Origin: Candidatus Pantoea floridensis
GTDB lineage: Bacteria > Pseudomonadota > Gammaproteobacteria > Enterobacterales > Enterobacteriaceae
DNA: 64,000 nt
Assembly (NCBI RefSeq): GCF_900215435.1
Contig: NZ_OCMY01000002.1
Span: 620,001-684,000, forward strand
Direction of reading: 5' to 3'
Part shown: in pieces, positions 1 through 64,000 of the stretch
Numbering within the stretch: position 1 is the stretch's first letter
How the letters are laid out: the number at the start of each line of letters is the position of its first letter
Made by a program: the position numbers and the translations under genes
Notes under the pieces: generated by a model
The model's database searches: none
What the model was told of the DNA's origin: nothing
Seen by the model: only the letters and a program-made list of their open reading frames with translations

Positions 1-114
1 GAGACGGCATCGCGCCGTTATTTCACAGCAAAATAGAAAGGCATTAATTAATAACAGGCTGTCCTGGTGCAGGCGCTTAAAGTGAATTTCGCCAGCCTGT
101 TTTGAGGTTAATAA
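1..114. other. Left edge, no supported gene
   Basis: Frame 1 reads eleven codons to a TAG at 34-36, which could be the tail of a gene cut by the window edge, but this is too short to identify. An inverted repeat (ACAGGCT at 54-60 and AGCCTGT at 94-100, followed by TTTGA) encloses a smaller CCTG/CAGG hairpin. It may act as a terminator for the leftward RidA-like gene, whose stop codon is at 115-117. Confidence 0.3.
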
Positions 115-507
115 TTATTTACGATCGGCACGGAAGCATTTCATATCGACCTCCACTTTGCAGTCCACCACTAAATCCTGCACGCTACAAATACGCGCGG
201 GTGGATTGCCGCTGAATATCTCACTGAACACCTTATTGAATGAACTGAAATAGCGTGCATCAGTTAATACCGCGGTGACGTGCACCACATCTTCGACGCG
301 ATAGCCGGCTTCGCGCATGATAGTGAGGCAGTTTTCGAACGCCAGTTGCGTCTGTTCGATGATGCCACCCTCAACGACTTCACCATTGCGCATTGGCGTT
401 TGGCCGGAGATGTAAAGCCAGCCGTCGGCTTCAACTGCACGAGCGAAGGGCAGTTTTTGCCCACCCGTCCCGGTTCCACCTTCTACACCATAACGTGTAA
501 TCGTCAT
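115..507 (-). CDS. RidA family protein (YjgF/YER057c/UK114)
   Basis: 130-residue protein of the RidA superfamily, whose archetype deaminates reactive enamine/imine intermediates released by PLP enzymes. The ATG at 505-507 is chosen because an AGGAGCAGGA ribosome-binding stretch lies just upstream; the frame stays open much further back but that part is unlike the family. Arg105 in PPARICSVQDL sits where the substrate-carboxylate-binding arginine of RidA lies, and Glu119 follows at the expected distance, so the active site looks intact. It is transcribed divergently from an IclR regulator 392 bases away, which probably controls it. Members of this superfamily often belong to amino-acid or pyrimidine catabolic units; no partner enzyme is visible inside the window. 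Family call is firm; the exact substrate is unknown. Confidence 0.9.
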   Translation of the reverse strand: MTITRYGVEGGTGTGGQKLPFARAVEADGWLYISGQTPMRNGEVVEGGIIEQTQLAFENCLTIMREAGYRVEDVVHVTAVLTDARYFSSFNKVFSEIFSGNPPARICSVQDLVVDCKVEVDMKCFRADRK

Positions 508-899
508 CCCATCCTGCTCCTGTTTGCACGAAAGCGTGGTTTTCTTATTGTCTGATATACCAGACTGCAATCTGCAATACTGGATAGGGCAAGATTTGCA
601 CAGGATTTTTTCTTTTGCAATATGTGCATGGGTATTTAATTTTTTGTGATGTAGTCGGGATCGCAAAATAAAATTAAGCGACCGTTCATTTTTAAATGAG
701 AATGTGATCGTTATCGTGATTTTATAAAAGAGAGGGCGGTGCAGTGCGCCAAAATGAGGCCCCAAAAAAGAACGCCTAAATAAAATTCTGATGAATAATT
801 TTTATTTAATCTGAGATGGGTAAAAGCATAAGCCACGTGTATGATGTTTTGCTTATATCCCCTTAACTATTCGTAGTAGAGCAGCAGGAGAGTGAGTGT
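508..899. promoter_or_regulatory. Divergent control region between RidA-like gene and IclR regulator
   Basis: 392 bases without a gene. About 43 bases upstream of the RidA-like start is an inverted repeat, GTCTG at 550-554 and CAGAC at 561-565, a plausible operator for the neighbouring IclR protein. The rest is AT-rich (especially 600-860) and likely carries both promoters. The IclR start is preceded by CAGGAGAGTGAGTGT. The operator is inferred from symmetry and position only. Confidence 0.4.
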
Positions 900-1652
900 A
901 TGCCGGATGAAAAACCCTCACGGGCGCGCGGCGTTGACCGGGTTATTGATATTTTTCGGCAGTTGCACAGTGCGCGCCAGCCGATGGCGATGCGTGAGTT
1001 GATTGAAGCGACGGGAGCGCCGCGTTCCAGCATTTATGAATTAGTCAGTCTGCTGAGTGAAGCCGGTTTGCTGGAGCTGGATGCCGAAGGCGCCGTCTTT
1101 TTTAGCCGGGAAATGCACTATTACGGTGCGGATTACATGGCGCACAACGACCTCATTCGCCGGGCGCATCAGCTGATGGTGGAGATTGTGGCGCGCCATG
1201 GGGAAACCGTGCAGCTCTGCATGCTGGAAGGCAATAAATACACCGTGGTGCTTTCGGAAAGTAATGCCCATCCGTTCAAGATCACCTCAGATATCGGCGT
1301 GCGCGTGCCAATTACCTGGACGGCTACCGGCCGCTTACTGCTCAGCAACTGGTCTGACAGCGCGATTCTGGATCTCATCCCGGAAGAGGATTATCGCCTC
1401 GCCAGCGGTCAAATCCTCGATAAGCAGGCGTTTCTTGATGAAATTCACCATGCGGGAAAACTGGGTTACTGCATGACCGAAGGGTTATCTGAAAGCTTCA
1501 CCTGCTGCATGGCCGCGCCGATTCGTTCACGCAGTGGCCAGGCCGTGGCCGCGATTTGCTTTATGGTGAGCCGTGATACGCCGCAGGAGCGTCGCCAGAT
1601 GTTGCTGCAGGAGCTGATCACGTCGGGGCAGAAACTGTCTGATTTCACCTAA
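900..1652 (+). CDS. IclR family transcriptional regulator
   Basis: 250-residue DNA-binding regulator. Residues about 10-70 form the IclR winged helix-turn-helix (RVIDIFRQLHS ... ELIEATGAPRSSIYELVSLL), and residues about 80-245 the IclR effector-binding domain, including the typical PITWTATGRLLLS and GLSESFTCCMAAPI segments. Length matches the family. The ATG at 900 follows AGGAG at normal distance. The divergent RidA-like gene is the obvious target; IclR proteins usually sense a small metabolite of the pathway they control. Ligand cannot be deduced. Confidence 0.9.
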   Translation: MPDEKPSRARGVDRVIDIFRQLHSARQPMAMRELIEATGAPRSSIYELVSLLSEAGLLELDAEGAVFFSREMHYYGADYMAHNDLIRRAHQLMVEIVARHGETVQLCMLEGNKYTVVLSESNAHPFKITSDIGVRVPITWTATGRLLLSNWSDSAILDLIPEEDYRLASGQILDKQAFLDEIHHAGKLGYCMTEGLSESFTCCMAAPIRSRSGQAVAAICFMVSRDTPQERRQMLLQELITSGQKLSDFT

Positions 1653-1684
1653 GCGCAGCCGTAAAACTCCGTTACAACTGATTG

Positions 1685-1708
1685 AAGTGGTGTTTATTTC
1701 CGCCACTT
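1685..1708. other. Hairpin after IclR gene
   Basis: AAGTGG at 1685-1690 and CCACTT at 1703-1708 can pair around a 12-base loop. It lies 33 bases after the IclR stop and just upstream of the Fur-like site. There is no T-run, so a terminator role is uncertain. Confidence 0.3.
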
Positions 1709-1728
1709 AAGGTTGTGTTAAGGTAATT

Positions 1729-1747
1729 GATAATAATAACTATTCTT
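1729..1747 (+). promoter_or_regulatory. Putative Fur box
   Basis: GATAATAATAACTATTCTT at 1729-1747 closely resembles the enterobacterial Fur box GATAATGATAATCATTATC. It ends 19 bases before the ATG of an iron-siderophore-type binding protein, so iron repression of that gene is a reasonable inference. Confidence 0.6.
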
Positions 1748-1766
1748 TTTACCACGGAGTTTTAGG

Positions 1767-2873
1767 ATGAAAACGCGCCTGCTTTTGGCAATGGGTTTAC
1801 TGGCTTCAACCGCGGCTGCCGCCACGACCTATCCGCTGACCGTCACCGATATGGACGGTAAAACGCAAACCATCAATAAAGAGCCTCAGCACATTATCTT
1901 GCAGGATGGTCGCGACATTCTGACGCTGGCGCTGCTTGACCGAGACGATCCGTTTAAGCGCGTGGTAGCGTGGAACAACTTGCCGAAAAAACAAGATACG
2001 CAAACCTGGGACGCGCTAAAAGGCCGCTGGCCGGAAGCGACGAAAATTGTCGATATGGGCTTTAGCGATCAGGGCCAGGTCAACCTCGAAAGCGTGCTGG
2101 CACAGAAACCGGATTTAATGATTGCCCAACTGCGCGCCAAACCCGCCTTGCAGCAGTCAGGCGTGCTTGACACCCTGAATAATCTGCATATTCCTGTGGT
2201 ATTTGTCGATTACGAACTGCATCCGGCGCAAAACACCGCACCAAGCGTGACGCTGTTGGGTAAAGTGCTGAACCGTGAAACGCAGGCTAAAGCCTATACC
2301 GATTTCTATCAGCAGAAGTTTGAGCGCATTTCCCAGGCGGTAGCGAAAATAAAGAACAAACCGACGGTATTTATCGAACCGATCGCCGGTAACAGCGATA
2401 ATTGTTGCTTTACTCACAGCCATAACGGTTGGGGCGGATTGGTGGAGGCGGTTGGCGGGAAAAACATTGGCTCTGAACTGCTGCCGGGCAATGCCGGATT
2501 TGTGGCGCTGGAAAAAATCATCGCCATGAAACCTGACGTCTACATTATGACGGGATCTAAACGGCCCAATACTAATGTGCTGCCGTTTGGCTATGGCGTT
2601 CAGCCGCAGGAAGTTAAGGCGACCTTCGATACGTTGCTGAAGCGCACCGGCTTATCGCAGATCGAACCAGTGAAGCAGGGCCGCGTGTACGGCGTTTATC
2701 ACCACTTCTATAACCATCCGTACAACATCATTGGCATGGAAATTCTGGCGAAGGATCTCTATCCGCAGCAGTTTGCCGATCTGAAGCCGACCGCCGATTT
2801 CCGCACCCTCGTTAAGACCTTCACTACTCTGCCGGATCAAGCAATTGATTTGAGTTACCCCAATAATCAGTAA
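1767..2873 (+). CDS. Periplasmic iron-siderophore-type ABC substrate-binding protein
   Basis: 368-residue periplasmic binding protein of the siderophore/haem/B12 (class III, BtuF/FhuD-like) family. Residues 1-19 form a signal peptide (MKTRLLLAMGLLASTAAAA), without a lipobox cysteine. Recognisable parts are the N-terminal lobe ending in NLESVLAQKPDLMI, the lobe-bridging helix and the C-terminal lobe with AVGGKNIGSELLPG and a late HHFYNHPYNIIGMEILAKDLYP segment. The start follows CCACGGAGTTTTAGG with a Fur-like box just upstream, consistent with ferric-chelate uptake. No permease or ATPase gene lies nearby, so it must borrow a transporter encoded elsewhere or act as an orphan scavenger. The ligand cannot be told from sequence. 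Confidence 0.85.
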   Translation: MKTRLLLAMGLLASTAAAATTYPLTVTDMDGKTQTINKEPQHIILQDGRDILTLALLDRDDPFKRVVAWNNLPKKQDTQTWDALKGRWPEATKIVDMGFSDQGQVNLESVLAQKPDLMIAQLRAKPALQQSGVLDTLNNLHIPVVFVDYELHPAQNTAPSVTLLGKVLNRETQAKAYTDFYQQKFERISQAVAKIKNKPTVFIEPIAGNSDNCCFTHSHNGWGGLVEAVGGKNIGSELLPGNAGFVALEKIIAMKPDVYIMTGSKRPNTNVLPFGYGVQPQEVKATFDTLLKRTGLSQIEPVKQGRVYGVYHHFYNHPYNIIGMEILAKDLYPQQFADLKPTADFRTLVKTFTTLPDQAIDLSYPNNQ

Positions 2874-2887
2874 TCCTTCGTATGCCT

Positions 2888-3110
2888 GGTGCGCATGAAT
2901 GCGCACCCTACGAAAACCCAGCGATATCCACGTAGGGTCACCATTCATGGCGTAATGCCGATCAGTTAAGCAAAAAATTGCCTGTTTATGCAGGTGCGCA
3001 TGAATGCGCACCCTACGAAAACCCGGCGATATCCACGTAGGGTCACCATTCATGGTGACCGATTCACGCTTAACTGACGAGCATTACGCCATTCATGGCA
3101 ACCCATTTAT
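2888..3110. repeat. Intergenic hairpin repeats, two direct copies
   Basis: A 63-base unit occurs at 2888-2950 and again at 2993-3055, differing by about one base. Each starts with the palindrome GGTGCGCATGAATGCGCACC, continues CCTACGAAAACCC and ends with GGTCACCATTCATGG. In copy two that end extends into a second palindrome, GGTCACCAT/ATGGTGACC. Fragments of the same family (CATTACGCCATTCATGGC) follow at 3082-3100. Relatives are found at 6840 and 59806. These look like dispersed non-autonomous hairpin elements. Confidence 0.75.
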
Positions 3111-3144
3111 TTTACCCCAATCAACATTCTTCGATGACTTCTCA

Positions 3145-3170
3145 ATTTGTTATGTTATAACATAACAAAT
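3145..3170. promoter_or_regulatory. Perfect 26-bp palindrome, putative Zur operator
   Basis: The left arm ATTTGTTATGTTA is followed directly by its exact reverse complement. The GTTAT...ATAAC core matches Zur-type operators. It lies 53 bases upstream of the start of a COG0523 chaperone, a family commonly derepressed on zinc starvation. The palindrome is seen directly; Zur binding is inferred. Confidence 0.65.
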
Positions 3171-3222
3171 CTACCGCATGCGTCACTACGCCTTGTGCTC
3201 GCTGTCATATGAAGGAGTTGTT

Positions 3223-4443
3223 ATGTCCGCAATAACCCCATCTACCCATGGGTCTAAAAAGCTGCCGGTCACTGTGCTTTCCGGTTTTCTCGGTGCCGGT
3301 AAAACTACGCTGCTAAATCATATTCTAAATAACCGCGAAGGCCGTCGCGTGGCGGTGATCGTCAATGACATGTCGGAAGTGAATATTGATGCCGCGCTGG
3401 TGCGCGAGGGCGGGGCAGAGCTGTCGCGCACCGACGAAAAGCTGGTGGAGATGAGCAATGGCTGCATCTGCTGCACGCTGCGCGAAGATCTGCTGCTGGA
3501 AGTTAATCGACTGGCGAAGGATGGGCGCTTCGATAACCTGGTGATCGAATCGACCGGCATTTCTGAGCCGCTGCCGGTGGCGGAAACCTTTACCTTCGCC
3601 GATGAGGAGGGCCAAAGTTTGTCTGCTGTGGCGGCGCTAGACACCATGGTGACAGTGGTCGATGGCTTCAACTTCCTGCGTGACTATGAATCGAATGAAA
3701 GCATTCAGTCGCGCGGTGAATCCCTTGGCGCAGAAGATGAGCGCACGGTGGTGGATTTGCTGGTTGATCAAATCGAGTTCTGCGATGTGCTCATTCTCAA
3801 CAAAACCGATCTGATTGATGAAGTGGAAAAGGCGCGGCTGATGGCGATTCTGACGTCGCTTAATCCGCGTGCCAACATCATTACCTCTGAATTCGGCAAG
3901 GTCGCATTGGAGCAGGTTCTCAATACTGGCTTGTTCGATTTTGACGCTGCGGCGCAGGCGCCGGGCTGGCTGCAGGAGCTACGCGGCGAACATACGCCAG
4001 AAACCGAAGAGTATGGCATTCGCAATTTTGTGTTCCGTGCGCGTCGCCCGTTCCATCCCATGCGTTTCGCTCAGGTGATTGAACACGAGATGCACGGCGT
4101 AGTGCGTTCCAAAGGCTACTTCTGGCTAGCCAGTCGCCCGCGTCATGCGGGTTCCTGGTCGCAGGCGGGCGGCGTATCACGTCAGGGATTGGCAGGAATG
4201 TGGTGGGCCAGCGTGCCGAAAGATCGCTGGCCTGAGGATGAAGAAAACCTGCAGTACATCCTCGATAACTGGGTGGACGGAACGGGGGACGCTCGTCAGG
4301 AGCTGGTCTTCATTGGCATTGACATGGACGAAGCCGCGCTGCGTGAAAAGCTTGAGGAGGCGCTACTCACTGATGAGGAAATGGCGTCTGGCGCAGATAA
4401 CTGGATCGCGCTCCCCGATCCTTTCCAGCCGTGGTTTAACTGA
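3223..4443 (+). CDS. COG0523/CobW-family GTP-dependent metal chaperone (ZigA/YciC-like)
   Basis: 406-residue G3E GTPase. The ATG at 3223 is chosen because GAAGGAG lies seven bases upstream; an in-frame start at 3178 would add 15 atypical residues. Walker A is GFLGAGKT (residues 21-28), the metal-binding CxCC motif is GCICC (Cys81, Cys83, Cys84), ESTGISEP follows in the switch region and NKTD is the guanine-specificity motif. The C-terminal half is a CobW_C domain, and the length suits the long ZigA/YciC branch rather than short CobW or YjiA. These proteins are thought to deliver zinc to client enzymes when zinc is scarce. The Zur-like palindrome upstream supports this; no client gene is adjacent. 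Confidence 0.88.
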
Positions 4444-4457
4444 TCCACCGTATTTAC

Positions 4458-4477
4458 GGGAGGCGGGCAGGCCTCCC
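4458..4477. terminator. Hairpin between convergent genes
   Basis: GGGAGGC at 4458-4464 pairs with GCCTCCC at 4471-4477 around GGGCAG. It lies exactly between the ends of the metal chaperone and the convergent methyltransferase. A weak TACATTTT follows on the plus strand. Confidence 0.45.
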
Positions 4478-5145
4478 TACATTTTCCCCAACCACATGGA
4501 GACTTCCACGCCATCGTTGAACGGCAGCGACATGAATTCGCGACTGCTGCGCACGCGTTCAAGATAGGCTGGGCTGAAATCGGCATCATCCGCAACGATC
4601 AGTGCGCCCGCACGTAAATAAGGCTCTACCAGCGTCAAAATCTCTGGATAGATCGCTTTTGCGCCATCCAGTATCAACATATCAATGGATGCAGGTAAAT
4701 CGCGGCTCAACGTGTGTAAGGCATCCCCCACGCGTATCTCAATCAGATCGCTGACGCCCGCATCGGCAAAGTGGTTCCGCGCCAGCGCTACTTTACCTGG
4801 CTCAAATTCACAGGTGATGATGTTGCCACCGCCATTATCGCGCACTGCTGCGGCCAGATGCAGGGTGGAAATCCCGAATGAGGTGCCAAACTCAATCACT
4901 GATTGCACATTGCTGCTGCGCGCCAGCATATACAGCAGTTTGCCGGTTTCACGGGATATCGCCAGCGGTACATCTTTCAGATGACCATACAGCTCCAGGT
5001 AATCAGTTTTACTTTGCAGCAGGCGATGTTGTTCGGCATCGGACATCTTACGGAACGCTTCATTGGTGGGATGCGCCATATTATCGGCCAGCTCAAACAG
5101 GTAGTTCAACAGCGGTGCTAACGGCGCTGATGTTAAGGTGTTCAT
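4477..5145 (-). CDS. SAM-dependent O-methyltransferase (family 3, catechol-OMT-like)
   Basis: 222-residue class I methyltransferase. The N-terminal helical cap is followed by motif I as EFGTSFGISTLHLAAA, the acidic end of strand beta2 (ITCEFEPGK), motif II-like IEIRVGDAL and the metal/substrate loop MLILDGAKAIYPEIL, with DDADF near the end. This is the pattern of small cation-dependent O-methyltransferases that act on catechols or similar phenols, although the DGAK variant leaves metal dependence uncertain. It is divergent from a TetR regulator 91 bases away, suggesting induction by a small aromatic compound. Substrate unknown. Confidence 0.82.
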   Translation of the reverse strand: MNTLTSAPLAPLLNYLFELADNMAHPTNEAFRKMSDAEQHRLLQSKTDYLELYGHLKDVPLAISRETGKLLYMLARSSNVQSVIEFGTSFGISTLHLAAAVRDNGGGNIITCEFEPGKVALARNHFADAGVSDLIEIRVGDALHTLSRDLPASIDMLILDGAKAIYPEILTLVEPYLRAGALIVADDADFSPAYLERVRSSREFMSLPFNDGVEVSMWLGKM

Positions 5146-5183
5146 GGTTTTCTCCGGACATGAAAAAATGGATTATGCTGTGC

Positions 5184-5226
5184 GAACAGAATACGATGAA
5201 TTAATCGCATTTCACTATTCGTGTTC
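5184..5226. promoter_or_regulatory. Imperfect inverted repeat, possible TetR operator
   Basis: GAACAGAATA at 5184-5193 is mirrored by TATTCGTGTTC at 5216-5226 (one extra base in the right arm), with an inner CGAT/ATCG dyad. It occupies the 91-base gap between the methyltransferase and TetR starts, where an autoregulatory operator would be expected. Confidence 0.35.
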
Positions 5227-5236
5227 AGGAGAGCCT

Positions 5237-5875
5237 ATGGCTGAGCGTCGTAACACTAAGATTTCAGAGCGAAAAAGGCCGCAGCAGTTGCGTTCGAGCG
5301 AGCTGGTTTCGGCCATTTTGCAAGCGGCTACTCAGGTTTTAGAGCAGGAAGGGGCCACGCGTTTCACCACCGCGCGCGTGGCGGAGCGAGCCGGCGTCAG
5401 TATTGGATCGCTTTACCAGTATTTTCCCAATAAGGCGGCTATTCTTTTCAGATTGCAAAGCGAAGAGTGGCAACGCACCGGCAATTTATTAGCTGCAATC
5501 TTGAGCAATAACACCGTGTCGCCGCGCCAGCGTTTGCACGATCTCACGCTGGCATTTTTGCAATCGGAGTGCGAAGAAGCAGCAATGCGCACGGCGCTTA
5601 ATGACGCCGCACCGTTATATCGTGATGCACCTGAAGTACAGGAAGCGCGGGCGGCGGGTGATAATGTCATCAGTGATTTTTTGTTGGAACTGCTGCCGCA
5701 ATCCAATGAGGACGATCGTGCGCGCGCCGCGGATTTAATCAATAGCACGCTGGGCAATGTGGGCAAACACTTCTCCGAATCACCGCGTACGCCTGCAGAG
5801 ATCCAGGCGTATGCGCAGGAAATGGCGCAGATGTTTTGTGCCTGGATCAGGGAAAAAGGCGCTGATTTACAGTAA
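5237..5875 (+). CDS. TetR/AcrR family transcriptional regulator
   Basis: 212-residue repressor-type protein. The ATG at 5237 follows TCAGGAGAGCCT; the open frame continues upstream without family-like sequence. Residues about 18-65 hold the TetR helix-turn-helix (AILQAATQVLEQEGATRFTTARVAERAGVSIGSLYQYFPNK, given here in part), followed by a helical ligand domain. It faces the O-methyltransferase gene and most likely represses it and itself. Confidence 0.9.
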   Translation: MAERRNTKISERKRPQQLRSSELVSAILQAATQVLEQEGATRFTTARVAERAGVSIGSLYQYFPNKAAILFRLQSEEWQRTGNLLAAILSNNTVSPRQRLHDLTLAFLQSECEEAAMRTALNDAAPLYRDAPEVQEARAAGDNVISDFLLELLPQSNEDDRARAADLINSTLGNVGKHFSESPRTPAEIQAYAQEMAQMFCAWIREKGADLQ

Positions 5876-6005
5876 AAGATGGACTGGAAATCTCTGAAAG
5901 CGGTTAACAAACTCATTATTCACATTCTCAATAATCCACACCGCGAGTAAGCTTAAGAAAACCTTTTAGCTGGATGCAGCAAGCGAACAAATACGGGAGA
6001 GCAAA

Positions 6006-6827
6006 ATGGCAGTAAAAATGATTGCGGTGGATATGGATGGGACTTTTCTCGATGACAACAAGCAGTACAATGCGCAGCGTTTTGCTCGCCAGTACGCATT
6101 GCTGAAAGAGAAGGGGATCCGTTTCGTGGTCGCCAGTGGCAATCAGTATTATCAGTTACTGCGCTATTTCCCTGAGATTAAAGATGAAATTGCTTTTGTA
6201 GCGGAAAATGGCGCCTGGGTTTCTGATAGTAATGAAGAGATCTTCTGCGGCGAATTGGCGCCGGAGCGCGTGCATCAAATCCTCGATATTCTGGCAAAAG
6301 AGCCGGATATCAGCACCGTAGTATGCGGCCGCAATGGCGCATATGTGCATACGTCAATGTCCGACGAGGTGATCGCTATGCTGGCGAATCACTACCATCG
6401 CCTGGAAAAGCGCGACAATCTGTACGATATCGATGACACCATCTTCAAATTCTCGCTGAATCTGGCGCATGAAGGCGTGGATGCGTTGATGGAGCGCTTG
6501 CACGCAGAACTAAACGCGATTGAAAACATCATGCATCCGGTCTCCAGCGGCTTTGGCTTTGTCGATTTGATCATCCCCGGCTGCCATAAAGCGCACGGCA
6601 TCGCACTGCTGCAGGAAAAATGGGGCATTGATGATTGTGAAGTGGTCGCGATTGGTGATAGCGCGAATGACATCGAAATGCTGCGCCAGGCCTGCTATAG
6701 CTTCGCTATGGCGAATGCGGCAGCACCGGTGAGTGCGGTGTCGCGTTATAAAACTGAAAGTAACAATGATGAAGGCGCACTCAACGTTATTGCTCGTCTG
6801 CTGGCGCGAGAAGAGCCATTTGGTTAA
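6006..6827 (+). CDS. ybiV: HAD-superfamily sugar phosphatase, YbiV/SupH type
   Basis: 273-residue Cof-type HAD phosphatase. Motif I is DMDGT with nucleophile Asp9 and Asp11; ASGNQYYQL is motif II, a later lysine provides motif III, and GDSANDIEML is motif IV. The cap domain is of the C2b type. Sequence closely follows E. coli YbiV, including FVVASGNQYYQL, FVAENGA, VSSGFGFVDLIIPG and EGALNVI, and that enzyme dephosphorylates small sugar phosphates such as fructose-1-phosphate. The start follows ACGGGAGAGCAAA. It stands alone, bounded by hairpin repeats downstream. Orthology to ybiV is likely but a paralogue cannot be excluded. Confidence 0.85.
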   Translation: MAVKMIAVDMDGTFLDDNKQYNAQRFARQYALLKEKGIRFVVASGNQYYQLLRYFPEIKDEIAFVAENGAWVSDSNEEIFCGELAPERVHQILDILAKEPDISTVVCGRNGAYVHTSMSDEVIAMLANHYHRLEKRDNLYDIDDTIFKFSLNLAHEGVDALMERLHAELNAIENIMHPVSSGFGFVDLIIPGCHKAHGIALLQEKWGIDDCEVVAIGDSANDIEMLRQACYSFAMANAAAPVSAVSRYKTESNNDEGALNVIARLLAREEPFG

Positions 6828-6835
6828 ATGAGAGT

Positions 6836-7055
6836 GCCAGGTGCGCATGAATGCGCACCCTACAAAAATCCCGCTAAAAACGTTGGGTCGCCATTCATGA
6901 TGTAATGGTTATCAATTAAGAGATGAAAAAAACTTTATTACCGAGCGCACACCTTGTAGCGGCGCAATTTATTGCGCGATAAATCGCGCCGCTACGGAAG
7001 GTGCGGTGATTTGAAACGGCGCCTAACTTACGAACATTACGCCATTTTTGGCAAC
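6836..7055. repeat. Intergenic hairpin repeats of two families
   Basis: The palindrome GGTGCGCATGAATGCGCACC at 6840-6859 begins a diverged copy of the unit seen at 2888. A second element at 6956-6995 has arms GTAGCGGCGC and GCGCCGCTAC, extended inwards by ATTTAT/ATAAAT across one mismatch. Its first 22 bases recur at 49885. CATTACGCCATTTTTGGC follows near 7035. No gene is present between 6828 and 7065. Confidence 0.7.
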
Positions 7056-7065
7056 CAATCTGCCT

Positions 7066-7953
7066 TTAGCTGAAATAACCCGCCTCACGCATATCCTGTA
7101 ATAATCCCGGTTCGGTGGGTTGCCAGCCGAACGTTTGGCGCGTCCATGCACTTGACGAAGGATTATCCGTTGAAGCGAAAAAGGCCATCCAACCGAGCCA
7201 GGCTTTTGCCTCCTCCAGCGTCAGGCTTTTAACCGGCAGCGCTAATCCTGCTCCGATAGTTTCGGCAATCTGACGGAATGGAATGCCTTCTTCCTGTACG
7301 GCATGCAGAATTGCACCTGCTTCGGCCTTTTCGGCCGCAAGGCAAAACAGCTCAGCGGCATCGTTACGATGCACCGCCGGCCAGCGATTTTCGCCCTCGC
7401 CAACATACACCGCCGCGCCTTTTTCTTTCGCCATATTGATGATCATCGGAATAAAACCGTGATCGCCAGCGCCATGTACCGTCGGTGGCAAACGGACCAG
7501 CGCCACGCGCACACCGCGATCGGCCATGGCCAGGGCGGCAACGTTGGAATTTGAACGAGGATGTGCGCCGGCCACGGGGCGAATGTGTTCCGTGGCGAGT
7601 TGTCCTGGCGAGACTAACGCTGTGCCGGTGGTGACTATCAGCGGGCGATTAGAACCGGCCAGTACCTCACCCATTGCCAGAATGGCGCGCTGATCGACCT
7701 CGGCGGCATGATCCATGCGGCTGAAGTCGTGAATATAACCGGCATGAATCACGCCATCGCTTTGCTCAACGGCGTTACGTAAACTGGCCACATCTTCCAG
7801 TTCGCCGCGGACCACCTGAACACCCTGCTGCTGTAGTTTTTCAGCTGAAGCATCGCTGCGTGCTAAACCTAGCACTTCATAACCGCGTGTCTGCAGTTTT
7901 TTCACAATGGCCGAGCCAATAAATCCGCTCGCCCCGGTCACAAAAATTCGCAT
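7066..7953 (-). CDS. NAD(P)-dependent epimerase/dehydratase-like SDR (extended type)
   Basis: 295-residue Rossmann-fold protein. The start at 7953 (MRIFVTGASGFIG) is preferred because GGAG lies 8 bases upstream and the glycine-rich loop GASGFIG (residues 7-13) then falls at the normal position; the frame opens seven codons earlier. It resembles extended SDRs acting on nucleotide-linked or free carbonyl substrates. The classical YxxxK pair is not obvious, so this is an atypical NmrA/epimerase-type member. It is divergent from the interrupted XRE regulator at 8057, whose intact relatives often control such a gene. Substrate unknown. Confidence 0.8.
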   Translation of the reverse strand: MRIFVTGASGFIGSAIVKKLQTRGYEVLGLARSDASAEKLQQQGVQVVRGELEDVASLRNAVEQSDGVIHAGYIHDFSRMDHAAEVDQRAILAMGEVLAGSNRPLIVTTGTALVSPGQLATEHIRPVAGAHPRSNSNVAALAMADRGVRVALVRLPPTVHGAGDHGFIPMIINMAKEKGAAVYVGEGENRWPAVHRNDAAELFCLAAEKAEAGAILHAVQEEGIPFRQIAETIGAGLALPVKSLTLEEAKAWLGWMAFFASTDNPSSSAWTRQTFGWQPTEPGLLQDMREAGYFS

Positions 7954-8056
7954 AATCGTGCTCCACTTCATCAAAGTTGAAGCACTATGATAAAACCCTA
8001 CGCCACGACGAACAGCCGTGAGCTTATACAGGTATAAGGACTAACAGGATAACGCC

Positions 8057-8881
8057 ATGACCATGCAAGATGACAACGTGCTCGGTAACTATTTGCGCGA
8101 ACGCCGCCAGCGGCTGGATGCCGCCAAACTGGGTTACCCGCTGCTACGGCGTCGCACGCCGGGCTTGCGTCGCGAAGAGGTGGCCGTGCGCGCCTGAGTC
8201 AGCACGACCTGGTACACATGGCTGGAGCAGGGCAGAGGCGGTGCGCCATCGGAAGAGGTGCTTGAACGCTTAGCCAAAGCGTTAGAGTTGAGCGCCGCCG
8301 AGCGCGACCATCTGTTTTTGCTGGCGCAAAATCGCTTGCCGGGAGTGACATGGCAAGCGGGCGTGGACGTTTCACCGTCGCTGCAGCGTGTGCTTGATAG
8401 CATGGACAATACGCCCGCGCTGATTAAAACCGCCGAGTGGCAAGTCGTTGCGTGGAATCGTGCCGCGACCAAAGTGTTTGTTGATTACGCCGAACTGCCG
8501 CCGGAACAGCGCAATATTTTGCTGATGATGTTCCGCAATGAAGAGATGAAAAAGCGCCTGCCGGATTGGCATCGGGTGACGCGTGGCATGGTGGCAAACT
8601 TCCGTGCGGACGTGGCACGAACAGGGGCGACTGAGCACGTGCGTGCGCTGGTGGAGGAACTCAGTGAGATGAGTGAAACCTTCCGCCAGCTGTGGCTGTC
8701 GCAGGAGGTCAGCCAGCATGGCGAAGGCCTAAAACAGCTGTGGTTGCCCGATGAAGGGGTGCTGGAGCTGGAATACAGTACTTTCGCGGTAGAAGGTAAA
8801 CCGGGTTTAAGTCTGGTGGTGTTCAATCCGCGTCAGCAGCACGATCGCGATTGTGTGGCACGTCTGATGGCGCGTCCGTAG
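8057..8881 (+). pseudogene. XRE/MmyB-type regulator interrupted by an in-frame TGA
   Basis: The frame from ATG 8057 encodes an XRE helix-turn-helix followed by an MmyB-like ligand domain, but codon 47 (8195-8197) is TGA. The text runs LRREEVAVRA-stop-VSTTWYTWLEQG, where this family normally has glycine (GGA or GGG). A single G-to-T change from GGA explains it. Everything after the stop is open and well conserved (VLERLAKALELSAAERDHLF; TAEWQVVAWNRAA) to the TAG at 8879-8881. A GTG at 8258 could restart translation but would lose the DNA-binding domain. It overlaps the convergent HxlR gene by 59 bases. Probably a recent pseudogene, unless the stop is read through or is a sequencing error. Confidence 0.82.
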
Positions 8882-9254
8882 CCGTGCGATAACTCGCTTC
8901 CATTTCATCCAGCGCTGCCTGATTTTCCAGTCCCCACTGATACATCTGCTCAATCGGCGCGGCAAAGGTCTTGCCCAGTGGCGTGAGCCGGTAATCGACT
9001 TTCGGCGGAATGACATCATAAACGTGGCGGGCGATCAGTCCGCGCTGCTCAAGTTCTTTCAGCGTTTGAAAAAGCATCTTTTTCGAAATGCCCTGCAGGC
9101 TGCGCTGCAACTCGCCAGTTCGTGCGCGATGATTCGGCCAGTGGTACAACGCATGCAGCACCATGCTGCTCCATTTCACTGAAAACAAATCCATTAAACG
9201 TCGCGGCGGGGAATCCGCGTAAAAGAACAGTTTTCCGTCAACAATCGCGGGCAT
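8823..9254 (-). CDS. HxlR family transcriptional regulator
   Basis: 143-residue MarR-like winged-helix protein. The ATG at 9252-9254 is chosen since AGAGAGG lies nine bases upstream; an in-frame GTG nine codons earlier has no such signal. The core LMDLFSVKWSSMVLHALYH, LQRSLQGISKKMLFQTLKELEQRGLI and VDYRLTPLGK are diagnostic HxlR segments. The long C-terminal tail after the family domain overlaps the end of the XRE pseudogene on the other strand. It is divergent from a zinc alcohol dehydrogenase 111 bases away. HxlR proteins often respond to aldehydes or oxidants, so it is the likely regulator of that enzyme. Confidence 0.88.
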   Translation of the reverse strand: MPAIVDGKLFFYADSPPRRLMDLFSVKWSSMVLHALYHWPNHRARTGELQRSLQGISKKMLFQTLKELEQRGLIARHVYDVIPPKVDYRLTPLGKTFAAPIEQMYQWGLENQAALDEMEASYRTATDAPSDVPHNRDRAADAD

Positions 9255-9365
9255 TGCTTGCGCCTCTCTTAAGGTCACCAAACGGTAACTACTATCAATT
9301 ATGCACCATGTTCACTATAGTCTGCCGCCTTCAGTTAGCCAAAGCCAGCCCAATTCGGAGGCACG

Positions 9366-10415
9366 ATGAAAATCAATGCATTAGTTGCGCACGACGCGGC
9401 AAAACCGCTCTCTTCCAGCGCGATTACGCTGCGCCCTTTGCAGCAGCAGGACGTTAAAATTGAGATCCTTTATTGCGGCGTATGCCACTCAGATTTACAT
9501 ATGGCACGCAATGAGTGGGCGGTGAGCCGCTATCCGCTGGTGCCCGGCCATGAAATCGTGGGTCGCGTAGTGGAAACGGGCGCAGACGTCATGAATTTCA
9601 AACCGGGTGATGTGGTGGGCGTGGGCGTGATGGTGGATTCCTGTCGCCAATGCCATTTCTGCCAGCAAAAAGAGGAGCAGTATTGCGAATCCGGTTTTGT
9701 TGCCACTTATAACGGCATCGATAAATACACCGGCGACAGTACCTGGGGCGGCTATGCGCAAAATGTTGTGGTCGATCAGCATTTTGTCGTCTCTGTTCCG
9801 CAGGCATTACCGTTAGCGGGTGTCGCTCCGCTGCTGTGCGCGGGAGTAACCGTGTGGTCACCGCTGCGTCATTTTGGTGTGAAAGCCGGTGATAAAGTGG
9901 GTGTAGTGGGTTTGGGCGGCCTGGGACATATGGCGGTTAAACTGGCGAGTGCGATGGGCGCGGAAGTCACGCTGTTCACTACCTCTCCGGCTAAAGGGGA
10001 AGATGCGCTGCGGTTGGGTGCGAAGCGCGTGGTCGTTTCACGTGATGCGCAGCAAATGGCTTCTGCTCAGACCTCGCTGGACTTTATCGTAGACTGCGTG
10101 TCAGCGCCGCACGATCTTGATCCCTATCTGGCCACACTGAAAACCAACGGCCGTTTGGTGCTGGTGGGAATTCCAGAACAGCCGCATCAGTCACCAAACG
10201 TAACGCCGCTAGTGAATCGCCGCCTGAGCATCAGCGGATCGTCGATTGGCAGTATTCAGGAAACGCAGGAGATGTTGGATTTCTGCGGTGAACATAACAT
10301 CACCGCAGATATCGAATTGATTGCGGGTGAAGAGATTGAAACGGCATTTGCAAGAATGTTGAAAGGTGATGTGAAATACCGTTTCGTCATCGACATGCAA
10401 GCCACGCATTGGTAA
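9366..10415 (+). CDS. Zinc-dependent NAD(P) alcohol/aldehyde dehydrogenase (YahK/CAD-like)
   Basis: 349-residue medium-chain dehydrogenase. Catalytic zinc ligands are Cys40-His41 (GVCHSD) and His62-Glu63 (PGHEIVG) plus a later cysteine (LLCAGVTV). The structural zinc site is Cys93, Cys96, Cys99 and Cys107. The cofactor loop is GVVGLGGLGHMAVKLA, and its partner suggests NADP use, as in the YahK/cinnamyl-alcohol dehydrogenase branch that reduces a broad range of aldehydes. The start follows TTCGGAGGCACG. Divergence from an HxlR regulator suggests induction by toxic aldehydes. Substrate range is inferred from family. Confidence 0.88.
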   Translation: MKINALVAHDAAKPLSSSAITLRPLQQQDVKIEILYCGVCHSDLHMARNEWAVSRYPLVPGHEIVGRVVETGADVMNFKPGDVVGVGVMVDSCRQCHFCQQKEEQYCESGFVATYNGIDKYTGDSTWGGYAQNVVVDQHFVVSVPQALPLAGVAPLLCAGVTVWSPLRHFGVKAGDKVGVVGLGGLGHMAVKLASAMGAEVTLFTTSPAKGEDALRLGAKRVVVSRDAQQMASAQTSLDFIVDCVSAPHDLDPYLATLKTNGRLVLVGIPEQPHQSPNVTPLVNRRLSISGSSIGSIQETQEMLDFCGEHNITADIELIAGEEIETAFARMLKGDVKYRFVIDMQATHW

Positions 10416-10441
10416 AAACGTTCGCCGTTAGGCGAGATGCT

Positions 10442-10470
10442 GCGGGCGATTTCAGGCTGAAATCGCCCGC
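10442..10470. terminator. Perfect 13-bp stem hairpin after alcohol dehydrogenase
   Basis: GCGGGCGATTTCA at 10442-10454 pairs perfectly with TGAAATCGCCCGC at 10458-10470 around a three-base loop. It begins 27 bases after the dehydrogenase stop. No T-run follows, so it may stabilise the transcript end rather than terminate intrinsically. Confidence 0.5.
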
Positions 10471-10622
10471 GATTACGCGCTGCAACCGACTGATGCTATT
10501 GAATATCAACAGAATAATAACAATAACTTTCGCCAAAACGATTTATTAGCGTTTCTAGTTACAACATACTGTAGTTATCGTTGTCTCGGCGCGAAGCCTT
10601 GTCTGCATAACCTTATTTTCGG

Positions 10623-10772
10623 TTAGGCAGGCGGAAAGTGGCCCAGCTGCTGGAACATCGTCATCCAGTCTTCCATATGCCACGTAGTGGTCACACGTTC
10701 ACCGTCTAGCAGGTGAAATTCATGCAGTCGCACGCTAATACGACGGCCAGTAGTCGCAATACCCATGAACTC
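10623..10772 (-). pseudogene. C-terminal remnant of a SnoaL-like ester cyclase
   Basis: Read leftwards, this stretch translates as HQGEFMGIATTGRRISVRL, then HEFHLLDGERVTTTWHMEDW, then MTMFQQLG and a stop at 10623-10625. That is the characteristic C-terminal third of SnoaL-like polyketide/ester cyclases (NTF2 fold). Homology ends abruptly near 10770-10780, where a LysR remnant begins on the other strand. The N-terminal two thirds are absent. It is non-functional as a cyclase. Confidence 0.65.
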
Positions 10773-11000
10773 ACCCTGGTGGGGCTCGATCATCCGGCCG
10801 CTCGCGAGGGGATGGATTTAGTGCAGTTTCTCAGCATGAAGCACATTCTGGTCTCGCCCGAGGGCAATCATTACGGTTTGGTGGATGCACAGCTGCGCGA
10901 GCAAGGATTGGCGCGCGACATTGGCCTGACATTACCGAATATGTTTGCCGTTCCCGCACTGCTGCCAGGATACAAACATGCTGGCGTACTTGCCGTAACG
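10770..11000 (+). pseudogene. C-terminal remnant of a LysR-type regulator
   Basis: The plus-strand frame reads LVGLDHPAA, then LVQFLSMKHILVSPEGNHYG and LVDAQLREQGLARDIGLTLP, matching the late substrate-binding domain of LysR regulators such as those of drug- or ester-cyclase operons. The helix-turn-helix half is missing, and the sequence degenerates after PALL. An in-frame ATG at 10713 gives a 119-codon open frame, but its first 19 codons are the antisense of the cyclase remnant. Hence a decayed fragment, not a real small gene. Confidence 0.6.
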
Positions 11001-11037
11001 CGTCACATTCTGCAATCACTTTTTGCTCAATCCGCAA

Positions 11038-11064
11038 TAAACATTTCCTCGCGTGCTCCGATAA
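11038..11064 (+). promoter_or_regulatory. Putative flagellar sigma-28 (FliA) promoter
   Basis: TAAA at 11038-11041, fifteen bases, then TCCGATAA at 11057-11064 matches the FliA consensus TAAA-N15-GCCGATAA at all but one specified base. The chemoreceptor start lies 43 bases downstream, the usual distance for a class 3 flagellar-regulon gene. Confidence 0.65.
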
Positions 11065-11106
11065 CTGCTTAAGAACTTTATAAAAAAATACGCAGGAGTA
11101 GGGAAC

Positions 11107-12942
11107 ATGGGGCTGGTATCCCGATTACGTAACGTGCGCATTACCCGCAAATTGTCGGCAGGATTTGGCATCGTGCTACTGTTAGTGGCGCTGGCGACCG
11201 GCTTGAGCGTGCAGCGCTTTAACGCCATTCATGACATCTATCAGAAAATGAACCTGATTTATGACATCAACATCGACGTGTTCCAGGCCAAAATTAACCG
11301 CCTCAAATATCTTTATGGCGATGACAAATCCGGTCAGGTGATGGCGAACTACGTTAGCCACGCGCAGCAGCTCACCCGCGAAGCCAAACAGCTTTCATGG
11401 ACGCAAGGGGCGCGGGAACGGGTTGATGAACTCGCCACGCATCTCGCCAGCTTTCAAAACAGCATCGGCGCAATGACGCAGGCCACGCAGCAGCTCAATA
11501 GCCTGCGTTCCCAGCTTGATGCGCTGAGCCAGCAGGACATGACCTCTCGTTACACCCAGCTCATCCGCACCCCCGTCATCAATCCCGAACTGACGCAGCA
11601 GATCTACGAGCAACTGTTTGCCATCAGCAACGTACGTGAAGAAGCCTGGGCATTACGTTTTAACGTGAGCGCGACGCTACGTGAAACGCTGGAGAACCAT
11701 GTTCAGCAGGCCGATCGGGGCATGCAAGCATTACTGTCCCAGTTACCGCCGGAACAGCAGGGCGAATTTAACGCCCTGTGGCAGGACACCGAAAAATTCA
11801 AAAACCTCAGCCTGCAAGCGGCGGATGCGTATGGTCAGCTGCGCGCTGCGGAAGATACAGTCAAAGTGGCGGGTGATAAAAGCAGCGCGGCAATCAAACA
11901 GATCATCAGCATCGTTAAAGCGCGCAACGATGAGCTCGCCAACGATTCTGCGACGATGTCGTTGCTGATGGGCGGTTTAGCGATCCTGTTTGGCGTGCTG
12001 GTGGCGTGGTACATCATCCGCCAAATCACCCGGCCAGTGTTCCACAACCTGCAGCTAGCAGAGCGTATCGCCAGCGGCGATCTTAGTTCGCATTTCGCAA
12101 CCGATAGGAAAGATGAGCTGGGTAAATTGACGTCGGCGATGGGACGCATGAACGAGCGATTGCGCAGCATGATTGGCGAAGTGTTGAGCAGCGTCAGCAG
12201 CGTGTCGCAGGCAGCCAGTGCCATCAATCAAGGCAACCTCGATTTATCCTCGCGCACCGAACAACAAGCTGCGGCAGTGGTGCAAACCGCTGCCAGCATG
12301 GAGCAACTGACCGCTACGGTGAAGAACAACGCCGCCAATGCGCGTCAGGCCAGCCAGATTGCCGCGGAAGCCTCGCAAAACGCCAGTAAAGGCGGCATTG
12401 CGGTACGCGATGTGGTGAACACCATGGGTGAAATTTCTGATAGCTCGAAAAAGATTGCTGATATTACTTCAGTCATTAATAGCATCGCTTTCCAGACCAA
12501 TATTCTGGCACTGAATGCCGCGGTAGAAGCCGCCCGCGCTGGTGAGCAGGGACGCGGTTTTGCAGTGGTTGCCAGTGAAGTGCGTAATCTGGCGCAGCGT
12601 AGCGCCGGCGCGGCAAAGGATATTGAGCAACTGATCAGTGAGTCGGTGGGACGTATTAGCAATGGCCACCAGCAGGTAGCACGCGCGGGTGAAACCATGG
12701 ATAAAATCCTCGGCAGTATTGCGCGCGTGAATGAGATCATGGAAGAGATCTCAGCCGCATCGGATGAGCAGAGTCGCGGCATTGAGCAGATCGCGCGCGC
12801 GGTTGGCGAACTGGATACCACCACGCAGCAGAATGCTACGCTGGTCAGCGCCTCTTCTCATTCGGCCAACTCGCTGGAAGAGCATGCGATGATGCTGGAA
12901 CGGTTGGTCGCACAGTTCCGGCTGCAAGGGGTAGGGCAGTAA
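11107..12942 (+). CDS. Methyl-accepting chemotaxis protein
   Basis: 611-residue inner-membrane chemoreceptor. TM1 spans about residues 18-38, a long helical-bundle periplasmic sensor runs to about 280, TM2 ([19 protein letters not shown]) sits near 286-306, then HAMP and a cytoplasmic signalling domain. The hairpin tip region is present ([32 protein letters not shown]), as are glutamine/glutamate methylation-type stretches. The C-terminus lacks the NWETF-type CheR-tethering pentapeptide, so adaptation would rely on other receptors. The start follows CAGGAGTAGGGAAC. The FliA-like promoter upstream ties it to motility. Ligand is unknown. Confidence 0.92.
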
Positions 12943-12951
12943 AACCCTTAA

Positions 12952-12987
12952 GGTGGAGATCGATGCAGTTCGATTTCCACCGTTTTA
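12952..12987 (+). terminator. Rho-independent terminator after chemoreceptor
   Basis: GGTGGAGATCGA at 12952-12963 pairs with TCGATTTCCACC at 12970-12981 with one G:T-type mismatch position, six-base loop, then GTTTTA. It begins nine bases after the chemoreceptor stop. Confidence 0.7.
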
Positions 12988-13089
12988 CTTGAGCGGTGAA
13001 GTGCAAGGTGAATATTCTTAAAATAAAGCGATCCGCTGATAACTTTTCCCGTTAAACTGCTGATCTTGTCGACCTGATACTTCACGTGC

Positions 13090-14166
13090 ATGAGCTACTA
13101 CTCACCAGACGATAACCACCTTAAGCGGCGCTCTCAACGCTTCGTCCGCCGCATGTTCATCATGCGCCAGCTCGGCACGATTTTATGTTTTTTCCCAATT
13201 CTCTCGGTCCTGATGGAGATGCAACGCGATCTAGCGTTTAGCGCGCTGTTATTTGTGAATGCTTTCCTCTGGCCATGGCTGGCTTATCGTCGGGCGTCGG
13301 CGGCTGAAGATTCCACCACCACAGAGCGCCATAATTTAACGCTCGATGCCGCATTCGGCGGTATCTGGGTTGCGCTCATGGCGCTGAGCCCGCTGCCTTC
13401 ATTTATCATCATGGCGGTGTTGGCATCGGATCGTTATGCCGCAGGGGGACCAGCCCAGCTGATTGCGGCGATGCAGGCCTTTCTCTGTGCGTTTGTCATG
13501 GTGTGGCTGGTAGATGGCGCGGGGGTAAATCTGACGTTTAGCATGCAAACCGTCTGGTTGACGTTACCCCTGGCAACGAGCTATATGCTGGTGCTCAGCG
13601 TGGCGTCGTACAATCTCACCTGGCAGCTGCGCCAGCGTAATCGCGAGCTGGAGCGTATTGCGCTGATGGATCCCGGCCTGGAGATCCCAAATCGGCGTCT
13701 GTTCGAGCGTCGCCTCGAAAGCGAATTTCTCAGCACGCGCCGTGGCGACAGCGCCGCCTATTTGCTGCTGATGGATCTCGATTACTTTAAATCGGTCAAC
13801 GATACGTGGGGCCACGAAGCCGGAGATTTCCTGCTGGCGGAGATCTCCGCACTGCTGCGCAATCAGGTGGGTTTGCTGGATATTCCGGCACGCTTTGGCG
13901 GCGATGAATTGGGCGTGATTGTGCATCACGCCACTGACGAATCGATCGTATTACTGGCAGAACGGCTTAAAGAGAAAATCGCCCAGGTGCGTTTACCGGC
14001 GTCGGCGGAGTTTCGCTGCTCGGTGAGTATTGGCATCGCCTCGGCGGCTAATGCTGAGACGATGCGCCACTGGCTCAGTCACGCCGATGAAGCGTTGTAT
14101 GAGGTGAAGCGTGCCGGACGCAACGGCGTGCGTTTATGGCAACCCTCGCTGGCCGGCGCGGCCTGA
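13090..14166 (+). CDS. MASE2-GGDEF protein, probable diguanylate cyclase (AdrA/DgcC-like layout)
   Basis: 358-residue membrane protein. Residues about 15-180 form a MASE2 sensor with several membrane segments (RFVRRMFIMRQLGTILCFFP, FVNAFLWPWLAY, IWVALMAL), followed by a GGDEF domain from about 195. The active-site loop is RFGGDELGVIV, with Leu replacing Phe. The usual LTGLPNRR is replaced by LEIPNRR, and the inhibitory I-site RxxD position reads GLLD. The MDLDYFKSVNDTWGHEAGD metal/nucleotide segment is intact. It may make c-di-GMP without product inhibition or have reduced activity. Overall organisation matches E. coli AdrA, which stimulates cellulose synthesis. Confidence 0.85.
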   Translation: MSYYSPDDNHLKRRSQRFVRRMFIMRQLGTILCFFPILSVLMEMQRDLAFSALLFVNAFLWPWLAYRRASAAEDSTTTERHNLTLDAAFGGIWVALMALSPLPSFIIMAVLASDRYAAGGPAQLIAAMQAFLCAFVMVWLVDGAGVNLTFSMQTVWLTLPLATSYMLVLSVASYNLTWQLRQRNRELERIALMDPGLEIPNRRLFERRLESEFLSTRRGDSAAYLLLMDLDYFKSVNDTWGHEAGDFLLAEISALLRNQVGLLDIPARFGGDELGVIVHHATDESIVLLAERLKEKIAQVRLPASAEFRCSVSIGIASAANAETMRHWLSHADEALYEVKRAGRNGVRLWQPSLAGAA

Positions 14167-14319
14167 ATCCCGCATGCGTTTAACGCGCACGCTACAGCAT
14201 TGCTCTGTATTACCGTAAGAACGCCATTTTTGGCGTAATGCTGCCATCGCATAGAGGTGGCCCATTTTCCATCAAATGATAAGGTTAGGTTTCCATGAAC
14301 CTTATAAGCAGGAACGAAC
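14167..14319. repeat. Degenerate repeat remnants between DGC and GNAT genes
   Basis: ACGCCATTTTTGGCGTAATG at 14221-14240 forms a small dyad (ACGCCA/TGGCGT) and shares the CATTACGCCATTTTTGGC theme of the element near 7035. GCATGCGTTTAACGCGCACG at 14172-14191 resembles a decayed copy of the GGTGCGCAT palindrome. No gene is visible. Confidence 0.35.
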
Positions 14320-14787
14320 GTGAGTATTTCAGAGAAATATGAATGGCATAAGGATAACTACCTGGTAAGTACAGACAGGGAAAAACTTGACGTGCAGGCT
14401 ATCCATCGCTATCTGACGAGATCCTCGTGGGCTAAAGGCATTAATCTGGCTGTTGTCAGCGCATCAATTGAAAATAGCCTTAACTTTGGTGTTTATCATG
14501 ATGGAACCCAGATAGGTTTCGCTCGTTTGATAACCGATTATGCTACGTTCGCTTACCTTTGCGATGTCTACGTTCTTGAAGAATATCAGGGTGAGGGGCT
14601 GGGAAGATGGGTGATGGAATGCATACATCATCATCCAGTATTTGAGCAACTACGCCGGATCATGCTGTTCACAACAACAGCGCCCTGGCTCTATGAAAAG
14701 TTTGGCTACGAGCCTGTGAATCGGGAAAACTATGCATGGACTATCACCCGGCCAGATATTTATGCCAATGAAAATAAGCGTGATTGA
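14320..14787 (+). CDS. GNAT family N-acetyltransferase
   Basis: 155-residue acetyltransferase starting at GTG 14320 behind AGGAACG. The acetyl-CoA-binding motif A is VYVLEEYQGEGLGRWVMECI (Q/RxxGxG/A type as QGEGLG). The upstream strands (IGFARLITDYATFAYLCDVYV) and the closing YEKFGYEPV complete the GNAT fold. Codon use is AT-richer than its neighbours, suggesting separate acquisition. It stands alone; the acceptor substrate is unknown. Confidence 0.85.
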   Translation: MSISEKYEWHKDNYLVSTDREKLDVQAIHRYLTRSSWAKGINLAVVSASIENSLNFGVYHDGTQIGFARLITDYATFAYLCDVYVLEEYQGEGLGRWVMECIHHHPVFEQLRRIMLFTTTAPWLYEKFGYEPVNRENYAWTITRPDIYANENKRD

Positions 14788-14911
14788 CTTACACTGATAT
14801 TCCGTTCACCGCTGGCTTACTCACTCCTGAATAGGCAGCGTCCGCCCTGGTATTAGGGCGGCCACTATTATGCCGCCCAATGTGGAATCCGGCCGGCCAC
14901 AGCGCTTTGCA

Positions 14912-15919
14912 TCATACATGCAAATCAATCACCACCTTCCCGACATGTGCGGCAGATTGCAGATAACGATAAGCTTCCTGCGCTTCAGCAAAAGCAAAAA
15001 CACGATCGATTACAGGTTTAATCGCACTGGTTTCAATCGCCCTGACCGCAGCGCGTAGATCCGCCGTCGAACCGGTATTATTGCCCACGATATTCAACAT
15101 TTTCTGCATAATCGGCAGCACCGGCACCTTTAGCTCTGCCCCGCCCACAAATCCAATCACAAAAATCGTTGCGTTGAAGGCTGCGGCATCGATCGATTTT
15201 GCGAATGTTGCAGCACCAACCGATTCCAGTACCAGGTCTGCGCCATGACCGTTCGTCAGCTTGCGTACCTCAAGTTCCCATTCGGGCTTTTCGTGATAGT
15301 TAATGCCTTCATCGGCGCCCAGCGCTTTAACCCTGGCCAGTTTTTCGTTGGAGGAGGAAAGAATAATCACCCGTGCGCCCGCGGCTTTGGCGTATTGCAG
15401 CGCAAACAGACTCACGCCACCCGTGCCGAGCAGCAAAACAGTGCTGCCAGGCTGAACTTTGCCACGTACGATGGCGTTCCATGCCGTAGTGGCGGCGATA
15501 GGTAACGTTGCGGCCTGCTGCCAGCTGAGTGAATCAGGTATACGCACCAGCGAATCAGCGGGCACCACAGCGAAGTCCGCCAGCCCACCATTGATCGTAA
15601 CACCGCGCAAGGCGTGAAGATGCTGAGGGTGAATCGCGCCAGCATGCCAGCTGTACATCATGCCGGGCACCACTCGTTCGCCGATGTGCCAGTCACTCAC
15701 CCCTGCGCCTAACTCAACAATCTCTCCCGCGCTGTCTGCACCCGGAATAATGGGCTGCGCGAGGGTACCAAACTGACCGGTAGCCAAGGCTAAATCAAGG
15801 TAGTTAAGACTCACCGCATGTTGACGAATCACCACCTCACCATAGGCCGGTTGTGGGCGTGGCAGTTCGCAGAATTTAAGATTGTTAATGGTGGGGGCCG
15901 TTAGCTGAATGGCTTGCAT
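14912..15919 (-). CDS. Zinc-free medium-chain NAD(P)-dependent oxidoreductase
   Basis: 335-residue MDR-family enzyme. The N-terminal catalytic domain has HAVSLNYLDLALATG and PGADSAGEIVELG, where zinc enzymes would carry Cys/His ligands, so this is a zinc-independent quinone-oxidoreductase-like member. The Rossmann loop is LLLGTGGVSLFALQYAKAAG, followed by NEKLARVKALGADEGINY. The C-terminal part GKVVIDLHV is typical. The start follows CAGGAGAACGCT. It is divergent from a LysR regulator 95 bases away, its probable controller. Likely acts on quinones, enones or aldehydes. Confidence 0.85.
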   Translation of the reverse strand: MQAIQLTAPTINNLKFCELPRPQPAYGEVVIRQHAVSLNYLDLALATGQFGTLAQPIIPGADSAGEIVELGAGVSDWHIGERVVPGMMYSWHAGAIHPQHLHALRGVTINGGLADFAVVPADSLVRIPDSLSWQQAATLPIAATTAWNAIVRGKVQPGSTVLLLGTGGVSLFALQYAKAAGARVIILSSSNEKLARVKALGADEGINYHEKPEWELEVRKLTNGHGADLVLESVGAATFAKSIDAAAFNATIFVIGFVGGAELKVPVLPIMQKMLNIVGNNTGSTADLRAAVRAIETSAIKPVIDRVFAFAEAQEAYRYLQSAAHVGKVVIDLHV

Positions 15920-15939
15920 AGCGTTCTCCTGTTAAATAA

Positions 15940-16003
15940 GTGCAACCAGTGTGTGGTATAAACAGACGCTATAATTGATGCCAAAACCAAATAACTGTTG
16001 CAC
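15940..16003. promoter_or_regulatory. Divergent LysR/MDR promoter region
   Basis: GTGCAAC at 15940-15946 and its inverse GTTGCAC at 15997-16003 lie 50 bases apart in the 95-base gap between the two starts. This spacing could hold a LysR tetramer across two sites, but support is only symmetry and position. Confidence 0.25.
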
Positions 16004-16014
16004 AGGGAGCAAGA

Positions 16015-16917
16015 ATGCAGGATGACGATTTCCGTCAGCGCGAAGCTTTTTTAGCGGTGGTACGTGCCGGGAGTTTTAGTGCAGGGGCACGCGCGTTGGG
16101 ACGTGATGTTTCGGTCATTTCCCGCCGTATCGCTGCGTTAGAGAAACGTCTCGGTATTCGTCTCATCGAACGTACCACGCGTCGCATCCGACCCACAGAA
16201 GAAGGCCAGCGCTATCGGCATAAAATAGAGTTAGCCGATGAAATGCTGCGTGAAGCGGAAGAAGAAGCGCGTGCGTTGGCAGCCCGCCCGGCGGGTACTA
16301 TTCGTCTAACGGTACCCGCATCCTTTGGACGAAGCTGGGTCGTGCATGCGCTACCGGGCTTTTTACAGGCTTATCCTGATATCCGCATTGTGCTGAATTG
16401 CAGCGACCGCTATGTCGATCTACTGGGTGACAATTTTGATATGGCGATCCGTATTGGTGTCCTTACGGATAGCAGGCTGGTTGCGCGCAAGTTGGCGGAC
16501 ACCCGACGCATACTGTGCGTTGCGCCAGCGTATCTGCAGCAGCATCCCGTGTTAGCGCACCCGCAGGATCTTCGTCAGCACGATTGTCTGGGATTCACGC
16601 CGATGCACAGTTGGCCAGAATGGCGACTGGAAAAAGAGGGCCAACAGATCGCAGTCCCGGTGCAAACACGTTATGAGAGTGATGAGATGGATGCGCTGAT
16701 CCTGGCCGCTCAGGCGGGTATGGGCGTGTTGCTGGCGGCCAACTGGCTGGTACAAAAAGAGTTGGCCGAGGGATCGTTAGTGCCGGTAATGTCGGACTGG
16801 CAGGCGATTGGGGAAGATGGCGTCTGGTTGATGAAGCCTTCCAGCCAGTTACAGTCAGCGAAGATTGGTGCATTAACTGAGTGGCTGGTCGCGTGGTTTG
16901 CTGTCCCACGCTGGTGA
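16015..16917 (+). CDS. LysR family transcriptional regulator
   Basis: 300-residue regulator. Residues about 7-65 hold the winged helix-turn-helix (AFLAVVRAGSFSAGARALGR, then SVISRRIAALEKRLGIRLIE), and residues about 95-295 the type 2 periplasmic-binding-like effector domain (GTIRLTVPASFGRSWVVHAL). This belongs to the CrgA/YafC-like subgroup that usually controls an adjacent oxidoreductase. The start follows GGGAGCAAG. It is divergent from the zinc-free oxidoreductase and probably activates or represses it. Confidence 0.92.
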   Translation: MQDDDFRQREAFLAVVRAGSFSAGARALGRDVSVISRRIAALEKRLGIRLIERTTRRIRPTEEGQRYRHKIELADEMLREAEEEARALAARPAGTIRLTVPASFGRSWVVHALPGFLQAYPDIRIVLNCSDRYVDLLGDNFDMAIRIGVLTDSRLVARKLADTRRILCVAPAYLQQHPVLAHPQDLRQHDCLGFTPMHSWPEWRLEKEGQQIAVPVQTRYESDEMDALILAAQAGMGVLLAANWLVQKELAEGSLVPVMSDWQAIGEDGVWLMKPSSQLQSAKIGALTEWLVAWFAVPRW

Positions 16918-16930
16918 AGAGGGCGGGCGC

Positions 16931-16970
16931 GCATCAGGGCTGCATTTTCAGGGCAATGCAGCCCTGATGC
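16931..16970. terminator. Perfect 16-bp stem hairpin between convergent genes
   Basis: GCATCAGGGCTGCATT at 16931-16946 pairs perfectly with AATGCAGCCCTGATGC at 16955-16970. It fills the 69-base gap between the ends of the LysR gene and the convergent EamA exporter and probably serves both. Confidence 0.65.
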
Positions 16971-16986
16971 ACGAACGGCTTAACAC

Positions 16987-17877
16987 CTAACGTGCGAACT
17001 TGCGCGATCCTACCACGCAAAGAATGACTCCCAGCGTGATAGCAATCATCAAAGGGCTGACGGCTTCATTCAGTAACGAAGCAGACAAGCCAAGGCCAAA
17101 AAAGGGTTGTAATAGCTGAAGCTGGCCGACTGCAGCGATGCCACCGCTAGCGAGGCCTTTGTACCAGAAGATAAACCCAATCAGCATGCTGAAGAGGGAA
17201 ACATAGCCAAGCGCTAGCCAGGCAGAAGTACTAATTTGGCTAACGGATTCAGGCAAAGTGACAAACGACGCCGCCAGCGTGAAAGGGAGCGACACGATCA
17301 GTGACCAACTGATGACCTGCCAGCCGCCTAGCTGGCGTGAAAGTTTGGCTCCTTCTGCGTAGCCCAAACCACAGACCACCACGGCTGCAAGCATCAGCAC
17401 ATCGCCGGTTAAAGAGACGGCGACGTTCTGAGAAAGCGCGAAACCAACCACCAGCAGACTACCTATGATGGAAAAAATCCAGAAAGCGAGCCGTGGCCGC
17501 TCGCCTCCACGAATCAAACCAAACAGGGCGGTGGCAAGCGGCAGCAGGCCTAAAAACACAATCGAGTGGGCCGAGGTAACATGCTGCAAAGCCATTGCGG
17601 TCAAGAGCGGAAAACCAACCACCACGCCGAGTGATACCACGATTAACGAGACGATGTGGCGAAGAGATGGGCATTTTTCTCTGAAGCCGCAGATAAGCAT
17701 CAGCGCCAGCGCTCCCGCGATTGACGCGCGGCTGAAGGTCAAAAAAAACGGGTCGATATCCTGAACGGCAATGCGCGTTGCCGGAAGTGAGCCGCTGAAA
17801 ATAATGACGCCCAGTAGACCGTTCAGCCAGCCAGACATCGCAGCTTTATCATGTTTATGCACCACCGTATTAGCCAC
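16987..17877 (-). CDS. EamA/DMT family transporter
   Basis: 296-residue inner-membrane exporter with about ten hydrophobic segments arranged as two EamA repeats (residues about 20-140 and 155-285). The GTG at 17875-17877 is chosen because AGAGG lies six bases upstream; further codons are open but overlap the promoter region. Proteins of this family export amino acids, purines or drugs. It is divergent from a MocR-type regulator, a pairing that suggests an amine, amino-acid or vitamin-B6-related substrate, but this is inference. Confidence 0.82.
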   Translation of the reverse strand: MANTVVHKHDKAAMSGWLNGLLGVIIFSGSLPATRIAVQDIDPFFLTFSRASIAGALALMLICGFREKCPSLRHIVSLIVVSLGVVVGFPLLTAMALQHVTSAHSIVFLGLLPLATALFGLIRGGERPRLAFWIFSIIGSLLVVGFALSQNVAVSLTGDVLMLAAVVVCGLGYAEGAKLSRQLGGWQVISWSLIVSLPFTLAASFVTLPESVSQISTSAWLALGYVSLFSMLIGFIFWYKGLASGGIAAVGQLQLLQPFFGLGLSASLLNEAVSPLMIAITLGVILCVVGSRKFAR

Positions 17878-17954
17878 GCTAAACCTCTTTTCAATGGATG
17901 GATGAAGACGACGCTTCTCTAGACGCGTTGACGCTACGAATGGTAAACGCCACA

Positions 17955-17984
17955 ATCCATAACAATCAAAATATTGTCATGGAT
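17955..17984. promoter_or_regulatory. Inverted repeat operator for MocR regulator
   Basis: ATCCAT-n-ACAAT (17955-17966) is mirrored exactly by ATTGT-n-ATGGAT (17973-17984) around six bases. It lies between the divergent EamA and MocR genes, eight bases before the MocR ATG at 17992. The alternative TTG start at 17974 would fall inside it, which argues for the ATG. Autoregulation is inferred. Confidence 0.6.
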
Positions 17985-17991
17985 ACATTGG

Positions 17992-19326
17992 ATGAAAGCG
18001 CGCTATAAGGAAATTGTTGATGAATACGCGGCGGCCATTCGCCTGGGTGAGCTGACTGCCGGTACACGCTTGCCTACGCACCGGGTCTTAGCTGCGACCC
18101 GCCGCATTTCACTGGCCACCGCAACACGCGTTTATGCCGAACTTGAGAAAATGGGGCTGGTTAGCGGCGAAGCCGGACGGGGTACCTTTGTACGGGAGAT
18201 TTCCCTGCCAGCGGGCTTGGGCATGGATCAACAAGTCGTCGCCACCGACGTGGTGGATCTCAATTTCAACTATCCCTCATTACCTCACCAGGCCGAACTG
18301 CTGCGCGATGCGCTACGCAATCTCACAACCTCAGGTGATTTGGAATCACTGCTGCGCTATCAGCCCCATGCAGGCAGACAGAACGATCGTGAGGCAATTG
18401 CAAGCTGGCTTACCGGTTTTGGCCTCAAGCCTGCTGCTGAAAACATTCTCATCGTGAACGGCGCACAGCATGGCTTGACTGTTGCCGCGATGGGGATGCT
18501 CCGTCCGGGGGATGTCGTGGCCGTTGATGCGCTGACCTATTCGGGGTTCAAAGCTCTGGCCACGCTGTATCAGCTGGAGCTGGCTCCCGTGCCCGTCACC
18601 TCAACCGGACCCGATCTCAATGCACTGAGACAGCTTTGCAAACGGCGCCGTATCAAGGCCATTTACACGATGCCGACTCTGCATAATCCGCTTGGCTGGG
18701 TGCTCGACCATGCGCAGCGGCGCGAGATCACCGGCATTGCTCGCGAACATGATTTAGTGATCATTGAGGACGCTGCCTACGCTTATCTGGCGGAGCGTTC
18801 TCCGCCGCCGTTTGCCTTGCTCGCTCCCGAAAGAACCCTTTATGTGACGGGCTTTGCTAAAAATATTGCTGCCGGGCTGCGGGTGGGTGCGGTGGTATGT
18901 CCGCCAGCATTTCGCCCAGCGATCGAGCGAGCTATTCGCGCCACGGTGTGGAACACGCCATCGCTGATGACGACGCTGGTGGCCGGTTGGCTGCAGGATG
19001 GGACTATCAGGCGGCTGGAATCATTAAAACGGAAAGATGCTCGCCAGCGGCAAGCTCTGGCGCGGGAAAGGTTGGGATCGCTCGATTACGTTAGCCATGA
19101 GAATTCTTATTTTATCTGGCTACCGCTGGCAGAAGAGATCCGCGCGGAACAGGTGGTGCGCCAGCTGTTGAACCAGCATATTTCTGTTTCAACAGCCGAG
19201 CCGTTCAGTACTGCCCCAAACGTTCCGCACGCAATACGTCTCGCTCTGGGGTCAGTGAGCCTGGATAAGCTGAAAATGGCGCTGGATAAAGTGGGCGAAG
19301 TTATTCAATATCAGCGATATATTTGA
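17992..19326 (+). CDS. MocR-type (GntR HTH plus aminotransferase-fold) transcriptional regulator
   Basis: 444-residue PLP-dependent regulator. Residues about 1-65 form a GntR winged helix (GELTAGTRLPTHRVLAATRR, SLATATRVYAELEKMGLV), then a linker and a fold-type I aminotransferase domain from about 85. Key features are NGAQHGLTVAA near the cofactor phosphate, HNPLGWVLD with the conserved Asn-Pro, IIEDAAYAYL with the pyridine-binding Asp, and GFAKNIAAGLRVG with the Schiff-base lysine. Such proteins sense amino acids or PLP adducts. The palindrome upstream and the divergent EamA exporter suggest it controls that exporter and itself. The start codon is moderately certain. Confidence 0.88.
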   Translation: MKARYKEIVDEYAAAIRLGELTAGTRLPTHRVLAATRRISLATATRVYAELEKMGLVSGEAGRGTFVREISLPAGLGMDQQVVATDVVDLNFNYPSLPHQAELLRDALRNLTTSGDLESLLRYQPHAGRQNDREAIASWLTGFGLKPAAENILIVNGAQHGLTVAAMGMLRPGDVVAVDALTYSGFKALATLYQLELAPVPVTSTGPDLNALRQLCKRRRIKAIYTMPTLHNPLGWVLDHAQRREITGIAREHDLVIIEDAAYAYLAERSPPPFALLAPERTLYVTGFAKNIAAGLRVGAVVCPPAFRPAIERAIRATVWNTPSLMTTLVAGWLQDGTIRRLESLKRKDARQRQALARERLGSLDYVSHENSYFIWLPLAEEIRAEQVVRQLLNQHISVSTAEPFSTAPNVPHAIRLALGSVSLDKLKMALDKVGEVIQYQRYI

Positions 19327-19377
19327 CTCGCACACCCGACAAAGCGGTTTGCCCATCATCATTGATAACGCATCTTT

Positions 19378-20565
19378 CTACGCCTCAGGTTTTTTCAGCC
19401 TTGAGACCAGAACCATGCTGCCGATGATGACAACGGCGGCCAGTAATACCATGCCCTGAAGACCGGCTGCGGCTATCACCCGGCCTCCGGCTAGTGCACC
19501 GGTTCCGATCGCGGCGTTGAAAATGGCCACGTATATAGCTGACGCCGGTTGTGCCGCCTCTCCAGCGCTACGAAGCAACCACGTCTGCAACCCCACAAAC
19601 ACTATCGAGATCCCTGCGCCCCATACTCCGAGCAGCAGCGCGGTGCACCAGAAAGGAAGAGGAGCCGCGCTTCCCAGGCCAAGCAGGCCGAGTGCGCCAG
19701 CACTCATGAGAAGTGCAATGAAAATTAGCCCTTTGATATGACGATCAATCAGCTTACCGGCAATAACATTTCCCACCAGACCGGCAAGCCCTAACGTCAG
19801 CAGCAGGGCAGAAATGGAGGCCGCCGGTACCGCCTGAGCCTGCGTCAGCAGGGGTTCAAGGTAGGTGAACGCCGCAAAGTGCGCCGAAATAATGCAGGCA
19901 GTTGCCACGTAAAGGCTGAGGAGCAGCGGGTTTTTGATGATCCCGCAATAAACCTGCAGCTTTAGGGGTTGCGATGCCGCCAGCGTCGGAAGCGTCCAGT
20001 ACAAAGCACAGGCCGTGGCAAGTGCCAGCAGAGAAATGGCCATAAATGCATTACGCCATCCGGCGATATCCGCAATAAAACTGGACAGCGGGACACCCAG
20101 AACGCTGGCAGCCGAAACGCCGCCAAAGATAATTGAGGTGGCAAGCCCCAACTTTTCGATGGGAACCAACTGTACTGCCACGGTGCCGATGAGTGCCCAG
20201 AAAGCCCCGTGTGCCAGTGCGCCTGCCATACGCGCACTCATAAACGTGTTTAATGAGTGGGATTGGGTCGCCGCCATACATGAAAGCGCAAGGACCAGCA
20301 TCAGAACCACAAGCAGCGCTTTGCGGGAAATCCGTGCTGGTATGGTCCCGGACAGTAGCGCGGCCAGTGCGCCAACCCAGCCATAGGCTGTCACGACAAG
20401 ACCTGTGCCAGATTCAGTCTGCTGCAGATCCTTCGCTAACATGCTGAGCATACCAACAGGTGCCAGCTCGCTGGTTACAATGGAAAAAGCACTGATTCCC
20501 AGCGCAATCACAGCTATCCAGGCGCGTGCAGGTGACGGCCGTACGTGTAAAACGGTATCGCTCAT
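19378..20565 (-). CDS. MFS transporter (AraJ/SotB-like efflux permease)
   Basis: 395-residue, twelve-segment major facilitator. The ATG at 20565 is used with AAGGAT upstream; the frame opens at a TTG six codons earlier. The N-terminus AWIAVIALGISAFSIVTSEL APVGML and loop GTIPARISRKALL are typical of DHA1-type sugar or drug efflux proteins (AraJ, SotB, YdhP group). It is divergent from a LysR gene, with a possible 39-codon small frame in front of it. Export substrate is unknown. Confidence 0.87.
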   Translation of the reverse strand: MSDTVLHVRPSPARAWIAVIALGISAFSIVTSELAPVGMLSMLAKDLQQTESGTGLVVTAYGWVGALAALLSGTIPARISRKALLVVLMLVLALSCMAATQSHSLNTFMSARMAGALAHGAFWALIGTVAVQLVPIEKLGLATSIIFGGVSAASVLGVPLSSFIADIAGWRNAFMAISLLALATACALYWTLPTLAASQPLKLQVYCGIIKNPLLLSLYVATACIISAHFAAFTYLEPLLTQAQAVPAASISALLLTLGLAGLVGNVIAGKLIDRHIKGLIFIALLMSAGALGLLGLGSAAPLPFWCTALLLGVWGAGISIVFVGLQTWLLRSAGEAAQPASAIYVAIFNAAIGTGALAGGRVIAAAGLQGMVLLAAVVIIGSMVLVSRLKKPEA

Positions 20566-20579
20566 GTAATCAATATCCT

Positions 20580-20699
20580 TCAATAAAATCGTGAGAAGTC
20601 TGCGAGGGAACGTTTAGGACCGGCTAGATACAGGCACCTACGCCTTTCATCCCTTCTGGCGGATACGTTGAGTGATAGCCTCGAATTATGTGTTTGCAT
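20580..20699 (-). CDS. Possible 39-codon small ORF upstream of MFS gene
   Basis: ATG at 20697-20699 follows an ideal AAGGAG (20706-20711) with six-base spacing. The frame runs MQTHNSRLSLNVSARRDERR and ends at TGA 20580-20582, 14 bases before the MFS ATG. The neighbouring frame instead reads IRGYHSTYPPEGMKGVGACI before a stop, which looks more protein-like and hints at a one-base frameshift in a short conserved peptide. Either a leader peptide coupled to the transporter or a broken small gene. Low certainty. Confidence 0.3.
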   Translation of the reverse strand: MQTHNSRLSLNVSARRDERRRCLYLAGPKRSLADFSRFY

Positions 20700-20792
20700 G
20701 TTTATCTCCTTGTGAAGGTGGCAGTATCATCCCTCTTAAAGTGATAAAACAGAGCTGAAAACGGAGAGCCGTTTTCCATAAATGGAAAAAGC

Positions 20793-21674
20793 ATGAAGAG
20801 AGATTTCAACTGGGACGACACGCGGATTTTCCTGGCCATTGCTCGAGCGGGAACGTTGAGTGGCGCGGCTGAAGCGTTAGATATGGGCATTGCTACGATT
20901 TCCAGAAGGCTGGATCGGCTTGAGCAATCGCTGGCAATACCGCTTTTCAGCAGGCACCAAAGTGGATACCGGCTAACGGACGATGGTGAGGCACTGCTGG
21001 AGCGGGCGGAGGCGCTGGAATATGCAGGCCTTACATTCGGCGAGACGGCGAAACTGCAGGGTAATGTGGCCGGGCTGGTTCGGCTGGCAACATCGGACAA
21101 TCTGGCCACGCATGTTATTTTGCCGTCACTGACAAGGCTTCTAAATCGCTATCCCGACCTGCGGCTGGAGTTACACAGCGGCGTGCAGTCCGTCAACCTG
21201 CACCGCAGGGACGCAGATTTAGCCATTCGCATGGTCAAGCCTGATGCCGGGAATCTGACGTTAAAACGGTTGGGAACCGTAGGTTTTGGCGTATACGGTG
21301 CCAAAAAGTATCTTGAAGCTCTCGGGAGTTTACCGCTGGACGAGGCTCAATATGTGACCTGGACTGACGCACATCAGCACCTGCCTGCTGCGCGTTGGGT
21401 CACACGAAAACTTCGAGGCAGGCCATGCAGATTAGAGGCGAACACGCTGGTTGCGCAGGTTTCAGCAGTGGCTGCGGGGCTGGGATTAGGCGTGTTACCG
21501 CACTTTATGGCGAGGGAAAACGGTCTGCATTGTGTGACCGCTGATATCGGTGCGGATCAGGCATTATGGCTGGTGATGCATTCTGACTTAGCTGGCTCAC
21601 GCAGAGTCAGAGCAATCGCTGATCATTTAATTGCCGTATTTGATGAGCAGAAAGATAAATTGGCGCTGCCATGA
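20793..21674 (+). CDS. LysR family transcriptional regulator
   Basis: 293-residue LysR protein. The helix-turn-helix is in residues about 7-65 (RIFLAIARAGTLSGAAEALD, IATISRRLDRLEQSLAIPLF), with the effector domain beyond residue 90 (GLVRLATSDNLATHVILPSL). It is divergent from the MFS exporter and presumably controls it. The upstream gap includes the small frame at 20580-20699. Confidence 0.9.
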   Translation: MKRDFNWDDTRIFLAIARAGTLSGAAEALDMGIATISRRLDRLEQSLAIPLFSRHQSGYRLTDDGEALLERAEALEYAGLTFGETAKLQGNVAGLVRLATSDNLATHVILPSLTRLLNRYPDLRLELHSGVQSVNLHRRDADLAIRMVKPDAGNLTLKRLGTVGFGVYGAKKYLEALGSLPLDEAQYVTWTDAHQHLPAARWVTRKLRGRPCRLEANTLVAQVSAVAAGLGLGVLPHFMARENGLHCVTADIGADQALWLVMHSDLAGSRRVRAIADHLIAVFDEQKDKLALP

Positions 21675-21694
21675 GCAAAATAAAGGTAATAAAA

Positions 21695-21713
21695 AACCCG
21701 CGCTGGGCGGGTT
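21695..21713. terminator. Bidirectional terminator between LysR and csp genes
   Basis: AACCCGC at 21695-21701 pairs with GCGGGTT at 21707-21713. Runs of A precede it and TTTATTTTA follows, so it has a U-tract on either strand. It ends the LysR transcript and probably the cspA transcript arriving from the right. Confidence 0.75.
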
Positions 21714-21792
21714 TATTTTATTATCACGAGAGCTTAACTGCTCAGACTATTGTCTTCATCGCTATTGTAAGCGCCACTGATAATAACGCCGA

Positions 21793-22005
21793 TTACAGCG
21801 GCGTAACGTTTCCAGCAGCTGGACCTTTAGCACCATTTTCAATGGTGAAAGAGACTTGCTGACCTTCATCGAGGGTTTTGTAATTGTCGCTCTGAATCGC
21901 AGAGAAATGGACAAAGACATCCTTGCTGCCGTCGTTCGGCGTGATAAAGCCAAAACCTTTATCCGAGTTAAACCATTTTACTAAACCAGTCATTTTATTA
22001 GACAT
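21793..22005 (-). CDS. cspA: Cold shock protein of the CspA family
   Basis: 70-residue OB-fold RNA chaperone that melts mRNA secondary structure. RNP1 (KGFGFIT) and RNP2 (VFVHF) are intact and length is standard. Sequence is closest in memory to E. coli CspA ([18 protein letters not shown]-like [19 protein letters not shown]) rather than CspC or CspE. AAGGAAG lies five bases before the ATG. A long gene-free stretch upstream, 22006-22426, fits the long structured 5' leader of cold-inducible csp genes. Confidence 0.9.
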
Positions 22006-22426
22006 AGATACTTCCTTAATTGATGAGCCACTAAGAGCGGCGATGATGGCCTGTAGTTAGAGAGTGACTTATTGGGCACTTAGGAGGAGGCTCACGAAGA
22101 AGGGTATCTTGAGATAACACCTGAACTGAGGACTGCTTTACTAAAACTGCTTTCATAAGGTCTGTATTCCAAACCGATGGCGCTATTAAGACATAGAGAA
22201 ATTAATTTAGCAACATTAAGGTATAATTATTTTAACCGCTTAAATGCCCAGATGGCTATATGCCTGTAAATTTCAGCTGATTGCAGGGTAATTATTGTTT
22301 TTTTACTGAAGCTCTTTGAGAAAGGGGCCAGATAAAAGCCCCAAAATAGTAACGTTAATAATTATTGGCGGAAGCACACCTTAAACGTCGAGTGTGATGT
22401 TATGGGCGCTGCACTGGAGCTTAATA
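22006..22426 (-). promoter_or_regulatory. Probable long 5' leader and promoter of cspA-like gene
   Basis: 421 bases with no coding signal. The part next to the gene would be transcribed leftwards as an untranslated leader, as in cspA, where it acts as a thermosensor. AT-rich sequence around 22196-22245 could hold the promoter. I do not see a clear cold-box sequence, so this rests on analogy. The far end adjoins the stop of an SDR gene also transcribed leftwards. Confidence 0.4.
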
Positions 22427-23179
22427 TTACGGGTTCATGGCTCCAAAGATAGCATCGTAGGTGCCATCTCGCTCAGCCCACCGCCGCGCATGATCGCGCT
22501 CCAGCAGAAGCTCTCCTCGGGTGATCTCGTCACGTTCGAGAAGTTGCATCACCTGTGCGATGTAGTCGCCAGTCGGCATGGCGCGAGGATCGGCGGCCTG
22601 CTGTACGCCCGTCAGTTCCGTTTGCACATAGGGTGGTGAAAGCTCCAGCACTTCCACAGGAATCTTGCGGAGTTGATGACGTAGAGACGTAAGCCAGGAA
22701 TGTAGAAAAGCTTTACTCGCACAATAGGTTGGATAACTGGTAAGAGGGAGGAATGCCAGAGCAGAACTGGTTGCCATGATTGTCGCATTTGGATTCTTTT
22801 TCAGCACTGGCAGCAAGGCCGACGTCACGCGGACTACGCCCAGGATGTTAGTTTCGATGATCTCCTCAGCGTCCGTTACGTCCCAGCTATCCGCCGTGAC
22901 GTCCTCTGACCGAGAAATGCCGGCATTTGCAATGAGTACATTAAGATCCGGAAATCTGGCGTGGATGTCTTCAGCGAGGCGGGCCAGTGAAATAGGGTCG
23001 CCGAGATCCAACGGTAAGCCGACGATAGCTGGACGTTTTGCAATAATTTCGTCGAGCAAGTTTTGACGGCGCCCAGTGACAATAACGCGATTTCCGCGGT
23101 CATGAAATGCCTCAGCGAGCGCACGGCCTATACCACTTGTGCCGCCAGTAATCAGAATAGTGTTTTCAGTCATCTTCAT
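22427..23179 (-). CDS. Short-chain dehydrogenase/reductase (DltE-like)
   Basis: 250-residue classical SDR. The cofactor loop is TGGTSGIG, followed by NAGIS, the catalytic serine in ATSSALAF and Tyr-x-x-x-Lys as YCASK. The SPPYVQTEL stretch after the active site and short C-terminal cap are typical of the DltE subgroup. The N-terminus could begin at either of two close ATGs. It lies downstream of a region with a good promoter but apparently decayed coding sequence (23180-23726). Physiological substrate unknown. Confidence 0.87.
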   Translation of the reverse strand: MKMTENTILITGGTSGIGRALAEAFHDRGNRVIVTGRRQNLLDEIIAKRPAIVGLPLDLGDPISLARLAEDIHARFPDLNVLIANAGISRSEDVTADSWDVTDAEEIIETNILGVVRVTSALLPVLKKNPNATIMATSSALAFLPLTSYPTYCASKAFLHSWLTSLRHQLRKIPVEVLELSPPYVQTELTGVQQAADPRAMPTGDYIAQVMQLLERDEITRGELLLERDHARRWAERDGTYDAIFGAMNP

Positions 23180-23726
23180 GGTGGTTACCTTTCCATCAGG
23201 GTGCTAAGGGGAAGGCCACGATAATTTTCATGAATTCTGGTGCAGGGGATCTTCGAAAGCCCACATGGCTAATGTAGCCATACTGTGCAAGTTCGGTTCA
23301 GGGATCCACCAAAAAGAGAAGAATGAAGGCAATACCGTGGCGCCTGTTCCGAGTTCCCTCTGCTGAGGCCCTCTCGGTATTGGGCGCGTTGGATAACGAT
23401 AACGCCTGCGGCAAGACCATAAAGATGGCTGCGAAATCAACTGTATCTTTGAGGCCTCTCAATTGTCAACCCGCGTCCGTCTGCCGCACCTCTTTATCGC
23501 TTGATTTGCGTATTACCGCAGCACACCCGCACGAGTGATACCTTGAATTGATAGACCCAAAATATAGTTATTTGTTGTCAATTCAGTTTTATTTTAACCA
23601 AACGAAATATCAGCAGAGACTGTGACAAGATTAATCAATAAGATGAAATACCTCAATCATCCACATATTTTTATCAAAATGCAGCAGGGCCAGATATAGC
23701 CTTTTATTTTTATGGATTAGGATTAA
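23180..23726. other. Gene-poor stretch with one promoter-like signal
   Basis: 547 bases. On the minus strand TTGACA (23464-23469) and TACAGT (23440-23445) stand 18 bases apart and could drive the SDR at 22427. The spacer includes a near-palindrome, TTGAGAGGCCTCAA. Between this and the SDR are open stretches such as AQYGYISHVGFRRSPAPEF on the minus strand that look coding but are not recognised and lack starts, suggesting gene decay. 23560-23726 is very AT-rich. Confidence 0.35.
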
Positions 23727-24338
23727 GTATTATTTAGTATCGGTATTAGCGGAACGTATACTTCTGGTAAAACCCTTTTTTCGGCAGGGCTCGCCCGGTA
23801 CTTACAGAGTCAGGGAAAGAAAGTTCAGATTATTCATTATGATGATTTTCATCATCCTTTCCCTGCCATACAGTGGACAGATGGACGTGACGACGAAATA
23901 AATGCTTTTTATAATAAGGCCTTCGATAGCGGGAAACTCATTAATGAAGTCCTCATCCCACTGGAAGAAAAAGGTGTACTCAACAAAGAAATTGACTGTA
24001 TAGATCTTGGCAGCGGTCAGCAGACGAAAAAAATTCACCTGGATATTGATGTAAAAACCATCGTTATTCTGGAGGGGGTTTTGCTGTTCCGAGCGCCCAT
24101 ACTGCCTTTTTTAAACTATAAGATTTTTTTGGATATATCGGACAAGGAAATGCTACGACGGGGAACCGTCCGGGATGTGCCGAAATTTGGTCACAGCATT
24201 CTCGATTTATACAGAAGTCGATATATTCCTGTTCACCATCGTTACCTGGAAGAGGATTCTCCCAAAGCGATCTCCGACATCGTACTGGATAATACCCACT
24301 ATGACACCCCGGTAATGTTAAGCTCAGAAATACAATAA
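23727..24338 (+). pseudogene. P-loop kinase (uridine-kinase-like) lacking a normal start codon
   Basis: From a TAA at 23724-23726 the frame is open for 203 codons to the stop at 24336-24338. It begins VLFSIGISGTYTSGKTLFSA, with a Walker A loop (GTYTSGKT), then QIIHYDDFHHPF, a Walker B-like VKTIVILEGVLLF, and DISDKEMLRRGTVRD as lid, the layout of uridine kinase/phosphoribulokinase-like enzymes. No ATG, GTG or TTG occurs before TTG 24081, after the P-loop. Either the 5' end is truncated or a rare ATC/ATT start is used. AGGA lies at 23720-23723. Low GC suggests horizontal origin. Most likely a 5'-truncated pseudogene. Confidence 0.6.
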
Positions 24339-24414
24339 TTATTTGATGCCTCTTTCTGGATTGTCACAACACCCTATTAGAACAAGGGGCTCTCAAGCCC
24401 CTCAAAAAACCGTT

Positions 24415-25149
24415 TTAAGCATTCTGCCGCGTCGCGGCTAATACAATTTCCCGAACGCATACGTATTCAGGTTGCGAATAGGCATACTCAATCGCATGAG
24501 CCACATCTTCCGCACTCAATACTTTACCGCCCATCTCTTGCTTCCACTGGTTATATCCGGTTTTGATATCATCATTCGTTGTATGGCTTAGCAGCTCGGT
24601 TTCAACCGCTCCGGGTGCAATCACAATAACGCGCACGTTATGTGGGGAGAGCTCCTCACGTAAATTTTCTGACATACCATGAACGGCAAATTTGGTTCCA
24701 ACATAAACAACATGATTTGGGAAAGTCTTACGCCCCGCAACGGAACTGATGTTGATAATGGTGCCCGCTTTACGTTCAATCATGCCCTTAGTAACAGCAT
24801 GGACGCCATTCAATAGGCCTTTCACATTCACATTAAGCATTTGCTCCCACTCATGCGGGGCCTGATGTTCAACAGTGCCCAGCAGCATCACACCCGCGTT
24901 GTTAACCAGCGCATCTACCGGCCCAAACTGCTGCTCAGCTTCATTTACTGCTGCAGTAAATGCATCAATATCAGTGATGTCTACCGCACGGCACAGCGTA
25001 TTGGGCAAGTTTAAGGCGTTCATACGGTCAACACGGCGTGCCAGCAGCAGCAGCGCATGGCCGCGAGCAGACAACAACTTAGCGGTGGCCAACCCGATAC
25101 CAGAACTTGCTCCAGTAATAACAACTAAAGCTTTGGCTGAATTGCTCAT
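24415..25149 (-). CDS. Short-chain dehydrogenase/reductase (classical SDR)
   Basis: 244-residue classical SDR. The ATG at 25147-25149 is chosen since GAGGA lies six bases upstream; an in-frame ATG two codons earlier touches that signal. TGASSGIG forms the cofactor loop, NNAGV follows, the catalytic triad is Ser in INISSVAGR and Tyr-Lys in YVGTK, and APGAVETELL completes the family pattern. It resembles the YdfG-like NADP-dependent oxidoreductases. It is divergent from a LysR regulator 108 bases away, its likely controller. Confidence 0.9.
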   Translation of the reverse strand: MSNSAKALVVITGASSGIGLATAKLLSARGHALLLLARRVDRMNALNLPNTLCRAVDITDIDAFTAAVNEAEQQFGPVDALVNNAGVMLLGTVEHQAPHEWEQMLNVNVKGLLNGVHAVTKGMIERKAGTIINISSVAGRKTFPNHVVYVGTKFAVHGMSENLREELSPHNVRVIVIAPGAVETELLSHTTNDDIKTGYNQWKQEMGGKVLSAEDVAHAIEYAYSQPEYVCVREIVLAATRQNA

Positions 25150-25257
25150 CAACATTCCTCATAAATAAAAATGATAGCTTAATGGTGGGCATCACTTTAA
25201 ATTGGCGTAATTTTGATGAAAAATCGTTTATTTCTTTTACAGGCATAAAATTTAATT

Positions 25258-26076
25258 ATGGATAAGCGACAGCTGACAGCTTTCCTTTGTGTGTTTGAAG
25301 AACGCAATATTACCCGGGCGGCTGCAGAGCTAAGTCTGACCCAACCCGCACTCTCCGCTACCATCAAAGCTCTTGAAGAAGAGTTAGGTACGCAGTTATT
25401 CGTGCGTAAACCACGTGGAGTGGAGGTGACCGAAGACGCACGAGTCCTTTATCCTCACGCCCGACGAATGATGGGCGAAATGAGTGCGTTAACCGCTCGA
25501 TTCCGCAAAAAGCATGATAAGTTTCCGCTCAGTTTAGGTATTGAACAGGATATTGCCTCATCCCAACTGATCACCCTGCTGGAACGAATCAATCATAATT
25601 TGCCAGATGTGTTATTAACGCTGACGCCTGGATGTAGCGGCGATATCCGCCTGGGCTGCGAAGGTCAGCTTTGCGAAGACGAACTCTTTATTCCGCTATT
25701 TGATGAGCGCTATGTGCTGGCTTTTCCACTCAATCACCCGATGAGTCAAATCACCGAATTAACCGCTAAGCAGCTCAACGATCAACCTTGGGTGATGTCT
25801 CCGGAGCACGAATCCCATCAGCGTTTCCTGCCGCTATATGGCACTTCTGGCAATTTTCCTCGTGCTAACGCGGGAAGTTTCACGTTAGCACTGAACCTGG
25901 TTGCCGCGGGTGTTGGCTTAACTATCGCTCCGGTTTCATTAGTTGAAGAGCAGTGTAATGTGGCTTTTCGTTCTCTTCCCGGTTATCCACTCATGCGCCG
26001 AACCGGAATTTGCTATGCGATGCATACGCAGCTAAATCCAATAATTGAACAATTACTGGCTAACGTCAGTGAATAA
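25258..26076 (+). CDS. LysR family transcriptional regulator (CynR/CatR-like)
   Basis: 272-residue LysR protein, somewhat short for the family. The helix-turn-helix occupies residues about 4-62 (LTAFLCVFEERNITRAAAEL, LSATIKALEEELGTQLFVRK), and an effector domain follows with PWVMSPEHESHQRFLPLY. It is divergent from an SDR gene, which it presumably regulates. The start ATG at 25258 has only a weak ribosome-binding site (CAGGCATAAAATTTAATT). Confidence 0.88.
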   Translation: MDKRQLTAFLCVFEERNITRAAAELSLTQPALSATIKALEEELGTQLFVRKPRGVEVTEDARVLYPHARRMMGEMSALTARFRKKHDKFPLSLGIEQDIASSQLITLLERINHNLPDVLLTLTPGCSGDIRLGCEGQLCEDELFIPLFDERYVLAFPLNHPMSQITELTAKQLNDQPWVMSPEHESHQRFLPLYGTSGNFPRANAGSFTLALNLVAAGVGLTIAPVSLVEEQCNVAFRSLPGYPLMRRTGICYAMHTQLNPIIEQLLANVSE

Positions 26077-26247
26077 AGTGATTGATTAGAGGTAACGACA
26101 TCATATCCAGTAGATCGTAGATAACTTCGGCGTTATCACCTCTACCGGGACGTGAAATGACGGAAATTCATTGGGTACCATCAAAATTATGAGCGTAACC
26201 TGGGGTTATCGTGTTCCCCATCGCAGTTGGTTAGTGAGGAATTAACC

Positions 26248-27171
26248 TCAAACTTCATCCTCTAATGAAGCCGTAAAGAACTGGCACAGCAGCTGCCAAA
26301 GATAATGCGCGGCAGGCGTCAAACGGTGATCGGCGCTGCGCAGCAGATGACACTGACTTTCTTTGGCGATGCGATGATCAATGGGAACAGCCACCAGTTC
26401 GCCGCGTTGCAGCGGTGCTTTCACCGATTGAGCAGTCATAAATGAGATGCCTAAACCGGCCTGCGTTAGCGCAATGGCGCTGGAAAACAGATTGCAACAG
26501 TAGGAAGGCGTAAAAATAATCCCTTCACTTTTGAAGATGGCGTTGATGTAACGCTGCAAACCAAACTTTTCATCCATGGCAATTAAACGATGCTGGGTTA
26601 ATTGGCTGGCGCTGACGGCTGTAAGCCCTGCCAGCGGATGATCCGGCGGCACGATGGCGCAAATAGGGCCGCGCTGAAAACTCAGGCATTTCACGCCCGG
26701 CGGTCCCGCTGGGCCGAAGCTCACCGCCATATCCACTTCTCCTTTTGCTATCAGCATCACCGTGGTTTGCATATCGCCTGACATGATGTTCACAAACACG
26801 CCAGGGTAGGCGAGAGAAAATGCCTGCACCACATGCCTGACGACATCGTCCACCATGCCTTGTCCGACGCGCAGGTTAATTGAGCCGCCGCGCATATGAC
26901 GCAAATCCTGCAGCTGCCGCTCCAGCATCTTACGGCGCTGGCTGGTTTGGGCGAAATCCTCCGCCAGCATTTTGCCCGCTTCGGTCAACACCACGTTGCG
27001 TCCGCGCCGCTCCAGCAGCGGCAGTTGCAGGCTGCGTTCCAAAGATGAAAGCTGCCGGCTAATCACTGAGGGATTGATTCCCAGCGCATCTGCCGCGCGG
27101 CGAATACCGCCATGCAATCCAACTTCATACAAATAGCTTATGGATTTCTCAGGATAAGTGGACAACGTCAT
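26248..27171 (-). CDS. LysR family transcriptional regulator
   Basis: 307-residue LysR protein with helix-turn-helix at residues about 6-64 (GLHGGIRRAADALGINPSVI, SRQLSSLERSLQLPLLERRG) and a typical effector domain. The ATG at 27171 is favoured; the frame opens four codons earlier at TTG. It is divergent from the peptidase/transporter unit at 27286, with a clean LysR-type palindrome between them, so it probably controls that unit in response to the imported compound. Confidence 0.9.
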   Translation of the reverse strand: MTLSTYPEKSISYLYEVGLHGGIRRAADALGINPSVISRQLSSLERSLQLPLLERRGRNVVLTEAGKMLAEDFAQTSQRRKMLERQLQDLRHMRGGSINLRVGQGMVDDVVRHVVQAFSLAYPGVFVNIMSGDMQTTVMLIAKGEVDMAVSFGPAGPPGVKCLSFQRGPICAIVPPDHPLAGLTAVSASQLTQHRLIAMDEKFGLQRYINAIFKSEGIIFTPSYCCNLFSSAIALTQAGLGISFMTAQSVKAPLQRGELVAVPIDHRIAKESQCHLLRSADHRLTPAAHYLWQLLCQFFTASLEDEV

Positions 27172-27186
27172 ACTTTTTGCCAATCT

Positions 27187-27203
27187 GTTGCTCTCAGAGC
27201 AAC
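27187..27203. promoter_or_regulatory. Perfect 17-bp palindrome, putative LysR operator
   Basis: GTTGCTCT-C-AGAGCAAC is an exact palindrome and includes a T-N11-A motif, the LysR signature. It lies 16 bases upstream of the LysR ATG and 83 bases before the peptidase gene, ideal for autoregulation and control of the divergent unit. Confidence 0.6.
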
Positions 27204-27285
27204 AATATTAACATTTACTCCTCATTTTTTAACGTCAATATTTCTGCGCATACTGGCTGTGACACTAAGACAGATGGGTAATAAC

Positions 27286-28437
27286 ATGAAAAATATAAAA
27301 GATTATTTGCAGCACCATGCCGATGAAATTCTGGGAGACATCAAACGTCTGGTGGCGGCGGAATCGCCTTCGCACGACAAACTGGCGGTTGACGAGTGTG
27401 GTGAAGTGTTGCAAAGCCTGTTTCAGCAACGGTTAGGCATTAGCGCTAGCGTGTCGCGGCAGCAGGAGTACGGCAATCACCTCAAATTCACCTTGGGCGA
27501 TAGCGGGCCGCAAACAACTATCATCGGCCATTTCGATACCGTCTGGGATCGGGGCGAACTGACGCTACGCGAAGAAGAGGGCAAGTTATTCGGGCCAGGC
27601 GTACTGGATATGAAAGCCGGGCTGGTTCAGGCGATTTGGGCAGTGCGCGCCTTGCAGGCGCTGGATCGGCTGGTGGGCAAACGCATCGTTTTCCTGTGTA
27701 ACAGCGATGAGGAGTTAGGCAGCCCGAGCTCCAGCGACTGGCTGGCGCAACATGCGCCGGGAGCCGATCAGGTTTTAGTGGTTGAGCCTGCCGTGGCGGG
27801 CAGCGGGGCGCTGAAAGTGGCGCGCAAAGGCACCGGACGTTATGACATCACCATCGCCGGGCAAGCTGCCCACGCCGGCAATAATCCGGAAGAGGGCGTG
27901 AGTGCAATTCAGGAGATGGCCCAGCAAATTCTGGTGCTGCATGCCCTGAATGCGCCAGAGCGCGGCACCACGGTCAATGTCGGCATCGCCAACGGCGGCG
28001 GTCGCATCAATGTGGTGGCGGACCACGCGCAACTCGGTATTGATACGCGCGTCACGTGCGAAGAAGAGGCACAGCGCATTGATGCGGCCATCAATCAACT
28101 TCAGCCATTTAGCGCGGGGATTGGTTTACGCATCAGCGGTGGACAGAAGCGTCCGCCGATGCGCCAGACGTCCGCCTCGCTGCTGCTGTTAACGCGCGCC
28201 CAGCGGGTGGCGCAGGCGCTGGGCTTTTCGCTGGAAGGAAAATCGGTCGGCGGCGGCAGCGACGGCAATTTTACGGCGGCTTTGGGATTACCGACGCTGG
28301 ACGGTCTCGGCGCAACCGGTGCGGGCATCCACGCACGTCATGAGCACATTATTATTGCTGACATCGTCCCGCGCGCAGCGTTAGTGGCAGGCATGATCCT
28401 CGCAGACAGTGAGGAGGTCACGCCATGTCACAACTAA
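27286..28437 (+). CDS. M20 family metallopeptidase (glutamate-carboxypeptidase-like)
   Basis: 383-residue dizinc peptidase/deacylase. The start at ATG 27286 (MKNIKDYL) is preferred; ATG 27274 is also possible, and earlier open codons run through the operator. The metal ligands fit the family: His-Asp in GHFDTVW, the bridging Asp in GVLDMKAG, the catalytic Glu-Glu in NSDEELGSP, Glu in VVEPA and the final His in HARHEHI. The dimerisation lobe lies near residues 180-295. Relatives hydrolyse folate-type or dipeptide C-terminal glutamates or N-acyl amino acids. It overlaps the next gene by 13 bases, implying that the transporter imports its substrate. Confidence 0.88.
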   Translation: MKNIKDYLQHHADEILGDIKRLVAAESPSHDKLAVDECGEVLQSLFQQRLGISASVSRQQEYGNHLKFTLGDSGPQTTIIGHFDTVWDRGELTLREEEGKLFGPGVLDMKAGLVQAIWAVRALQALDRLVGKRIVFLCNSDEELGSPSSSDWLAQHAPGADQVLVVEPAVAGSGALKVARKGTGRYDITIAGQAAHAGNNPEEGVSAIQEMAQQILVLHALNAPERGTTVNVGIANGGGRINVVADHAQLGIDTRVTCEEEAQRIDAAINQLQPFSAGIGLRISGGQKRPPMRQTSASLLLLTRAQRVAQALGFSLEGKSVGGGSDGNFTAALGLPTLDGLGATGAGIHARHEHIIIADIVPRAALVAGMILADSEEVTPCHN

Positions 28438-29822
28438 ACATTCAGCAGGCCAGCAGCGCAGCGCCCGTGCAGGAAAGCGGGCAGAGTCCTTATCTTTTGC
28501 TGTTTATCATTTTGGTTCTGGCGGCGGTAGCAACATGGCTAATTCCGGCCGGCGTCTTTGATTTCGTCACGCGTGACGGGATCAAATTTGCCGTAAAAGA
28601 CAGTTTGCATGCGGTACCGCAAAGCGGGGTTTATCCGCTGGAAATCTTTACGGCGATTGCCAAAGGGATGGTGAAATCCGCACCGATTATCTTTCTGATT
28701 CTATTTACCGGTGGCGTGCTGGCGGTGGTTGAGGAAACGGGTGCCATCGCCACGGCGTTGAATTCCCTGTCGCGCAGCACGCGCCTCAGTGACACGCGCA
28801 TGGTGCTGATTTTCGGCACTATCTTTGCCTTGTTAGGCACTACCGGTGTCGTGGTCAACGCGGTGGTGGCGTTTGTGCCCATTGGCCTGCTGGTGGCGCG
28901 CTCAATGGGGTTGCCGCCAATTTTGGGCGCGTCGCTGGTTTACCTCACCTGCGCGGCGGGTTTCAACGTGGCAATCCTCAACCCGGCGACCACCGGTTTA
29001 ACTCAGCATCTGGCACAGCTGCCGTTGTTCTCAGGCATGCTACTTCGCGGTATTACCTGTTTGCTGTTTGTCGTCAGCGCGATTGCTTACCTGATCTGGT
29101 CAATCCGTCGCGCGCGTCAGGATGGGTATCTGCGGCCAAAACAGGCGCAGGGCGCTGAGCAAACGGCGAAGGTTACTGGTCGTCATAAGCTCATTTTAAG
29201 TACGGTCGGGCTGTCGCTGCTGCTGTTCATTAGCGGGGCGGTGAAGTTTCACTGGGGCACCAGTGAGATGTCGGCGATGTTTATCTTACTCTCAATTGCC
29301 GTGGGGTTGATGGGGCGCATGTCGGGTTCGGATATCGCCAACACCTTCCTCAGCGGCTGTTCGAAGCTGGTGAAGGGCGGGTTTATCGTCGGCATGGCAG
29401 CCTCGATTTCGCTGGTGCTGCAGCAGGGCAACGTGCTGGACCCGATTGTCGGTTTCCTGTCTGATTTGCTGGCGCCTATTCCGCCAACCGCAGCAGCGAT
29501 TGGCATGTTTATCAGTGCCGCCTTGATGCACTTCGGCATCTCTTCCGGTTCCGGCGAGTCTGCTTTGCTGATTCCCATCTTCTCACCGCTCGGCGATAAC
29601 CTTGGTTTGACGCGTCAGGTAATGGTGCAGACGGTGCTGCTGGGTGAAGGCATCGTAAACTGCATGAGCCCTACATCAGGCGTGCTGATGGCGGTTTTGG
29701 CCACGGCGAACGTGTCGTTTGGCAAATGGCTGCGTTTTGTTGCGCCGGTCATCGCCGTGTGGTTTGTTATCTGCGTAGTGATGCTGCTGATTGGCGTGGC
29801 GATAAACTGGGGACCGTTCTGA
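28425..29822 (+). CDS. YfcC-family membrane transporter
   Basis: 465-residue, roughly twelve-segment inner-membrane protein of the YfcC/C4-dicarboxylate-carrier-like family. Features are PAGVFDFVTRDG near the start, TTGVVVNAVVAFVPIGLLVA, AGFNVAILNPATTGLTQHLA and the late GISSGSGESALLIPIFSPLG. The ATG overlaps the M20 peptidase end, so the two are translationally coupled. Family members are associated with arginine, peptide or dicarboxylate uptake; the partner peptidase suggests a di- or acylated-amino-acid substrate. Confidence 0.82.
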   Translation: MSQLNIQQASSAAPVQESGQSPYLLLFIILVLAAVATWLIPAGVFDFVTRDGIKFAVKDSLHAVPQSGVYPLEIFTAIAKGMVKSAPIIFLILFTGGVLAVVEETGAIATALNSLSRSTRLSDTRMVLIFGTIFALLGTTGVVVNAVVAFVPIGLLVARSMGLPPILGASLVYLTCAAGFNVAILNPATTGLTQHLAQLPLFSGMLLRGITCLLFVVSAIAYLIWSIRRARQDGYLRPKQAQGAEQTAKVTGRHKLILSTVGLSLLLFISGAVKFHWGTSEMSAMFILLSIAVGLMGRMSGSDIANTFLSGCSKLVKGGFIVGMAASISLVLQQGNVLDPIVGFLSDLLAPIPPTAAAIGMFISAALMHFGISSGSGESALLIPIFSPLGDNLGLTRQVMVQTVLLGEGIVNCMSPTSGVLMAVLATANVSFGKWLRFVAPVIAVWFVICVVMLLIGVAINWGPF

Positions 29823-29829
29823 TATAAAA

Positions 29830-29855
29830 CCAGGAAGCGCGAAAGGGCTTCCTGG
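29830..29855 (+). terminator. Hairpin after transporter gene
   Basis: CCAGGAAGC at 29830-29838 pairs with GCTTCCTGG at 29847-29855 around eight bases, starting seven bases after the stop. There is no strong T-run. The remaining gap to pagP (to 30041) shows no convincing PhoP box. Confidence 0.5.
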
Positions 29856-30041
29856 CCGCTTCTGATACGTTTATAAAACGGATTTTATCGGCCCATAGCC
29901 ATGGGCATTTGGCCCGTCAGAAATTTCCTATAGCAATAACAAGCAACTATAATCTACCCGGTTAAGTGGCTTGATCTGCTCTCTTAGCACGTCAGCTTTT
30001 CCACCCCCTTTTCATGTCGATGAATTTCAGAGGCATAAACT

Positions 30042-30599
30042 ATGCGAAGTCTTCAGGCGACCTGGTCTCTTATCTTGATTCTGAGTGTCTTTCCTGCCAG
30101 CGCGGCTGGCACGCTGAGTGATGGCTGGGAATGGCTCAAGCAGGACGTTTCTCAAACCTGGCAGGAACCGCAGTATTACGATCTCTATTTGCCCTTTATT
30201 AGCTGGCACGCGCGCTTCGCTTACGATAAAGAGAAAACGGACAACTATAATGAAACGCCGTGGGGCGGTGGCTTCGGCGTTTCACGCATCAATGAAGAGG
30301 GTAACTGGAGCGCGCTCTATGCGATGGCATTTAAAGATTCGCATAATGAATGGCAGCCGATTGTTGGCTATGGTTGGGAGAAAGGTTGGTATCTGGACCA
30401 GCAGCGCGATTTTCGTCTCGGTCTGGGGCTAACCGCTGGCATTACGGCACGGGATGATTTCGCCAATTATGTCCCGCTGCCCATTGTCCTGCCGCTGTTC
30501 TCTGCGGGCTATAAACGCCTCAACGTGCAGTTCACTTACATTCCCGGCACCTACAATAACGGCAACGTGCTGTTCGCCTGGTTACGCTATGCGTTCTGA
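30042..30599 (+). CDS. pagP: Lipid A palmitoyltransferase PagP (CrcA)
   Basis: 185-residue outer-membrane beta-barrel enzyme that moves a palmitate from phospholipid to lipid A, giving resistance to cationic peptides. The signal peptide covers about residues 1-22. Residues His56, Asp99 and Ser100 align with E. coli mature His33, Asp76 and Ser77 at a constant offset. The blocks [35 protein letters not shown] and [20 protein letters not shown] are near identical. The ATG follows AGAGGCATAAACT. The downstream hydrolase overlaps its end by 11 bases, indicating co-translation. Confidence 0.95.
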
Positions 30600-32106
30600 T
30601 GCCGCTAACGCACTGTACAAAGATAAAATTGGCAAACTCCTTAAGCGAACAGCCGTGGGCGTGTTGGTTTTACTCATCGTGTTTCTGGGGATTCGCGGTT
30701 ATCAATCCGAGCAGGGGCCGCCATTGCACCGCTGGCATACCTGGGCCGCACATGAAATGGCGAAAGATGAGATTGATCGCGCCAGCTTCGCTGATTATCT
30801 GGCGCGAGAAGATGCCATTTTCCATGACATGAAAGTCAATGTAACCGATCAACTCAGTGATGAGGATAAAACGCCACTTAACCGCTTTAACCAACACAGT
30901 TCAGTTTATCCAGCGCGGTTTGATACCGACTGGAATCGCTCTTTTATTCTTGAACCAGAAGGTGAGGTGAAAGGTGCTGTGGTATTGCTGCATGGGTTAA
31001 CCGATTCGCCCTACAGCATGCGTTATCTGGCGCAGGCCTATCAGCAAAAGGGCTTTGTAGCGGTGGTGCCGCGCTTGCCCGGTCACGGCACGGCACCCGG
31101 CTCGCTCACTAAAGTCGACTGGCAAATGTGGATGGCGGTGACCCGCTTAGCGGTGCGCGAAGCCACGCGCCTGGCGGGAAACAATGTGCCCTTACATCTG
31201 GTTGGCTACTCCAACGGCGGCGCATTAGCCGTGAAGTACAGCCTCGATAGCCTGCAAAATAACGCGCTGCGTAAACCGCAGCAGATTGTGCTGTTGTCGC
31301 CGATGATTGGCGTCACCGCCTATGCGCGATTTGCCGGATTAGCAGGCTGGCCAGCAGCCATTCCAGGATTCGCCAAAGCCGCCTGGCTGAGTATCGTTCC
31401 GGAATATAATCCCTTTAAATACAACTCATTTCCTGTGCGCGCCGCGCGTCAATCCTGGCTATTAACCCAGGCCATGCAGGATCAAATGCTGCACATCATA
31501 CGCAGCGGAAAAATGCAGGCATTTCCACCGGTGCTGACCTTCCAGTCCGTGCTGGATTCCACCATCAGCACCCGCGCGGTCGTGAATGCGTTTTATCGCT
31601 ATTTGCCGGATAACGGCAGCGAGCTGGTGATGTTCGACATCAATCAGGCGGCAAACCTACGCGCGCTCTTCAGACCCGCACTGTATTCGGCAGCAAACAG
31701 TTTATTGCCCCCGGCACCGCGTCGCTACACATCCACGGTGATCACCAATGCGTCGCCCAATACCTATGACACCGTGGCGCGTATTACCCCGGCTGAAGAA
31801 ACTCAAGAGAGAGTGCGTTCATTGCATGCGGCGTGGCCGCAGGATACGTATTCTCTATCGCATATTGCGCTGCCATTTCCGCTTAGCGATTCGTTGTATG
31901 GCCGCGAACCGAGCGAAAGGAACCGTTATGGCATTAGCTTTGGCACCATTTCACTGCGTGGCGAAACCGCCAGCCTGATCGTTGGGCTTGATACCCTGAT
32001 GCGCAATACATCCAATCCGTTTTTTGATTTTATGATGCTGCAGATAAAAGGGCGCATCGATTGCAGCAGCCAGGCTGATGTTCAACCCTGCCTTAAAGCG
32101 TTATGA
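30589..32106 (+). CDS. Membrane-anchored alpha/beta hydrolase
   Basis: 505-residue serine hydrolase. Residues about 20-40 ([15 protein letters not shown]) form an N-terminal anchor, placing the catalytic domain in the periplasm. The oxyanion segment is [27 protein letters not shown] follows as in monoacylglycerol lipases, and the nucleophile elbow is VGYSNGG. A long C-terminal part beyond residue 300 is less typical. The start at 30589 overlaps pagP by 11 bases; the open frame continues upstream within pagP in another frame, not coding. Overlap with pagP suggests a role in envelope lipid metabolism, perhaps hydrolysing lysophospholipid left by PagP. That link is inference. Confidence 0.82.
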
Positions 32107-33058
32107 CTTGTTTCAACCAGCCGCTGGCGAGAATCAGCCGCGACAGCAACACCGAGGCGGCAAAGGTGACCACAATCAGCGTCAGCTTGGTGGCTAACGA
32201 GGTAATCGGAATCAGCGCTGTCACCAGGTGGAATACCGAATAATGCAGGATGTAGACTCCGGTCATGGTTTTGCTAATGGTCCCCAGCAGGGCTTCTTTT
32301 ATGGCCGCATTGCGGCGAAAGCGCACCTCGCTGGCGGCAATGACCAGCGCCACCACCAGCAGATAGATTTGCGATCCGGTCAGGATGAAGGCATTGCGAT
32401 CGGCTTTAAACAGCGCAAAGAAGAAGTGCTGCTCGTAAAACCAGGTGAAAAGATAAATAACGGGCAGGGCGATAATCGCGCCGCGCGCCACCTTTTTGCG
32501 CGCCATCCAGTCGGCAATTAGCGCATCGCCCAGCAGCTGGCCGGTTAAGTAAAACAGCAGCCACGTCCAGAGGCGATATTGCGGTTCAAGACTAAAGAGG
32601 TGCTCATCAGGATACAAAACCGAGAGCAGGTCGTAGCCGTAAGAAAAGACCAGCAGGCTAAACACCAGCCCACAGAACAGCAGCCGATGCCGGCTAAGCC
32701 AGAGCAGCAGCGGATGAAAACTGTAGATAATAATGAATGAGAAAACGAACCACGGTTGAATCAAATAGCCGCGCTGATAAGGTTCCCACAGGTAATAGAT
32801 CGTCATCCAGAAGAGAAACACGATCACCACATTTCTGATCTTTCCTATCTGCCAGTGCACATCCTGCTCGGCGCGCGCATCCATAATCCCGGCGACGACA
32901 AAAAACAGCGGCGTAGCAATGGTGGAAATAAAGGTAAGAAACGCCAGAATCCAGTGGTAATCATAATCGTAGCGATCCCAGGTGTTGTACAGGGTGAAGA
33001 ACGTCACTGCCGCCATGCAACCCAGGGTTTTGATGACATTGAGCCCGGTATTATTCAT
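32093..33058 (-). CDS. Acyltransferase family 3 membrane protein (WecH/YiaH-like)
   Basis: 321-residue inner-membrane O-acyltransferase with about ten hydrophobic segments. It starts MNNTGLNVIKTLGCMAAVTF where the catalytic His of other members is often found, and it contains ATPLFFVVAGIMDARAEQDV, matching the PLFFVISGYL-type motif. The classical catalytic histidine before the first segment is not evident, so activity is uncertain. It overlaps the RND permease stop by four bases (ATGA) and thus is the last gene of that unit. Its 3' end also overlaps the convergent hydrolase by 14 bases. Confidence 0.78.
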   Translation of the reverse strand: MNNTGLNVIKTLGCMAAVTFFTLYNTWDRYDYDYHWILAFLTFISTIATPLFFVVAGIMDARAEQDVHWQIGKIRNVVIVFLFWMTIYYLWEPYQRGYLIQPWFVFSFIIIYSFHPLLLWLSRHRLLFCGLVFSLLVFSYGYDLLSVLYPDEHLFSLEPQYRLWTWLLFYLTGQLLGDALIADWMARKKVARGAIIALPVIYLFTWFYEQHFFFALFKADRNAFILTGSQIYLLVVALVIAASEVRFRRNAAIKEALLGTISKTMTGVYILHYSVFHLVTALIPITSLATKLTLIVVTFAASVLLSRLILASGWLKQVITL

Positions 33059-36000
33059 GACGCGGTTTGGCGATGGAAGCAGGCATAGATCACCGGCAGA
33101 ACCAGCAGCGTCAGTACGGTTGCAAAGCCCAGGCCGAACATAATCACCACCGCCATGCTTTGAAAAAATACATCACGCAGCAGCGGCGCGAGTCCCAGCA
33201 CGGTAGTGAAAGCCGTGAGCAAAATCGGGCGCAAACGCGAGGTGGCGGCATAGAGGATCGCTTCTCCCAGCGGCTTCAACAGCTTCTGTTGTTCAATCTC
33301 CTCAACCAGCACAATTCCGTTACGGATCAACATGCCACTCAGGCTTAACAGGCCAATAAGGGCCATAAAACCAAACGGAATGCCGGTGATCAAGAAACCG
33401 GGCGTGACACCGATTAGCGCCAGCGGCACCGTCAGCCAGATGGCAACGGCATTCTTCAGTGAGCTGAACATCAGCACGGTAATGACGAACATCACCAGAT
33501 ACCCCAGCGGCAGCGAGGTAAACACTCCTTGCTGCGCCTCACTGGAACTTTCGGCATCGCCTCCCCATTCGATGCTGTATCCGTGCGGCAGCGGGATGTG
33601 ATCAATCAGCGGCTTTACGCGCGCCAGAATATCACCGGACGTATCGTTGCTGAGCGGATTCGGGTCGGTCTGAACCGTCAGCACCCGGCTGCGATCGCGG
33701 CGCAGAATCAGCGGATCTTCCCATTGCAAGCTGAAGCCGCTTACAACATTACTGAGCGGAATATACTGCTGCTGGCTCTGGCTCCACACCAGCACATTAT
33801 TCAGATGATTGGCGTCCTGCCGCTCGCTGGCCGGTGGCCGCACCATTACCGGCAGCAAATCGGCGCCTTCACGATAAAGCCCCACGCGGCTGCCTGAGAA
33901 ATTCATCTCCAGCGCGTTATCAACATCCTGTTTATCCACGCCTAACTCACGGCCGAGCGCCAGATTGTACTGCGGGCGAATAACTTTGCTGCGGTTTTGC
34001 CAATCATTCCGCACGCTATCAGTGGCGGAATCCTGAGTCAGGATGGCATCAACCTGGCTGGCAATCAGCCGCATTCTGTCGGGATCGGGTCCCTTAATAC
34101 GCACCTCGATCGCGCTGCCGCCGGAAGGGCCAAACATCACCCGTTTGGTGCTGGCGTTCACCTGCGGATACTGGCGTGCAATGTAGCTGTCAATACGCCG
34201 GGTAAGGGCGGTGATATTGCGCTGATCGTCCATGCGCACCATGATCTGCGCGTAATTGCTGTACTGGCGCTGCCCGTTGTAAGTGAGAATAAAGCGCATG
34301 CTGCCCTGACCAATGGTGGTTACCGTCGAGATCACGCCCTGCTGGCCGGTAATCGATTTCTCAATCTCGCTGGCCATGTTTTCAGTAGATTTGATGTCGG
34401 TGCCGTAAGGTAACCAGAGATCGACAAAGAAGATCGGCGTATTGGCAGACGGAAAGAAATTTTGCCGTACCGAGCCGAATCCCCAAATTGCTAACGCCAG
34501 CAGCACCGCCATCAGAGAAAGCGTGAGGGTTTTCTGCGTGAGCAGCACCTGCAACATCCGCTGATAAAGCCGATAAAAGCCACCCTCATAAGGTGAGACA
34601 CTGACCGCGGCGGCTGCTGACGCCTGCGCGTTAAACAGCCACCATTTGATCAGTACCGGTGTGATAGTGAGGGCGCAAAACCAGCTCAGCAGCAGGGAAA
34701 TCAGCAACACCTGAAACAGCGATTTGCAGTATTCACCGGTAGAATCCTGCGATAATCCGATGGGGGCAAACGCCAGAATGGCGATGATTGTCGCTCCCAA
34801 GAGGGGGAAGGCGGTGCGGCGAATAACGAAGTTGATGGTGGTCATGAGGGGCGAGTTTTGCTGGCGCGCCATCAGCACGCCTTCGACAATCACAATGGCA
34901 TTATCCACCAGCATACTGAGGGCGATGATGAGCGCGCCCAGCGAGATACGCTGTAGCTCAATACCGCACAGATACATGATCAGCAGCGTACCCAGCACAT
35001 TCAGCGCCAGTGAAAGCGCAATAATTATGCCGCTGCGCACGCCCATAAAAATCAGCAGCACGCCGACCACAATCGCTAATGCCATGAGGAAATTAGCAAT
35101 AAAGCCATTCACGGAGTGCGCCACTTCCGCAGCCTGATCGTAAAACACATTGAGTTGGATGCCCGCTGGCTTTTCTGCCGACATCTGCTGCAGTTTGGCC
35201 TCCAGCGCACGACCAACGTCAATCACGTTTACCCCAGGGATAAACGAAATTCCCATGGTCACCGCCGGACGTACGTTGGCATGGTAAATGCTGGAGGGCG
35301 AATCGCTCAGCCCACGCGAGAGCGTAGCGATATCGCGTAATCGGGTGGTGGCGTGGTCGCCCGGCGGGCTCACCAGCAGATTGCTTAACTCTTCGATGTT
35401 TTGAAACTCACCGGTGGGATGCAGGCGGATAGATTCCGTCCCGGCTTTGATCTCTCCCGCGCTTGAAACCACATTCAGGCGGCTCAGCACGCTGGCAAGT
35501 TGCGGCAGGGTGATGCCGCGCGCAGCCATCATCGTCAGCGAAACATCGACGTTAATTTGCTGGGGGATCACTCCGCCGAGCGCCACTTTCCCCACGCCCG
35601 GAACCAGCACCAGTTCACGACGCAGCTGCTCCGCGTACTGCACTAACTCCGAATTACTGAAGTTATCGCCTGAAATCGTGAAGAAAAAACCGAAGACATC
35701 GCCGAAATCATCATTGACGAACGGTGCAGAAACGCCGGGAGGAAAGAAACGCGCCGCGTCGCCCACTCTGCGCCGCAGTTCATCCCATATTTGCGGCAAT
35801 TCACGGGAATGGTAGCGTGAGGCAATGTTCACTGTAATCTGTGACAGCCCATTAGATGAGATCGAACTGACGTTGTCTAGGTACGGCAACTGCTGCAGCG
35901 CGTTCTCCAGTGGCAAAGTGACTTCCTCTTCCACCTGCTGAGCGGAGGCACCGGGATAATGCGTAACCACCACCGCGGTTTTAATGGTAAACGCGGGATC

Positions 36001-36108
36001 TTCGAGGCGACCAATATTGAGCAGGGCAAAAATACCGCCGACGCCCAGTAACAAAATCGCCAGCCAGACGCGTACCGGATTATCAATAAACTGCCGGGAG
36101 ATATCCAT
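33055..36108 (-). CDS. RND efflux permease, HAE1 type
   Basis: 1017-residue inner-membrane proton-drug antiporter of the AcrB/MexK-like class. Twelve membrane segments and two large periplasmic loops are evident. The proton-relay region reads LIIALSMLVDNAIVIVEG, with the expected Asp; the second half carries FMALIGLLSLSGMLIRNGIV. It follows the adaptor gene with TAATG overlap, forming a pump, while the outer-membrane channel (TolC type) must come from elsewhere. Drug range cannot be read from sequence. It lacks the paired DD in TM4 typical of AcrB, like the MexK/YegN-related branch. Confidence 0.9.
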   Translation of the reverse strand: MDISRQFIDNPVRVWLAILLLGVGGIFALLNIGRLEDPAFTIKTAVVVTHYPGASAQQVEEEVTLPLENALQQLPYLDNVSSISSNGLSQITVNIASRYHSRELPQIWDELRRRVGDAARFFPPGVSAPFVNDDFGDVFGFFFTISGDNFSNSELVQYAEQLRRELVLVPGVGKVALGGVIPQQINVDVSLTMMAARGITLPQLASVLSRLNVVSSAGEIKAGTESIRLHPTGEFQNIEELSNLLVSPPGDHATTRLRDIATLSRGLSDSPSSIYHANVRPAVTMGISFIPGVNVIDVGRALEAKLQQMSAEKPAGIQLNVFYDQAAEVAHSVNGFIANFLMALAIVVGVLLIFMGVRSGIIIALSLALNVLGTLLIMYLCGIELQRISLGALIIALSMLVDNAIVIVEGVLMARQQNSPLMTTINFVIRRTAFPLLGATIIAILAFAPIGLSQDSTGEYCKSLFQVLLISLLLSWFCALTITPVLIKWWLFNAQASAAAAVSVSPYEGGFYRLYQRMLQVLLTQKTLTLSLMAVLLALAIWGFGSVRQNFFPSANTPIFFVDLWLPYGTDIKSTENMASEIEKSITGQQGVISTVTTIGQGSMRFILTYNGQRQYSNYAQIMVRMDDQRNITALTRRIDSYIARQYPQVNASTKRVMFGPSGGSAIEVRIKGPDPDRMRLIASQVDAILTQDSATDSVRNDWQNRSKVIRPQYNLALGRELGVDKQDVDNALEMNFSGSRVGLYREGADLLPVMVRPPASERQDANHLNNVLVWSQSQQQYIPLSNVVSGFSLQWEDPLILRRDRSRVLTVQTDPNPLSNDTSGDILARVKPLIDHIPLPHGYSIEWGGDAESSSEAQQGVFTSLPLGYLVMFVITVLMFSSLKNAVAIWLTVPLALIGVTPGFLITGIPFGFMALIGLLSLSGMLIRNGIVLVEEIEQQKLLKPLGEAILYAATSRLRPILLTAFTTVLGLAPLLRDVFFQSMAVVIMFGLGFATVLTLLVLPVIYACFHRQTAS

Positions 36109-37193
36109 TACAACCCCCGCTCACGCGTCCAGATGCGCACCGGCTGCTGGGCATGCAGTTCATTCACCCCGGCGGCGACCACGCGTTCCCCTGCCTGAAG
36201 TCCGGCGGTAATCACCACGCCGCGATCGGTCACTGCACCGACGCTGACTTTTCGATCCTCCACGTGCAGCCGATCGCCGCTGCCCTGCACAACCCATACG
36301 TGGGGTTCGTTACGCTGGCTGTTATCCGGATTGAACACGGCTTCAACAGGTACTACGAGGGATTCACGATCCACATTGGCTGGCAAATTGGCGAGATTAA
36401 TCGTCACCGTGCCGCTCACTCCGCCTACTGCAGGAAAATCTGCTGGGCGCGGCATAGTCAAAATAATTTGCCATGTCAGGGTGTTACTGCTGCTGCTGCC
36501 GGTGTGTTCCTTGTATTCTGCCTGGAATTCACGATCCGGCAGGCTATTAATGCGCACCACGGGTCGATAAGTCATGTTGCGCATATCTAACGCGGTAAAC
36601 AGGTTCTCCGGCACGCTAAACACCACGTCGAGTAGATCGGTGCGGGTGAGGGTGGCGATGGTTTGACCGGCGGCAACCACCTGATGATTGCGAACATTAA
36701 CCGTAGCGGCAATACCGCTAAAGGGCGCGGTCAGCGTCATTTGACCCAACTCTTCGCGCGCGATTTGTAGCGCTGCATTGGCGGCATCCCGATTGGCACG
36801 CTGCACGTCCATCTCTGCCTGCGAAATTGCCTGCCGGCCTGAAAGCGTTTGAAAGCGGGCAAACTGGCGCTGGGCAAGCGTGGCGGCAGTTTGTCGTTCA
36901 TTAACGCGTTGCTGGGCTTCGCGTGCGGTTAATCTGGCGATTTGCTGCCCCTGCACCACGCGGGTTCCCTGACGAATATCCAGTGACTCAATCTGCCCTC
37001 CACGCTTAAATGACACCTCTGTGGAGTCGCCAGACTCAATGCGAGCCGGAAATATGCGCTGTTGCGATGCGCCGGAAGCCATAACGTCAAAAACTTTGAC
37101 CATGCGCGGTGGCGGAGCGACTTCCTGCTTTTTTTGATCGCAAGCGGTTGTTATAAAAATAACAATGGCAAGCAGAGTAAAATAACGCGTCAC
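36108..37193 (-). CDS. RND efflux periplasmic adaptor (membrane fusion protein), lipoprotein
   Basis: 361-residue adaptor. The signal peptide ends in a lipobox (FITTAC, Cys18), anchoring it to the inner membrane. Barrel-sandwich halves, an alpha-hairpin (about residues 95-150, EAQQRVNERQTAATLAQRQF) and a beta-barrel follow, with TLTAPFSGIAATVNVRNHQV in the lipoyl-like domain. It begins the pump unit after a 36-residue membrane protein and overlaps the permease start. Length is typical of the family. Confidence 0.9.
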   Translation of the reverse strand: MTRYFTLLAIVIFITTACDQKKQEVAPPPRMVKVFDVMASGASQQRIFPARIESGDSTEVSFKRGGQIESLDIRQGTRVVQGQQIARLTAREAQQRVNERQTAATLAQRQFARFQTLSGRQAISQAEMDVQRANRDAANAALQIAREELGQMTLTAPFSGIAATVNVRNHQVVAAGQTIATLTRTDLLDVVFSVPENLFTALDMRNMTYRPVVRINSLPDREFQAEYKEHTGSSSSNTLTWQIILTMPRPADFPAVGGVSGTVTINLANLPANVDRESLVVPVEAVFNPDNSQRNEPHVWVVQGSGDRLHVEDRKVSVGAVTDRGVVITAGLQAGERVVAAGVNELHAQQPVRIWTRERGL

Positions 37194-37247
37194 TGTATTA
37201 CCCTCAGAAATAATGCGTTAATTATCAACTTTATTATTAGTGGCTTA

Positions 37248-37358
37248 TTAGTTTCCCAACATCGAAACTACCGCGTAGGTAAATAAGCCAACGGCAGAGC
37301 AGGTGATAATCGCCAGGACAACATACAGGCTGATACGAAAAAGGCTGTAGACAGGCAT
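37248..37358 (-). CDS. 36-residue single-pass membrane protein upstream of RND pump
   Basis: ATG 37356-37358 follows a perfect GGAGG (37364-37368) at five-base spacing. The peptide starts MPVYSLFRISLYVVLAIITC and continues through SAVGLFTYAVV to a TAA at 37248-37250, giving one hydrophobic segment of about 25 residues with a short charged start. It lies 54 bases upstream of the adaptor on the same strand, so is probably co-transcribed with the pump. By analogy with AcrZ, a small helix that binds AcrB, it could be an accessory subunit. I recognise no named family. Confidence 0.6.
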   Translation of the reverse strand: MPVYSLFRISLYVVLAIITCSAVGLFTYAVVSMLGN

Positions 37359-37948
37359 AGCTGCCTCCATTAACCAGGGCCGCAGTAAAACGGCGTCATC
37401 GCTATAAACGGGAAAGGGTTCAATGAGATATTTTGTTATGGATGAGCATAGACCGATAAGTCAAAAAAAGTAAAGGGAGATGATTTGTAATATTTTTATT
37501 GAAATCAATAAAACAAAAATCTACAAAATGCTATTTTTATAGTTATTAAATCCAGGTGGCTAGAGTTTTGTATCGCCATAATGTTTTCATAATAGACGTG
37601 GGACTTCTAGCATTACAATGAATTTACACTGATTTTTTTATTATCTATTACGATGTGAAGGGCGCGAATAAGTTTCCCGCTCACATTGCTTATTTCTTTT
37701 GCTAAATGAATGCGCTGAATTTACCTGTGCTACGTTTATAGCGTTCATTTTTCAAATTTATAGCGTTTGCCTTACAGCATTTTAGCTGCTCAGCTTAGGG
37801 CTGGCAGCCATTAATTACCTATTTTTCAATCCTGAGCGTGCCTCTTTCCAGCCTGGAATAATGAGTCTGCGCTTTTCGTTTAATGGCAATCTGTGCATAA
37901 CCAGATATCACCGCCTTGATTTCCGAAACAGGATTTGAGGAGAAAGCG
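37359..37948. promoter_or_regulatory. 590-base AT-rich divergent control region
   Basis: No gene seen. It contains a palindrome with 9-base arms, TTTTATTGA/TCAATAAAA, at 37494-37513. It also has two direct copies of TTTATAGCGTT (37735-37745 and 37757-37767) spaced 22 bases, about two helical turns. The first could serve the leftward small protein/RND unit; the repeats, about 180-210 bases before the ATPase, could be activator half-sites for it. The AT bias would suit H-NS silencing. All assignments are inference. Confidence 0.4.
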
Positions 37949-40636
37949 ATGAATACAGCTAAACCGGAAAGTACCTATTATCAGCTTTCTGTCGATGAAG
38001 CGCTGACGCATACCGGCAGTTCAACCGAGGGGATAAGTGGTTCCGAAGCGGAAGCAAGATTAAAGCAGTATGGAGAAAATGCGCTTCCTCAAAAGCCCGG
38101 CAAGCCAGCCTGGCTGCGCTTTTTGGCCCATTTTAACGATGTTTTAATCTATGTATTGCTGGCGGCCGCGGTCCTGACGGCGGTGATGGGCCACTGGGTG
38201 GATACGCTGGTGATCCTCGGTGTTGCGGTAGTGAACGCCCTGATTGGTCACATTCAGGAGAGCAACGCGGAAAAATCCCTGCAGAGCATTCGCAATATGC
38301 TTTCCAGTGAAACGGTGGTTATCCGTGCTGGTCATCACGAGACGCTGGCAACCACCGCATTGGTACCCGGCGATGTGGTGGTTATCCGCGCGGGCGATCG
38401 CATCCCGGCTGATCTGCGCGTTATCGAAGCCCATAATTTGCGGGTTGAAGAAGCGATTCTTACCGGCGAATCCACAGTCGTTGAGAAGGGTACAGAGGCC
38501 CTGAGTGGAGAACTGCCGCTGGGCGATCGCACGAATTTGCTGTTCTCCGGCACCACCGTGAGTTCGGGGGGCGGAAAAGGGCTGGTGGTGGCGACCGGCG
38601 GCGCCACGGAACTGGGCCACATCAACCAGATGATGTCCGATATCGAGAAGCATCGCACCCCGCTACTCGTGCAAATGGACAAACTGGGTAAAGCCATTTT
38701 CCTGATTATTCTGGCGATGATGGCAGCCTTGTTTGTCTTCAGTGTGTTGTTCCGCGATATGCCGGTTTCCGAGCTCATGCTTTCACTGATTAGCCTTGCC
38801 GTTGCCTCGGTTCCCGAGGGATTACCCGCCATTATCTCCATCATTCTTTCCCTGGGTGTGCAAACCATGGCCCGGCAGCAGGCGATCATTCGTAAATTGC
38901 CCACCGTGGAAACCTTGGGGGCGATGACCGTAATCTGCTCGGATAAAACCGGCACGCTGACCATGAATGAAATGACCGTAAAGGCCATTATCACCGCCGA
39001 TCAGATTTACCGCGTGGAGGGCGTAAGCTATGAACCGGTGGGGGCCATTCATAAAGCTGACGATGCTGCACCTTTGACGATTATCCAAGGGTCGCTGCTG
39101 GAGCGCTATCTGCGCACCATTGATTTGTGTAATGACAGCCAGCTGATTAAAGATGAGAACGGGCTATGGAAGATCACCGGCGGCCCCACCGAAGGCGCGC
39201 TGAAGGTGTTGGCGGCAAAAGGGCAGCTACCGTCGGTGATCACGGAGCTGCGCAGTAAGATTCCTTTTGATTCGCAATACAAATATATGTCTACCCACTA
39301 TCGCATTGGCGAAGAGGAGTGTGTGCTGCTCACCGGAGCACCCGATGTGTTATTCAGGCATTGCCAGCAGCAGCAGACGGAAACCGGTCTGCAGCCACTC
39401 GACCTCGCCTGGTGGGAGGCCAAAATTGAAGAGTATGCGCGCGAAGGATTACGCATGGTGGCAGCGGCCTGGAAACCCGCCACGCCAGGACAAAGTGAAA
39501 TAACCCATCAGGATCTGCATCACGGCATGATTTTGCTGGGGATTGCCGGAATGATGGATCCCCCGCGGCCGGAAGCCATCACCGCAATTGGCGACTGCCT
39601 GCAAGCCGGGATTCGCGTCAAAATGATCACCGGTGACCACCCGCAAACGGCCATGAGTATTGGTCAGATGTTGGGTATTGGTAACGCCGCGAGCGCCATT
39701 ACCGGACGTGAACTGGAAGTGATGGACGATCATCAACTCAGTGAAGCGGCGCAATCTTATGACATCTTTGCCCGTACCAGCCCCGAGGATAAGTTCCGCC
39801 TGGTGCAGGCGCTGCAGAGCAAAAAAGAGGTCGTCGGGATGACCGGCGATGGCGTGAATGATGCGCCTGCATTGAAGCAGGCAGATGTCGGCATCGCCAT
39901 GGGAATCAAAGGTACCGAGGTCACTAAAGAAGCCGCGGACATGGTGCTGACAGACGATAACTTTGCCACCATCGCTAGCGCCGTCAGAGAAGGGCGGCGG
40001 GTTTATGATAACCTGAAAAAAACCATTCTCTTTATTATGCCGACGAACCTCGCGCAGGGGTTACTGATCATCATTGCACTGCTGGCAGGGAATTTAATTC
40101 CGCTCACACCGGTATTAATTCTGTGGATGAACATGGCTACCTCCGCCACGCTCTCTTTCGGCCTGGCCTTTGAGGCCGGAGAGCAAAATATTATGCGACG
40201 CCCGCCGCGCGATCCTAAGCTGCATGTGATGGATGGATTTGCCATCTGGCGAGTCATTTTTGTCGGTTCAATGATTGCCATCAGCGCCTTTGTGCTGGAA
40301 GCATGGTTACAACCGCGCGGCTATTCGCCCGAGTTTATTCGCACCGTGTTATTGCAGACGCTGGTGACGGCTCAGTGGTTCTATATGCTGAACTGCCGCG
40401 TCTCCGACGGTTTTTCATTAAGCAAAGGTTTGCTGCTGAATAAAGGCATCTGGATTGTGAGTGCGGTACTGCTGGTGCTGCAACTGTTGATTATCTATGC
40501 ACCCTTTATGCAACTGCTGTTTGGTACTACCGCGCTGCCTTTCAGTTATTGGGTTATTACCCTACTCATCGGCTTCGTGATGTTTTTGATAGTGGAAATT
40601 GAGAAACCCCTCACAAGGCGATTCAGAACCCGGTAA
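37949..40636 (+). CDS. P-type cation-transporting ATPase (P2 class)
   Basis: 895-residue ion pump. The ATG at 37949 follows GAGGAGAAAGCG. The actuator motif is LTGESTVVEKG, M4 has SVPEGLPAIISI, phosphorylation site ICSDKTGTLT, hinge TGDGVNDAP and M6 reads LWMNMATSATLSFGLAFE. This is the PacL/SERCA-like P2 fold with the calcium-site M5/M6 acidic residues altered, resembling CtpF-like or uncharacterised sodium/calcium/manganese pumps. Ion specificity is not certain; a magnesium MgtA identity is not supported. It follows a long AT-rich control region and ends before a hairpin at 40658. Confidence 0.88.
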   Translation: MNTAKPESTYYQLSVDEALTHTGSSTEGISGSEAEARLKQYGENALPQKPGKPAWLRFLAHFNDVLIYVLLAAAVLTAVMGHWVDTLVILGVAVVNALIGHIQESNAEKSLQSIRNMLSSETVVIRAGHHETLATTALVPGDVVVIRAGDRIPADLRVIEAHNLRVEEAILTGESTVVEKGTEALSGELPLGDRTNLLFSGTTVSSGGGKGLVVATGGATELGHINQMMSDIEKHRTPLLVQMDKLGKAIFLIILAMMAALFVFSVLFRDMPVSELMLSLISLAVASVPEGLPAIISIILSLGVQTMARQQAIIRKLPTVETLGAMTVICSDKTGTLTMNEMTVKAIITADQIYRVEGVSYEPVGAIHKADDAAPLTIIQGSLLERYLRTIDLCNDSQLIKDENGLWKITGGPTEGALKVLAAKGQLPSVITELRSKIPFDSQYKYMSTHYRIGEEECVLLTGAPDVLFRHCQQQQTETGLQPLDLAWWEAKIEEYAREGLRMVAAAWKPATPGQSEITHQDLHHGMILLGIAGMMDPPRPEAITAIGDCLQAGIRVKMITGDHPQTAMSIGQMLGIGNAASAITGRELEVMDDHQLSEAAQSYDIFARTSPEDKFRLVQALQSKKEVVGMTGDGVNDAPALKQADVGIAMGIKGTEVTKEAADMVLTDDNFATIASAVREGRRVYDNLKKTILFIMPTNLAQGLLIIIALLAGNLIPLTPVLILWMNMATSATLSFGLAFEAGEQNIMRRPPRDPKLHVMDGFAIWRVIFVGSMIAISAFVLEAWLQPRGYSPEFIRTVLLQTLVTAQWFYMLNCRVSDGFSLSKGLLLNKGIWIVSAVLLVLQLLIIYAPFMQLLFGTTALPFSYWVITLLIGFVMFLIVEIEKPLTRRFRTR

Positions 40637-40657
40637 TTGCGGAGATAGCAGAGGATA

Positions 40658-40690
40658 ACATCCAGACCAGCAATCATCGTGTCTGGATGT
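40658..40690 (+). terminator. Hairpin after P-type ATPase
   Basis: ACATCCAGAC at 40658-40667 pairs exactly with GTCTGGATGT at 40681-40690 around thirteen bases, starting 22 bases after the stop. No T-run follows. Confidence 0.45.
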
Positions 40691-40785
40691 CGGGAATATC
40701 ATCGTTCTCCAGGACGTGTTAAAGAGGGTTCGGCGGATAGATTTTTCTCTATAATATCCGTGGTATTCGCTAAAGGATCTTCAAG

Positions 40786-41823
40786 ATGGGACTGAATGGA
40801 TTTTCTTTTTGGCCGATGTTTTTGCGCGTGCTATTCATTCTTGCCACGCTGACCATTATTCTCACCGGCATTTATCTCGCCTCCCCGCTAATTAGTCAGG
40901 TGTTACTCTCTCTTTTCCTGGCGATCATGCTTGATCCCCTCATTAATCAGCTCGAGCGAAAGCGCGTGCCACGCGTGGTCTCATCACTGCTGGTGATTGT
41001 TTTACTGCTGCTGGTGATTGTCTTCACCATCATCAAACTCACTGTTTTAACGCCCGATCTTATACAGCTGAGCCGCCAGGCGCCGCAGCTACTGGCCGAT
41101 CGCTTCGAACCCATTACCCAGGCTTTTGGCCATTTGGGTATTGTCCTGACGCCCAACGATATGCTGGCCTTTATTGATGCCGGTGAAGTGGTGCGTTTTG
41201 TTACCGGGTTTCTCACGCAAATACCCAGCATCCTTTCCTGGTGGCTGATGGTATTTCTGATGCTGTTTTTTATGCTCTACGAAATGAAGAACCTAAAACT
41301 CGCGCTACATAAACGCGCCGCGGATAAATATCAGCCCTATTACATTGCGCTTGAACAGGGCATTCAAAGCGTGATCGTTTATGCGCAGGTCAAAACCCTC
41401 ACCAGTATTCTCGGTGGCATTGTTGTCTGGGCTGGCGCGCACTTTCTCGGACTTAAATTCGCTTTCTTCTGGGGCGTACTGATGTTTGTGTTTAACTATA
41501 TTCCGGTGCTGGGATCGTTTATGGCAGCGATCCCACCGGTTCTGCAAAGTTATATGCTGTTTGATATTCAAACCGCGGTGATAGTGGCGCTGTTCTTTGT
41601 CGCTCTGAATTTACTACTCAGTTCAGTCATTGAGCCGTTGTTATTAGGCAAGCGTTTGAATATGGCGCTAACTACGCAACTGCTGGCATTCCTTATCTGG
41701 CAATCGCTGCTCGGCATCATTGGCGCGATTTTGGCCATTCCGCTAACCTTTTTGCTGAAAAAAATGTGGCTGGCGAGTTACGCTCAGCAACAGGTGAATG
41801 AAGCCCGCAATAATGCAGAATAA
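40786..41823 (+). CDS. AI-2E family transporter (PerM/TqsA-like permease)
   Basis: 345-residue membrane protein with about eight hydrophobic segments and the family pattern of paired N-terminal helices, a central amphipathic domain and the late signature FVFNYIPVLGSF and LLLGKRLNMALTTQLLAFLI. Relatives export AI-2 (TqsA) or act as sodium/proton antiporters. A likely promoter -10 is TATAAT at 40752-40757, and the ATG follows AAGGATCTTCAAG. It is separate from the ATPase upstream. Confidence 0.85.
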   Translation: MGLNGFSFWPMFLRVLFILATLTIILTGIYLASPLISQVLLSLFLAIMLDPLINQLERKRVPRVVSSLLVIVLLLLVIVFTIIKLTVLTPDLIQLSRQAPQLLADRFEPITQAFGHLGIVLTPNDMLAFIDAGEVVRFVTGFLTQIPSILSWWLMVFLMLFFMLYEMKNLKLALHKRAADKYQPYYIALEQGIQSVIVYAQVKTLTSILGGIVVWAGAHFLGLKFAFFWGVLMFVFNYIPVLGSFMAAIPPVLQSYMLFDIQTAVIVALFFVALNLLLSSVIEPLLLGKRLNMALTTQLLAFLIWQSLLGIIGAILAIPLTFLLKKMWLASYAQQQVNEARNNAE

Positions 41824-41981
41824 AACCCTGAAGCTGTAGGCAGTTTGCACATTATTGTTGAATGCTAAAAAATTATTGATTACTTTAGCAGAGCCCTAAC
41901 AAGGTCGTAAGCGTTTACGTTAGCCAACGCACATCCTCCTACTCCGAAATGGAGTATTTCTGGTGTGCAGGTAACGATTAC

Positions 41982-43193
41982 ATGTCTAAAATTTCTCTTC
42001 CGCTGATTTCATTTCCCCACCCACAAATTGCTGGCTTCATTCTCTTCTTTATTGCGGGCTTCGCTGACGGTCTTATGGTGCCTTTCTTTCCACTTTGGGC
42101 TCAGCACTCGGCGGCGATTCCCATTGGTCTAATCGGTTTTTTGTTTGGCTGCTATGCCGGCGGTGAACTGATCGCCGCTCCGTTTATTGGCGGCATTGCC
42201 GACCGCATTGGTCGTAGGCCGGTGCTAATTGGGTCGGCTAGCGGCATCGGCCTTGGTTTCATCGCCCTCTTTTTCACCCATGGCGTGGTAGAAACCGCCT
42301 GCGTGTTGGTTATCATCGGGATTTTTGAATCCGTACTTCATCCGACGATATACACGCTGATCGCTGATGTAACCCCAGAGGCTGAGCATCGCAACCAATT
42401 CAGTAAAGCTCGCGTTTTCGCCTGCGCGGGGGGGATCGCGGGGCCGCTGCTGGGAGCGCTAATCGTGCAAAGCAACCTGGGTTACGTGTTTTTGGCCAGT
42501 GGCATTTCTATGCTTTGCGGTGGCGTGATGCTGGTTATTCTCTTGCCCGAAACCCGGCAGCAACTTGCAGACGAAGACGCTGAAGAGGAGGAGGGCTTTA
42601 GTGCGTTAATGCCCGCTTTTCGCGATCGCCGACTTGCCGCATTATTGATTTGGGCGCTGCTGCTGGGTGTTGCTGGCAGCTGGGTCGAAGCCGTCATGCC
42701 GCTTTATGCCTATAATCAACTGGGGATCAGCAGCGCCAATGTCGGGCTGCTCTTCACTTTGGGCGCGGTGCTTAACACACTTGGGCAGTTAACATTGACC
42801 AGAATGCTGGCTCTGCGTTCGCCGATGTTCATCATTCTCAGTGCTGGCGCGACGTTGATACTGGCTTTTGCCGTGCTTTTGATTTTCTCTCATCTCTTCT
42901 CCCTGATCGTGGCCGTCTGTTTCTACTCCCTTTCCCAAATGATGGTCGGACCGTTGATGCCCGCAGCAGTCAATCAACTGGCTCCGGTCCGGCTGCGGGC
43001 AACCTATATGGCCGCTCTATCCGTGGTCAGCGATCTGCGTGACTCCGTGGGGCCGGCAACGGGCACGGCGCTGTTTGCTGTGACGTTTACCCTGCCGTGG
43101 ATGATCGGCATTCCAATCGTTGCAATGGCGGCATTAGGCCTGGGCATCTCTTTGTCATCGAATAATCGTTCCTCCTCACAGACGCCTGAATAG
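41982..43193 (+). CDS. MFS transporter (multidrug/DHA1-like)
   Basis: 403-residue, twelve-segment major facilitator. The ATG at 41982 follows CAGGTAACG; an in-frame ATG at 41949 would add eleven residues. The A-loop is GGIADRIGRRPVLIG, a strong MFS motif, and the central loop is acidic (DEDAEEEEG). It converges on another MFS gene 19 bases further on. Substrate is unknown; the layout is that of drug or metabolite efflux proteins. Confidence 0.85.
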   Translation: MSKISLPLISFPHPQIAGFILFFIAGFADGLMVPFFPLWAQHSAAIPIGLIGFLFGCYAGGELIAAPFIGGIADRIGRRPVLIGSASGIGLGFIALFFTHGVVETACVLVIIGIFESVLHPTIYTLIADVTPEAEHRNQFSKARVFACAGGIAGPLLGALIVQSNLGYVFLASGISMLCGGVMLVILLPETRQQLADEDAEEEEGFSALMPAFRDRRLAALLIWALLLGVAGSWVEAVMPLYAYNQLGISSANVGLLFTLGAVLNTLGQLTLTRMLALRSPMFIILSAGATLILAFAVLLIFSHLFSLIVAVCFYSLSQMMVGPLMPAAVNQLAPVRLRATYMAALSVVSDLRDSVGPATGTALFAVTFTLPWMIGIPIVAMAALGLGISLSSNNRSSSQTPE

Positions 43194-43212
43194 GAAGATT
43201 TCGGGCTATGTT

Positions 43213-44715
43213 CTAGCGGGTGCGCTTAACAGTGCACCCGACAAAGCCCTTATCGGCGATGGTACGCGTGCGCTTCGATTTGCCGTTGAATAACCAATAA
43301 CTCGCCAGCGCCAGGCCGCACACGCCGGTCGCGCCATACGTCAGCACCGCTGAAAATCCCTCAGTAAGCACCTGCTGCGCCACGTCATGAGCAAGCGCAA
43401 CCTCGCCACCGCTGGCAATCTGTTCTGCCAGCGCGTGCGCATCGTTGAGGGTTGGTATGATGCGTTTCAAACTTGCCGCCACGCTGGCTACCAGCAAACT
43501 CCCCATCAAGGCGATATTGATTGCCAGCGTAATCAGCCGCGCGCTGATATCAATTCCTGATGCCATGCCCGCTCGGTTACCGGGCACTGAACCGGTGGTG
43601 GTGTTTGTCACCGGTGTATTGGTGAGCCCCAACGCCATGCCTGCCAGCAGCGCGCCGGGTAATAAACTGGTGTGATATTCAGCGGCGAATTTCATCAATA
43701 TGAAGCCCACGCCGATGCTCAACAAACCCAGCGGAATCAAGCGCGCCGCGCCAAAACGGACCACCAGTTTTTCACCAATCGGCGGCATCAGCAGCGTAGG
43801 CAAGGTATAGGCCAGCAGCGCCAGCCCGGTTGCCATGCTGCTGTAGCCCAGACCGCTCTGATAATAAACCGGCAGATAAATTATTAGCGGCCAGAAGCTA
43901 AAGTTCATGCCAATCGAGCCCATCAGCGCGCCAGAGAATGGGCGAATGCGAAACACGGTGAAATCAAACATCGGGTGAGGATGGCGTGTTTCAATCCACA
44001 CAAACAGCAGCGCGCTGACCGCGGTGACCAGCATACAGAGCTGCACGATTGCGCTGCCCCAACCCAGGGAACGCCCTTGGGTGATAAGGTAGGTGATGCC
44101 CACTACGCTGAGAGATAGCGTCACCAGCCCAGCAAAATCGAGTTTTTTGGCTTCGCTATCTCGTGACTCCACCACGTTTTTCATCGCCAGAATCAGGGTG
44201 AGTAACGCGATAAAACCGTGTACCAAAAATACCCATTGCCAGCTGAACCAGGCCACCAGCATGCCGCCAATGATCGGCCCAAACCCCAGACCAAAGCCAA
44301 ACGTCATCCCCCATGCCGCAAACGCGCGGCTGCGTGATTTTCCCTGCGGGAACTGGGATGAAAGGATGGCAATCAGGCACGTCAGCATGGCACCACCGCT
44401 TAACCCTTGTAGCGCGCGTCCAATAATCAGCCAGCGCGCACTGTCGACCACGCCACACATCAGTGAGGTGAGGCTAAACGCCATGATACTGATGAGGAAA
44501 ACACGCTTGCGTCCATAGGTGTCCGCCAGCGTGCCGGTGGCCATGAGCACTGCGGTGCAGGCGAGCGTATAGGCGTTCATGATCCACTGCAACTCGCGGA
44601 AACTGGCGTGCATTTCGCGCTCAAGCACCGGCAAAATTACCGGCACGCTGGATATTTCCAGACCAGACATTAAAGCGGCGAGACAAACCGCCATCAGCGC
44701 TAACATGTTCTTCAT
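43213..44715 (-). CDS. MFS transporter, DHA2 (EmrB/QacA-like) family
   Basis: 500-residue, fourteen-segment drug:proton antiporter. The ATG at 44715 follows CAGGGATTGCGT; the frame is open 41 codons more, overlapping the regulator gene. Key segments are GTLADTYGRKRVFL (motif A), GRALQGLSGGAML (motif C-like) and WQWVFLVHGFIALL. Only EmrB-like permease is present, with no EmrA adaptor. It is divergent from a GlxA-type regulator, its likely controller. A stem (CGGGTGC/GCACCCG) within its last codons at 43217-43240 may end the convergent transcripts. Confidence 0.88.
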   Translation of the reverse strand: MKNMLALMAVCLAALMSGLEISSVPVILPVLEREMHASFRELQWIMNAYTLACTAVLMATGTLADTYGRKRVFLISIMAFSLTSLMCGVVDSARWLIIGRALQGLSGGAMLTCLIAILSSQFPQGKSRSRAFAAWGMTFGFGLGFGPIIGGMLVAWFSWQWVFLVHGFIALLTLILAMKNVVESRDSEAKKLDFAGLVTLSLSVVGITYLITQGRSLGWGSAIVQLCMLVTAVSALLFVWIETRHPHPMFDFTVFRIRPFSGALMGSIGMNFSFWPLIIYLPVYYQSGLGYSSMATGLALLAYTLPTLLMPPIGEKLVVRFGAARLIPLGLLSIGVGFILMKFAAEYHTSLLPGALLAGMALGLTNTPVTNTTTGSVPGNRAGMASGIDISARLITLAINIALMGSLLVASVAASLKRIIPTLNDAHALAEQIASGGEVALAHDVAQQVLTEGFSAVLTYGATGVCGLALASYWLFNGKSKRTRTIADKGFVGCTVKRTR

Positions 44716-44832
44716 ACGCAATCCCTGTAAAACGGTAAGTGAGTGCCAGCATGAAACAGTGACGTGATGATGGAAATTGCGCGCGATGCCATATATCGTC
44801 AAGATCATGCCAATATTGCGGATAGACCTTAT

Positions 44833-45837
44833 ATGCACATCACCTCAGCGCGCCGCGCCGATTCTCCTGCACCCATCAATCGCCGCCTGGTGCTTCTTGC
44901 GTATGAATGCCTTTGTACCTTCGAATTCGGTACGGCCGTTGAGGCTTTCGGTAGGGTAGACGAGGTTTTTGGCGCACCGTTATATGATTTGAGCGTAGCC
45001 TCAGTGGAAGAGGGCACCTTTGGCGCGCAGGGGGGAATTCGCCTGGTGGTGGATGGCGGGCTTGAACTGCTGGAAGCCGCGGGCACCATTGTTATTCCCG
45101 GTTGGCGCAGCGTGCATGAGCCTGCATCGCCCCGGCTGATTGCGGCGTTACAGCAAGCGCACAGCAAGGGGACGCGCATTGTTTCCATCTGTGCCGGAAG
45201 TTTTGTATTGGGAGCGGCCGGAATACTGGATGGAAAGCGTGCCACGGCCCACTGGAACAGCACCAATATTTTGGCGCAAAGGTTCCCGGCGGTTCACGTT
45301 GAGCATGGCATGATTTATGTTGATGAGGGCGACATCATCACTTCAGCAGGTGGTGCGGCGGGTGTCGATTTATGTCTGCACCTGATTCGAAGGGATTATG
45401 GTATTGAAGTCGCCAATCGTACCGCCCGCAGAATGGTGACGCCGCCGCTGCGTGAAGGCAATCAGGCGCAGTTGCTTCAGCAACCGGTGCCGCAGCGTCA
45501 GGCAAAAACGCTCTCTCCGCTGCTGGATGATTTACGCGGCAATCTGAATACGCCGCTGGTTATTGAGCAGCTGGCCAGGCAAGCCGGTATGAGTCGACGC
45601 ACGTTTTTGCGTCGCTTTCATGATGCCACCGGTACCACGCCCGGCGAGTGGATGTTGAGCATTCGTCTGGAGAAAGCCTGCGCGCTGCTTGAGAGCGGCA
45701 TGCTGAGTATTGAGCGGGTAGCCGAGCAGGCCGGTTTTGGATCGCCCGAAACGTTGCGCCATCACTTTCGGCAGCGGCTTAACACCACGCCGACTAAGTG
45801 GCGCAAGGCGTTTAGTGCACGGGTGGCAGTCGGGTGA
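44833..45837 (+). CDS. GlxA family AraC-type transcriptional regulator
   Basis: 334-residue regulator with a DJ-1/PfpI-like N-terminal domain (ICAGSFVLGAAGILDGKRAT, with Cys at the nucleophile-elbow position) and a C-terminal AraC helix-turn-helix pair from about residue 225 (LARQAGMSRRTFLRRFHDAT, VAEQAGFGSPETLRHHFRQR). FtrA-like members regulate transport or amino-acid genes. The start is uncertain: ATG 44833 begins the conserved part, but the frame opens at GTG 44764. It is divergent from the DHA2 exporter, so it may activate it. Confidence 0.85.
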   Translation: MHITSARRADSPAPINRRLVLLAYECLCTFEFGTAVEAFGRVDEVFGAPLYDLSVASVEEGTFGAQGGIRLVVDGGLELLEAAGTIVIPGWRSVHEPASPRLIAALQQAHSKGTRIVSICAGSFVLGAAGILDGKRATAHWNSTNILAQRFPAVHVEHGMIYVDEGDIITSAGGAAGVDLCLHLIRRDYGIEVANRTARRMVTPPLREGNQAQLLQQPVPQRQAKTLSPLLDDLRGNLNTPLVIEQLARQAGMSRRTFLRRFHDATGTTPGEWMLSIRLEKACALLESGMLSIERVAEQAGFGSPETLRHHFRQRLNTTPTKWRKAFSARVAVG

Positions 45838-45843
45838 TGGGGA

Positions 45844-46110
45844 TTACCTCAGCTGGCTATCTTTACTGCCTCGACGGTTGTAACCGCCAATCGCCGCCTG
45901 TTTTTTATCAATGTTACTCTGACAATTTACACAGTAACGCACGCCCTTTAACGCCGCACGGCGCGCTTCCGGGATGGGAGCGCCGCACTCATCGCAAAAC
46001 TCGGCACTTTCACCGTGTCCGAGATGACTGCGCGCCCGTGCCACGGCATCATCTACCGTGGCATCAATTTGTTTGTTTACTGCACCATCATCAGACCAAC
46101 CGCCCGCCAT
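45844..46110 (-). CDS. ybiI: DksA/TraR-type zinc-finger protein YbiI
   Basis: 88-residue protein with a four-cysteine zinc finger (CDECGAPIP and RYCVNCQ) and an N-terminal helical part lacking the long coiled coil of DksA. It closely follows E. coli YbiI, including the C-terminal GYNRRGSKDSQLR. Biochemical function is not settled; relatives bind RNA polymerase. It converges with the GlxA regulator (six-base gap) and diverges from the TPP riboswitch region. Confidence 0.93.
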   Translation of the reverse strand: MAGGWSDDGAVNKQIDATVDDAVARARSHLGHGESAEFCDECGAPIPEARRAALKGVRYCVNCQSNIDKKQAAIGGYNRRGSKDSQLR

Positions 46111-46213
46111 ATTTCACCTCTTACGCAAAGCCATGAACTAAGTATAAGGCAACATGCAATAAATGCCGGTCAGGCAACGATGCCGTGCAACATCAGCCGT
46201 TTTTTTACTCCTA

Positions 46214-46243
46214 TTGACACATCATCAGGCACCATCCTAGACT
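46214..46243 (+). promoter_or_regulatory. Promoter of the TPP-riboswitch operon
   Basis: TTGACA at 46214-46219 and TAGACT at 46238-46243 are 18 bases apart. Transcription would start near 46250, right at the 5' strand of the riboswitch P1 stem. Confidence 0.55.
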
Positions 46244-46250
46244 GCGGCTT

Positions 46251-46364
46251 GTTCCAAGGGGTGCCCTGTTAGGGGGCTGAGATTCTGCCGGCTGGTGTTT
46301 TTTACTGGCATCGTAGTGACCCTCCGAACCTGATCCGGCTAATACCGGCGTAGGGATGCGGAAC
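46251..46364 (+). ncRNA. TPP (THI-box) riboswitch
   Basis: Conserved THI elements occur in order: GGGGTGCCC at 46258-46266, GGCTGAGA ending at 46282, a variable P3 arm, ACCTGATC at 46328-46335, GGCTAATACCGGCGTAGGGA at 46337-46356. P1 is GTTCC (46251-46255) with GGAAC (46360-46364). The aptamer binds thiamine pyrophosphate and is normally found before thiamine synthesis or uptake genes; here it leads three acyl-activation and reduction genes. Recognition is from sequence and pairing, both clear. Confidence 0.93.
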
Positions 46365-46389
46365 CGCAGGGCTTGCACGCCCTGATTCC
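46360..46389 (+). promoter_or_regulatory. Alternative hairpin overlapping riboswitch P1
   Basis: CAGGGC (46367-46372) pairs with GCCCTG (46379-46384), and flanking GGAA (46360-46363) can pair with TTCC (46386-46389). GGAA is also the 3' strand of P1, so the two structures exclude each other, as expected for an expression platform. Whether control is by termination or by ribosome access is not clear, since no U-run follows directly. Confidence 0.5.
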
Positions 46390-46446
46390 ATCTTTGTGCT
46401 TTGTAGCGGACAGTTCGCGCTCTTCGGGTGATGCCGGGGAGTTTTA

Positions 46447-46476
46447 ATGCAATCGCAAAGGTGGCTACGAACATGA
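46447..46476 (+). CDS. Possible 9-residue leader peptide coupled to the LuxE-like gene
   Basis: GGGGAG (46436-46441) lies five bases before ATG 46447, which opens MQSQRWLRT and a TGA at 46474-46476. This stop overlaps the ATG of the next gene (ACATGA), whose own ribosome site is weak. The layout suggests translational coupling, with the strong site as the riboswitch target. Confidence 0.4.
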   Translation: MQSQRWLRT

Positions 46477-47555
46477 CCGAATCGGCAATAATCTCAACGT
46501 TGCTGGCTTTCCTCCAGCGCAGCGACAGCTCGGATGACGATTTCAACCAGCTGGCCCTCGAAATCTTCGCCTATCAATTCGCCCACAACCAACCCTATCG
46601 CCGCTTCGCCATCCAGCGAGGACGCACGCCGCTGACGGTCAAACACTGGCGCAATATTCCGGCGATTCCGATTACCGCTTTCAAAGACTTTACCCTGAGC
46701 TGTGGCCCCATCGAAGCGATGCAGGCTGTTTTTATGACCAGCGGCACCACCGGTACAGTCAAAGGTCGCAGCTACCATCCAACGCTGGACGTTTGGCAAT
46801 GTTCGATGATGCTGAATTTCCGCCAGCGCTTTATGGCAGGCGTCGATCGCATTCGTATGGGGATTCTGTTTCCGGATACCGTCGCGATGCCAAACTCCTC
46901 GCTGGCGACATACCTGGCGCTGGCGGTACAGGCCTTTGGTACACCCGCAAGTGAAGTGATGGTGGGTGAACACGGCCTCGACGTGGAACGCGTATTCGCC
47001 GCGCTTGAGCAGGCTGAAAACAGCGGTGAACCCTATGCGCTGCTGGGTGCCAGCTACAGCTTTGTACCGCTGCTGGACGAAATGCAGCGCCAGCAGCGTC
47101 GTTTCTCCCTTCCCGCCGGCAGCCGTATTCTTGACACCGGCGGATTTAAAGGCCAATCCCGCGAGGTTGCCGCAGAGGCATTTTACACATCGCTTGCCAA
47201 TGCCTTTGGCATTCCACGCGCGCAGTGCATCAACATGTACGGCATGACGGAAATCAGCACGCAATTTTATGACGAGGGCAATGAAATCTGTCCGCCGGTC
47301 AAATCCGGCCCGCACTGGATCCGCACGCGTGTGGTGAACCCATTAACCGGCGACGACATGCCCGATGGCGAAGTTGGCGTGCTGGTACATCACGATCTGG
47401 CGCATTTCAATTCCGTTTCCGCTTTGCTGACGGAGGATGCGGGCGTCATCGTGCCTGGCGGTTTTCACCTGCTTGGACGGGTAACCGGCGCGAATGCAAA
47501 GGGATGCTCACTGACCATGGAAGATTTTCTGGCTGCCGCGCAGGTGAATCCGTGA
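46473..47555 (+). CDS. LuxE-type acyl-protein synthetase
   Basis: 360-residue member of the LuxE family (acyl-protein synthetase, related to PaaK/ANL ligases). LuxE uses ATP to adenylate a carboxylic acid, then carries the acyl group on a cysteine. Seen here: the nucleotide motif FMTSGTTGTVKGRSYHP, a middle YGMTEISTQFYDEG motif, and near the end GANAKGCSLTMEDF, with a Cys in the position of the LuxE acyl-accepting cysteine. An in-frame ATG at 46431 is possible. The start at 46473 overlaps a short leader. The downstream LuxC-like gene overlaps its end by four bases, so both probably form a carboxylic acid reductase. No luxABD genes are present, so this is not bioluminescence. Confidence 0.88.
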   Translation: MTESAIISTLLAFLQRSDSSDDDFNQLALEIFAYQFAHNQPYRRFAIQRGRTPLTVKHWRNIPAIPITAFKDFTLSCGPIEAMQAVFMTSGTTGTVKGRSYHPTLDVWQCSMMLNFRQRFMAGVDRIRMGILFPDTVAMPNSSLATYLALAVQAFGTPASEVMVGEHGLDVERVFAALEQAENSGEPYALLGASYSFVPLLDEMQRQQRRFSLPAGSRILDTGGFKGQSREVAAEAFYTSLANAFGIPRAQCINMYGMTEISTQFYDEGNEICPPVKSGPHWIRTRVVNPLTGDDMPDGEVGVLVHHDLAHFNSVSALLTEDAGVIVPGGFHLLGRVTGANAKGCSLTMEDFLAAAQVNP

Positions 47556-49000
47556 AAGAAGTGGCGGGGCATCTGCCGGGCTTATGCGCCAGCGAAGTGC
47601 AATGGCACACGCTGCGATTTGGTCAGGGTAGTGAGATCGTGGAAGTGGATGTTCCGGCGCTGAACGAAGCGCAAATCATCGTGCTGACTGCCCGCGTACG
47701 CGCCAATGCGCGCGCCTATCTGCATCAGCTGAGCGTGGCGCAGATCATCACCATTATTGATGAAGCGGTGGCGCGACTGCTGGATCGCACGCATCCCTTG
47801 CGCATCAAGGCCGAAAAGCTGCTGCCGATCGTGACGGGCTATGACGCAGACATGGTGCGCCTTGGCCTCACCGGTTATCTCAAGACATTTCGCCAGCCGC
47901 AGCTTAAGCGCTTTCTGGCGGAGGACTTCGCCCATCCGCAGATGCTGGATGATTTTCAGCCACGGCCCAAAGGCGGTTTTGCCCGTGCGTTTGGCCCGGA
48001 ACTCCTGCTGCATATCTGGGCTGGCAATGTGCCGGGCTTACCGCTGTGGAGCCTGATTTGTGGTTTGCTGGTGAAGGCCGGCACCATTGGCAAATTACCC
48101 GGCAATGAACCGCTGATGGCGAGCTGGTTTGCGCAGCTGCTGGCCGAAATCGATCCTCAGCTTGGCGCGTGTCTGGCGGTGGTTTGGTGGCAGGGCGGTA
48201 GCGCGGAAACTGAGCCGACCTGGTTACGGCAAGCGGATGTGGTGCTGGCCTATGGTGGCAACAACACGCTCGCCGCCATTCAGCAGCGTTTGCCTGTCAC
48301 CACGCGTTTCCTGCCGCACGGCCATAAAATCAGCGTTGGCCTGGTAGCCGCCTCGGCGCTCAATACCCGTCAGGGCGCAGAACTGGCACGACGCGTGGCT
48401 TATGACGTGATGCGTTACGACCAGGCCGGCTGCTACTCGCCGCAGATGCTGTTTGTCGAGCGCGGAGGAGCGGTGTCATCGGACGAATTCGCCGCCTATA
48501 TCGCGCATGAACTTGCCGCGTTGGCACGTAAACATCCGCGCCGCCCACTGGCTATTGAAGAGATGAACAGCCTCGCGGCATGGCGTAATGGCGAAGAGAT
48601 GCGTGCGCTGGCGGATGGCCGAACGCTTTACGGCCATCCCACCGACGGCTGGGCGGTGGTGAGCGTGGCACAAGCGGAAGCGCTGTTACCTTCCGCACTC
48701 GGACGCACGCTGAAAGTGGTCGCCGTTGATGCGCTGGAGGAGGCTATACAGGCGTTAGCGCAGCAGCGCCAGGTTCTCCAGACGGCAGGCGTGGCTGCAA
48801 CGCCTGCCGAACTGTTTCGTCTTTCCGCTTTGCTGGGCCAGGCGGGTGTTACCCGCATTACGGCGTTCGGTGACATGACGTCGCCAGAAGCGGGCTGGCA
48901 TCACGATGGCCGTTTTAGCCTGCTTGATCTGGTCACTATCACCGAGATCGAGCAGGGCGCAGAGGCGGCGGCTGATCGATTCGCGCCCTATGCAGACTGA
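47552..49000 (+). CDS. LuxC-type acyl-CoA/acyl-protein reductase
   Basis: 482-residue NAD(P)H-dependent acyl reductase of the LuxC family, which takes the acyl group from LuxE onto its own cysteine and reduces it to an aldehyde. The active-site segment is YDQAGCYSPQML, the catalytic Cys in the family-typical QxxCxSPQ setting. Upstream HIWAGNVPGLPLW and GTIGKLPGNEPLMASWFA are aldehyde-dehydrogenase-like cofactor regions. GTG 47552 starts the gene, overlapping the LuxE-like stop (GTGA), with CAGGTG upstream. The TPP riboswitch controls the whole unit. The acid substrate is not known. Confidence 0.88.
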   Translation: MKEVAGHLPGLCASEVQWHTLRFGQGSEIVEVDVPALNEAQIIVLTARVRANARAYLHQLSVAQIITIIDEAVARLLDRTHPLRIKAEKLLPIVTGYDADMVRLGLTGYLKTFRQPQLKRFLAEDFAHPQMLDDFQPRPKGGFARAFGPELLLHIWAGNVPGLPLWSLICGLLVKAGTIGKLPGNEPLMASWFAQLLAEIDPQLGACLAVVWWQGGSAETEPTWLRQADVVLAYGGNNTLAAIQQRLPVTTRFLPHGHKISVGLVAASALNTRQGAELARRVAYDVMRYDQAGCYSPQMLFVERGGAVSSDEFAAYIAHELAALARKHPRRPLAIEEMNSLAAWRNGEEMRALADGRTLYGHPTDGWAVVSVAQAEALLPSALGRTLKVVAVDALEEAIQALAQQRQVLQTAGVAATPAELFRLSALLGQAGVTRITAFGDMTSPEAGWHHDGRFSLLDLVTITEIEQGAEAAADRFAPYAD

Positions 49001-49086
49001 TATGCATATTGCAGGGCGCGCATTCATACGTACCCAGACACCTCTAAGATTTCGCTGCATCACATCCCATATTTCAGGAGCCTTTA

Positions 49087-49854
49087 ATGAAATTCACTAA
49101 CCGCACGGTGCTGGTTACCGGTGCAAGCCGGGGCATTGGCGCTGCCCTTGCCAAAGCCTTCGCCGCGGAAGGCGCTTTTGTGGTGGTCAATTATCTGCGC
49201 AATGCAGACGCTGCCGCTAGCGTGGTTGAGGCGTGCCGGTCGCTGGGCGGAGAGGCATTAGCCATCGCGGCAGATGTCACCTCTGAGCAGCAGGTCAACG
49301 CCATGATGGAGCAGATCGTCAGCGCCACCGGCTGCCTTGATGCCGTAATCAACAACGCCTTTGCTCCCTATGTGTTTGATACCGACCTTCGCCAGCGTTT
49401 CTGGGAAACGCCGTGGTCAGCCTATCAGGCACAGTTCGATGGCTCGGTCAAAGCCGCCTATAACCTGTGCCAGGCGGCGCTGCCGCTGATGCGCGCACGG
49501 GTGCGCGGCAGCATCGTCAATATCGTCAGTGATCTGGTGGCGCGTCCTTCCGTGCCTTATCACGATTACATCACTGCGAAAGCGGGGCTGATCGGTTTTA
49601 GCCGCACGCTGGCCACAGAACTCGGCCCGCTGGGGATTCGCGTCAACTGCGTGGCTCCGGGATTGGTTTATCCCACCGATGCCAGCCAGGCAACGCGCGA
49701 AGAGGTGCGCGATTTCCTCACCGCACAAACCCCGCTGCGCCGCATCGCACGACCGGAAGATATCACCGGACCGGTGCTGTTTCTGGCATCAGACTGGAGC
49801 GAATTTGTCACCGGGCAGACGTTGTATGTGGATGGTGGATTGGTGATGAGCTGA
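49087..49854 (+). CDS. Short-chain dehydrogenase/reductase (FabG-like)
   Basis: 255-residue classical SDR, third gene of the TPP-controlled unit. TGASRGIG is the cofactor loop and NYLRNADA suggests NADPH preference. The catalytic Tyr-Lys is YITAK, the preceding Ser lies in NIVSDLVARPS, and INNAF provides the Asn motif. It ends with FVTGQTLYVDGG, typical of FabG-like enzymes. AGGAG lies seven bases before the ATG, 86 bases after the reductase. A role reducing the aldehyde made by the LuxC-like protein to an alcohol is plausible but inferred. Confidence 0.87.
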   Translation: MKFTNRTVLVTGASRGIGAALAKAFAAEGAFVVVNYLRNADAAASVVEACRSLGGEALAIAADVTSEQQVNAMMEQIVSATGCLDAVINNAFAPYVFDTDLRQRFWETPWSAYQAQFDGSVKAAYNLCQAALPLMRARVRGSIVNIVSDLVARPSVPYHDYITAKAGLIGFSRTLATELGPLGIRVNCVAPGLVYPTDASQATREEVRDFLTAQTPLRRIARPEDITGPVLFLASDWSEFVTGQTLYVDGGLVMS

Positions 49855-50189
49855 TGCGTGCGCATAAACCTATCTGCACGCGTCGTAGCGGCGCAATTTA
49901 TTGCGCAATATGTGGATAGGTGCGGTGCTGTCAGCAATACGCGCGATAATCGCGCCGCAACTAATTGTGCTAATCAACGATGAGTTAGCGCATTAAATAA
50001 TAGATAATACGCTAACTGATCCACCTCAGAAATTTCCTTAGTTGAAAGAGTAAATCGCATTGCTAAGGGCGGTTTTCAGCGATGTTATTTTTATGAATAC
50101 GGATCATAACTGGCTAAAATTTAGCTTCATTGAATTTTATCATTCCCCTATAGTTTTTGTGGTTAACGGAATTAACGATAGGGATATTT
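49855..50189. repeat. Intergenic region with hairpin repeat
   Basis: GTAGCGGCGCAATTTATTGC at 49885-49904 belongs to a 22-base exact match with 6956-6977. A degenerate inverse, GCGCGATAATCGCGCCGCAA, follows at 49941-49960. The remainder to 50189 is AT-rich and marks the beginning of the lower-GC island; promoter signals for the next gene likely lie here. Confidence 0.55.
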
Positions 50190-50888
50190 ATGTACCACAG
50201 TGATGCGGTGATACGGCAGCTTCAGGCGCAAAGGATTCTGGCAGAAAAACTCGACAATGCGGTTGCAGGCGTTATTGATGCCGTTTCGGATCAAGTCAGT
50301 AAGATCAATAAAGGTGCGACCCGGCTTTCATTTTATGCATCGTGTTTTACTGATGAATATTATGATGTTTGTAAAAAACAGGCGTTCGAAGATAATCGAT
50401 TCCTGATGGGGGTAGCGCAGTTAGTAAAAGAGCGAAATATTGTTTTCTCACTGCTAAAAACATACTTAGATTATCAACTGCAAAACAGAAACTTCCGGCA
50501 GCTTGAAGTAATAAAAATGCATCTAATGCGGGCTAACATCCATATCGCTGCAAGTACACTCACTTCATCTTCATTTAGTCTGGGCGCGACTCTTGCGGTC
50601 GTAGCGGGACTCAACATTACGCTACCTGTTGGAAGAAACATTGGACAAGTCGTTGGGGTTATGGCCGGTGGCTTGGGAATTTATGGGGTAGTTCAGAATG
50701 CAGCAGATAGCGCGAAGCGCCTGCAGTTAATGCATCCGCCTTATTATCACGCATTATATGTCCGTGAGCTCGAAATGATGTATTTCCTTGTTGAAACTAC
50801 GCTAATGCGTGCAGGCGCACTTAAAAACGAATGGCTTTCAGATTATGAGATCGCTGAAGTTTTAATGAAATTAATGAGAAAAGCATGA
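50190..50888 (+). CDS. Uncharacterised protein with glycine-rich hydrophobic segment; possible T6SS effector
   Basis: 232-residue protein of no family I recognise. It starts MYHSDAVIRQLQAQRILAEK (ATG 50190 after GATAGGGATATTT). The N-terminal half is helical and charged. Residues about 125-180 are hydrophobic and glycine-rich (SFSLGATLAVVAGLNITLPV, then GQVVGVMAGGLGIYGVV), as in membrane-inserting or pore-forming toxins. There is no signal peptide. It overlaps a 61-residue membrane protein by four bases, and an orphan hcp follows. That order resembles effector-immunity-Hcp sets such as the pore-forming Ssp6/Sip6 of Serratia, a comparison by layout rather than by alignment. Confidence 0.6.
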   Translation: MYHSDAVIRQLQAQRILAEKLDNAVAGVIDAVSDQVSKINKGATRLSFYASCFTDEYYDVCKKQAFEDNRFLMGVAQLVKERNIVFSLLKTYLDYQLQNRNFRQLEVIKMHLMRANIHIAASTLTSSSFSLGATLAVVAGLNITLPVGRNIGQVVGVMAGGLGIYGVVQNAADSAKRLQLMHPPYYHALYVRELEMMYFLVETTLMRAGALKNEWLSDYEIAEVLMKLMRKA

Positions 50889-51070
50889 AGAGATTTTTAA
50901 AACAGTGGTTAATAACTGAAGGAAAGTTTTTGTTATGTATCTATGGCCCGGTTATAACTACTTTAATATTTGGCGTGTTAAAGGTAATTTATTATCCAGA
51001 TAGTGGGATGTTGAGTGTGGGGATATTTTATCTATGCGCTCTGACATTTTTTGTTTATAAATTTCGTTAA
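50885..51070 (+). CDS. 61-residue membrane protein; possible immunity protein
   Basis: Starts at ATG 50885 overlapping the previous stop (ATGA). Two hydrophobic stretches (LLCIYGPVITTLIFGVLKVI and GIFYLCALTFFVY) suggest a two-pass inner-membrane protein. Small membrane proteins encoded directly next to membrane-acting toxins are often their antidotes. No family is recognised. AT-rich like its neighbours. Confidence 0.6.
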   Translation: MKRFLKQWLITEGKFLLCIYGPVITTLIFGVLKVIYYPDSGMLSVGIFYLCALTFFVYKFR

Positions 51071-51085
51071 TTTAAAGGATTAAAT

Positions 51086-51565
51086 ATGTCAACTCCAGCA
51101 CATCTCTGGTTAGAAGATGAAAGTGGTTCTCCGATTGTGGGTTCGTGCACAATGCCGACAAGACTTGGTTCGATAGAGCTCAATTCGGTCATGCACAATA
51201 TTACGATTCCGGTGGATTCGCATACGGGAAGGCTGACAGCCACACGGATTCATGCACCGATATCCATTCAAAAGGAGTTCGATAGAACAACGCCGGTGCT
51301 GTTGCGTGCATTATGTCAGGCCAGAACGCTGAAATCTGCCACTATCAAGATGTACCGAATTAACGAAGCGGGCATTGAAATTGAATATTTTAATATTCTC
51401 CTGGATAACGTCAAAATCTCGAGCATCTCTCCGGCCCTGCTGCCAAACGGCCAGACCAGCACGCATCTGGAAAATATTGAGCTACGATATGAAACGATCA
51501 CATGGAAATATGTCGACGGCAACATTGTGTTTAAGGATGGATGGAATGAGAGAATGATCGCTTAA
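51086..51565 (+). CDS. Orphan Hcp-family type VI secretion tube protein (TssD)
   Basis: 159-residue protein with the Hcp beta-barrel pattern: HLWLEDESGSPIVGS at the start, VDSHTGRLTATRIHAPISIQ in the extended loop, ALCQARTLKSATIKMYRINE and ENIELRYETITWKYVDGNIV at the end. Hcp hexamers stack as the T6SS tube and carry small effectors in their lumen. No other T6SS gene is in the window, so this is an orphan. The two upstream genes may be its cargo and the matching immunity protein. AAAGGATTAAAT precedes the ATG. Confidence 0.85.
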   Translation: MSTPAHLWLEDESGSPIVGSCTMPTRLGSIELNSVMHNITIPVDSHTGRLTATRIHAPISIQKEFDRTTPVLLRALCQARTLKSATIKMYRINEAGIEIEYFNILLDNVKISSISPALLPNGQTSTHLENIELRYETITWKYVDGNIVFKDGWNERMIA

Positions 51566-51625
51566 TCTCGTTTGATGCTGTGACTGTAAAGTCCAGGACA
51601 GCTGATTTTAAGGAGGAGAACTAAC

Positions 51626-52156
51626 ATGAACAAAATAGTATTGCTCAAAGATGACATAACCAAAGTTCCGGCAGACGCTATTGTGAACGCCGCCAACACC
51701 TCCTTACTGGGCGGAGGCGGTGTTGATGGTGCCATCCATCGGGCAGGTGGGCCAGCGATTCTGGCTGAATGCCAGAAAATCAGGAATCGACAAGGTGGCT
51801 GTAAAGTCGGAGATGCAGTCATCACCACGGCGGGAGATTTGCCGGTAAAATATGTCATTCACACCGTTGGACCACACTGGCATGATGGGAAACATGACGA
51901 AGAAACGTTGTTGAAAAATGCCTATCTGAGCTGTTTTAAACTGATCGCTGAATATGGCATTCAAACCGTTTCGTTTCCCAATATCAGCACTGGTATTTAC
52001 AAATTTCCTAAAGCGCTGGCGGCTCAAATCGCGCTGGATGTGATTAACCAAAGTTTGCGTGATAACCCCAAAATCGAGAGAGTCAATTTGGTCTGCTTTG
52101 ACGAGGAAAATTACGGTCTGTATTTAAAAATGTTGGATGAACAACATGATCAATAA
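51626..52156 (+). CDS. ymdB: Macrodomain protein, YmdB-like O-acetyl-ADP-ribose deacetylase
   Basis: 176-residue macrodomain. The ADP-ribose-binding parts are IVNAANTSLLGGGGVDGAIH and FPNISTGIYKFP, which match E. coli YmdB along the full length (VIVNAANPSLMGGGGVDGAI, FPAISTGVYGYP). YmdB removes acetyl from O-acetyl-ADP-ribose and also inhibits RNase III. AAGGAGGAG precedes the ATG. The lower GC and place next to an Hcp gene suggest either a relocated housekeeping gene or an accessory member that could counter ADP-ribosylating toxins. Confidence 0.88.
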   Translation: MNKIVLLKDDITKVPADAIVNAANTSLLGGGGVDGAIHRAGGPAILAECQKIRNRQGGCKVGDAVITTAGDLPVKYVIHTVGPHWHDGKHDEETLLKNAYLSCFKLIAEYGIQTVSFPNISTGIYKFPKALAAQIALDVINQSLRDNPKIERVNLVCFDEENYGLYLKMLDEQHDQ

Positions 52157-52174
52157 TTCTTCAGAATAAAAAAA

Positions 52175-52190
52175 GCGGCCCTAAGGCCGC
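52175..52190 (-). terminator. Terminator of the malEFG transcript (bidirectional)
   Basis: GCGGCC at 52175-52180 pairs with GGCCGC at 52185-52190. On the minus strand the hairpin is followed by seven T residues, a strong intrinsic terminator 50 bases after the malG stop. The plus side serves the macrodomain gene less well. Confidence 0.8.
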
Positions 52191-52239
52191 CAAAAACCTC
52201 AACTGCAGTGAACGTTGAGGAAGGAGGATAATAATCGGA

Positions 52240-53130
52240 TTAGCCTTTCACGCCACCGGCCGTCAGGCCGCTGACCAGCCAGCGTTGTGCCAGTAAGAAC
52301 ACCAGCGTAATCGGAATCGCAGACAACACCGCCGCAGCGGCAAAGTCGCCCCACAGATAGTTTTGCGGGTTGAGATATTGCTGCATGCCGACCGCCAGCG
52401 TGTAGCTGTTCACATCGCGCAGCAGCAGCGATGCAACCGGCACTTCCGTTACAGCGGCGATAAACGCCAGAATAAACACCACCGCCAGAATCGGTACCGA
52501 CAGCGGCAGCAGCACCAGTCGGAATGCCTGCCACGGCGTGGCACCATCCAGCGCGGCGGCTTCTTCCAGCGAGCCATCGATGGTTTCGAAATAGCCTTTA
52601 ATAGTCCAGACGTGCAGGGCAATGCCGCCAAGGTAGGCAAAGATCACGCCGCCATGGGTGTTGAGGCCGATAAACGGCAGATATTGTCCCAGGCGATCAA
52701 ACAGCGCATAGAGCGCCACCAGCGACAGCACAGCGGGGAACATCTGGAAAATCAGCATGCCTTTTAACAAGGTGGCGCGTCCGGCAAAGCGCATGCGCGC
52801 AAAAGCGTAGGCGCAGGTGGTGGAGAGCGCCACAATGCCAATGGCGCTGATGGCGGCGATCTTTACCGAGTTCCACAGCCATAGCAGCACCGGGAACGGC
52901 GGTGGCGTCACGCGGCCGTCGGCGTGCTCCACGCTGAAGCCTAGCGCTAGCTGCCAGTGTTCCCAGGAAATCTGATCCGGAATCAGCGAGCCAGTAGCGA
53001 AATTACCGGCGCGCAGTGAGATGGCGAAGACCATCAGCAGCGGAAACAGTATCCCCGCAATAAACATCAGCAGCAGCAGATGCGTCATCAACAGACGCAG
53101 CTTTTGCGACTTGGGTTGTACCATAGCCAT
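52240..53130 (-). CDS. malG: Maltose/maltodextrin ABC transporter permease MalG
   Basis: 296-residue inner-membrane permease with six membrane segments. The EAA loop that docks on MalK reads [20 protein letters not shown]. It works with MalF and a MalK dimer, fed by MalE, to import maltose and maltodextrins. The C-terminus ends [12 protein letters not shown], as in E. coli. It follows malF by ten bases in the malEFG transcript. Confidence 0.96.
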
Positions 53131-53139
53131 AACGCCTCC

Positions 53140-54660
53140 TTAATCGAATTTCATCCGCACGGCTTTCAGATTGATCACCGCCAGCGCGCCCACCAGCAGG
53201 AAGATCAGCGTGGCAATCGCTGCCGCCAGGCCAAAGTCCTGCCCGCCGCCGCCTTCAAACGCGATACGCCAGGTGTAATTCACCAGTAAATCGGTATAGC
53301 CGGCCGGCGTGGTGGTGCCGATACGATCTGGCCCGCCGTTGGTCAGCAGCTGCACCAGCACAAAGTTATTAAAGTTAAAGGCAAAACTGGCGATCATCAG
53401 CGGCATCAGCGGCTTCAATAGCAGCGGCAGGGTAATCAGGAAGAAATTCTGCATCGGCCCGGCGCCGTCCATTGCCGACGCTTCATAGAGATCGTCCGGA
53501 ATCGCTTTCAGCAATCCCATACACAGAATCATCATGTAGGGATAACCGAGCCAGGTGTTCACAATCACCAGCATGGTGCGCGCCAGCGTCGGATCGCTGA
53601 ACCAGGCGGGCTGAAAACCAAACAGCGCCTTTAGCATCACGTTGATTTCACCGAAGCTCTGGTTGAACAGCCCTTTAAAGATCAGGATCGAGATAAACGC
53701 CGGCACGGCATACGGCAAAATCAACATCACGCGATACACCGCCTTGCCTTTCAGCGCTTCCCACTGCACCAAACAGGCTAATACCATACCGACCGCCACG
53801 GTCAGGATCACGGTGATGAATGAGAACAGCAGCGTCCAGCCAAAAATGGCCAGAAACGGCTTCTGAATCCCTTCATCAGTAAACACACGGATGAAGTTTT
53901 TCCAGCCGCTGTTCACCGTGAAGCCCGGGCTGAGCGCTTCACCACTGGCGTTCTGATAGAAGCCGGTGTCACGATTGGCCTGATACAGCGCGCCGCTTTG
54001 TTGATTCTTCAGATCCCCGTTCGGCTGCAACGCATAGAGCGGCCGCGTGCCGGAGAACTGCCTCAGCGAGCTCATCACCACGCGACGACCATCCGGCAGT
54101 TCAGCCTGAATCTGGTTCAGCGCCTGGCGATTGCTGGTGACGATGCGCAGCGTGGCACGTTCACCGGCAGGGGGCGGGGCGCTGGTGAGTTTCAGCTGTT
54201 GCGCGCCGCCAAAGGCAAATGCGGGGGAAACAAAGGTTTGCCCGTTGGAGGCTTCCGTCAGCACCAACTGCCAACGATCGCCCGCCGGAAACAGCGAAAA
54301 ATTGAGCGCCGAGCCATCCTGATACTGTCGGCTCAGCAACACCTGTTGCGCCCGCTCCAGCGTCAGCTGGTTGGTGCTGCTGTAGTTAGTGAAAGCAATC
54401 GCAACGGTGCAGGCGAGGGGAAACAGCACGAACAGCGCCATGCCCGCCAGCCCGGGATAGACATAGCGCCAGGCGTAGGCGCGACGATTTGCATAAATCC
54501 AGATGCCGACGGCGCTGATAATCAGCGTCACCAGCGCAAACAGATATTCACCTTTTGCATACATCAGCACGAGCAGATAGCCGACCAGCAGACAGCAGAT
54601 ACCGAGAAAAAGAGCCTTCAGCACGGCGCCGTAGCGTGCTGTTTTCGGTTTTCCTGACAT
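53140..54660 (-). CDS. malF: Maltose/maltodextrin ABC transporter permease MalF
   Basis: 506-residue permease with eight membrane segments and the large periplasmic P2 domain (about residues 95-275), which contacts MalE. The EAA loop is YEASAMDGAGPMQNFFLITL, and the substrate-site region NNFVLVQLLTNGGPDRIGTT is close to E. coli MalF. Residues 210-250 of the P2 domain vary from E. coli, as is usual. It lies between malE and malG. Confidence 0.96.
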   Translation of the reverse strand: MSGKPKTARYGAVLKALFLGICCLLVGYLLVLMYAKGEYLFALVTLIISAVGIWIYANRRAYAWRYVYPGLAGMALFVLFPLACTVAIAFTNYSSTNQLTLERAQQVLLSRQYQDGSALNFSLFPAGDRWQLVLTEASNGQTFVSPAFAFGGAQQLKLTSAPPPAGERATLRIVTSNRQALNQIQAELPDGRRVVMSSLRQFSGTRPLYALQPNGDLKNQQSGALYQANRDTGFYQNASGEALSPGFTVNSGWKNFIRVFTDEGIQKPFLAIFGWTLLFSFITVILTVAVGMVLACLVQWEALKGKAVYRVMLILPYAVPAFISILIFKGLFNQSFGEINVMLKALFGFQPAWFSDPTLARTMLVIVNTWLGYPYMMILCMGLLKAIPDDLYEASAMDGAGPMQNFFLITLPLLLKPLMPLMIASFAFNFNNFVLVQLLTNGGPDRIGTTTPAGYTDLLVNYTWRIAFEGGGGQDFGLAAAIATLIFLLVGALAVINLKAVRMKFD

Positions 54661-54720
54661 GATGCGGTTTTCCTTAACAGCCAGTAACGAGCCGGAGCGA
54701 TCCGGCTCTGGTAGAGAGGA

Positions 54721-55911
54721 TTACTTGTTGAGACGCGCCTGCGCATCTTTCAGTGCCGCGTCCACGCTTTGACGACCGCTCAGCGCATTTAGCGTGGCGG
54801 TGCGCATGGCGTACCAGAAGGCGGCCATCTGCGGAATGTTTGGCATGATGTCGCCGTTACGCGCGTTATTCATAGTGGCGGCGATGCGTTCATCCTTCTC
54901 CAGCGTCTGCTGGAAAGATTTCAGCGCCACTGCGCCTAACGGCTTGTCTTTGTTGACGGCGTCGAGGCCAGCATCGGTCAGCAGGTAGTTTTCCAGAAAC
55001 TCTTTCGCCAGCTCTTTGTTCGGGCTGGCGGCATTGATACCCGCACTCAGCACGCCGACAAAGGTTTTCGAGGGTTTGCCATTGAGCGTAGGCAGCAGCG
55101 TGACGCCGTAGTTAATCTTGCTCTTATCGATGTTGCTCCACGCCCACGGCCCGTTAATGGTCATGGCGGTTTGCCCCTTGTTGAAGGCGGCTTCGGCGAT
55201 GGAGTAATCGGTGTCGGCATTCAGCGTTTTCGCCTTCACCTGATCGACAAGGAAGGTCATGCCCGCTTTAGCGCCGGCATTATCGACACCGGTATCCTTC
55301 ACGTCGTAGCGGCCATCGTTAAGCTTAAAGGCATAGGCGCCACCGGCTGCCAGCAGTGGCCAGGTGAAGTACGGCTCTTGCAGGTTGAACATCATGGCGC
55401 TCTTGCCTTGCGCGCGCATTTTTTTGTCTAGCGCAGCGATCTCTTCCCAGCTTTTTGGCGGCTCAGGCAGCAGATCCTTGTTGTAAATCAGCGATAACGA
55501 CTCGACTGAAATCGGATAACCGATCAGTTTGCCGTTGAAGCGCACCGCATCCCAGGTGAACGGGAAAATCTTCTGTTGGAAAGTGGCGTCCGGTGAGATC
55601 TCCGCTAACAAGCCTGACTGCGCGTAACCGCCGAAACGGTCGTGCGCCCAGAAGATGATGTCCGGTCCGTCGCCGGTGGCGGCAACCTGCGGATACTTCT
55701 CTTCCATTTTGTCCGGATGCTCAACCGTGACCTTAATGCCGGTCTCCTGCTCAAATTTTTTACCCACTTCAGCCAGGCCGTTATAGCCCTTATCGCCGTT
55801 GATCCAGATGACCAGCTTTCCCTCTTCAATTTTGGCAACGGCGGAAGCTGAAAACAGCACGGCCGTCAGGGCGGAAAGGGCAAGAATGCGTGCACCGGTT
55901 TTCATTGTCAT
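54721..55911 (-). CDS. malE: Maltose-binding protein MalE
   Basis: 396-residue periplasmic receptor, the same length as in E. coli. The signal peptide ends ASAVA before [20 protein letters not shown]. Ligand-site regions [38 protein letters not shown] and [15 protein letters not shown] are preserved. The start at 55911 aligns with the E. coli start and has AGGA seven bases upstream; ATG 55905 is also possible. It is first gene of malEFG, divergent from malK. Also a chemotaxis receptor ligand in relatives. Confidence 0.97.
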
Positions 55912-56270
55912 AACTCCATCCTGTTAGCGGAAACGGAAATCGTTTTACCCACCACATTGTGCGTATCTGTCTCGGCTTCTCATCCTCCCCAGCTCTACGC
56001 CTGCCGCTCATCCACTGTGATCTGCGTTACAAAACCGCCCCCTTATCACGGGTTGGCGCACAAAATTACCGCGCAGCTCTGCGTTATCGATCACAAAAAT
56101 CATCGCCTTCCGCGCTTTAACGCCTGACTCCTCGCGTTCTCCTCCTCCCGTCTCCTCCCCCACGCGGATGCGCTGCGGTGGAGGATGTCGGGCGTAGCGT
56201 CCTTGCCCATAGTGGTCGCCGGGGTCTGTCCGCCAACCTGCGGACAAGAGTGAGCTGAGAGGAAATGATC
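55912..56270. promoter_or_regulatory. malE-malK divergent control region with CRP and MalT sites
   Basis: A 359-base gap. A good CRP site, TGTGA-N6-TTACA, lies at 56016-56031, and a weaker one, TGCGT-N6-TCACA, at 56080-56095. MalT-box-like decamers (consensus GGGGA[T/G]GAGG) read on the minus strand: GGGAGGAGG within 56141-56150 and GGGGAGGAGA at 56151-56160, in tandem. GGATGA cores also lie at 55980-55985 and 56008-56013. As in E. coli, CRP and MalT would activate both arms from this shared region. Confidence 0.75.
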
Positions 56271-57380
56271 ATGTCGAGCGTTACGTTACGCGGCGTCTCC
56301 AAAGTGTGGGGTGATACCGAGGTGTCGAAAAACATCAGCCTGGAAATAGCTGAAGGGGAGTTCGTGGTGTTTGTCGGCCCTTCAGGCTGTGGAAAATCGA
56401 CGCTGCTGCGCATGATTGCCGGTCTCGAAACCATCACCAGCGGCGATCTGTTTATTGGTGACCAACGCATGAACGAAGTGCCGCCTGCGGAGCGCGGCAT
56501 CGGCATGGTGTTCCAGTCTTACGCGCTGTACCCGCATCTTTCGGTGGCGGAGAACATGTCATTTGGCCTGAAGTTGGCCGGAACGCGTAAAGCGGAAATC
56601 CAGCAGCGGGTCAACCAGGTCGCGGAGGTGTTGCAGCTGGCGCATCTGCTGGATCGCCGTCCTAAAGCGCTCTCCGGCGGGCAGCGCCAGCGCGTGGCGA
56701 TTGGTCGTACGCTGGTGGCAGAACCCCGCGTGTTTTTACTGGATGAGCCACTCTCTAACCTCGACGCGGCACTGCGCGTGCAGATGCGAATTGAGATCTC
56801 TCGCCTGCATAAGCGCCTGAATCGCACCATGATTTATGTCACCCACGATCAAACCGAAGCGATGACGCTGGCCGACAAAATCGTGGTGCTGGATGCCGGA
56901 CGCGTTGCCCAGGTCGGCAAGCCGCTCGAGCTTTATCACTATCCCGCCAATCGTTTCGTCGCCGGCTTTATCGGTTCGCCACGCATGAATTTCTTACCGG
57001 TAAAAGTGACCGCCACCGCGATCGATCAGGTTCAGGTGCGCTTACCCAACACGCAGCTGGTGTGGCTGCCGGTCGATAGCGCCGACGTTCAGGTGGGCAG
57101 CAACATGTCGTTAGGCATCCGGCCCGAGCATCTGCTCTCCAGCGATATTGCCGACGTCACCCTCGAAGGCGAGGTGATGGTCGTCGAGCAGTTGGGTCAC
57201 GAAACGCAAATTCACATCCAAATTCCCGCTATTCGTCAAAGCCTGGTTTATCGCCAGGATGACGTCGTGCTGGTAGAAGAGGGCGCCCTGATGGGCATCG
57301 GCCTGCCGCCGGAGCGTTGCCATCTTTTCCGTGAAGATGGCAGCGCCTGTCGCAGGCTTCATCAGGAGCCCGGTGTTTAG
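56271..57380 (+). CDS. malK: Maltose/maltodextrin import ATP-binding protein MalK
   Basis: 369-residue ABC ATPase. Walker A is GPSGCGKS, the Q-loop lies in VFQSYALYP, signature [11 protein letters not shown], Walker [12 protein letters not shown] and H-loop THD. The C-terminal regulatory OB-type domain ([26 protein letters not shown]) binds MalT and unphosphorylated EIIA-Glc in E. coli. The ATG at 56271 is preferred, with AGAGGA seven bases ahead; an ATG two codons earlier overlaps this. It is the first gene of malK-lamB-malM. Confidence 0.97.
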
Positions 57381-57418
57381 CCCTGCAAAACAATAAAAGC
57401 AATGACCTCAGGAGATAG

Positions 57419-58723
<1,305 letters not shown>

Positions 58724-58764
58724 TGCTCCCGCTGATGTCCTGACTGAGACCATCTCTTTTCGGC

Positions 58765-58793
58765 GCGGCGCGCCATTGCCTGGTTCGCGCCGC
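58765..58793 (+). other. GC-rich hairpin between lamB and malM
   Basis: GCGGCGCG at 58765-58772 pairs with CGCGCCGC at 58786-58793. Like the REP elements at this place in E. coli, it may protect lamB mRNA or reduce malM expression. Confidence 0.5.
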
Positions 58794-58820
58794 TGCCTGA
58801 CAGCTTTTTGAGGTATCACA

Positions 58821-59744
58821 ATGAGAATGAAAAAAACGGTTTTTGCGCTCTGCCTGAGCGCGGCGCTGCTGGCTGGCCAGAGTTTACCGGCCTTCGCCGA
58901 AGTGAATCTGGTGCCGCAGGATCTCTCAGCCGCGCCAACGATTCCTGCCTCCAGCCTGCAAACTTTAAGCTGGCTGCCGGTGGATACGTCCCGCACCCAG
59001 GCCACCACGCTGACGGAAAAGGGAACGAATTTGAATGCCGCAGGCGTAACGGGAGCGGTGGCTGCCTATAGCCTGCCGGCTAACATCGGTGAACTCACCA
59101 TCACGCTAAGCAGCGAAGTGCAGCAAAATCGGGTATTTGCGCCGAATGTGCTGGTTCTGGATGAGAATATGCGCCCTGCGGCCTGGTTCCCGGCACGCTT
59201 CTTCACCTATCAGCAACCGGGCGTAATGGCCGCGGATCGGCTGGAAGGCGTGATGAAGCTGACCCCTGCGCTCGGGCAGCAAAAGATATATCTGCTGGTG
59301 TTCACCACTGATAAGGATTTGACCGAAACCACTACGTTACTGGATCCGGCTAAGGCGTACGCCAAAGGCACCGGCAATGCGATACCGGATATTCCCGATC
59401 CTATTGCGCGCCACAGCCGTGAAGGCACGTTGAAGCTGAAAGTAAAAACCAGTTCAGGTTCATCCATTTTGGTCGGGCCGTTGTTTGGTTCATCTGGCCC
59501 CGCGCCGGTAACGGTGGGAAATACCCAGCCGGTTGCGCCTGCGGTGTATCACGCAGCACCTGCACCGGACGCCAAACGTGAACCGATCATGACCGATACC
59601 GAAGGCTATTTTAATCAGAGCATTCGTCAGGCGGTCGATCAGGGCAATATCGATAAAGCGTTGAAGCTGCTGGATGAGGCCGAGCGTTTGGGCTCAACCT
59701 CGGCGAGGAAAGTTTTTATCAGCAGTGTTAAAGGCAAGGGGTAA
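58821..59744 (+). CDS. malM: Maltose operon periplasmic protein MalM
   Basis: 307-residue exported protein of unknown exact role in the maltose operon. The signal peptide (about residues 1-25) ends LPAFA. The body matches MalM in length and in parts such as LPANIGELTITLSSEVQQNR, FAPNVLVLDENMRPAAWFPA and the C-terminal YFNQSIRQAVDQGNIDKAL. It follows lamB after a GC-rich hairpin and ends before a strong terminator. Confidence 0.93.
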   Translation: MRMKKTVFALCLSAALLAGQSLPAFAEVNLVPQDLSAAPTIPASSLQTLSWLPVDTSRTQATTLTEKGTNLNAAGVTGAVAAYSLPANIGELTITLSSEVQQNRVFAPNVLVLDENMRPAAWFPARFFTYQQPGVMAADRLEGVMKLTPALGQQKIYLLVFTTDKDLTETTTLLDPAKAYAKGTGNAIPDIPDPIARHSREGTLKLKVKTSSGSSILVGPLFGSSGPAPVTVGNTQPVAPAVYHAAPAPDAKREPIMTDTEGYFNQSIRQAVDQGNIDKALKLLDEAERLGSTSARKVFISSVKGKG

Positions 59745-59775
59745 AGCGCCCCGACAGTGTTGATTTGTTCCATCT

Positions 59776-59799
59776 GGTGCGCTTCGGCGCACCTTTTTT
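59776..59799 (+). terminator. Rho-independent terminator of malK-lamB-malM
   Basis: GGTGCGC at 59776-59782 and GCGCACC at 59787-59793 close a TTCG tetraloop, followed by six T residues. A textbook intrinsic terminator 32 bases past the malM stop. Its stem has the same sequence as the palindromic repeats that follow. Confidence 0.85.
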
Positions 59800-59805
59800 A
59801 TGCCA

Positions 59806-60031
59806 GGTGCGCATTAATGCGCACCCTACGAAACCGTGCATCAGGAAACCCTGGCGTGGAAATGCATGCGCCACGGATCCTGTAGGGTCGTCATTAATGG
59901 CGACCCGGTGCGCATCAATACGCGCCCTACAAAACCGTGCATCAGGAAACCCTGGCGCGGAAATGCATGCGCCGCGGATCCTGTAGGGTCGTCATTTATG
60001 GCGACCCGGTGCGCATTAATGCGCACCCTAC
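59806..60031. repeat. Two tandem 101-bp repeats plus a partial third
   Basis: Unit one is 59806-59906, unit two 59907-60007, and 60008-60031 begins a third. Each starts with GGTGCGCAT-like palindrome and CCTAC, holds CCGTGCATCAGGAAACCCTG and GGATCCTGTAGGGTCGTCAT, and ends GGCGACCC. The two units differ by a few bases. The head palindrome is shared with repeats at 2888, 2993 and 6840. Small open frames here are translations of repeats, not genes. Confidence 0.8.
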
Positions 60032-60037
60032 AACATT

Positions 60038-62092
60038 TCAAACCAGCTTTCGCCGCCGATCGATATCCGCCAGCAAGGCGTTAATCTGCGGGTTGGCGAA
60101 CATCTCCTCCAGCGAGGCGCTCAGCTTGCGTCGCCAGTTGGGATAGTGCGTGGTGGTGCCGGGAATATTCACCGGGGCTGCCATATCCAGCCAGTCCTCG
60201 GGTTGCAATCCCAGCAGCGCGCTGCGGCTGTCAGCCAGATAGCGATGCAGCGCCGCGCTTAATGCTTGATTCATTATCGGTGTGTCAACCCGATCTAACA
60301 GATAGCCGCTGCGTTGCAAAGTCTTGAACAATGCTTGCGTGGCCGCTAAGCGCGCTTTGTGAAGCCCAGCCAGAATCTGCTTATCCGGATACAACCCAAG
60401 CTCACTCCCGAGGCGCAAATCGTCACTTTGCCACCAGCCGCGCAGCGTCGGCATATCGTGCGTGGTTGCCACCGCCATCGCCTGACGTGGCCAGTGAGAA
60501 GGGGGACGAAACGCCGTTTTTGACGTCTGTTCAAAGTAGAGCACTTTGTAGGAGTAAACGCCCGCCTGCTGCAGTTTGCCGATAATCTTTTCCGGTACCG
60601 TGCCCAAATCCTCGCCGATAACCATGCACCGATGGCGCTGGCTTTCCAGCGCGAGAATGGCGAGCAAATCGTCGATAGGATAATGAACGTAAGCGCCTTC
60701 TGCAGCGGTTTCTCCCAGCGGGATCCACCACAGTCGCAGCAGCGCCATCACGTGATCGATACGCAGTGCGCCACAGTCGCGCATATTGGCGCGCAGTAGT
60801 GCAATCCACGGCTCGTAAGCGCGGGCCTGCATGATTTGCGGATCCATCGGTGGCAGTCCCCAGTTCTGTCCCAGCGGGCCGAGAATATCCGGTGGCGCGC
60901 CGACGCTGGCCTGCAAGCAGTACAGCTCGCGATCGCTCCAGGTTTCTGCGCCACCCTGTGCCACGCCAACCGCCAGATCGCGGTATAAACCAATCGGCAT
61001 CCGGTGTTTTTGACAAACAGCCCAGCAGGCAGCGAACTGGCTGGCGGCCAGCCATTGCAGCCACAGATAGAAGCGCACCTCGTAGGTATGCTCGATACGA
61101 AATGCCCGTACCACCGGGCTATCAGGTGATTGCAAGGCGGCAGGCCAGGTTGTCCAGTCGTAGCGTTGAGGATCCTCGGCGATTTGTGCGGCGTGCAGCG
61201 CATCAAAAACGCCCTGATGCAGCAAACTTTCTCCGCCTTCTGCGATAAAAGCAGCAAAAGCGTTCACTTGCTTATCGTCAGCATCGCGCTTTCTGAAGTG
61301 CTGCCAGGCAAGGCGCAGCGCTTCCAGCTTAAGGTGGGTAACGGCCGAATAATCGACCCACTCAGCATCACGCGCCGCCTGCAAAGCCTGCTGTGTCGCA
61401 GCCGAATGCCACCAGCGCTGCGCCTCTTCACTCTGCTTAAAGTCCTCTACGGCGGCGACGTCGATATACAGCATATTGAGCCAGCGACGCGACGACGGGC
61501 TATAAGGGCTGGCACTCTCCGGCAGTGCCGGGAACAGCGCGTGCAAAGGATTAAGGCCAACGCAGGCCGCGCCGCGCTGGGCTACCTCTGCCAGCATCTG
61601 CTGGAGATCGCCGAAGTCGCCGATGCCCCAGTTGGTGGCAGAGCGCAGGGTATACAGCTGAATACACGCACCCCACAACGATTGTCCCTGCGTGATGGCC
61701 GGCGGCTCATAGCAGCGAACGGGTGCGACGATAATACTGCAGTGCAACGGCTGCGGCTGCGCGTGCACAGTCAGTTGGTGGTAGCCCAACGGCAGCGACG
61801 GCAAGGCGATCGGCTGGTTGGCTACGCATTGGCCGCTCCAGCTTTCGCCCTGTTCACTCACCAGTTGCCAGGCCGCACTTACGTCAGACGCGGGCAGCAC
61901 AATTTCAGCCGATTGCGCGTGCACGATCCAGACCGGCGGCAGCGGTGAGGATCTCTGCCGGCGAGGATGCATAGCCGCCAGCAGACGCTGGCGGGTAACG
62001 GCGGAGACGGATTGCAAACGACCATGCGCGTCGATGTAATCGCTGGCGATGGCAGACTCGATTTCAAATGCTGGTGTCATGGTGCTGCTCAT
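60038..62092 (-). CDS. malQ: 4-alpha-glucanotransferase (amylomaltase) MalQ
   Basis: 684-residue GH77 enzyme that disproportionates maltodextrins, releasing glucose and longer chains in the cytoplasm. The GH77 catalytic regions are visible: [20 protein letters not shown], the nucleophile region [17 protein letters not shown] (Asp), [11 protein letters not shown] (Glu acid-base) and [12 protein letters not shown] (Asp). The ATG at 62090-62092 overlaps the malP stop (ATGA), so translation is coupled. About ten residues shorter than in E. coli. Confidence 0.95.
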
Positions 62093-64000
62093 CGCGCGGC
62101 CTGCCAGATGCGTTGCTGATAGTCTCGTATTGCGCGGTCGGAGCTGAACATACCGCAGCGCGCGGTGTTGAGGATGGCGGCGCGCGTCCAGCCATGTTGA
62201 TCGGCCCACAAAGCCTCTGCCTGCGCCTGGGCGTTCAGGTAGTGGCGAAAATCGGCCAGCACCAGATAGGGATCGCCGCCCGCAGTGCTAAGACTTTGCA
62301 ATAAGGGGGCGAAAGCGCTGGCGTCGCCGTCGCTAAAGGTGCCATCTTCTAACGCCTTGAGCACCCTATCGAGCTGCGGATCTTTTTTCCGCCAGGCGTC
62401 AGGCGCGTATCCATTGGCCTTCAGCGCGCGGACCTGATCCACTGTATGCCCGAAGATAAAGATATTTTCACTGCCAACCTGCTCGGCGATCTCCACATTA
62501 GCGCCGTCCAGCGTGCCGATGGTTAACGCCCCGTTGAGCGCCAGCTTCATGTTGCCGGTGCCGGAAGCCTCTTTGCCTGCCGTGGAAATCTGCTCGGATA
62601 AATCCGCCGCCGGAATCAGTCGTTCCGCCACCGACACATTGTAATCCGGAATAAACACGACTTTTAGGCGGTCGCCAATGCGCGGATCGTTGTTGATAGT
62701 GGCCGCCACTTTGTTAATGGCGTAGATGATATTTTTCGCCAGTACATATCCCGGTGCGGCTTTCGCGCCAAACAGCACCACGCGCGGCGCCAGATTGGCC
62801 TGCGGGTCGCTTACTAAGGTTTGCCACAAGGCAATGATGTGCAGCAGCGCAAGATGCTGACGTTTATATTCGTGCAGGCGTTTGATTTGCACATCAAACA
62901 TCGCCTCGGGATTCACTACCACGCCGGTGCGTTCTGCAATCCAGGCCGTGAGTGCCAGCTTATTTTGCTGCTTAATCGCGCGGTATTGCGCCTGGAATGC
63001 GGCATGATCGGCGTACACCTCTAGCGCCTCAAGCTTGCTCAGATCGGTTAACCACGGCTGGTCGAGCGTTTGGCTAATCAGCGCGGCAAGCGCGGGATTG
63101 CACTGATTGATCCAGCGGCGTGGGGTGATGCCATTGGTGACGTTATGAAATTTCTCTGGCCACAGCGCGTGGTATTCGGGGAAGAGATCGTTGACCACCA
63201 GCTGTGAGTGCAGCGCGGCCACGCCGTTCACCGCAAAACCGCTGGTGACGCAGAGATTTGCCATGCGTAGCTGATTATTGTGCACCAGCGCCAGCTTCGT
63301 CCAGATCGCGTCCTCACCAGGCCAGCGCGCGTTAACTTGCTTCTTCAACTGTGCGTTTAAGGTGTTGATAATCATCATATGGCGCGGCAGCAGGGCGCGC
63401 ACCATGCGCACGTCCCAACACTCCAGCGCTTCAGGCATTAAGGTGTGGTTAGTGTAGGCAAAAGTGTGCTGCGTAATCTGCCACGCGTTTTCCCAGCTCA
63501 GTTGATGCTCGTCCAGCAGCAGGCGCATCAGTTCCGGAATCGCCAGGGTCGGATGGGTATCGTTAAGCTGAATCACCTCATAATCTGGCAAAGATTCAAT
63601 AGGGCGTCCGGCGCGATGATGACGGCGCAGGATGTCCGCCAGCGAGCAGGCACACTGGAAATATTGCTGCATCAGGCGCAGTTTTTTGCCGCTGTCGTGG
63701 TTGTCGTTGGGGTAGAGCACTTTCGTCAGTTTTTCAGCGTCAATGCCGCGCTGCTCGGCCCGCAGAAAATCGCCGTTATTGAAGCGTTGCAAATCAAACG
63801 GTTGCGCCTGTTTCGCCTGCCACAGGCGCAGAGGCTGCGTCACGCCGTTTTGGTAACCCACAACCGGCAGATCCCAGGCTTCCCCCAATATCTGCACCGC
63901 GGGTTCCCAATGTGGAACACCGTTCTGCGTGATGACTTTTCCGCCCAGCTTAACCTCTACCGTGAGCGCCGCATTGTGGTTAAACCAGGGATAGCGGTCG
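62089..64000 (-). CDS. malP: Maltodextrin phosphorylase MalP (5' end outside window)
   Basis: GT35 phosphorylase that releases glucose-1-phosphate from maltodextrins with PLP as cofactor. 637 C-terminal codons are present and the frame remains open to the window edge, so the N-terminal fifth or so is missing. The PLP lysine lies in [14 protein letters not shown]. Other preserved parts are [51 protein letters not shown] and [17 protein letters not shown]. It is the first gene of malPQ, whose promoter lies beyond 64000. Confidence 0.96.

What the first reader, a model, noticed from the sequence alone, without database searches (positions are those of the whole stretch)
46214..49854. TPP riboswitch controlling a LuxE-LuxC-SDR carboxylate-reduction operon
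A clear THI-box aptamer with its own promoter sits in front of a LuxE-type acyl-protein synthetase, a LuxC-type acyl reductase (overlapping by GTGA) and a FabG-like SDR. LuxE/LuxC are known to activate a fatty acid with ATP and reduce it to the aldehyde; an SDR could take it to the alcohol. No luxAB, luxD or thi gene is nearby. Thiamine control implies that the product feeds thiamine metabolism. My hypothesis is salvage of oxidised fragments (thiamine acetic acid, thiazole acetic acid or a pyrimidine carboxylate) back to the alcohols needed by ThiM or ThiD. I know of no described system with this combination.
Basis: partly seen in the sequence, partly recalled or inferred. Interest (0 to 1): 0.88.

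Follow-up and report, generated by a model that had tools for sequence, protein, structure and literature searches.

The report
Riboswitch-controlled reductive vitamin B1 precursor salvage
A vitamin-B1-sensing RNA switch controls three enzymes related to the acid-reducing part of bacterial light production, and comparison with other bacteria suggests that they turn an oxidised, unusable piece of vitamin B1 back into a usable building block.

Summary
An Rfam-grade TPP aptamer (67.2 bits) leads a LuxE-like, LuxC-like, SDR operon. It is the enterobacterial form of a cassette found in Proteobacteria and Bacillota: TPP-luxE-luxC-(ABC importer with NMT1/THI5-type binding protein)-sdr. A TPP aptamer precedes luxE in 78 of 80 related loci and none of 16 less similar Bacillota LuxE loci. 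A second form, on Lactobacillaceae and Niallia plasmids, has an NCS2 permease instead of the ABC importer. Some loci adjoin thiM-thiD-thiE or thiW. Catalytic residues are kept, but scores lie far below the curated luminescence cut-offs. Reductive salvage of a carboxylated thiamin precursor is well supported; the substrate is not shown. Of 40 cassette genomes searched, 16 lack a recognised kinase for thiazole alcohol or thiamin, while ThiD is in all 43 searched. The binding-protein model is closest to ThiY and a thiamin-binding protein. I favour pyrimidine carboxylate -> aldehyde -> HMP over the thiazole or thiamin acids; thiW beside two loci is the main contrary evidence. My open-access searches found no description; the key 2002 paper was not held.

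The parts
46214..46243 (+). sigma-70-type promoter-like site of the operon (TTGACA-18-TAGACT)
   Evidence: consensus match only, 2 found against 1.9 expected by shuffling
46247..46373 (+). TPP riboswitch aptamer (THI element, RF00059)
   Evidence: 67.2 bits, E 5.1e-11, full-length match; found again in the genome-wide search
46352..46395 (+). putative anti-sequestor: 46352-46363 (3' edge of the aptamer) pairs with 46386-46395
   Evidence: 111 of 120 cells paired in 12 enterobacterial leaders, slid controls 55-86; mostly invariant columns, so little true covariation
46388..46464 (+). putative ribosome-binding-site sequestor: CCATCTTTG 46388-46396 pairs with CAAAGGTGG 46456-46464
   Evidence: 95 of 108 cells paired, slid controls 35-54; excludes the anti-sequestor
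46473..47555 (+). luxE-like acyl-protein synthetase (360 aa; the longest frame starts at 46428)
   Evidence: acceptor Cys motif aligned with LuxE of 7xc6 and conserved
47552..49000 (+). luxC-like acyl-thioester reductase (482 aa, GTG start overlapping the luxE stop)
   Evidence: active-site Cys invariant in 22 of 22 aligned
49087..49854 (+). SDR oxidoreductase (255 aa), proposed aldehyde to alcohol step
   Evidence: (NF006393 294.3 bits, cut-off 292)

Best explanation
A TPP-repressed reductive salvage pathway for an oxidised thiamin precursor, most likely 4-amino-2-methylpyrimidine-5-carboxylate ('HMP acid'). When TPP is low the leader exposes the luxE ribosome-binding site. In most hosts seen an ABC importer with a ThiY/THI5-like binding protein, or an NCS2 permease in Lactobacillaceae and Niallia, brings the acid in; the form in this window has no importer in the operon and must use another route. 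The LuxE-like enzyme adenylates the acid with ATP and carries it as a thioester on its C-terminal Cys; the LuxC-like enzyme takes the acyl group on its own Cys and reduces it to the aldehyde; the SDR reduces the aldehyde to HMP, which ThiD phosphorylates for thiamin synthesis. Shown here: aptamer, operon, conservation, catalytic residues, importer fold, kinase inventory. Inferred: substrate, cofactor, reaction direction, repression by TPP.
Confidence: 0.55

Rival explanations
1. The same chemistry on 4-methylthiazole-5-acetic acid, giving hydroxyethylthiazole for ThiM.
For: thiM beside the cassette in L087 and L116; strong thiM in this genome and in the enterobacterial cassette genomes searched; thiW next to the cassette in L087 and L124; PaaK-type aryl-acetate ligases among the nearest folds of LuxE. 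[quoted passage not shown]
Against: No ThiM over the cut-off in 16 of 40 cassette genomes nor in G475, G587 and G614, rated 100% complete; the importer is closest in fold to pyrimidine and thiamin binders.
Confidence: 0.17
2. Thiamin acetic acid is taken up whole and reduced back to thiamin.
Against: No TPK in the 34 proteobacterial genomes searched and no full-length ThiK in the 16 that lack ThiM, so thiamin made there could not be phosphorylated by a recognised enzyme. An NCS2 permease seems an unlikely carrier for it (inference).
Confidence: 0.12
3. A fatty-acid or other general carboxylic-acid reductase that happens to be under TPP control.
For: LuxE and LuxC of luminescent bacteria reduce long-chain fatty acids (general knowledge); by sequence the closest solved relative is the LuxE-LuxC complex 7xc6.
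Against: Scores are far below the curated LuxE and LuxC cut-offs (74 against 550, 76 against 750); TPP control is nearly universal in the clade and not seen in the 16 less similar LuxE loci; thiamin-type importer and thi neighbours.
Confidence: 0.08
4. A thiamin-related acid not listed by the first reader (for example a carboxylated analogue or an antivitamin-derived acid) is the substrate, or the pathway runs towards the acid.
For: The substrate is unproven; analogues of HMP occur in nature (passages).
Against: ATP-using acyl activation is typical of the reductive direction (general knowledge). Carboxythiazole (cHET) is already used by E. coli as a thiamin precursor (abstract), and reducing its 2-carboxylate would spoil it (inference).
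Confidence: 0.08

Closest known systems
LuxE-LuxC fatty acid reductase of bioluminescent bacteria (solved complex 7xc6)
   Same: Same two protein families, cysteines aligned in both partners, adjacent genes.
   Different: Far below the curated cut-offs; no luciferase or LuxD among the 12 ORFs scanned around it; TPP control; SDR partner; importer in most hosts.
ThiXYZ-YlmB-TenA salvage of base-degraded thiamin
   Same: TPP-controlled salvage of a damaged thiamin pyrimidine with an NMT1/THI5-type ABC importer (passages of PMC5627462; structure match).
   Different: Proposed here: activation and reduction of an acid instead of the YlmB and TenA steps; the binding protein is 18% identical to ThiY over the fold.
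ThiM-ThiD-ThiE-ThiW salvage of free HMP and hydroxyethylthiazole
   Same: Same riboswitch class, and the same or a divergent neighbouring operon in L087 and L116.
   Different: Those genes handle alcohols; the cassette would add an acid-to-alcohol step before them.
TPP regulon as catalogued for 255 genomes (PMC3766115)
   Same: TPP aptamers before thiamin synthesis and transport genes (passages).
   Different: Its main text has no occurrence of LuxE; its supplementary gene lists were not read.

Membership tests
TPP riboswitch (RF00059) | Covariance score over the gathering cut-off, full length | tested here: met
   67.2 bits against 54.3, positions 1-105 of 105
TPP riboswitch (RF00059) | TPP binding changes expression | not testable with these tools
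   Only the mutually exclusive helices were examined
LuxE of luminescence (NCBIfam NF052244) | Score over the curated equivalog cut-off | tested here: not met
   74.4 bits against 550
LuxE family (Pfam PF04443) | Score over the family cut-off, with the C-terminal acceptor Cys | tested here: met
   71.1 bits against 24.9; Cys aligned with LuxE of 7xc6; GC[ST] near the C terminus in 81 of 81 loci proteins (80 by pattern, L037 by eye)
LuxC of luminescence (NCBIfam NF052251) | Score over the curated equivalog cut-off | tested here: not met
   76.4 bits against 750
LuxC family (Pfam PF05893) | Score over the family cut-off, with the active-site Cys | tested here: met
   288.7 bits against 21; Cys invariant in 22 of 22, aligned with LuxC of 7xc6
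Bioluminescence lux operon | luxAB and luxD linked | tested here: not met
   No such family among the 12 larger ORFs of 41949-54660 scanned
Classical SDR | YxxxK catalytic pair and Gly-rich nucleotide motif | tested here: met
   G12, Y161 and K165 invariant in 22 aligned; pattern in 79 of 80, the 80th (L031) has YTTGK; coenzyme preference not tested
ThiY/THI5-type importer (relatives' cassette) | NMT1/THI5 family and closest fold among pyrimidine binders | tested here: met
   PF09084 175.7 bits; best folds 3ix1 and 4nmy; THI5 next but tied with SsuA
ThiY/THI5-type importer (relatives' cassette) | Binds HMP or a related pyrimidine | not testable with these tools
   No ligand assay; identity to known binders 13-21%
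Thiamin-precursor salvage pathway | Restores growth of a precursor auxotroph | not testable with these tools
   Needs the bench

The most novel reading that the evidence does not exclude
A so far undescribed, horizontally spread vitamin B1 salvage route that rebuilds HMP from its oxidised carboxylate by a LuxE/LuxC/SDR relay, with two interchangeable importers (ThiY-like ABC or NCS2 permease), under TPP riboswitch control in Proteobacteria and Bacillota. It would imply that oxidised thiamin fragments are a real nutrient pool in soil, plant and fermented-food habitats.
Probability: 0.5. Interest if true: 0.87.

Novelty: new variant of a known kind. Interest (0 to 1): 0.8.

Why it matters
Luminescence enzymes are known for making long-chain aldehydes. 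A clade with the same catalytic cysteines tied to thiamin control in two phyla would give LuxE/LuxC-like proteins, annotated 'long-chain fatty acid--CoA ligase' and 'acyl-CoA reductase' in public plasmid records, a quite different job. It would add an acid-reducing branch to vitamin B1 salvage and suggest that microbes recover thiamin pieces thought of as excreted waste. It is directly testable with three genes and one auxotroph.

Tried and rejected
Fatty-acid role: rejected as the main reading because of the low equivalog scores and the clade-wide TPP control. Carboxythiazole (cHET) as substrate: considered and rejected because it already serves as a precursor (abstract) and reducing it would not give one. 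Auxotrophy as a clue: ThiC and ThiG are present in all 40 cassette genomes checked, so it does not discriminate. Same-genus co-occurrence of ThiM with the cassette: uninformative, since most of the 36 genomes of the genus have a strong ThiM. A TPP model of my own from alignment A2 was dropped because MAFFT misaligned the variable arm; I used a consensus pattern plus Rfam instead. My patterns for the LuxC Cys were mis-spaced or too strict (45 of 82, 0 of 82): the printed windows show the QxxC site by eye in 79 of 82 proteins, the other three windows being shifted; alignment A4 (22 rows) is the firmer evidence. My first SDR pattern matched 63 of 80, the corrected one 79 of 80.

Literature: searches gave, as far as their listings show, no paper linking LuxE/LuxC to thiamin; searches list only 20 of 85, 25 of 27 and 10 of 15 papers. 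The papers (one; 19; one) were seen as listings only, except PMC3219970, where the passages show lux genes as a reporter and array probes. The 2002 comparative study of thiamin genes (10.1074/jbc.M208965200) is not held. I recall, without any call to support it, that it gave the name oarX to a THI-controlled SDR; if so, the SDR may have been noticed before; one search found no paper with that name and thiamin. The supplements of PMC3766115 were not read.
Full report
What is there. Rfam finds a full-length TPP aptamer at 46247-46373 (+), 67.2 bits, E 5.1e-11. A promoter-like TTGACA-18-TAGACT lies at 46214-46243 (the region has no more such sites than shuffles give). Downstream are a LuxE-family protein, a LuxC-family protein and an SDR. 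Most of the closest homologues are 360 aa, and the ATG at 46473 is invariant in the 12 enterobacterial leaders aligned, so luxE is most likely 46473-47555; luxC 47552-49000 overlaps it by GTGA; sdr is 49087-49854. The window lies on a 741,572-base contig of a five-contig genome; the nearest plasmid record is a 729-kb plasmid of Pantoea sp. BRR-3P, 99.3% identical over the operon. The genome has six TPP aptamers. Of the other five, four lead a solute-binding protein-permease-ATPase operon that looks like thiBPQ, thiC, thiMD, and an operon holding thiG and an NMT1-type binding protein. The fifth is described under passing notes.

Switch. The leader can form two exclusive helices. One pairs CCATCTTTG (46388-46396) with CAAAGGTGG (46456-46464) and hides the ribosome-binding site; the other pairs the 3' edge of the aptamer (46352-46363) with 46386-46395 and frees it. 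In 12 enterobacterial leaders 95 of 108 and 111 of 120 cells pair, against 35-54 and 55-86 when slid by 1-3 columns. Most columns are invariant, so this is consistency and not covariation proof. It fits a translational off-switch; no expression data exist here.

Spread. They lie in Pantoea, Erwinia, Enterobacter-named genomes, Bosea, Methylobacterium, Azospirillum, Azorhizobium, Asaia, Curvibacter, Polaromonas, Alcaligenaceae, Bacillus, Domibacillus, Geobacillus, Desulforamulus and others. luxE and luxC are adjacent in 80 of 80, and the SDR is found in 78 of 80 by tblastn; both misses, L035 and L076, run into a contig edge, and L035 has a partial SDR there. An ABC permease and NMT1 binding protein sit in between in 69 of 80; they are absent from 8 enterobacterial loci and from L065, L079 and L086; L089 and L091 have them without the usual ATPase in line. 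Other gene clusters seen recur in 10 or fewer of 82 loci or overlap the cassette by position. In the sampled genus itself 6 of 35 relatives have the LuxE at 74% or more.

TPP control is the rule. A consensus pattern finds the aptamer upstream of luxE in 70 of 80 loci, 0 of 1600 shuffled upstreams. Rfam finds it in 8 of the other 10: L073, L075, L076, L082, L087, L090, L092 and L093; five of these score 51.4-53.9, just under the cut-off of 54.3, and in L087 it lies before thiW. L050 has only 143 bases upstream, and L070 has none. So 78 of 80. In a sample of 398 genomes of this phylum 6 carry the LuxE at E up to 1e-40; all 6 have the aptamer: this one, G023, which by its coordinates is L017's genome, and four at 48.6-60.9 bits, three of them just under the cut-off. 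One of these four, G559, appears from its contig length to be L052's genome, so three are new. In 299 genomes of the phylum of the Bacillus locus 16 match: the four closest all have the aptamer, and the 16 loci of the other 12 genomes have none in the fetched flanks, at the gathering cut-off or at E up to 0.05. The TPP link is thus a property of this clade, not of LuxE proteins at large.

Thiamin neighbours and a second form. Bacillus sp. EB106-08-02-XG196 (L087) reads TPP-thiM-thiD-thiE-TPP-thiW-luxE-luxC-ABC-ABC-SBP-sdr. In L116 TPP-luxE-luxC-sdr is followed by an AIRS-ThiN fusion that looks like thiL-thiN and faces TPP-thiD-thiM-thiE. Of 29 plasmid records with a LuxE match I fetched four. 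On plasmids of Lactiplantibacillus plantarum and Levilactobacillus brevis the order is TPP-NCS2 permease-luxE-luxC-sdr; on a Niallia taxi megaplasmid TPP-TPP-thiW-NCS2-luxE-luxC-sdr; on a Priestia megaterium plasmid the ABC form with an aptamer of 49 bits, below the cut-off. The two NCS2 proteins compared are 59% identical and nearest to xanthine and uracil permeases. Two unrelated importer types beside the same three enzymes suggest a substrate taken from outside.

Which acid? I looked for the enzyme that would take each possible product. Of 40 cassette genomes searched, all have ThiC and ThiG; 24 have ThiM over the cut-off and 16 do not. The 16 are two Bosea, one Azorhizobium, five Methylobacterium, four Azospirillum, two Curvibacter and two Polaromonas; seven of them show sub-threshold fragments. 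G475, G587 and G614, rated 100% complete, also lack ThiM; G105 and G223 have it. None of the 16 has TPK; it occurs in 9 of 43 genomes, the Bacillota. None of the 16 has a full-length ThiK; six show short fragments, while the two enterobacterial genomes in that call scored 241 and 233 bits, themselves below the curated cut-off of 299. ThiD is in all 43 searched. So HMP is the one product every host can use by a recognised kinase. An unknown thiazole or thiamin kinase would weaken this.

Against. ThiW, described as a thiazole transporter (passage), sits beside the cassette in two loci, and thiM is in both loci that carry a thiD-thiE set, so the thiazole acid stays a live rival. Both acids are known thiamin metabolites (titles in reference lists of PMC7780320 and PMC4515825).

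Novelty. None of nine literature searches showed a paper that links LuxE/LuxC with thiamin (listings, some capped); term look-ups in PMC3766115 and PMC5627462 show no such link. The library is open-access only and the key 2002 paper is not held. I call it a new variant of a known kind: TPP-controlled precursor salvage with a chemistry not described for it in what I could read.

Noticed in passing
G000:C1:3394641-3394735 and 3411798-3411892 (locus L136, outside the window): Two TPP aptamers in the same orientation, 17.1 kb apart, share identical stretches of 23 and 51 bases. A phage-type integrase ORF follows the first and the second leads thiMD, so an integrated element seems to have used the thiMD riboswitch as its attachment site and left a second aptamer copy.
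   Followed up: partly
L124:6766-7062 and L087:4745-7401: L124 has two TPP aptamers in tandem before thiW; L087 has one before thiM and one before thiW.
   Followed up: no
L122 (NZ_CP035118.1) and L123 (NZ_CP050546.1): The same NCS2-luxE-luxC-sdr module, with identical protein accessions and the same aptamer score, on two different small plasmids of food-borne Lactobacillaceae: it looks like recent transfer of a vitamin salvage module.
   Followed up: partly
L070 upstream of luxE: The only locus of the 80 with enough upstream sequence but no aptamer found; the cassette is otherwise complete.
   Followed up: no
window 21733-22178 (-): cspA thermoregulator RNA, 184.3 bits.
   Followed up: no
window 44764-45837 (+): FtrA-like AraC regulator (417.1 bits, just under the cut-off of 425), divergent from an MFS transporter at 43213-44838; no sign that it belongs to the operon.
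   Followed up: no
window 51086-52156 (+): An Hcp-type type VI secretion protein (51086-51565) followed by a macro-domain protein (51626-52156) downstream of the operon.
   Followed up: no
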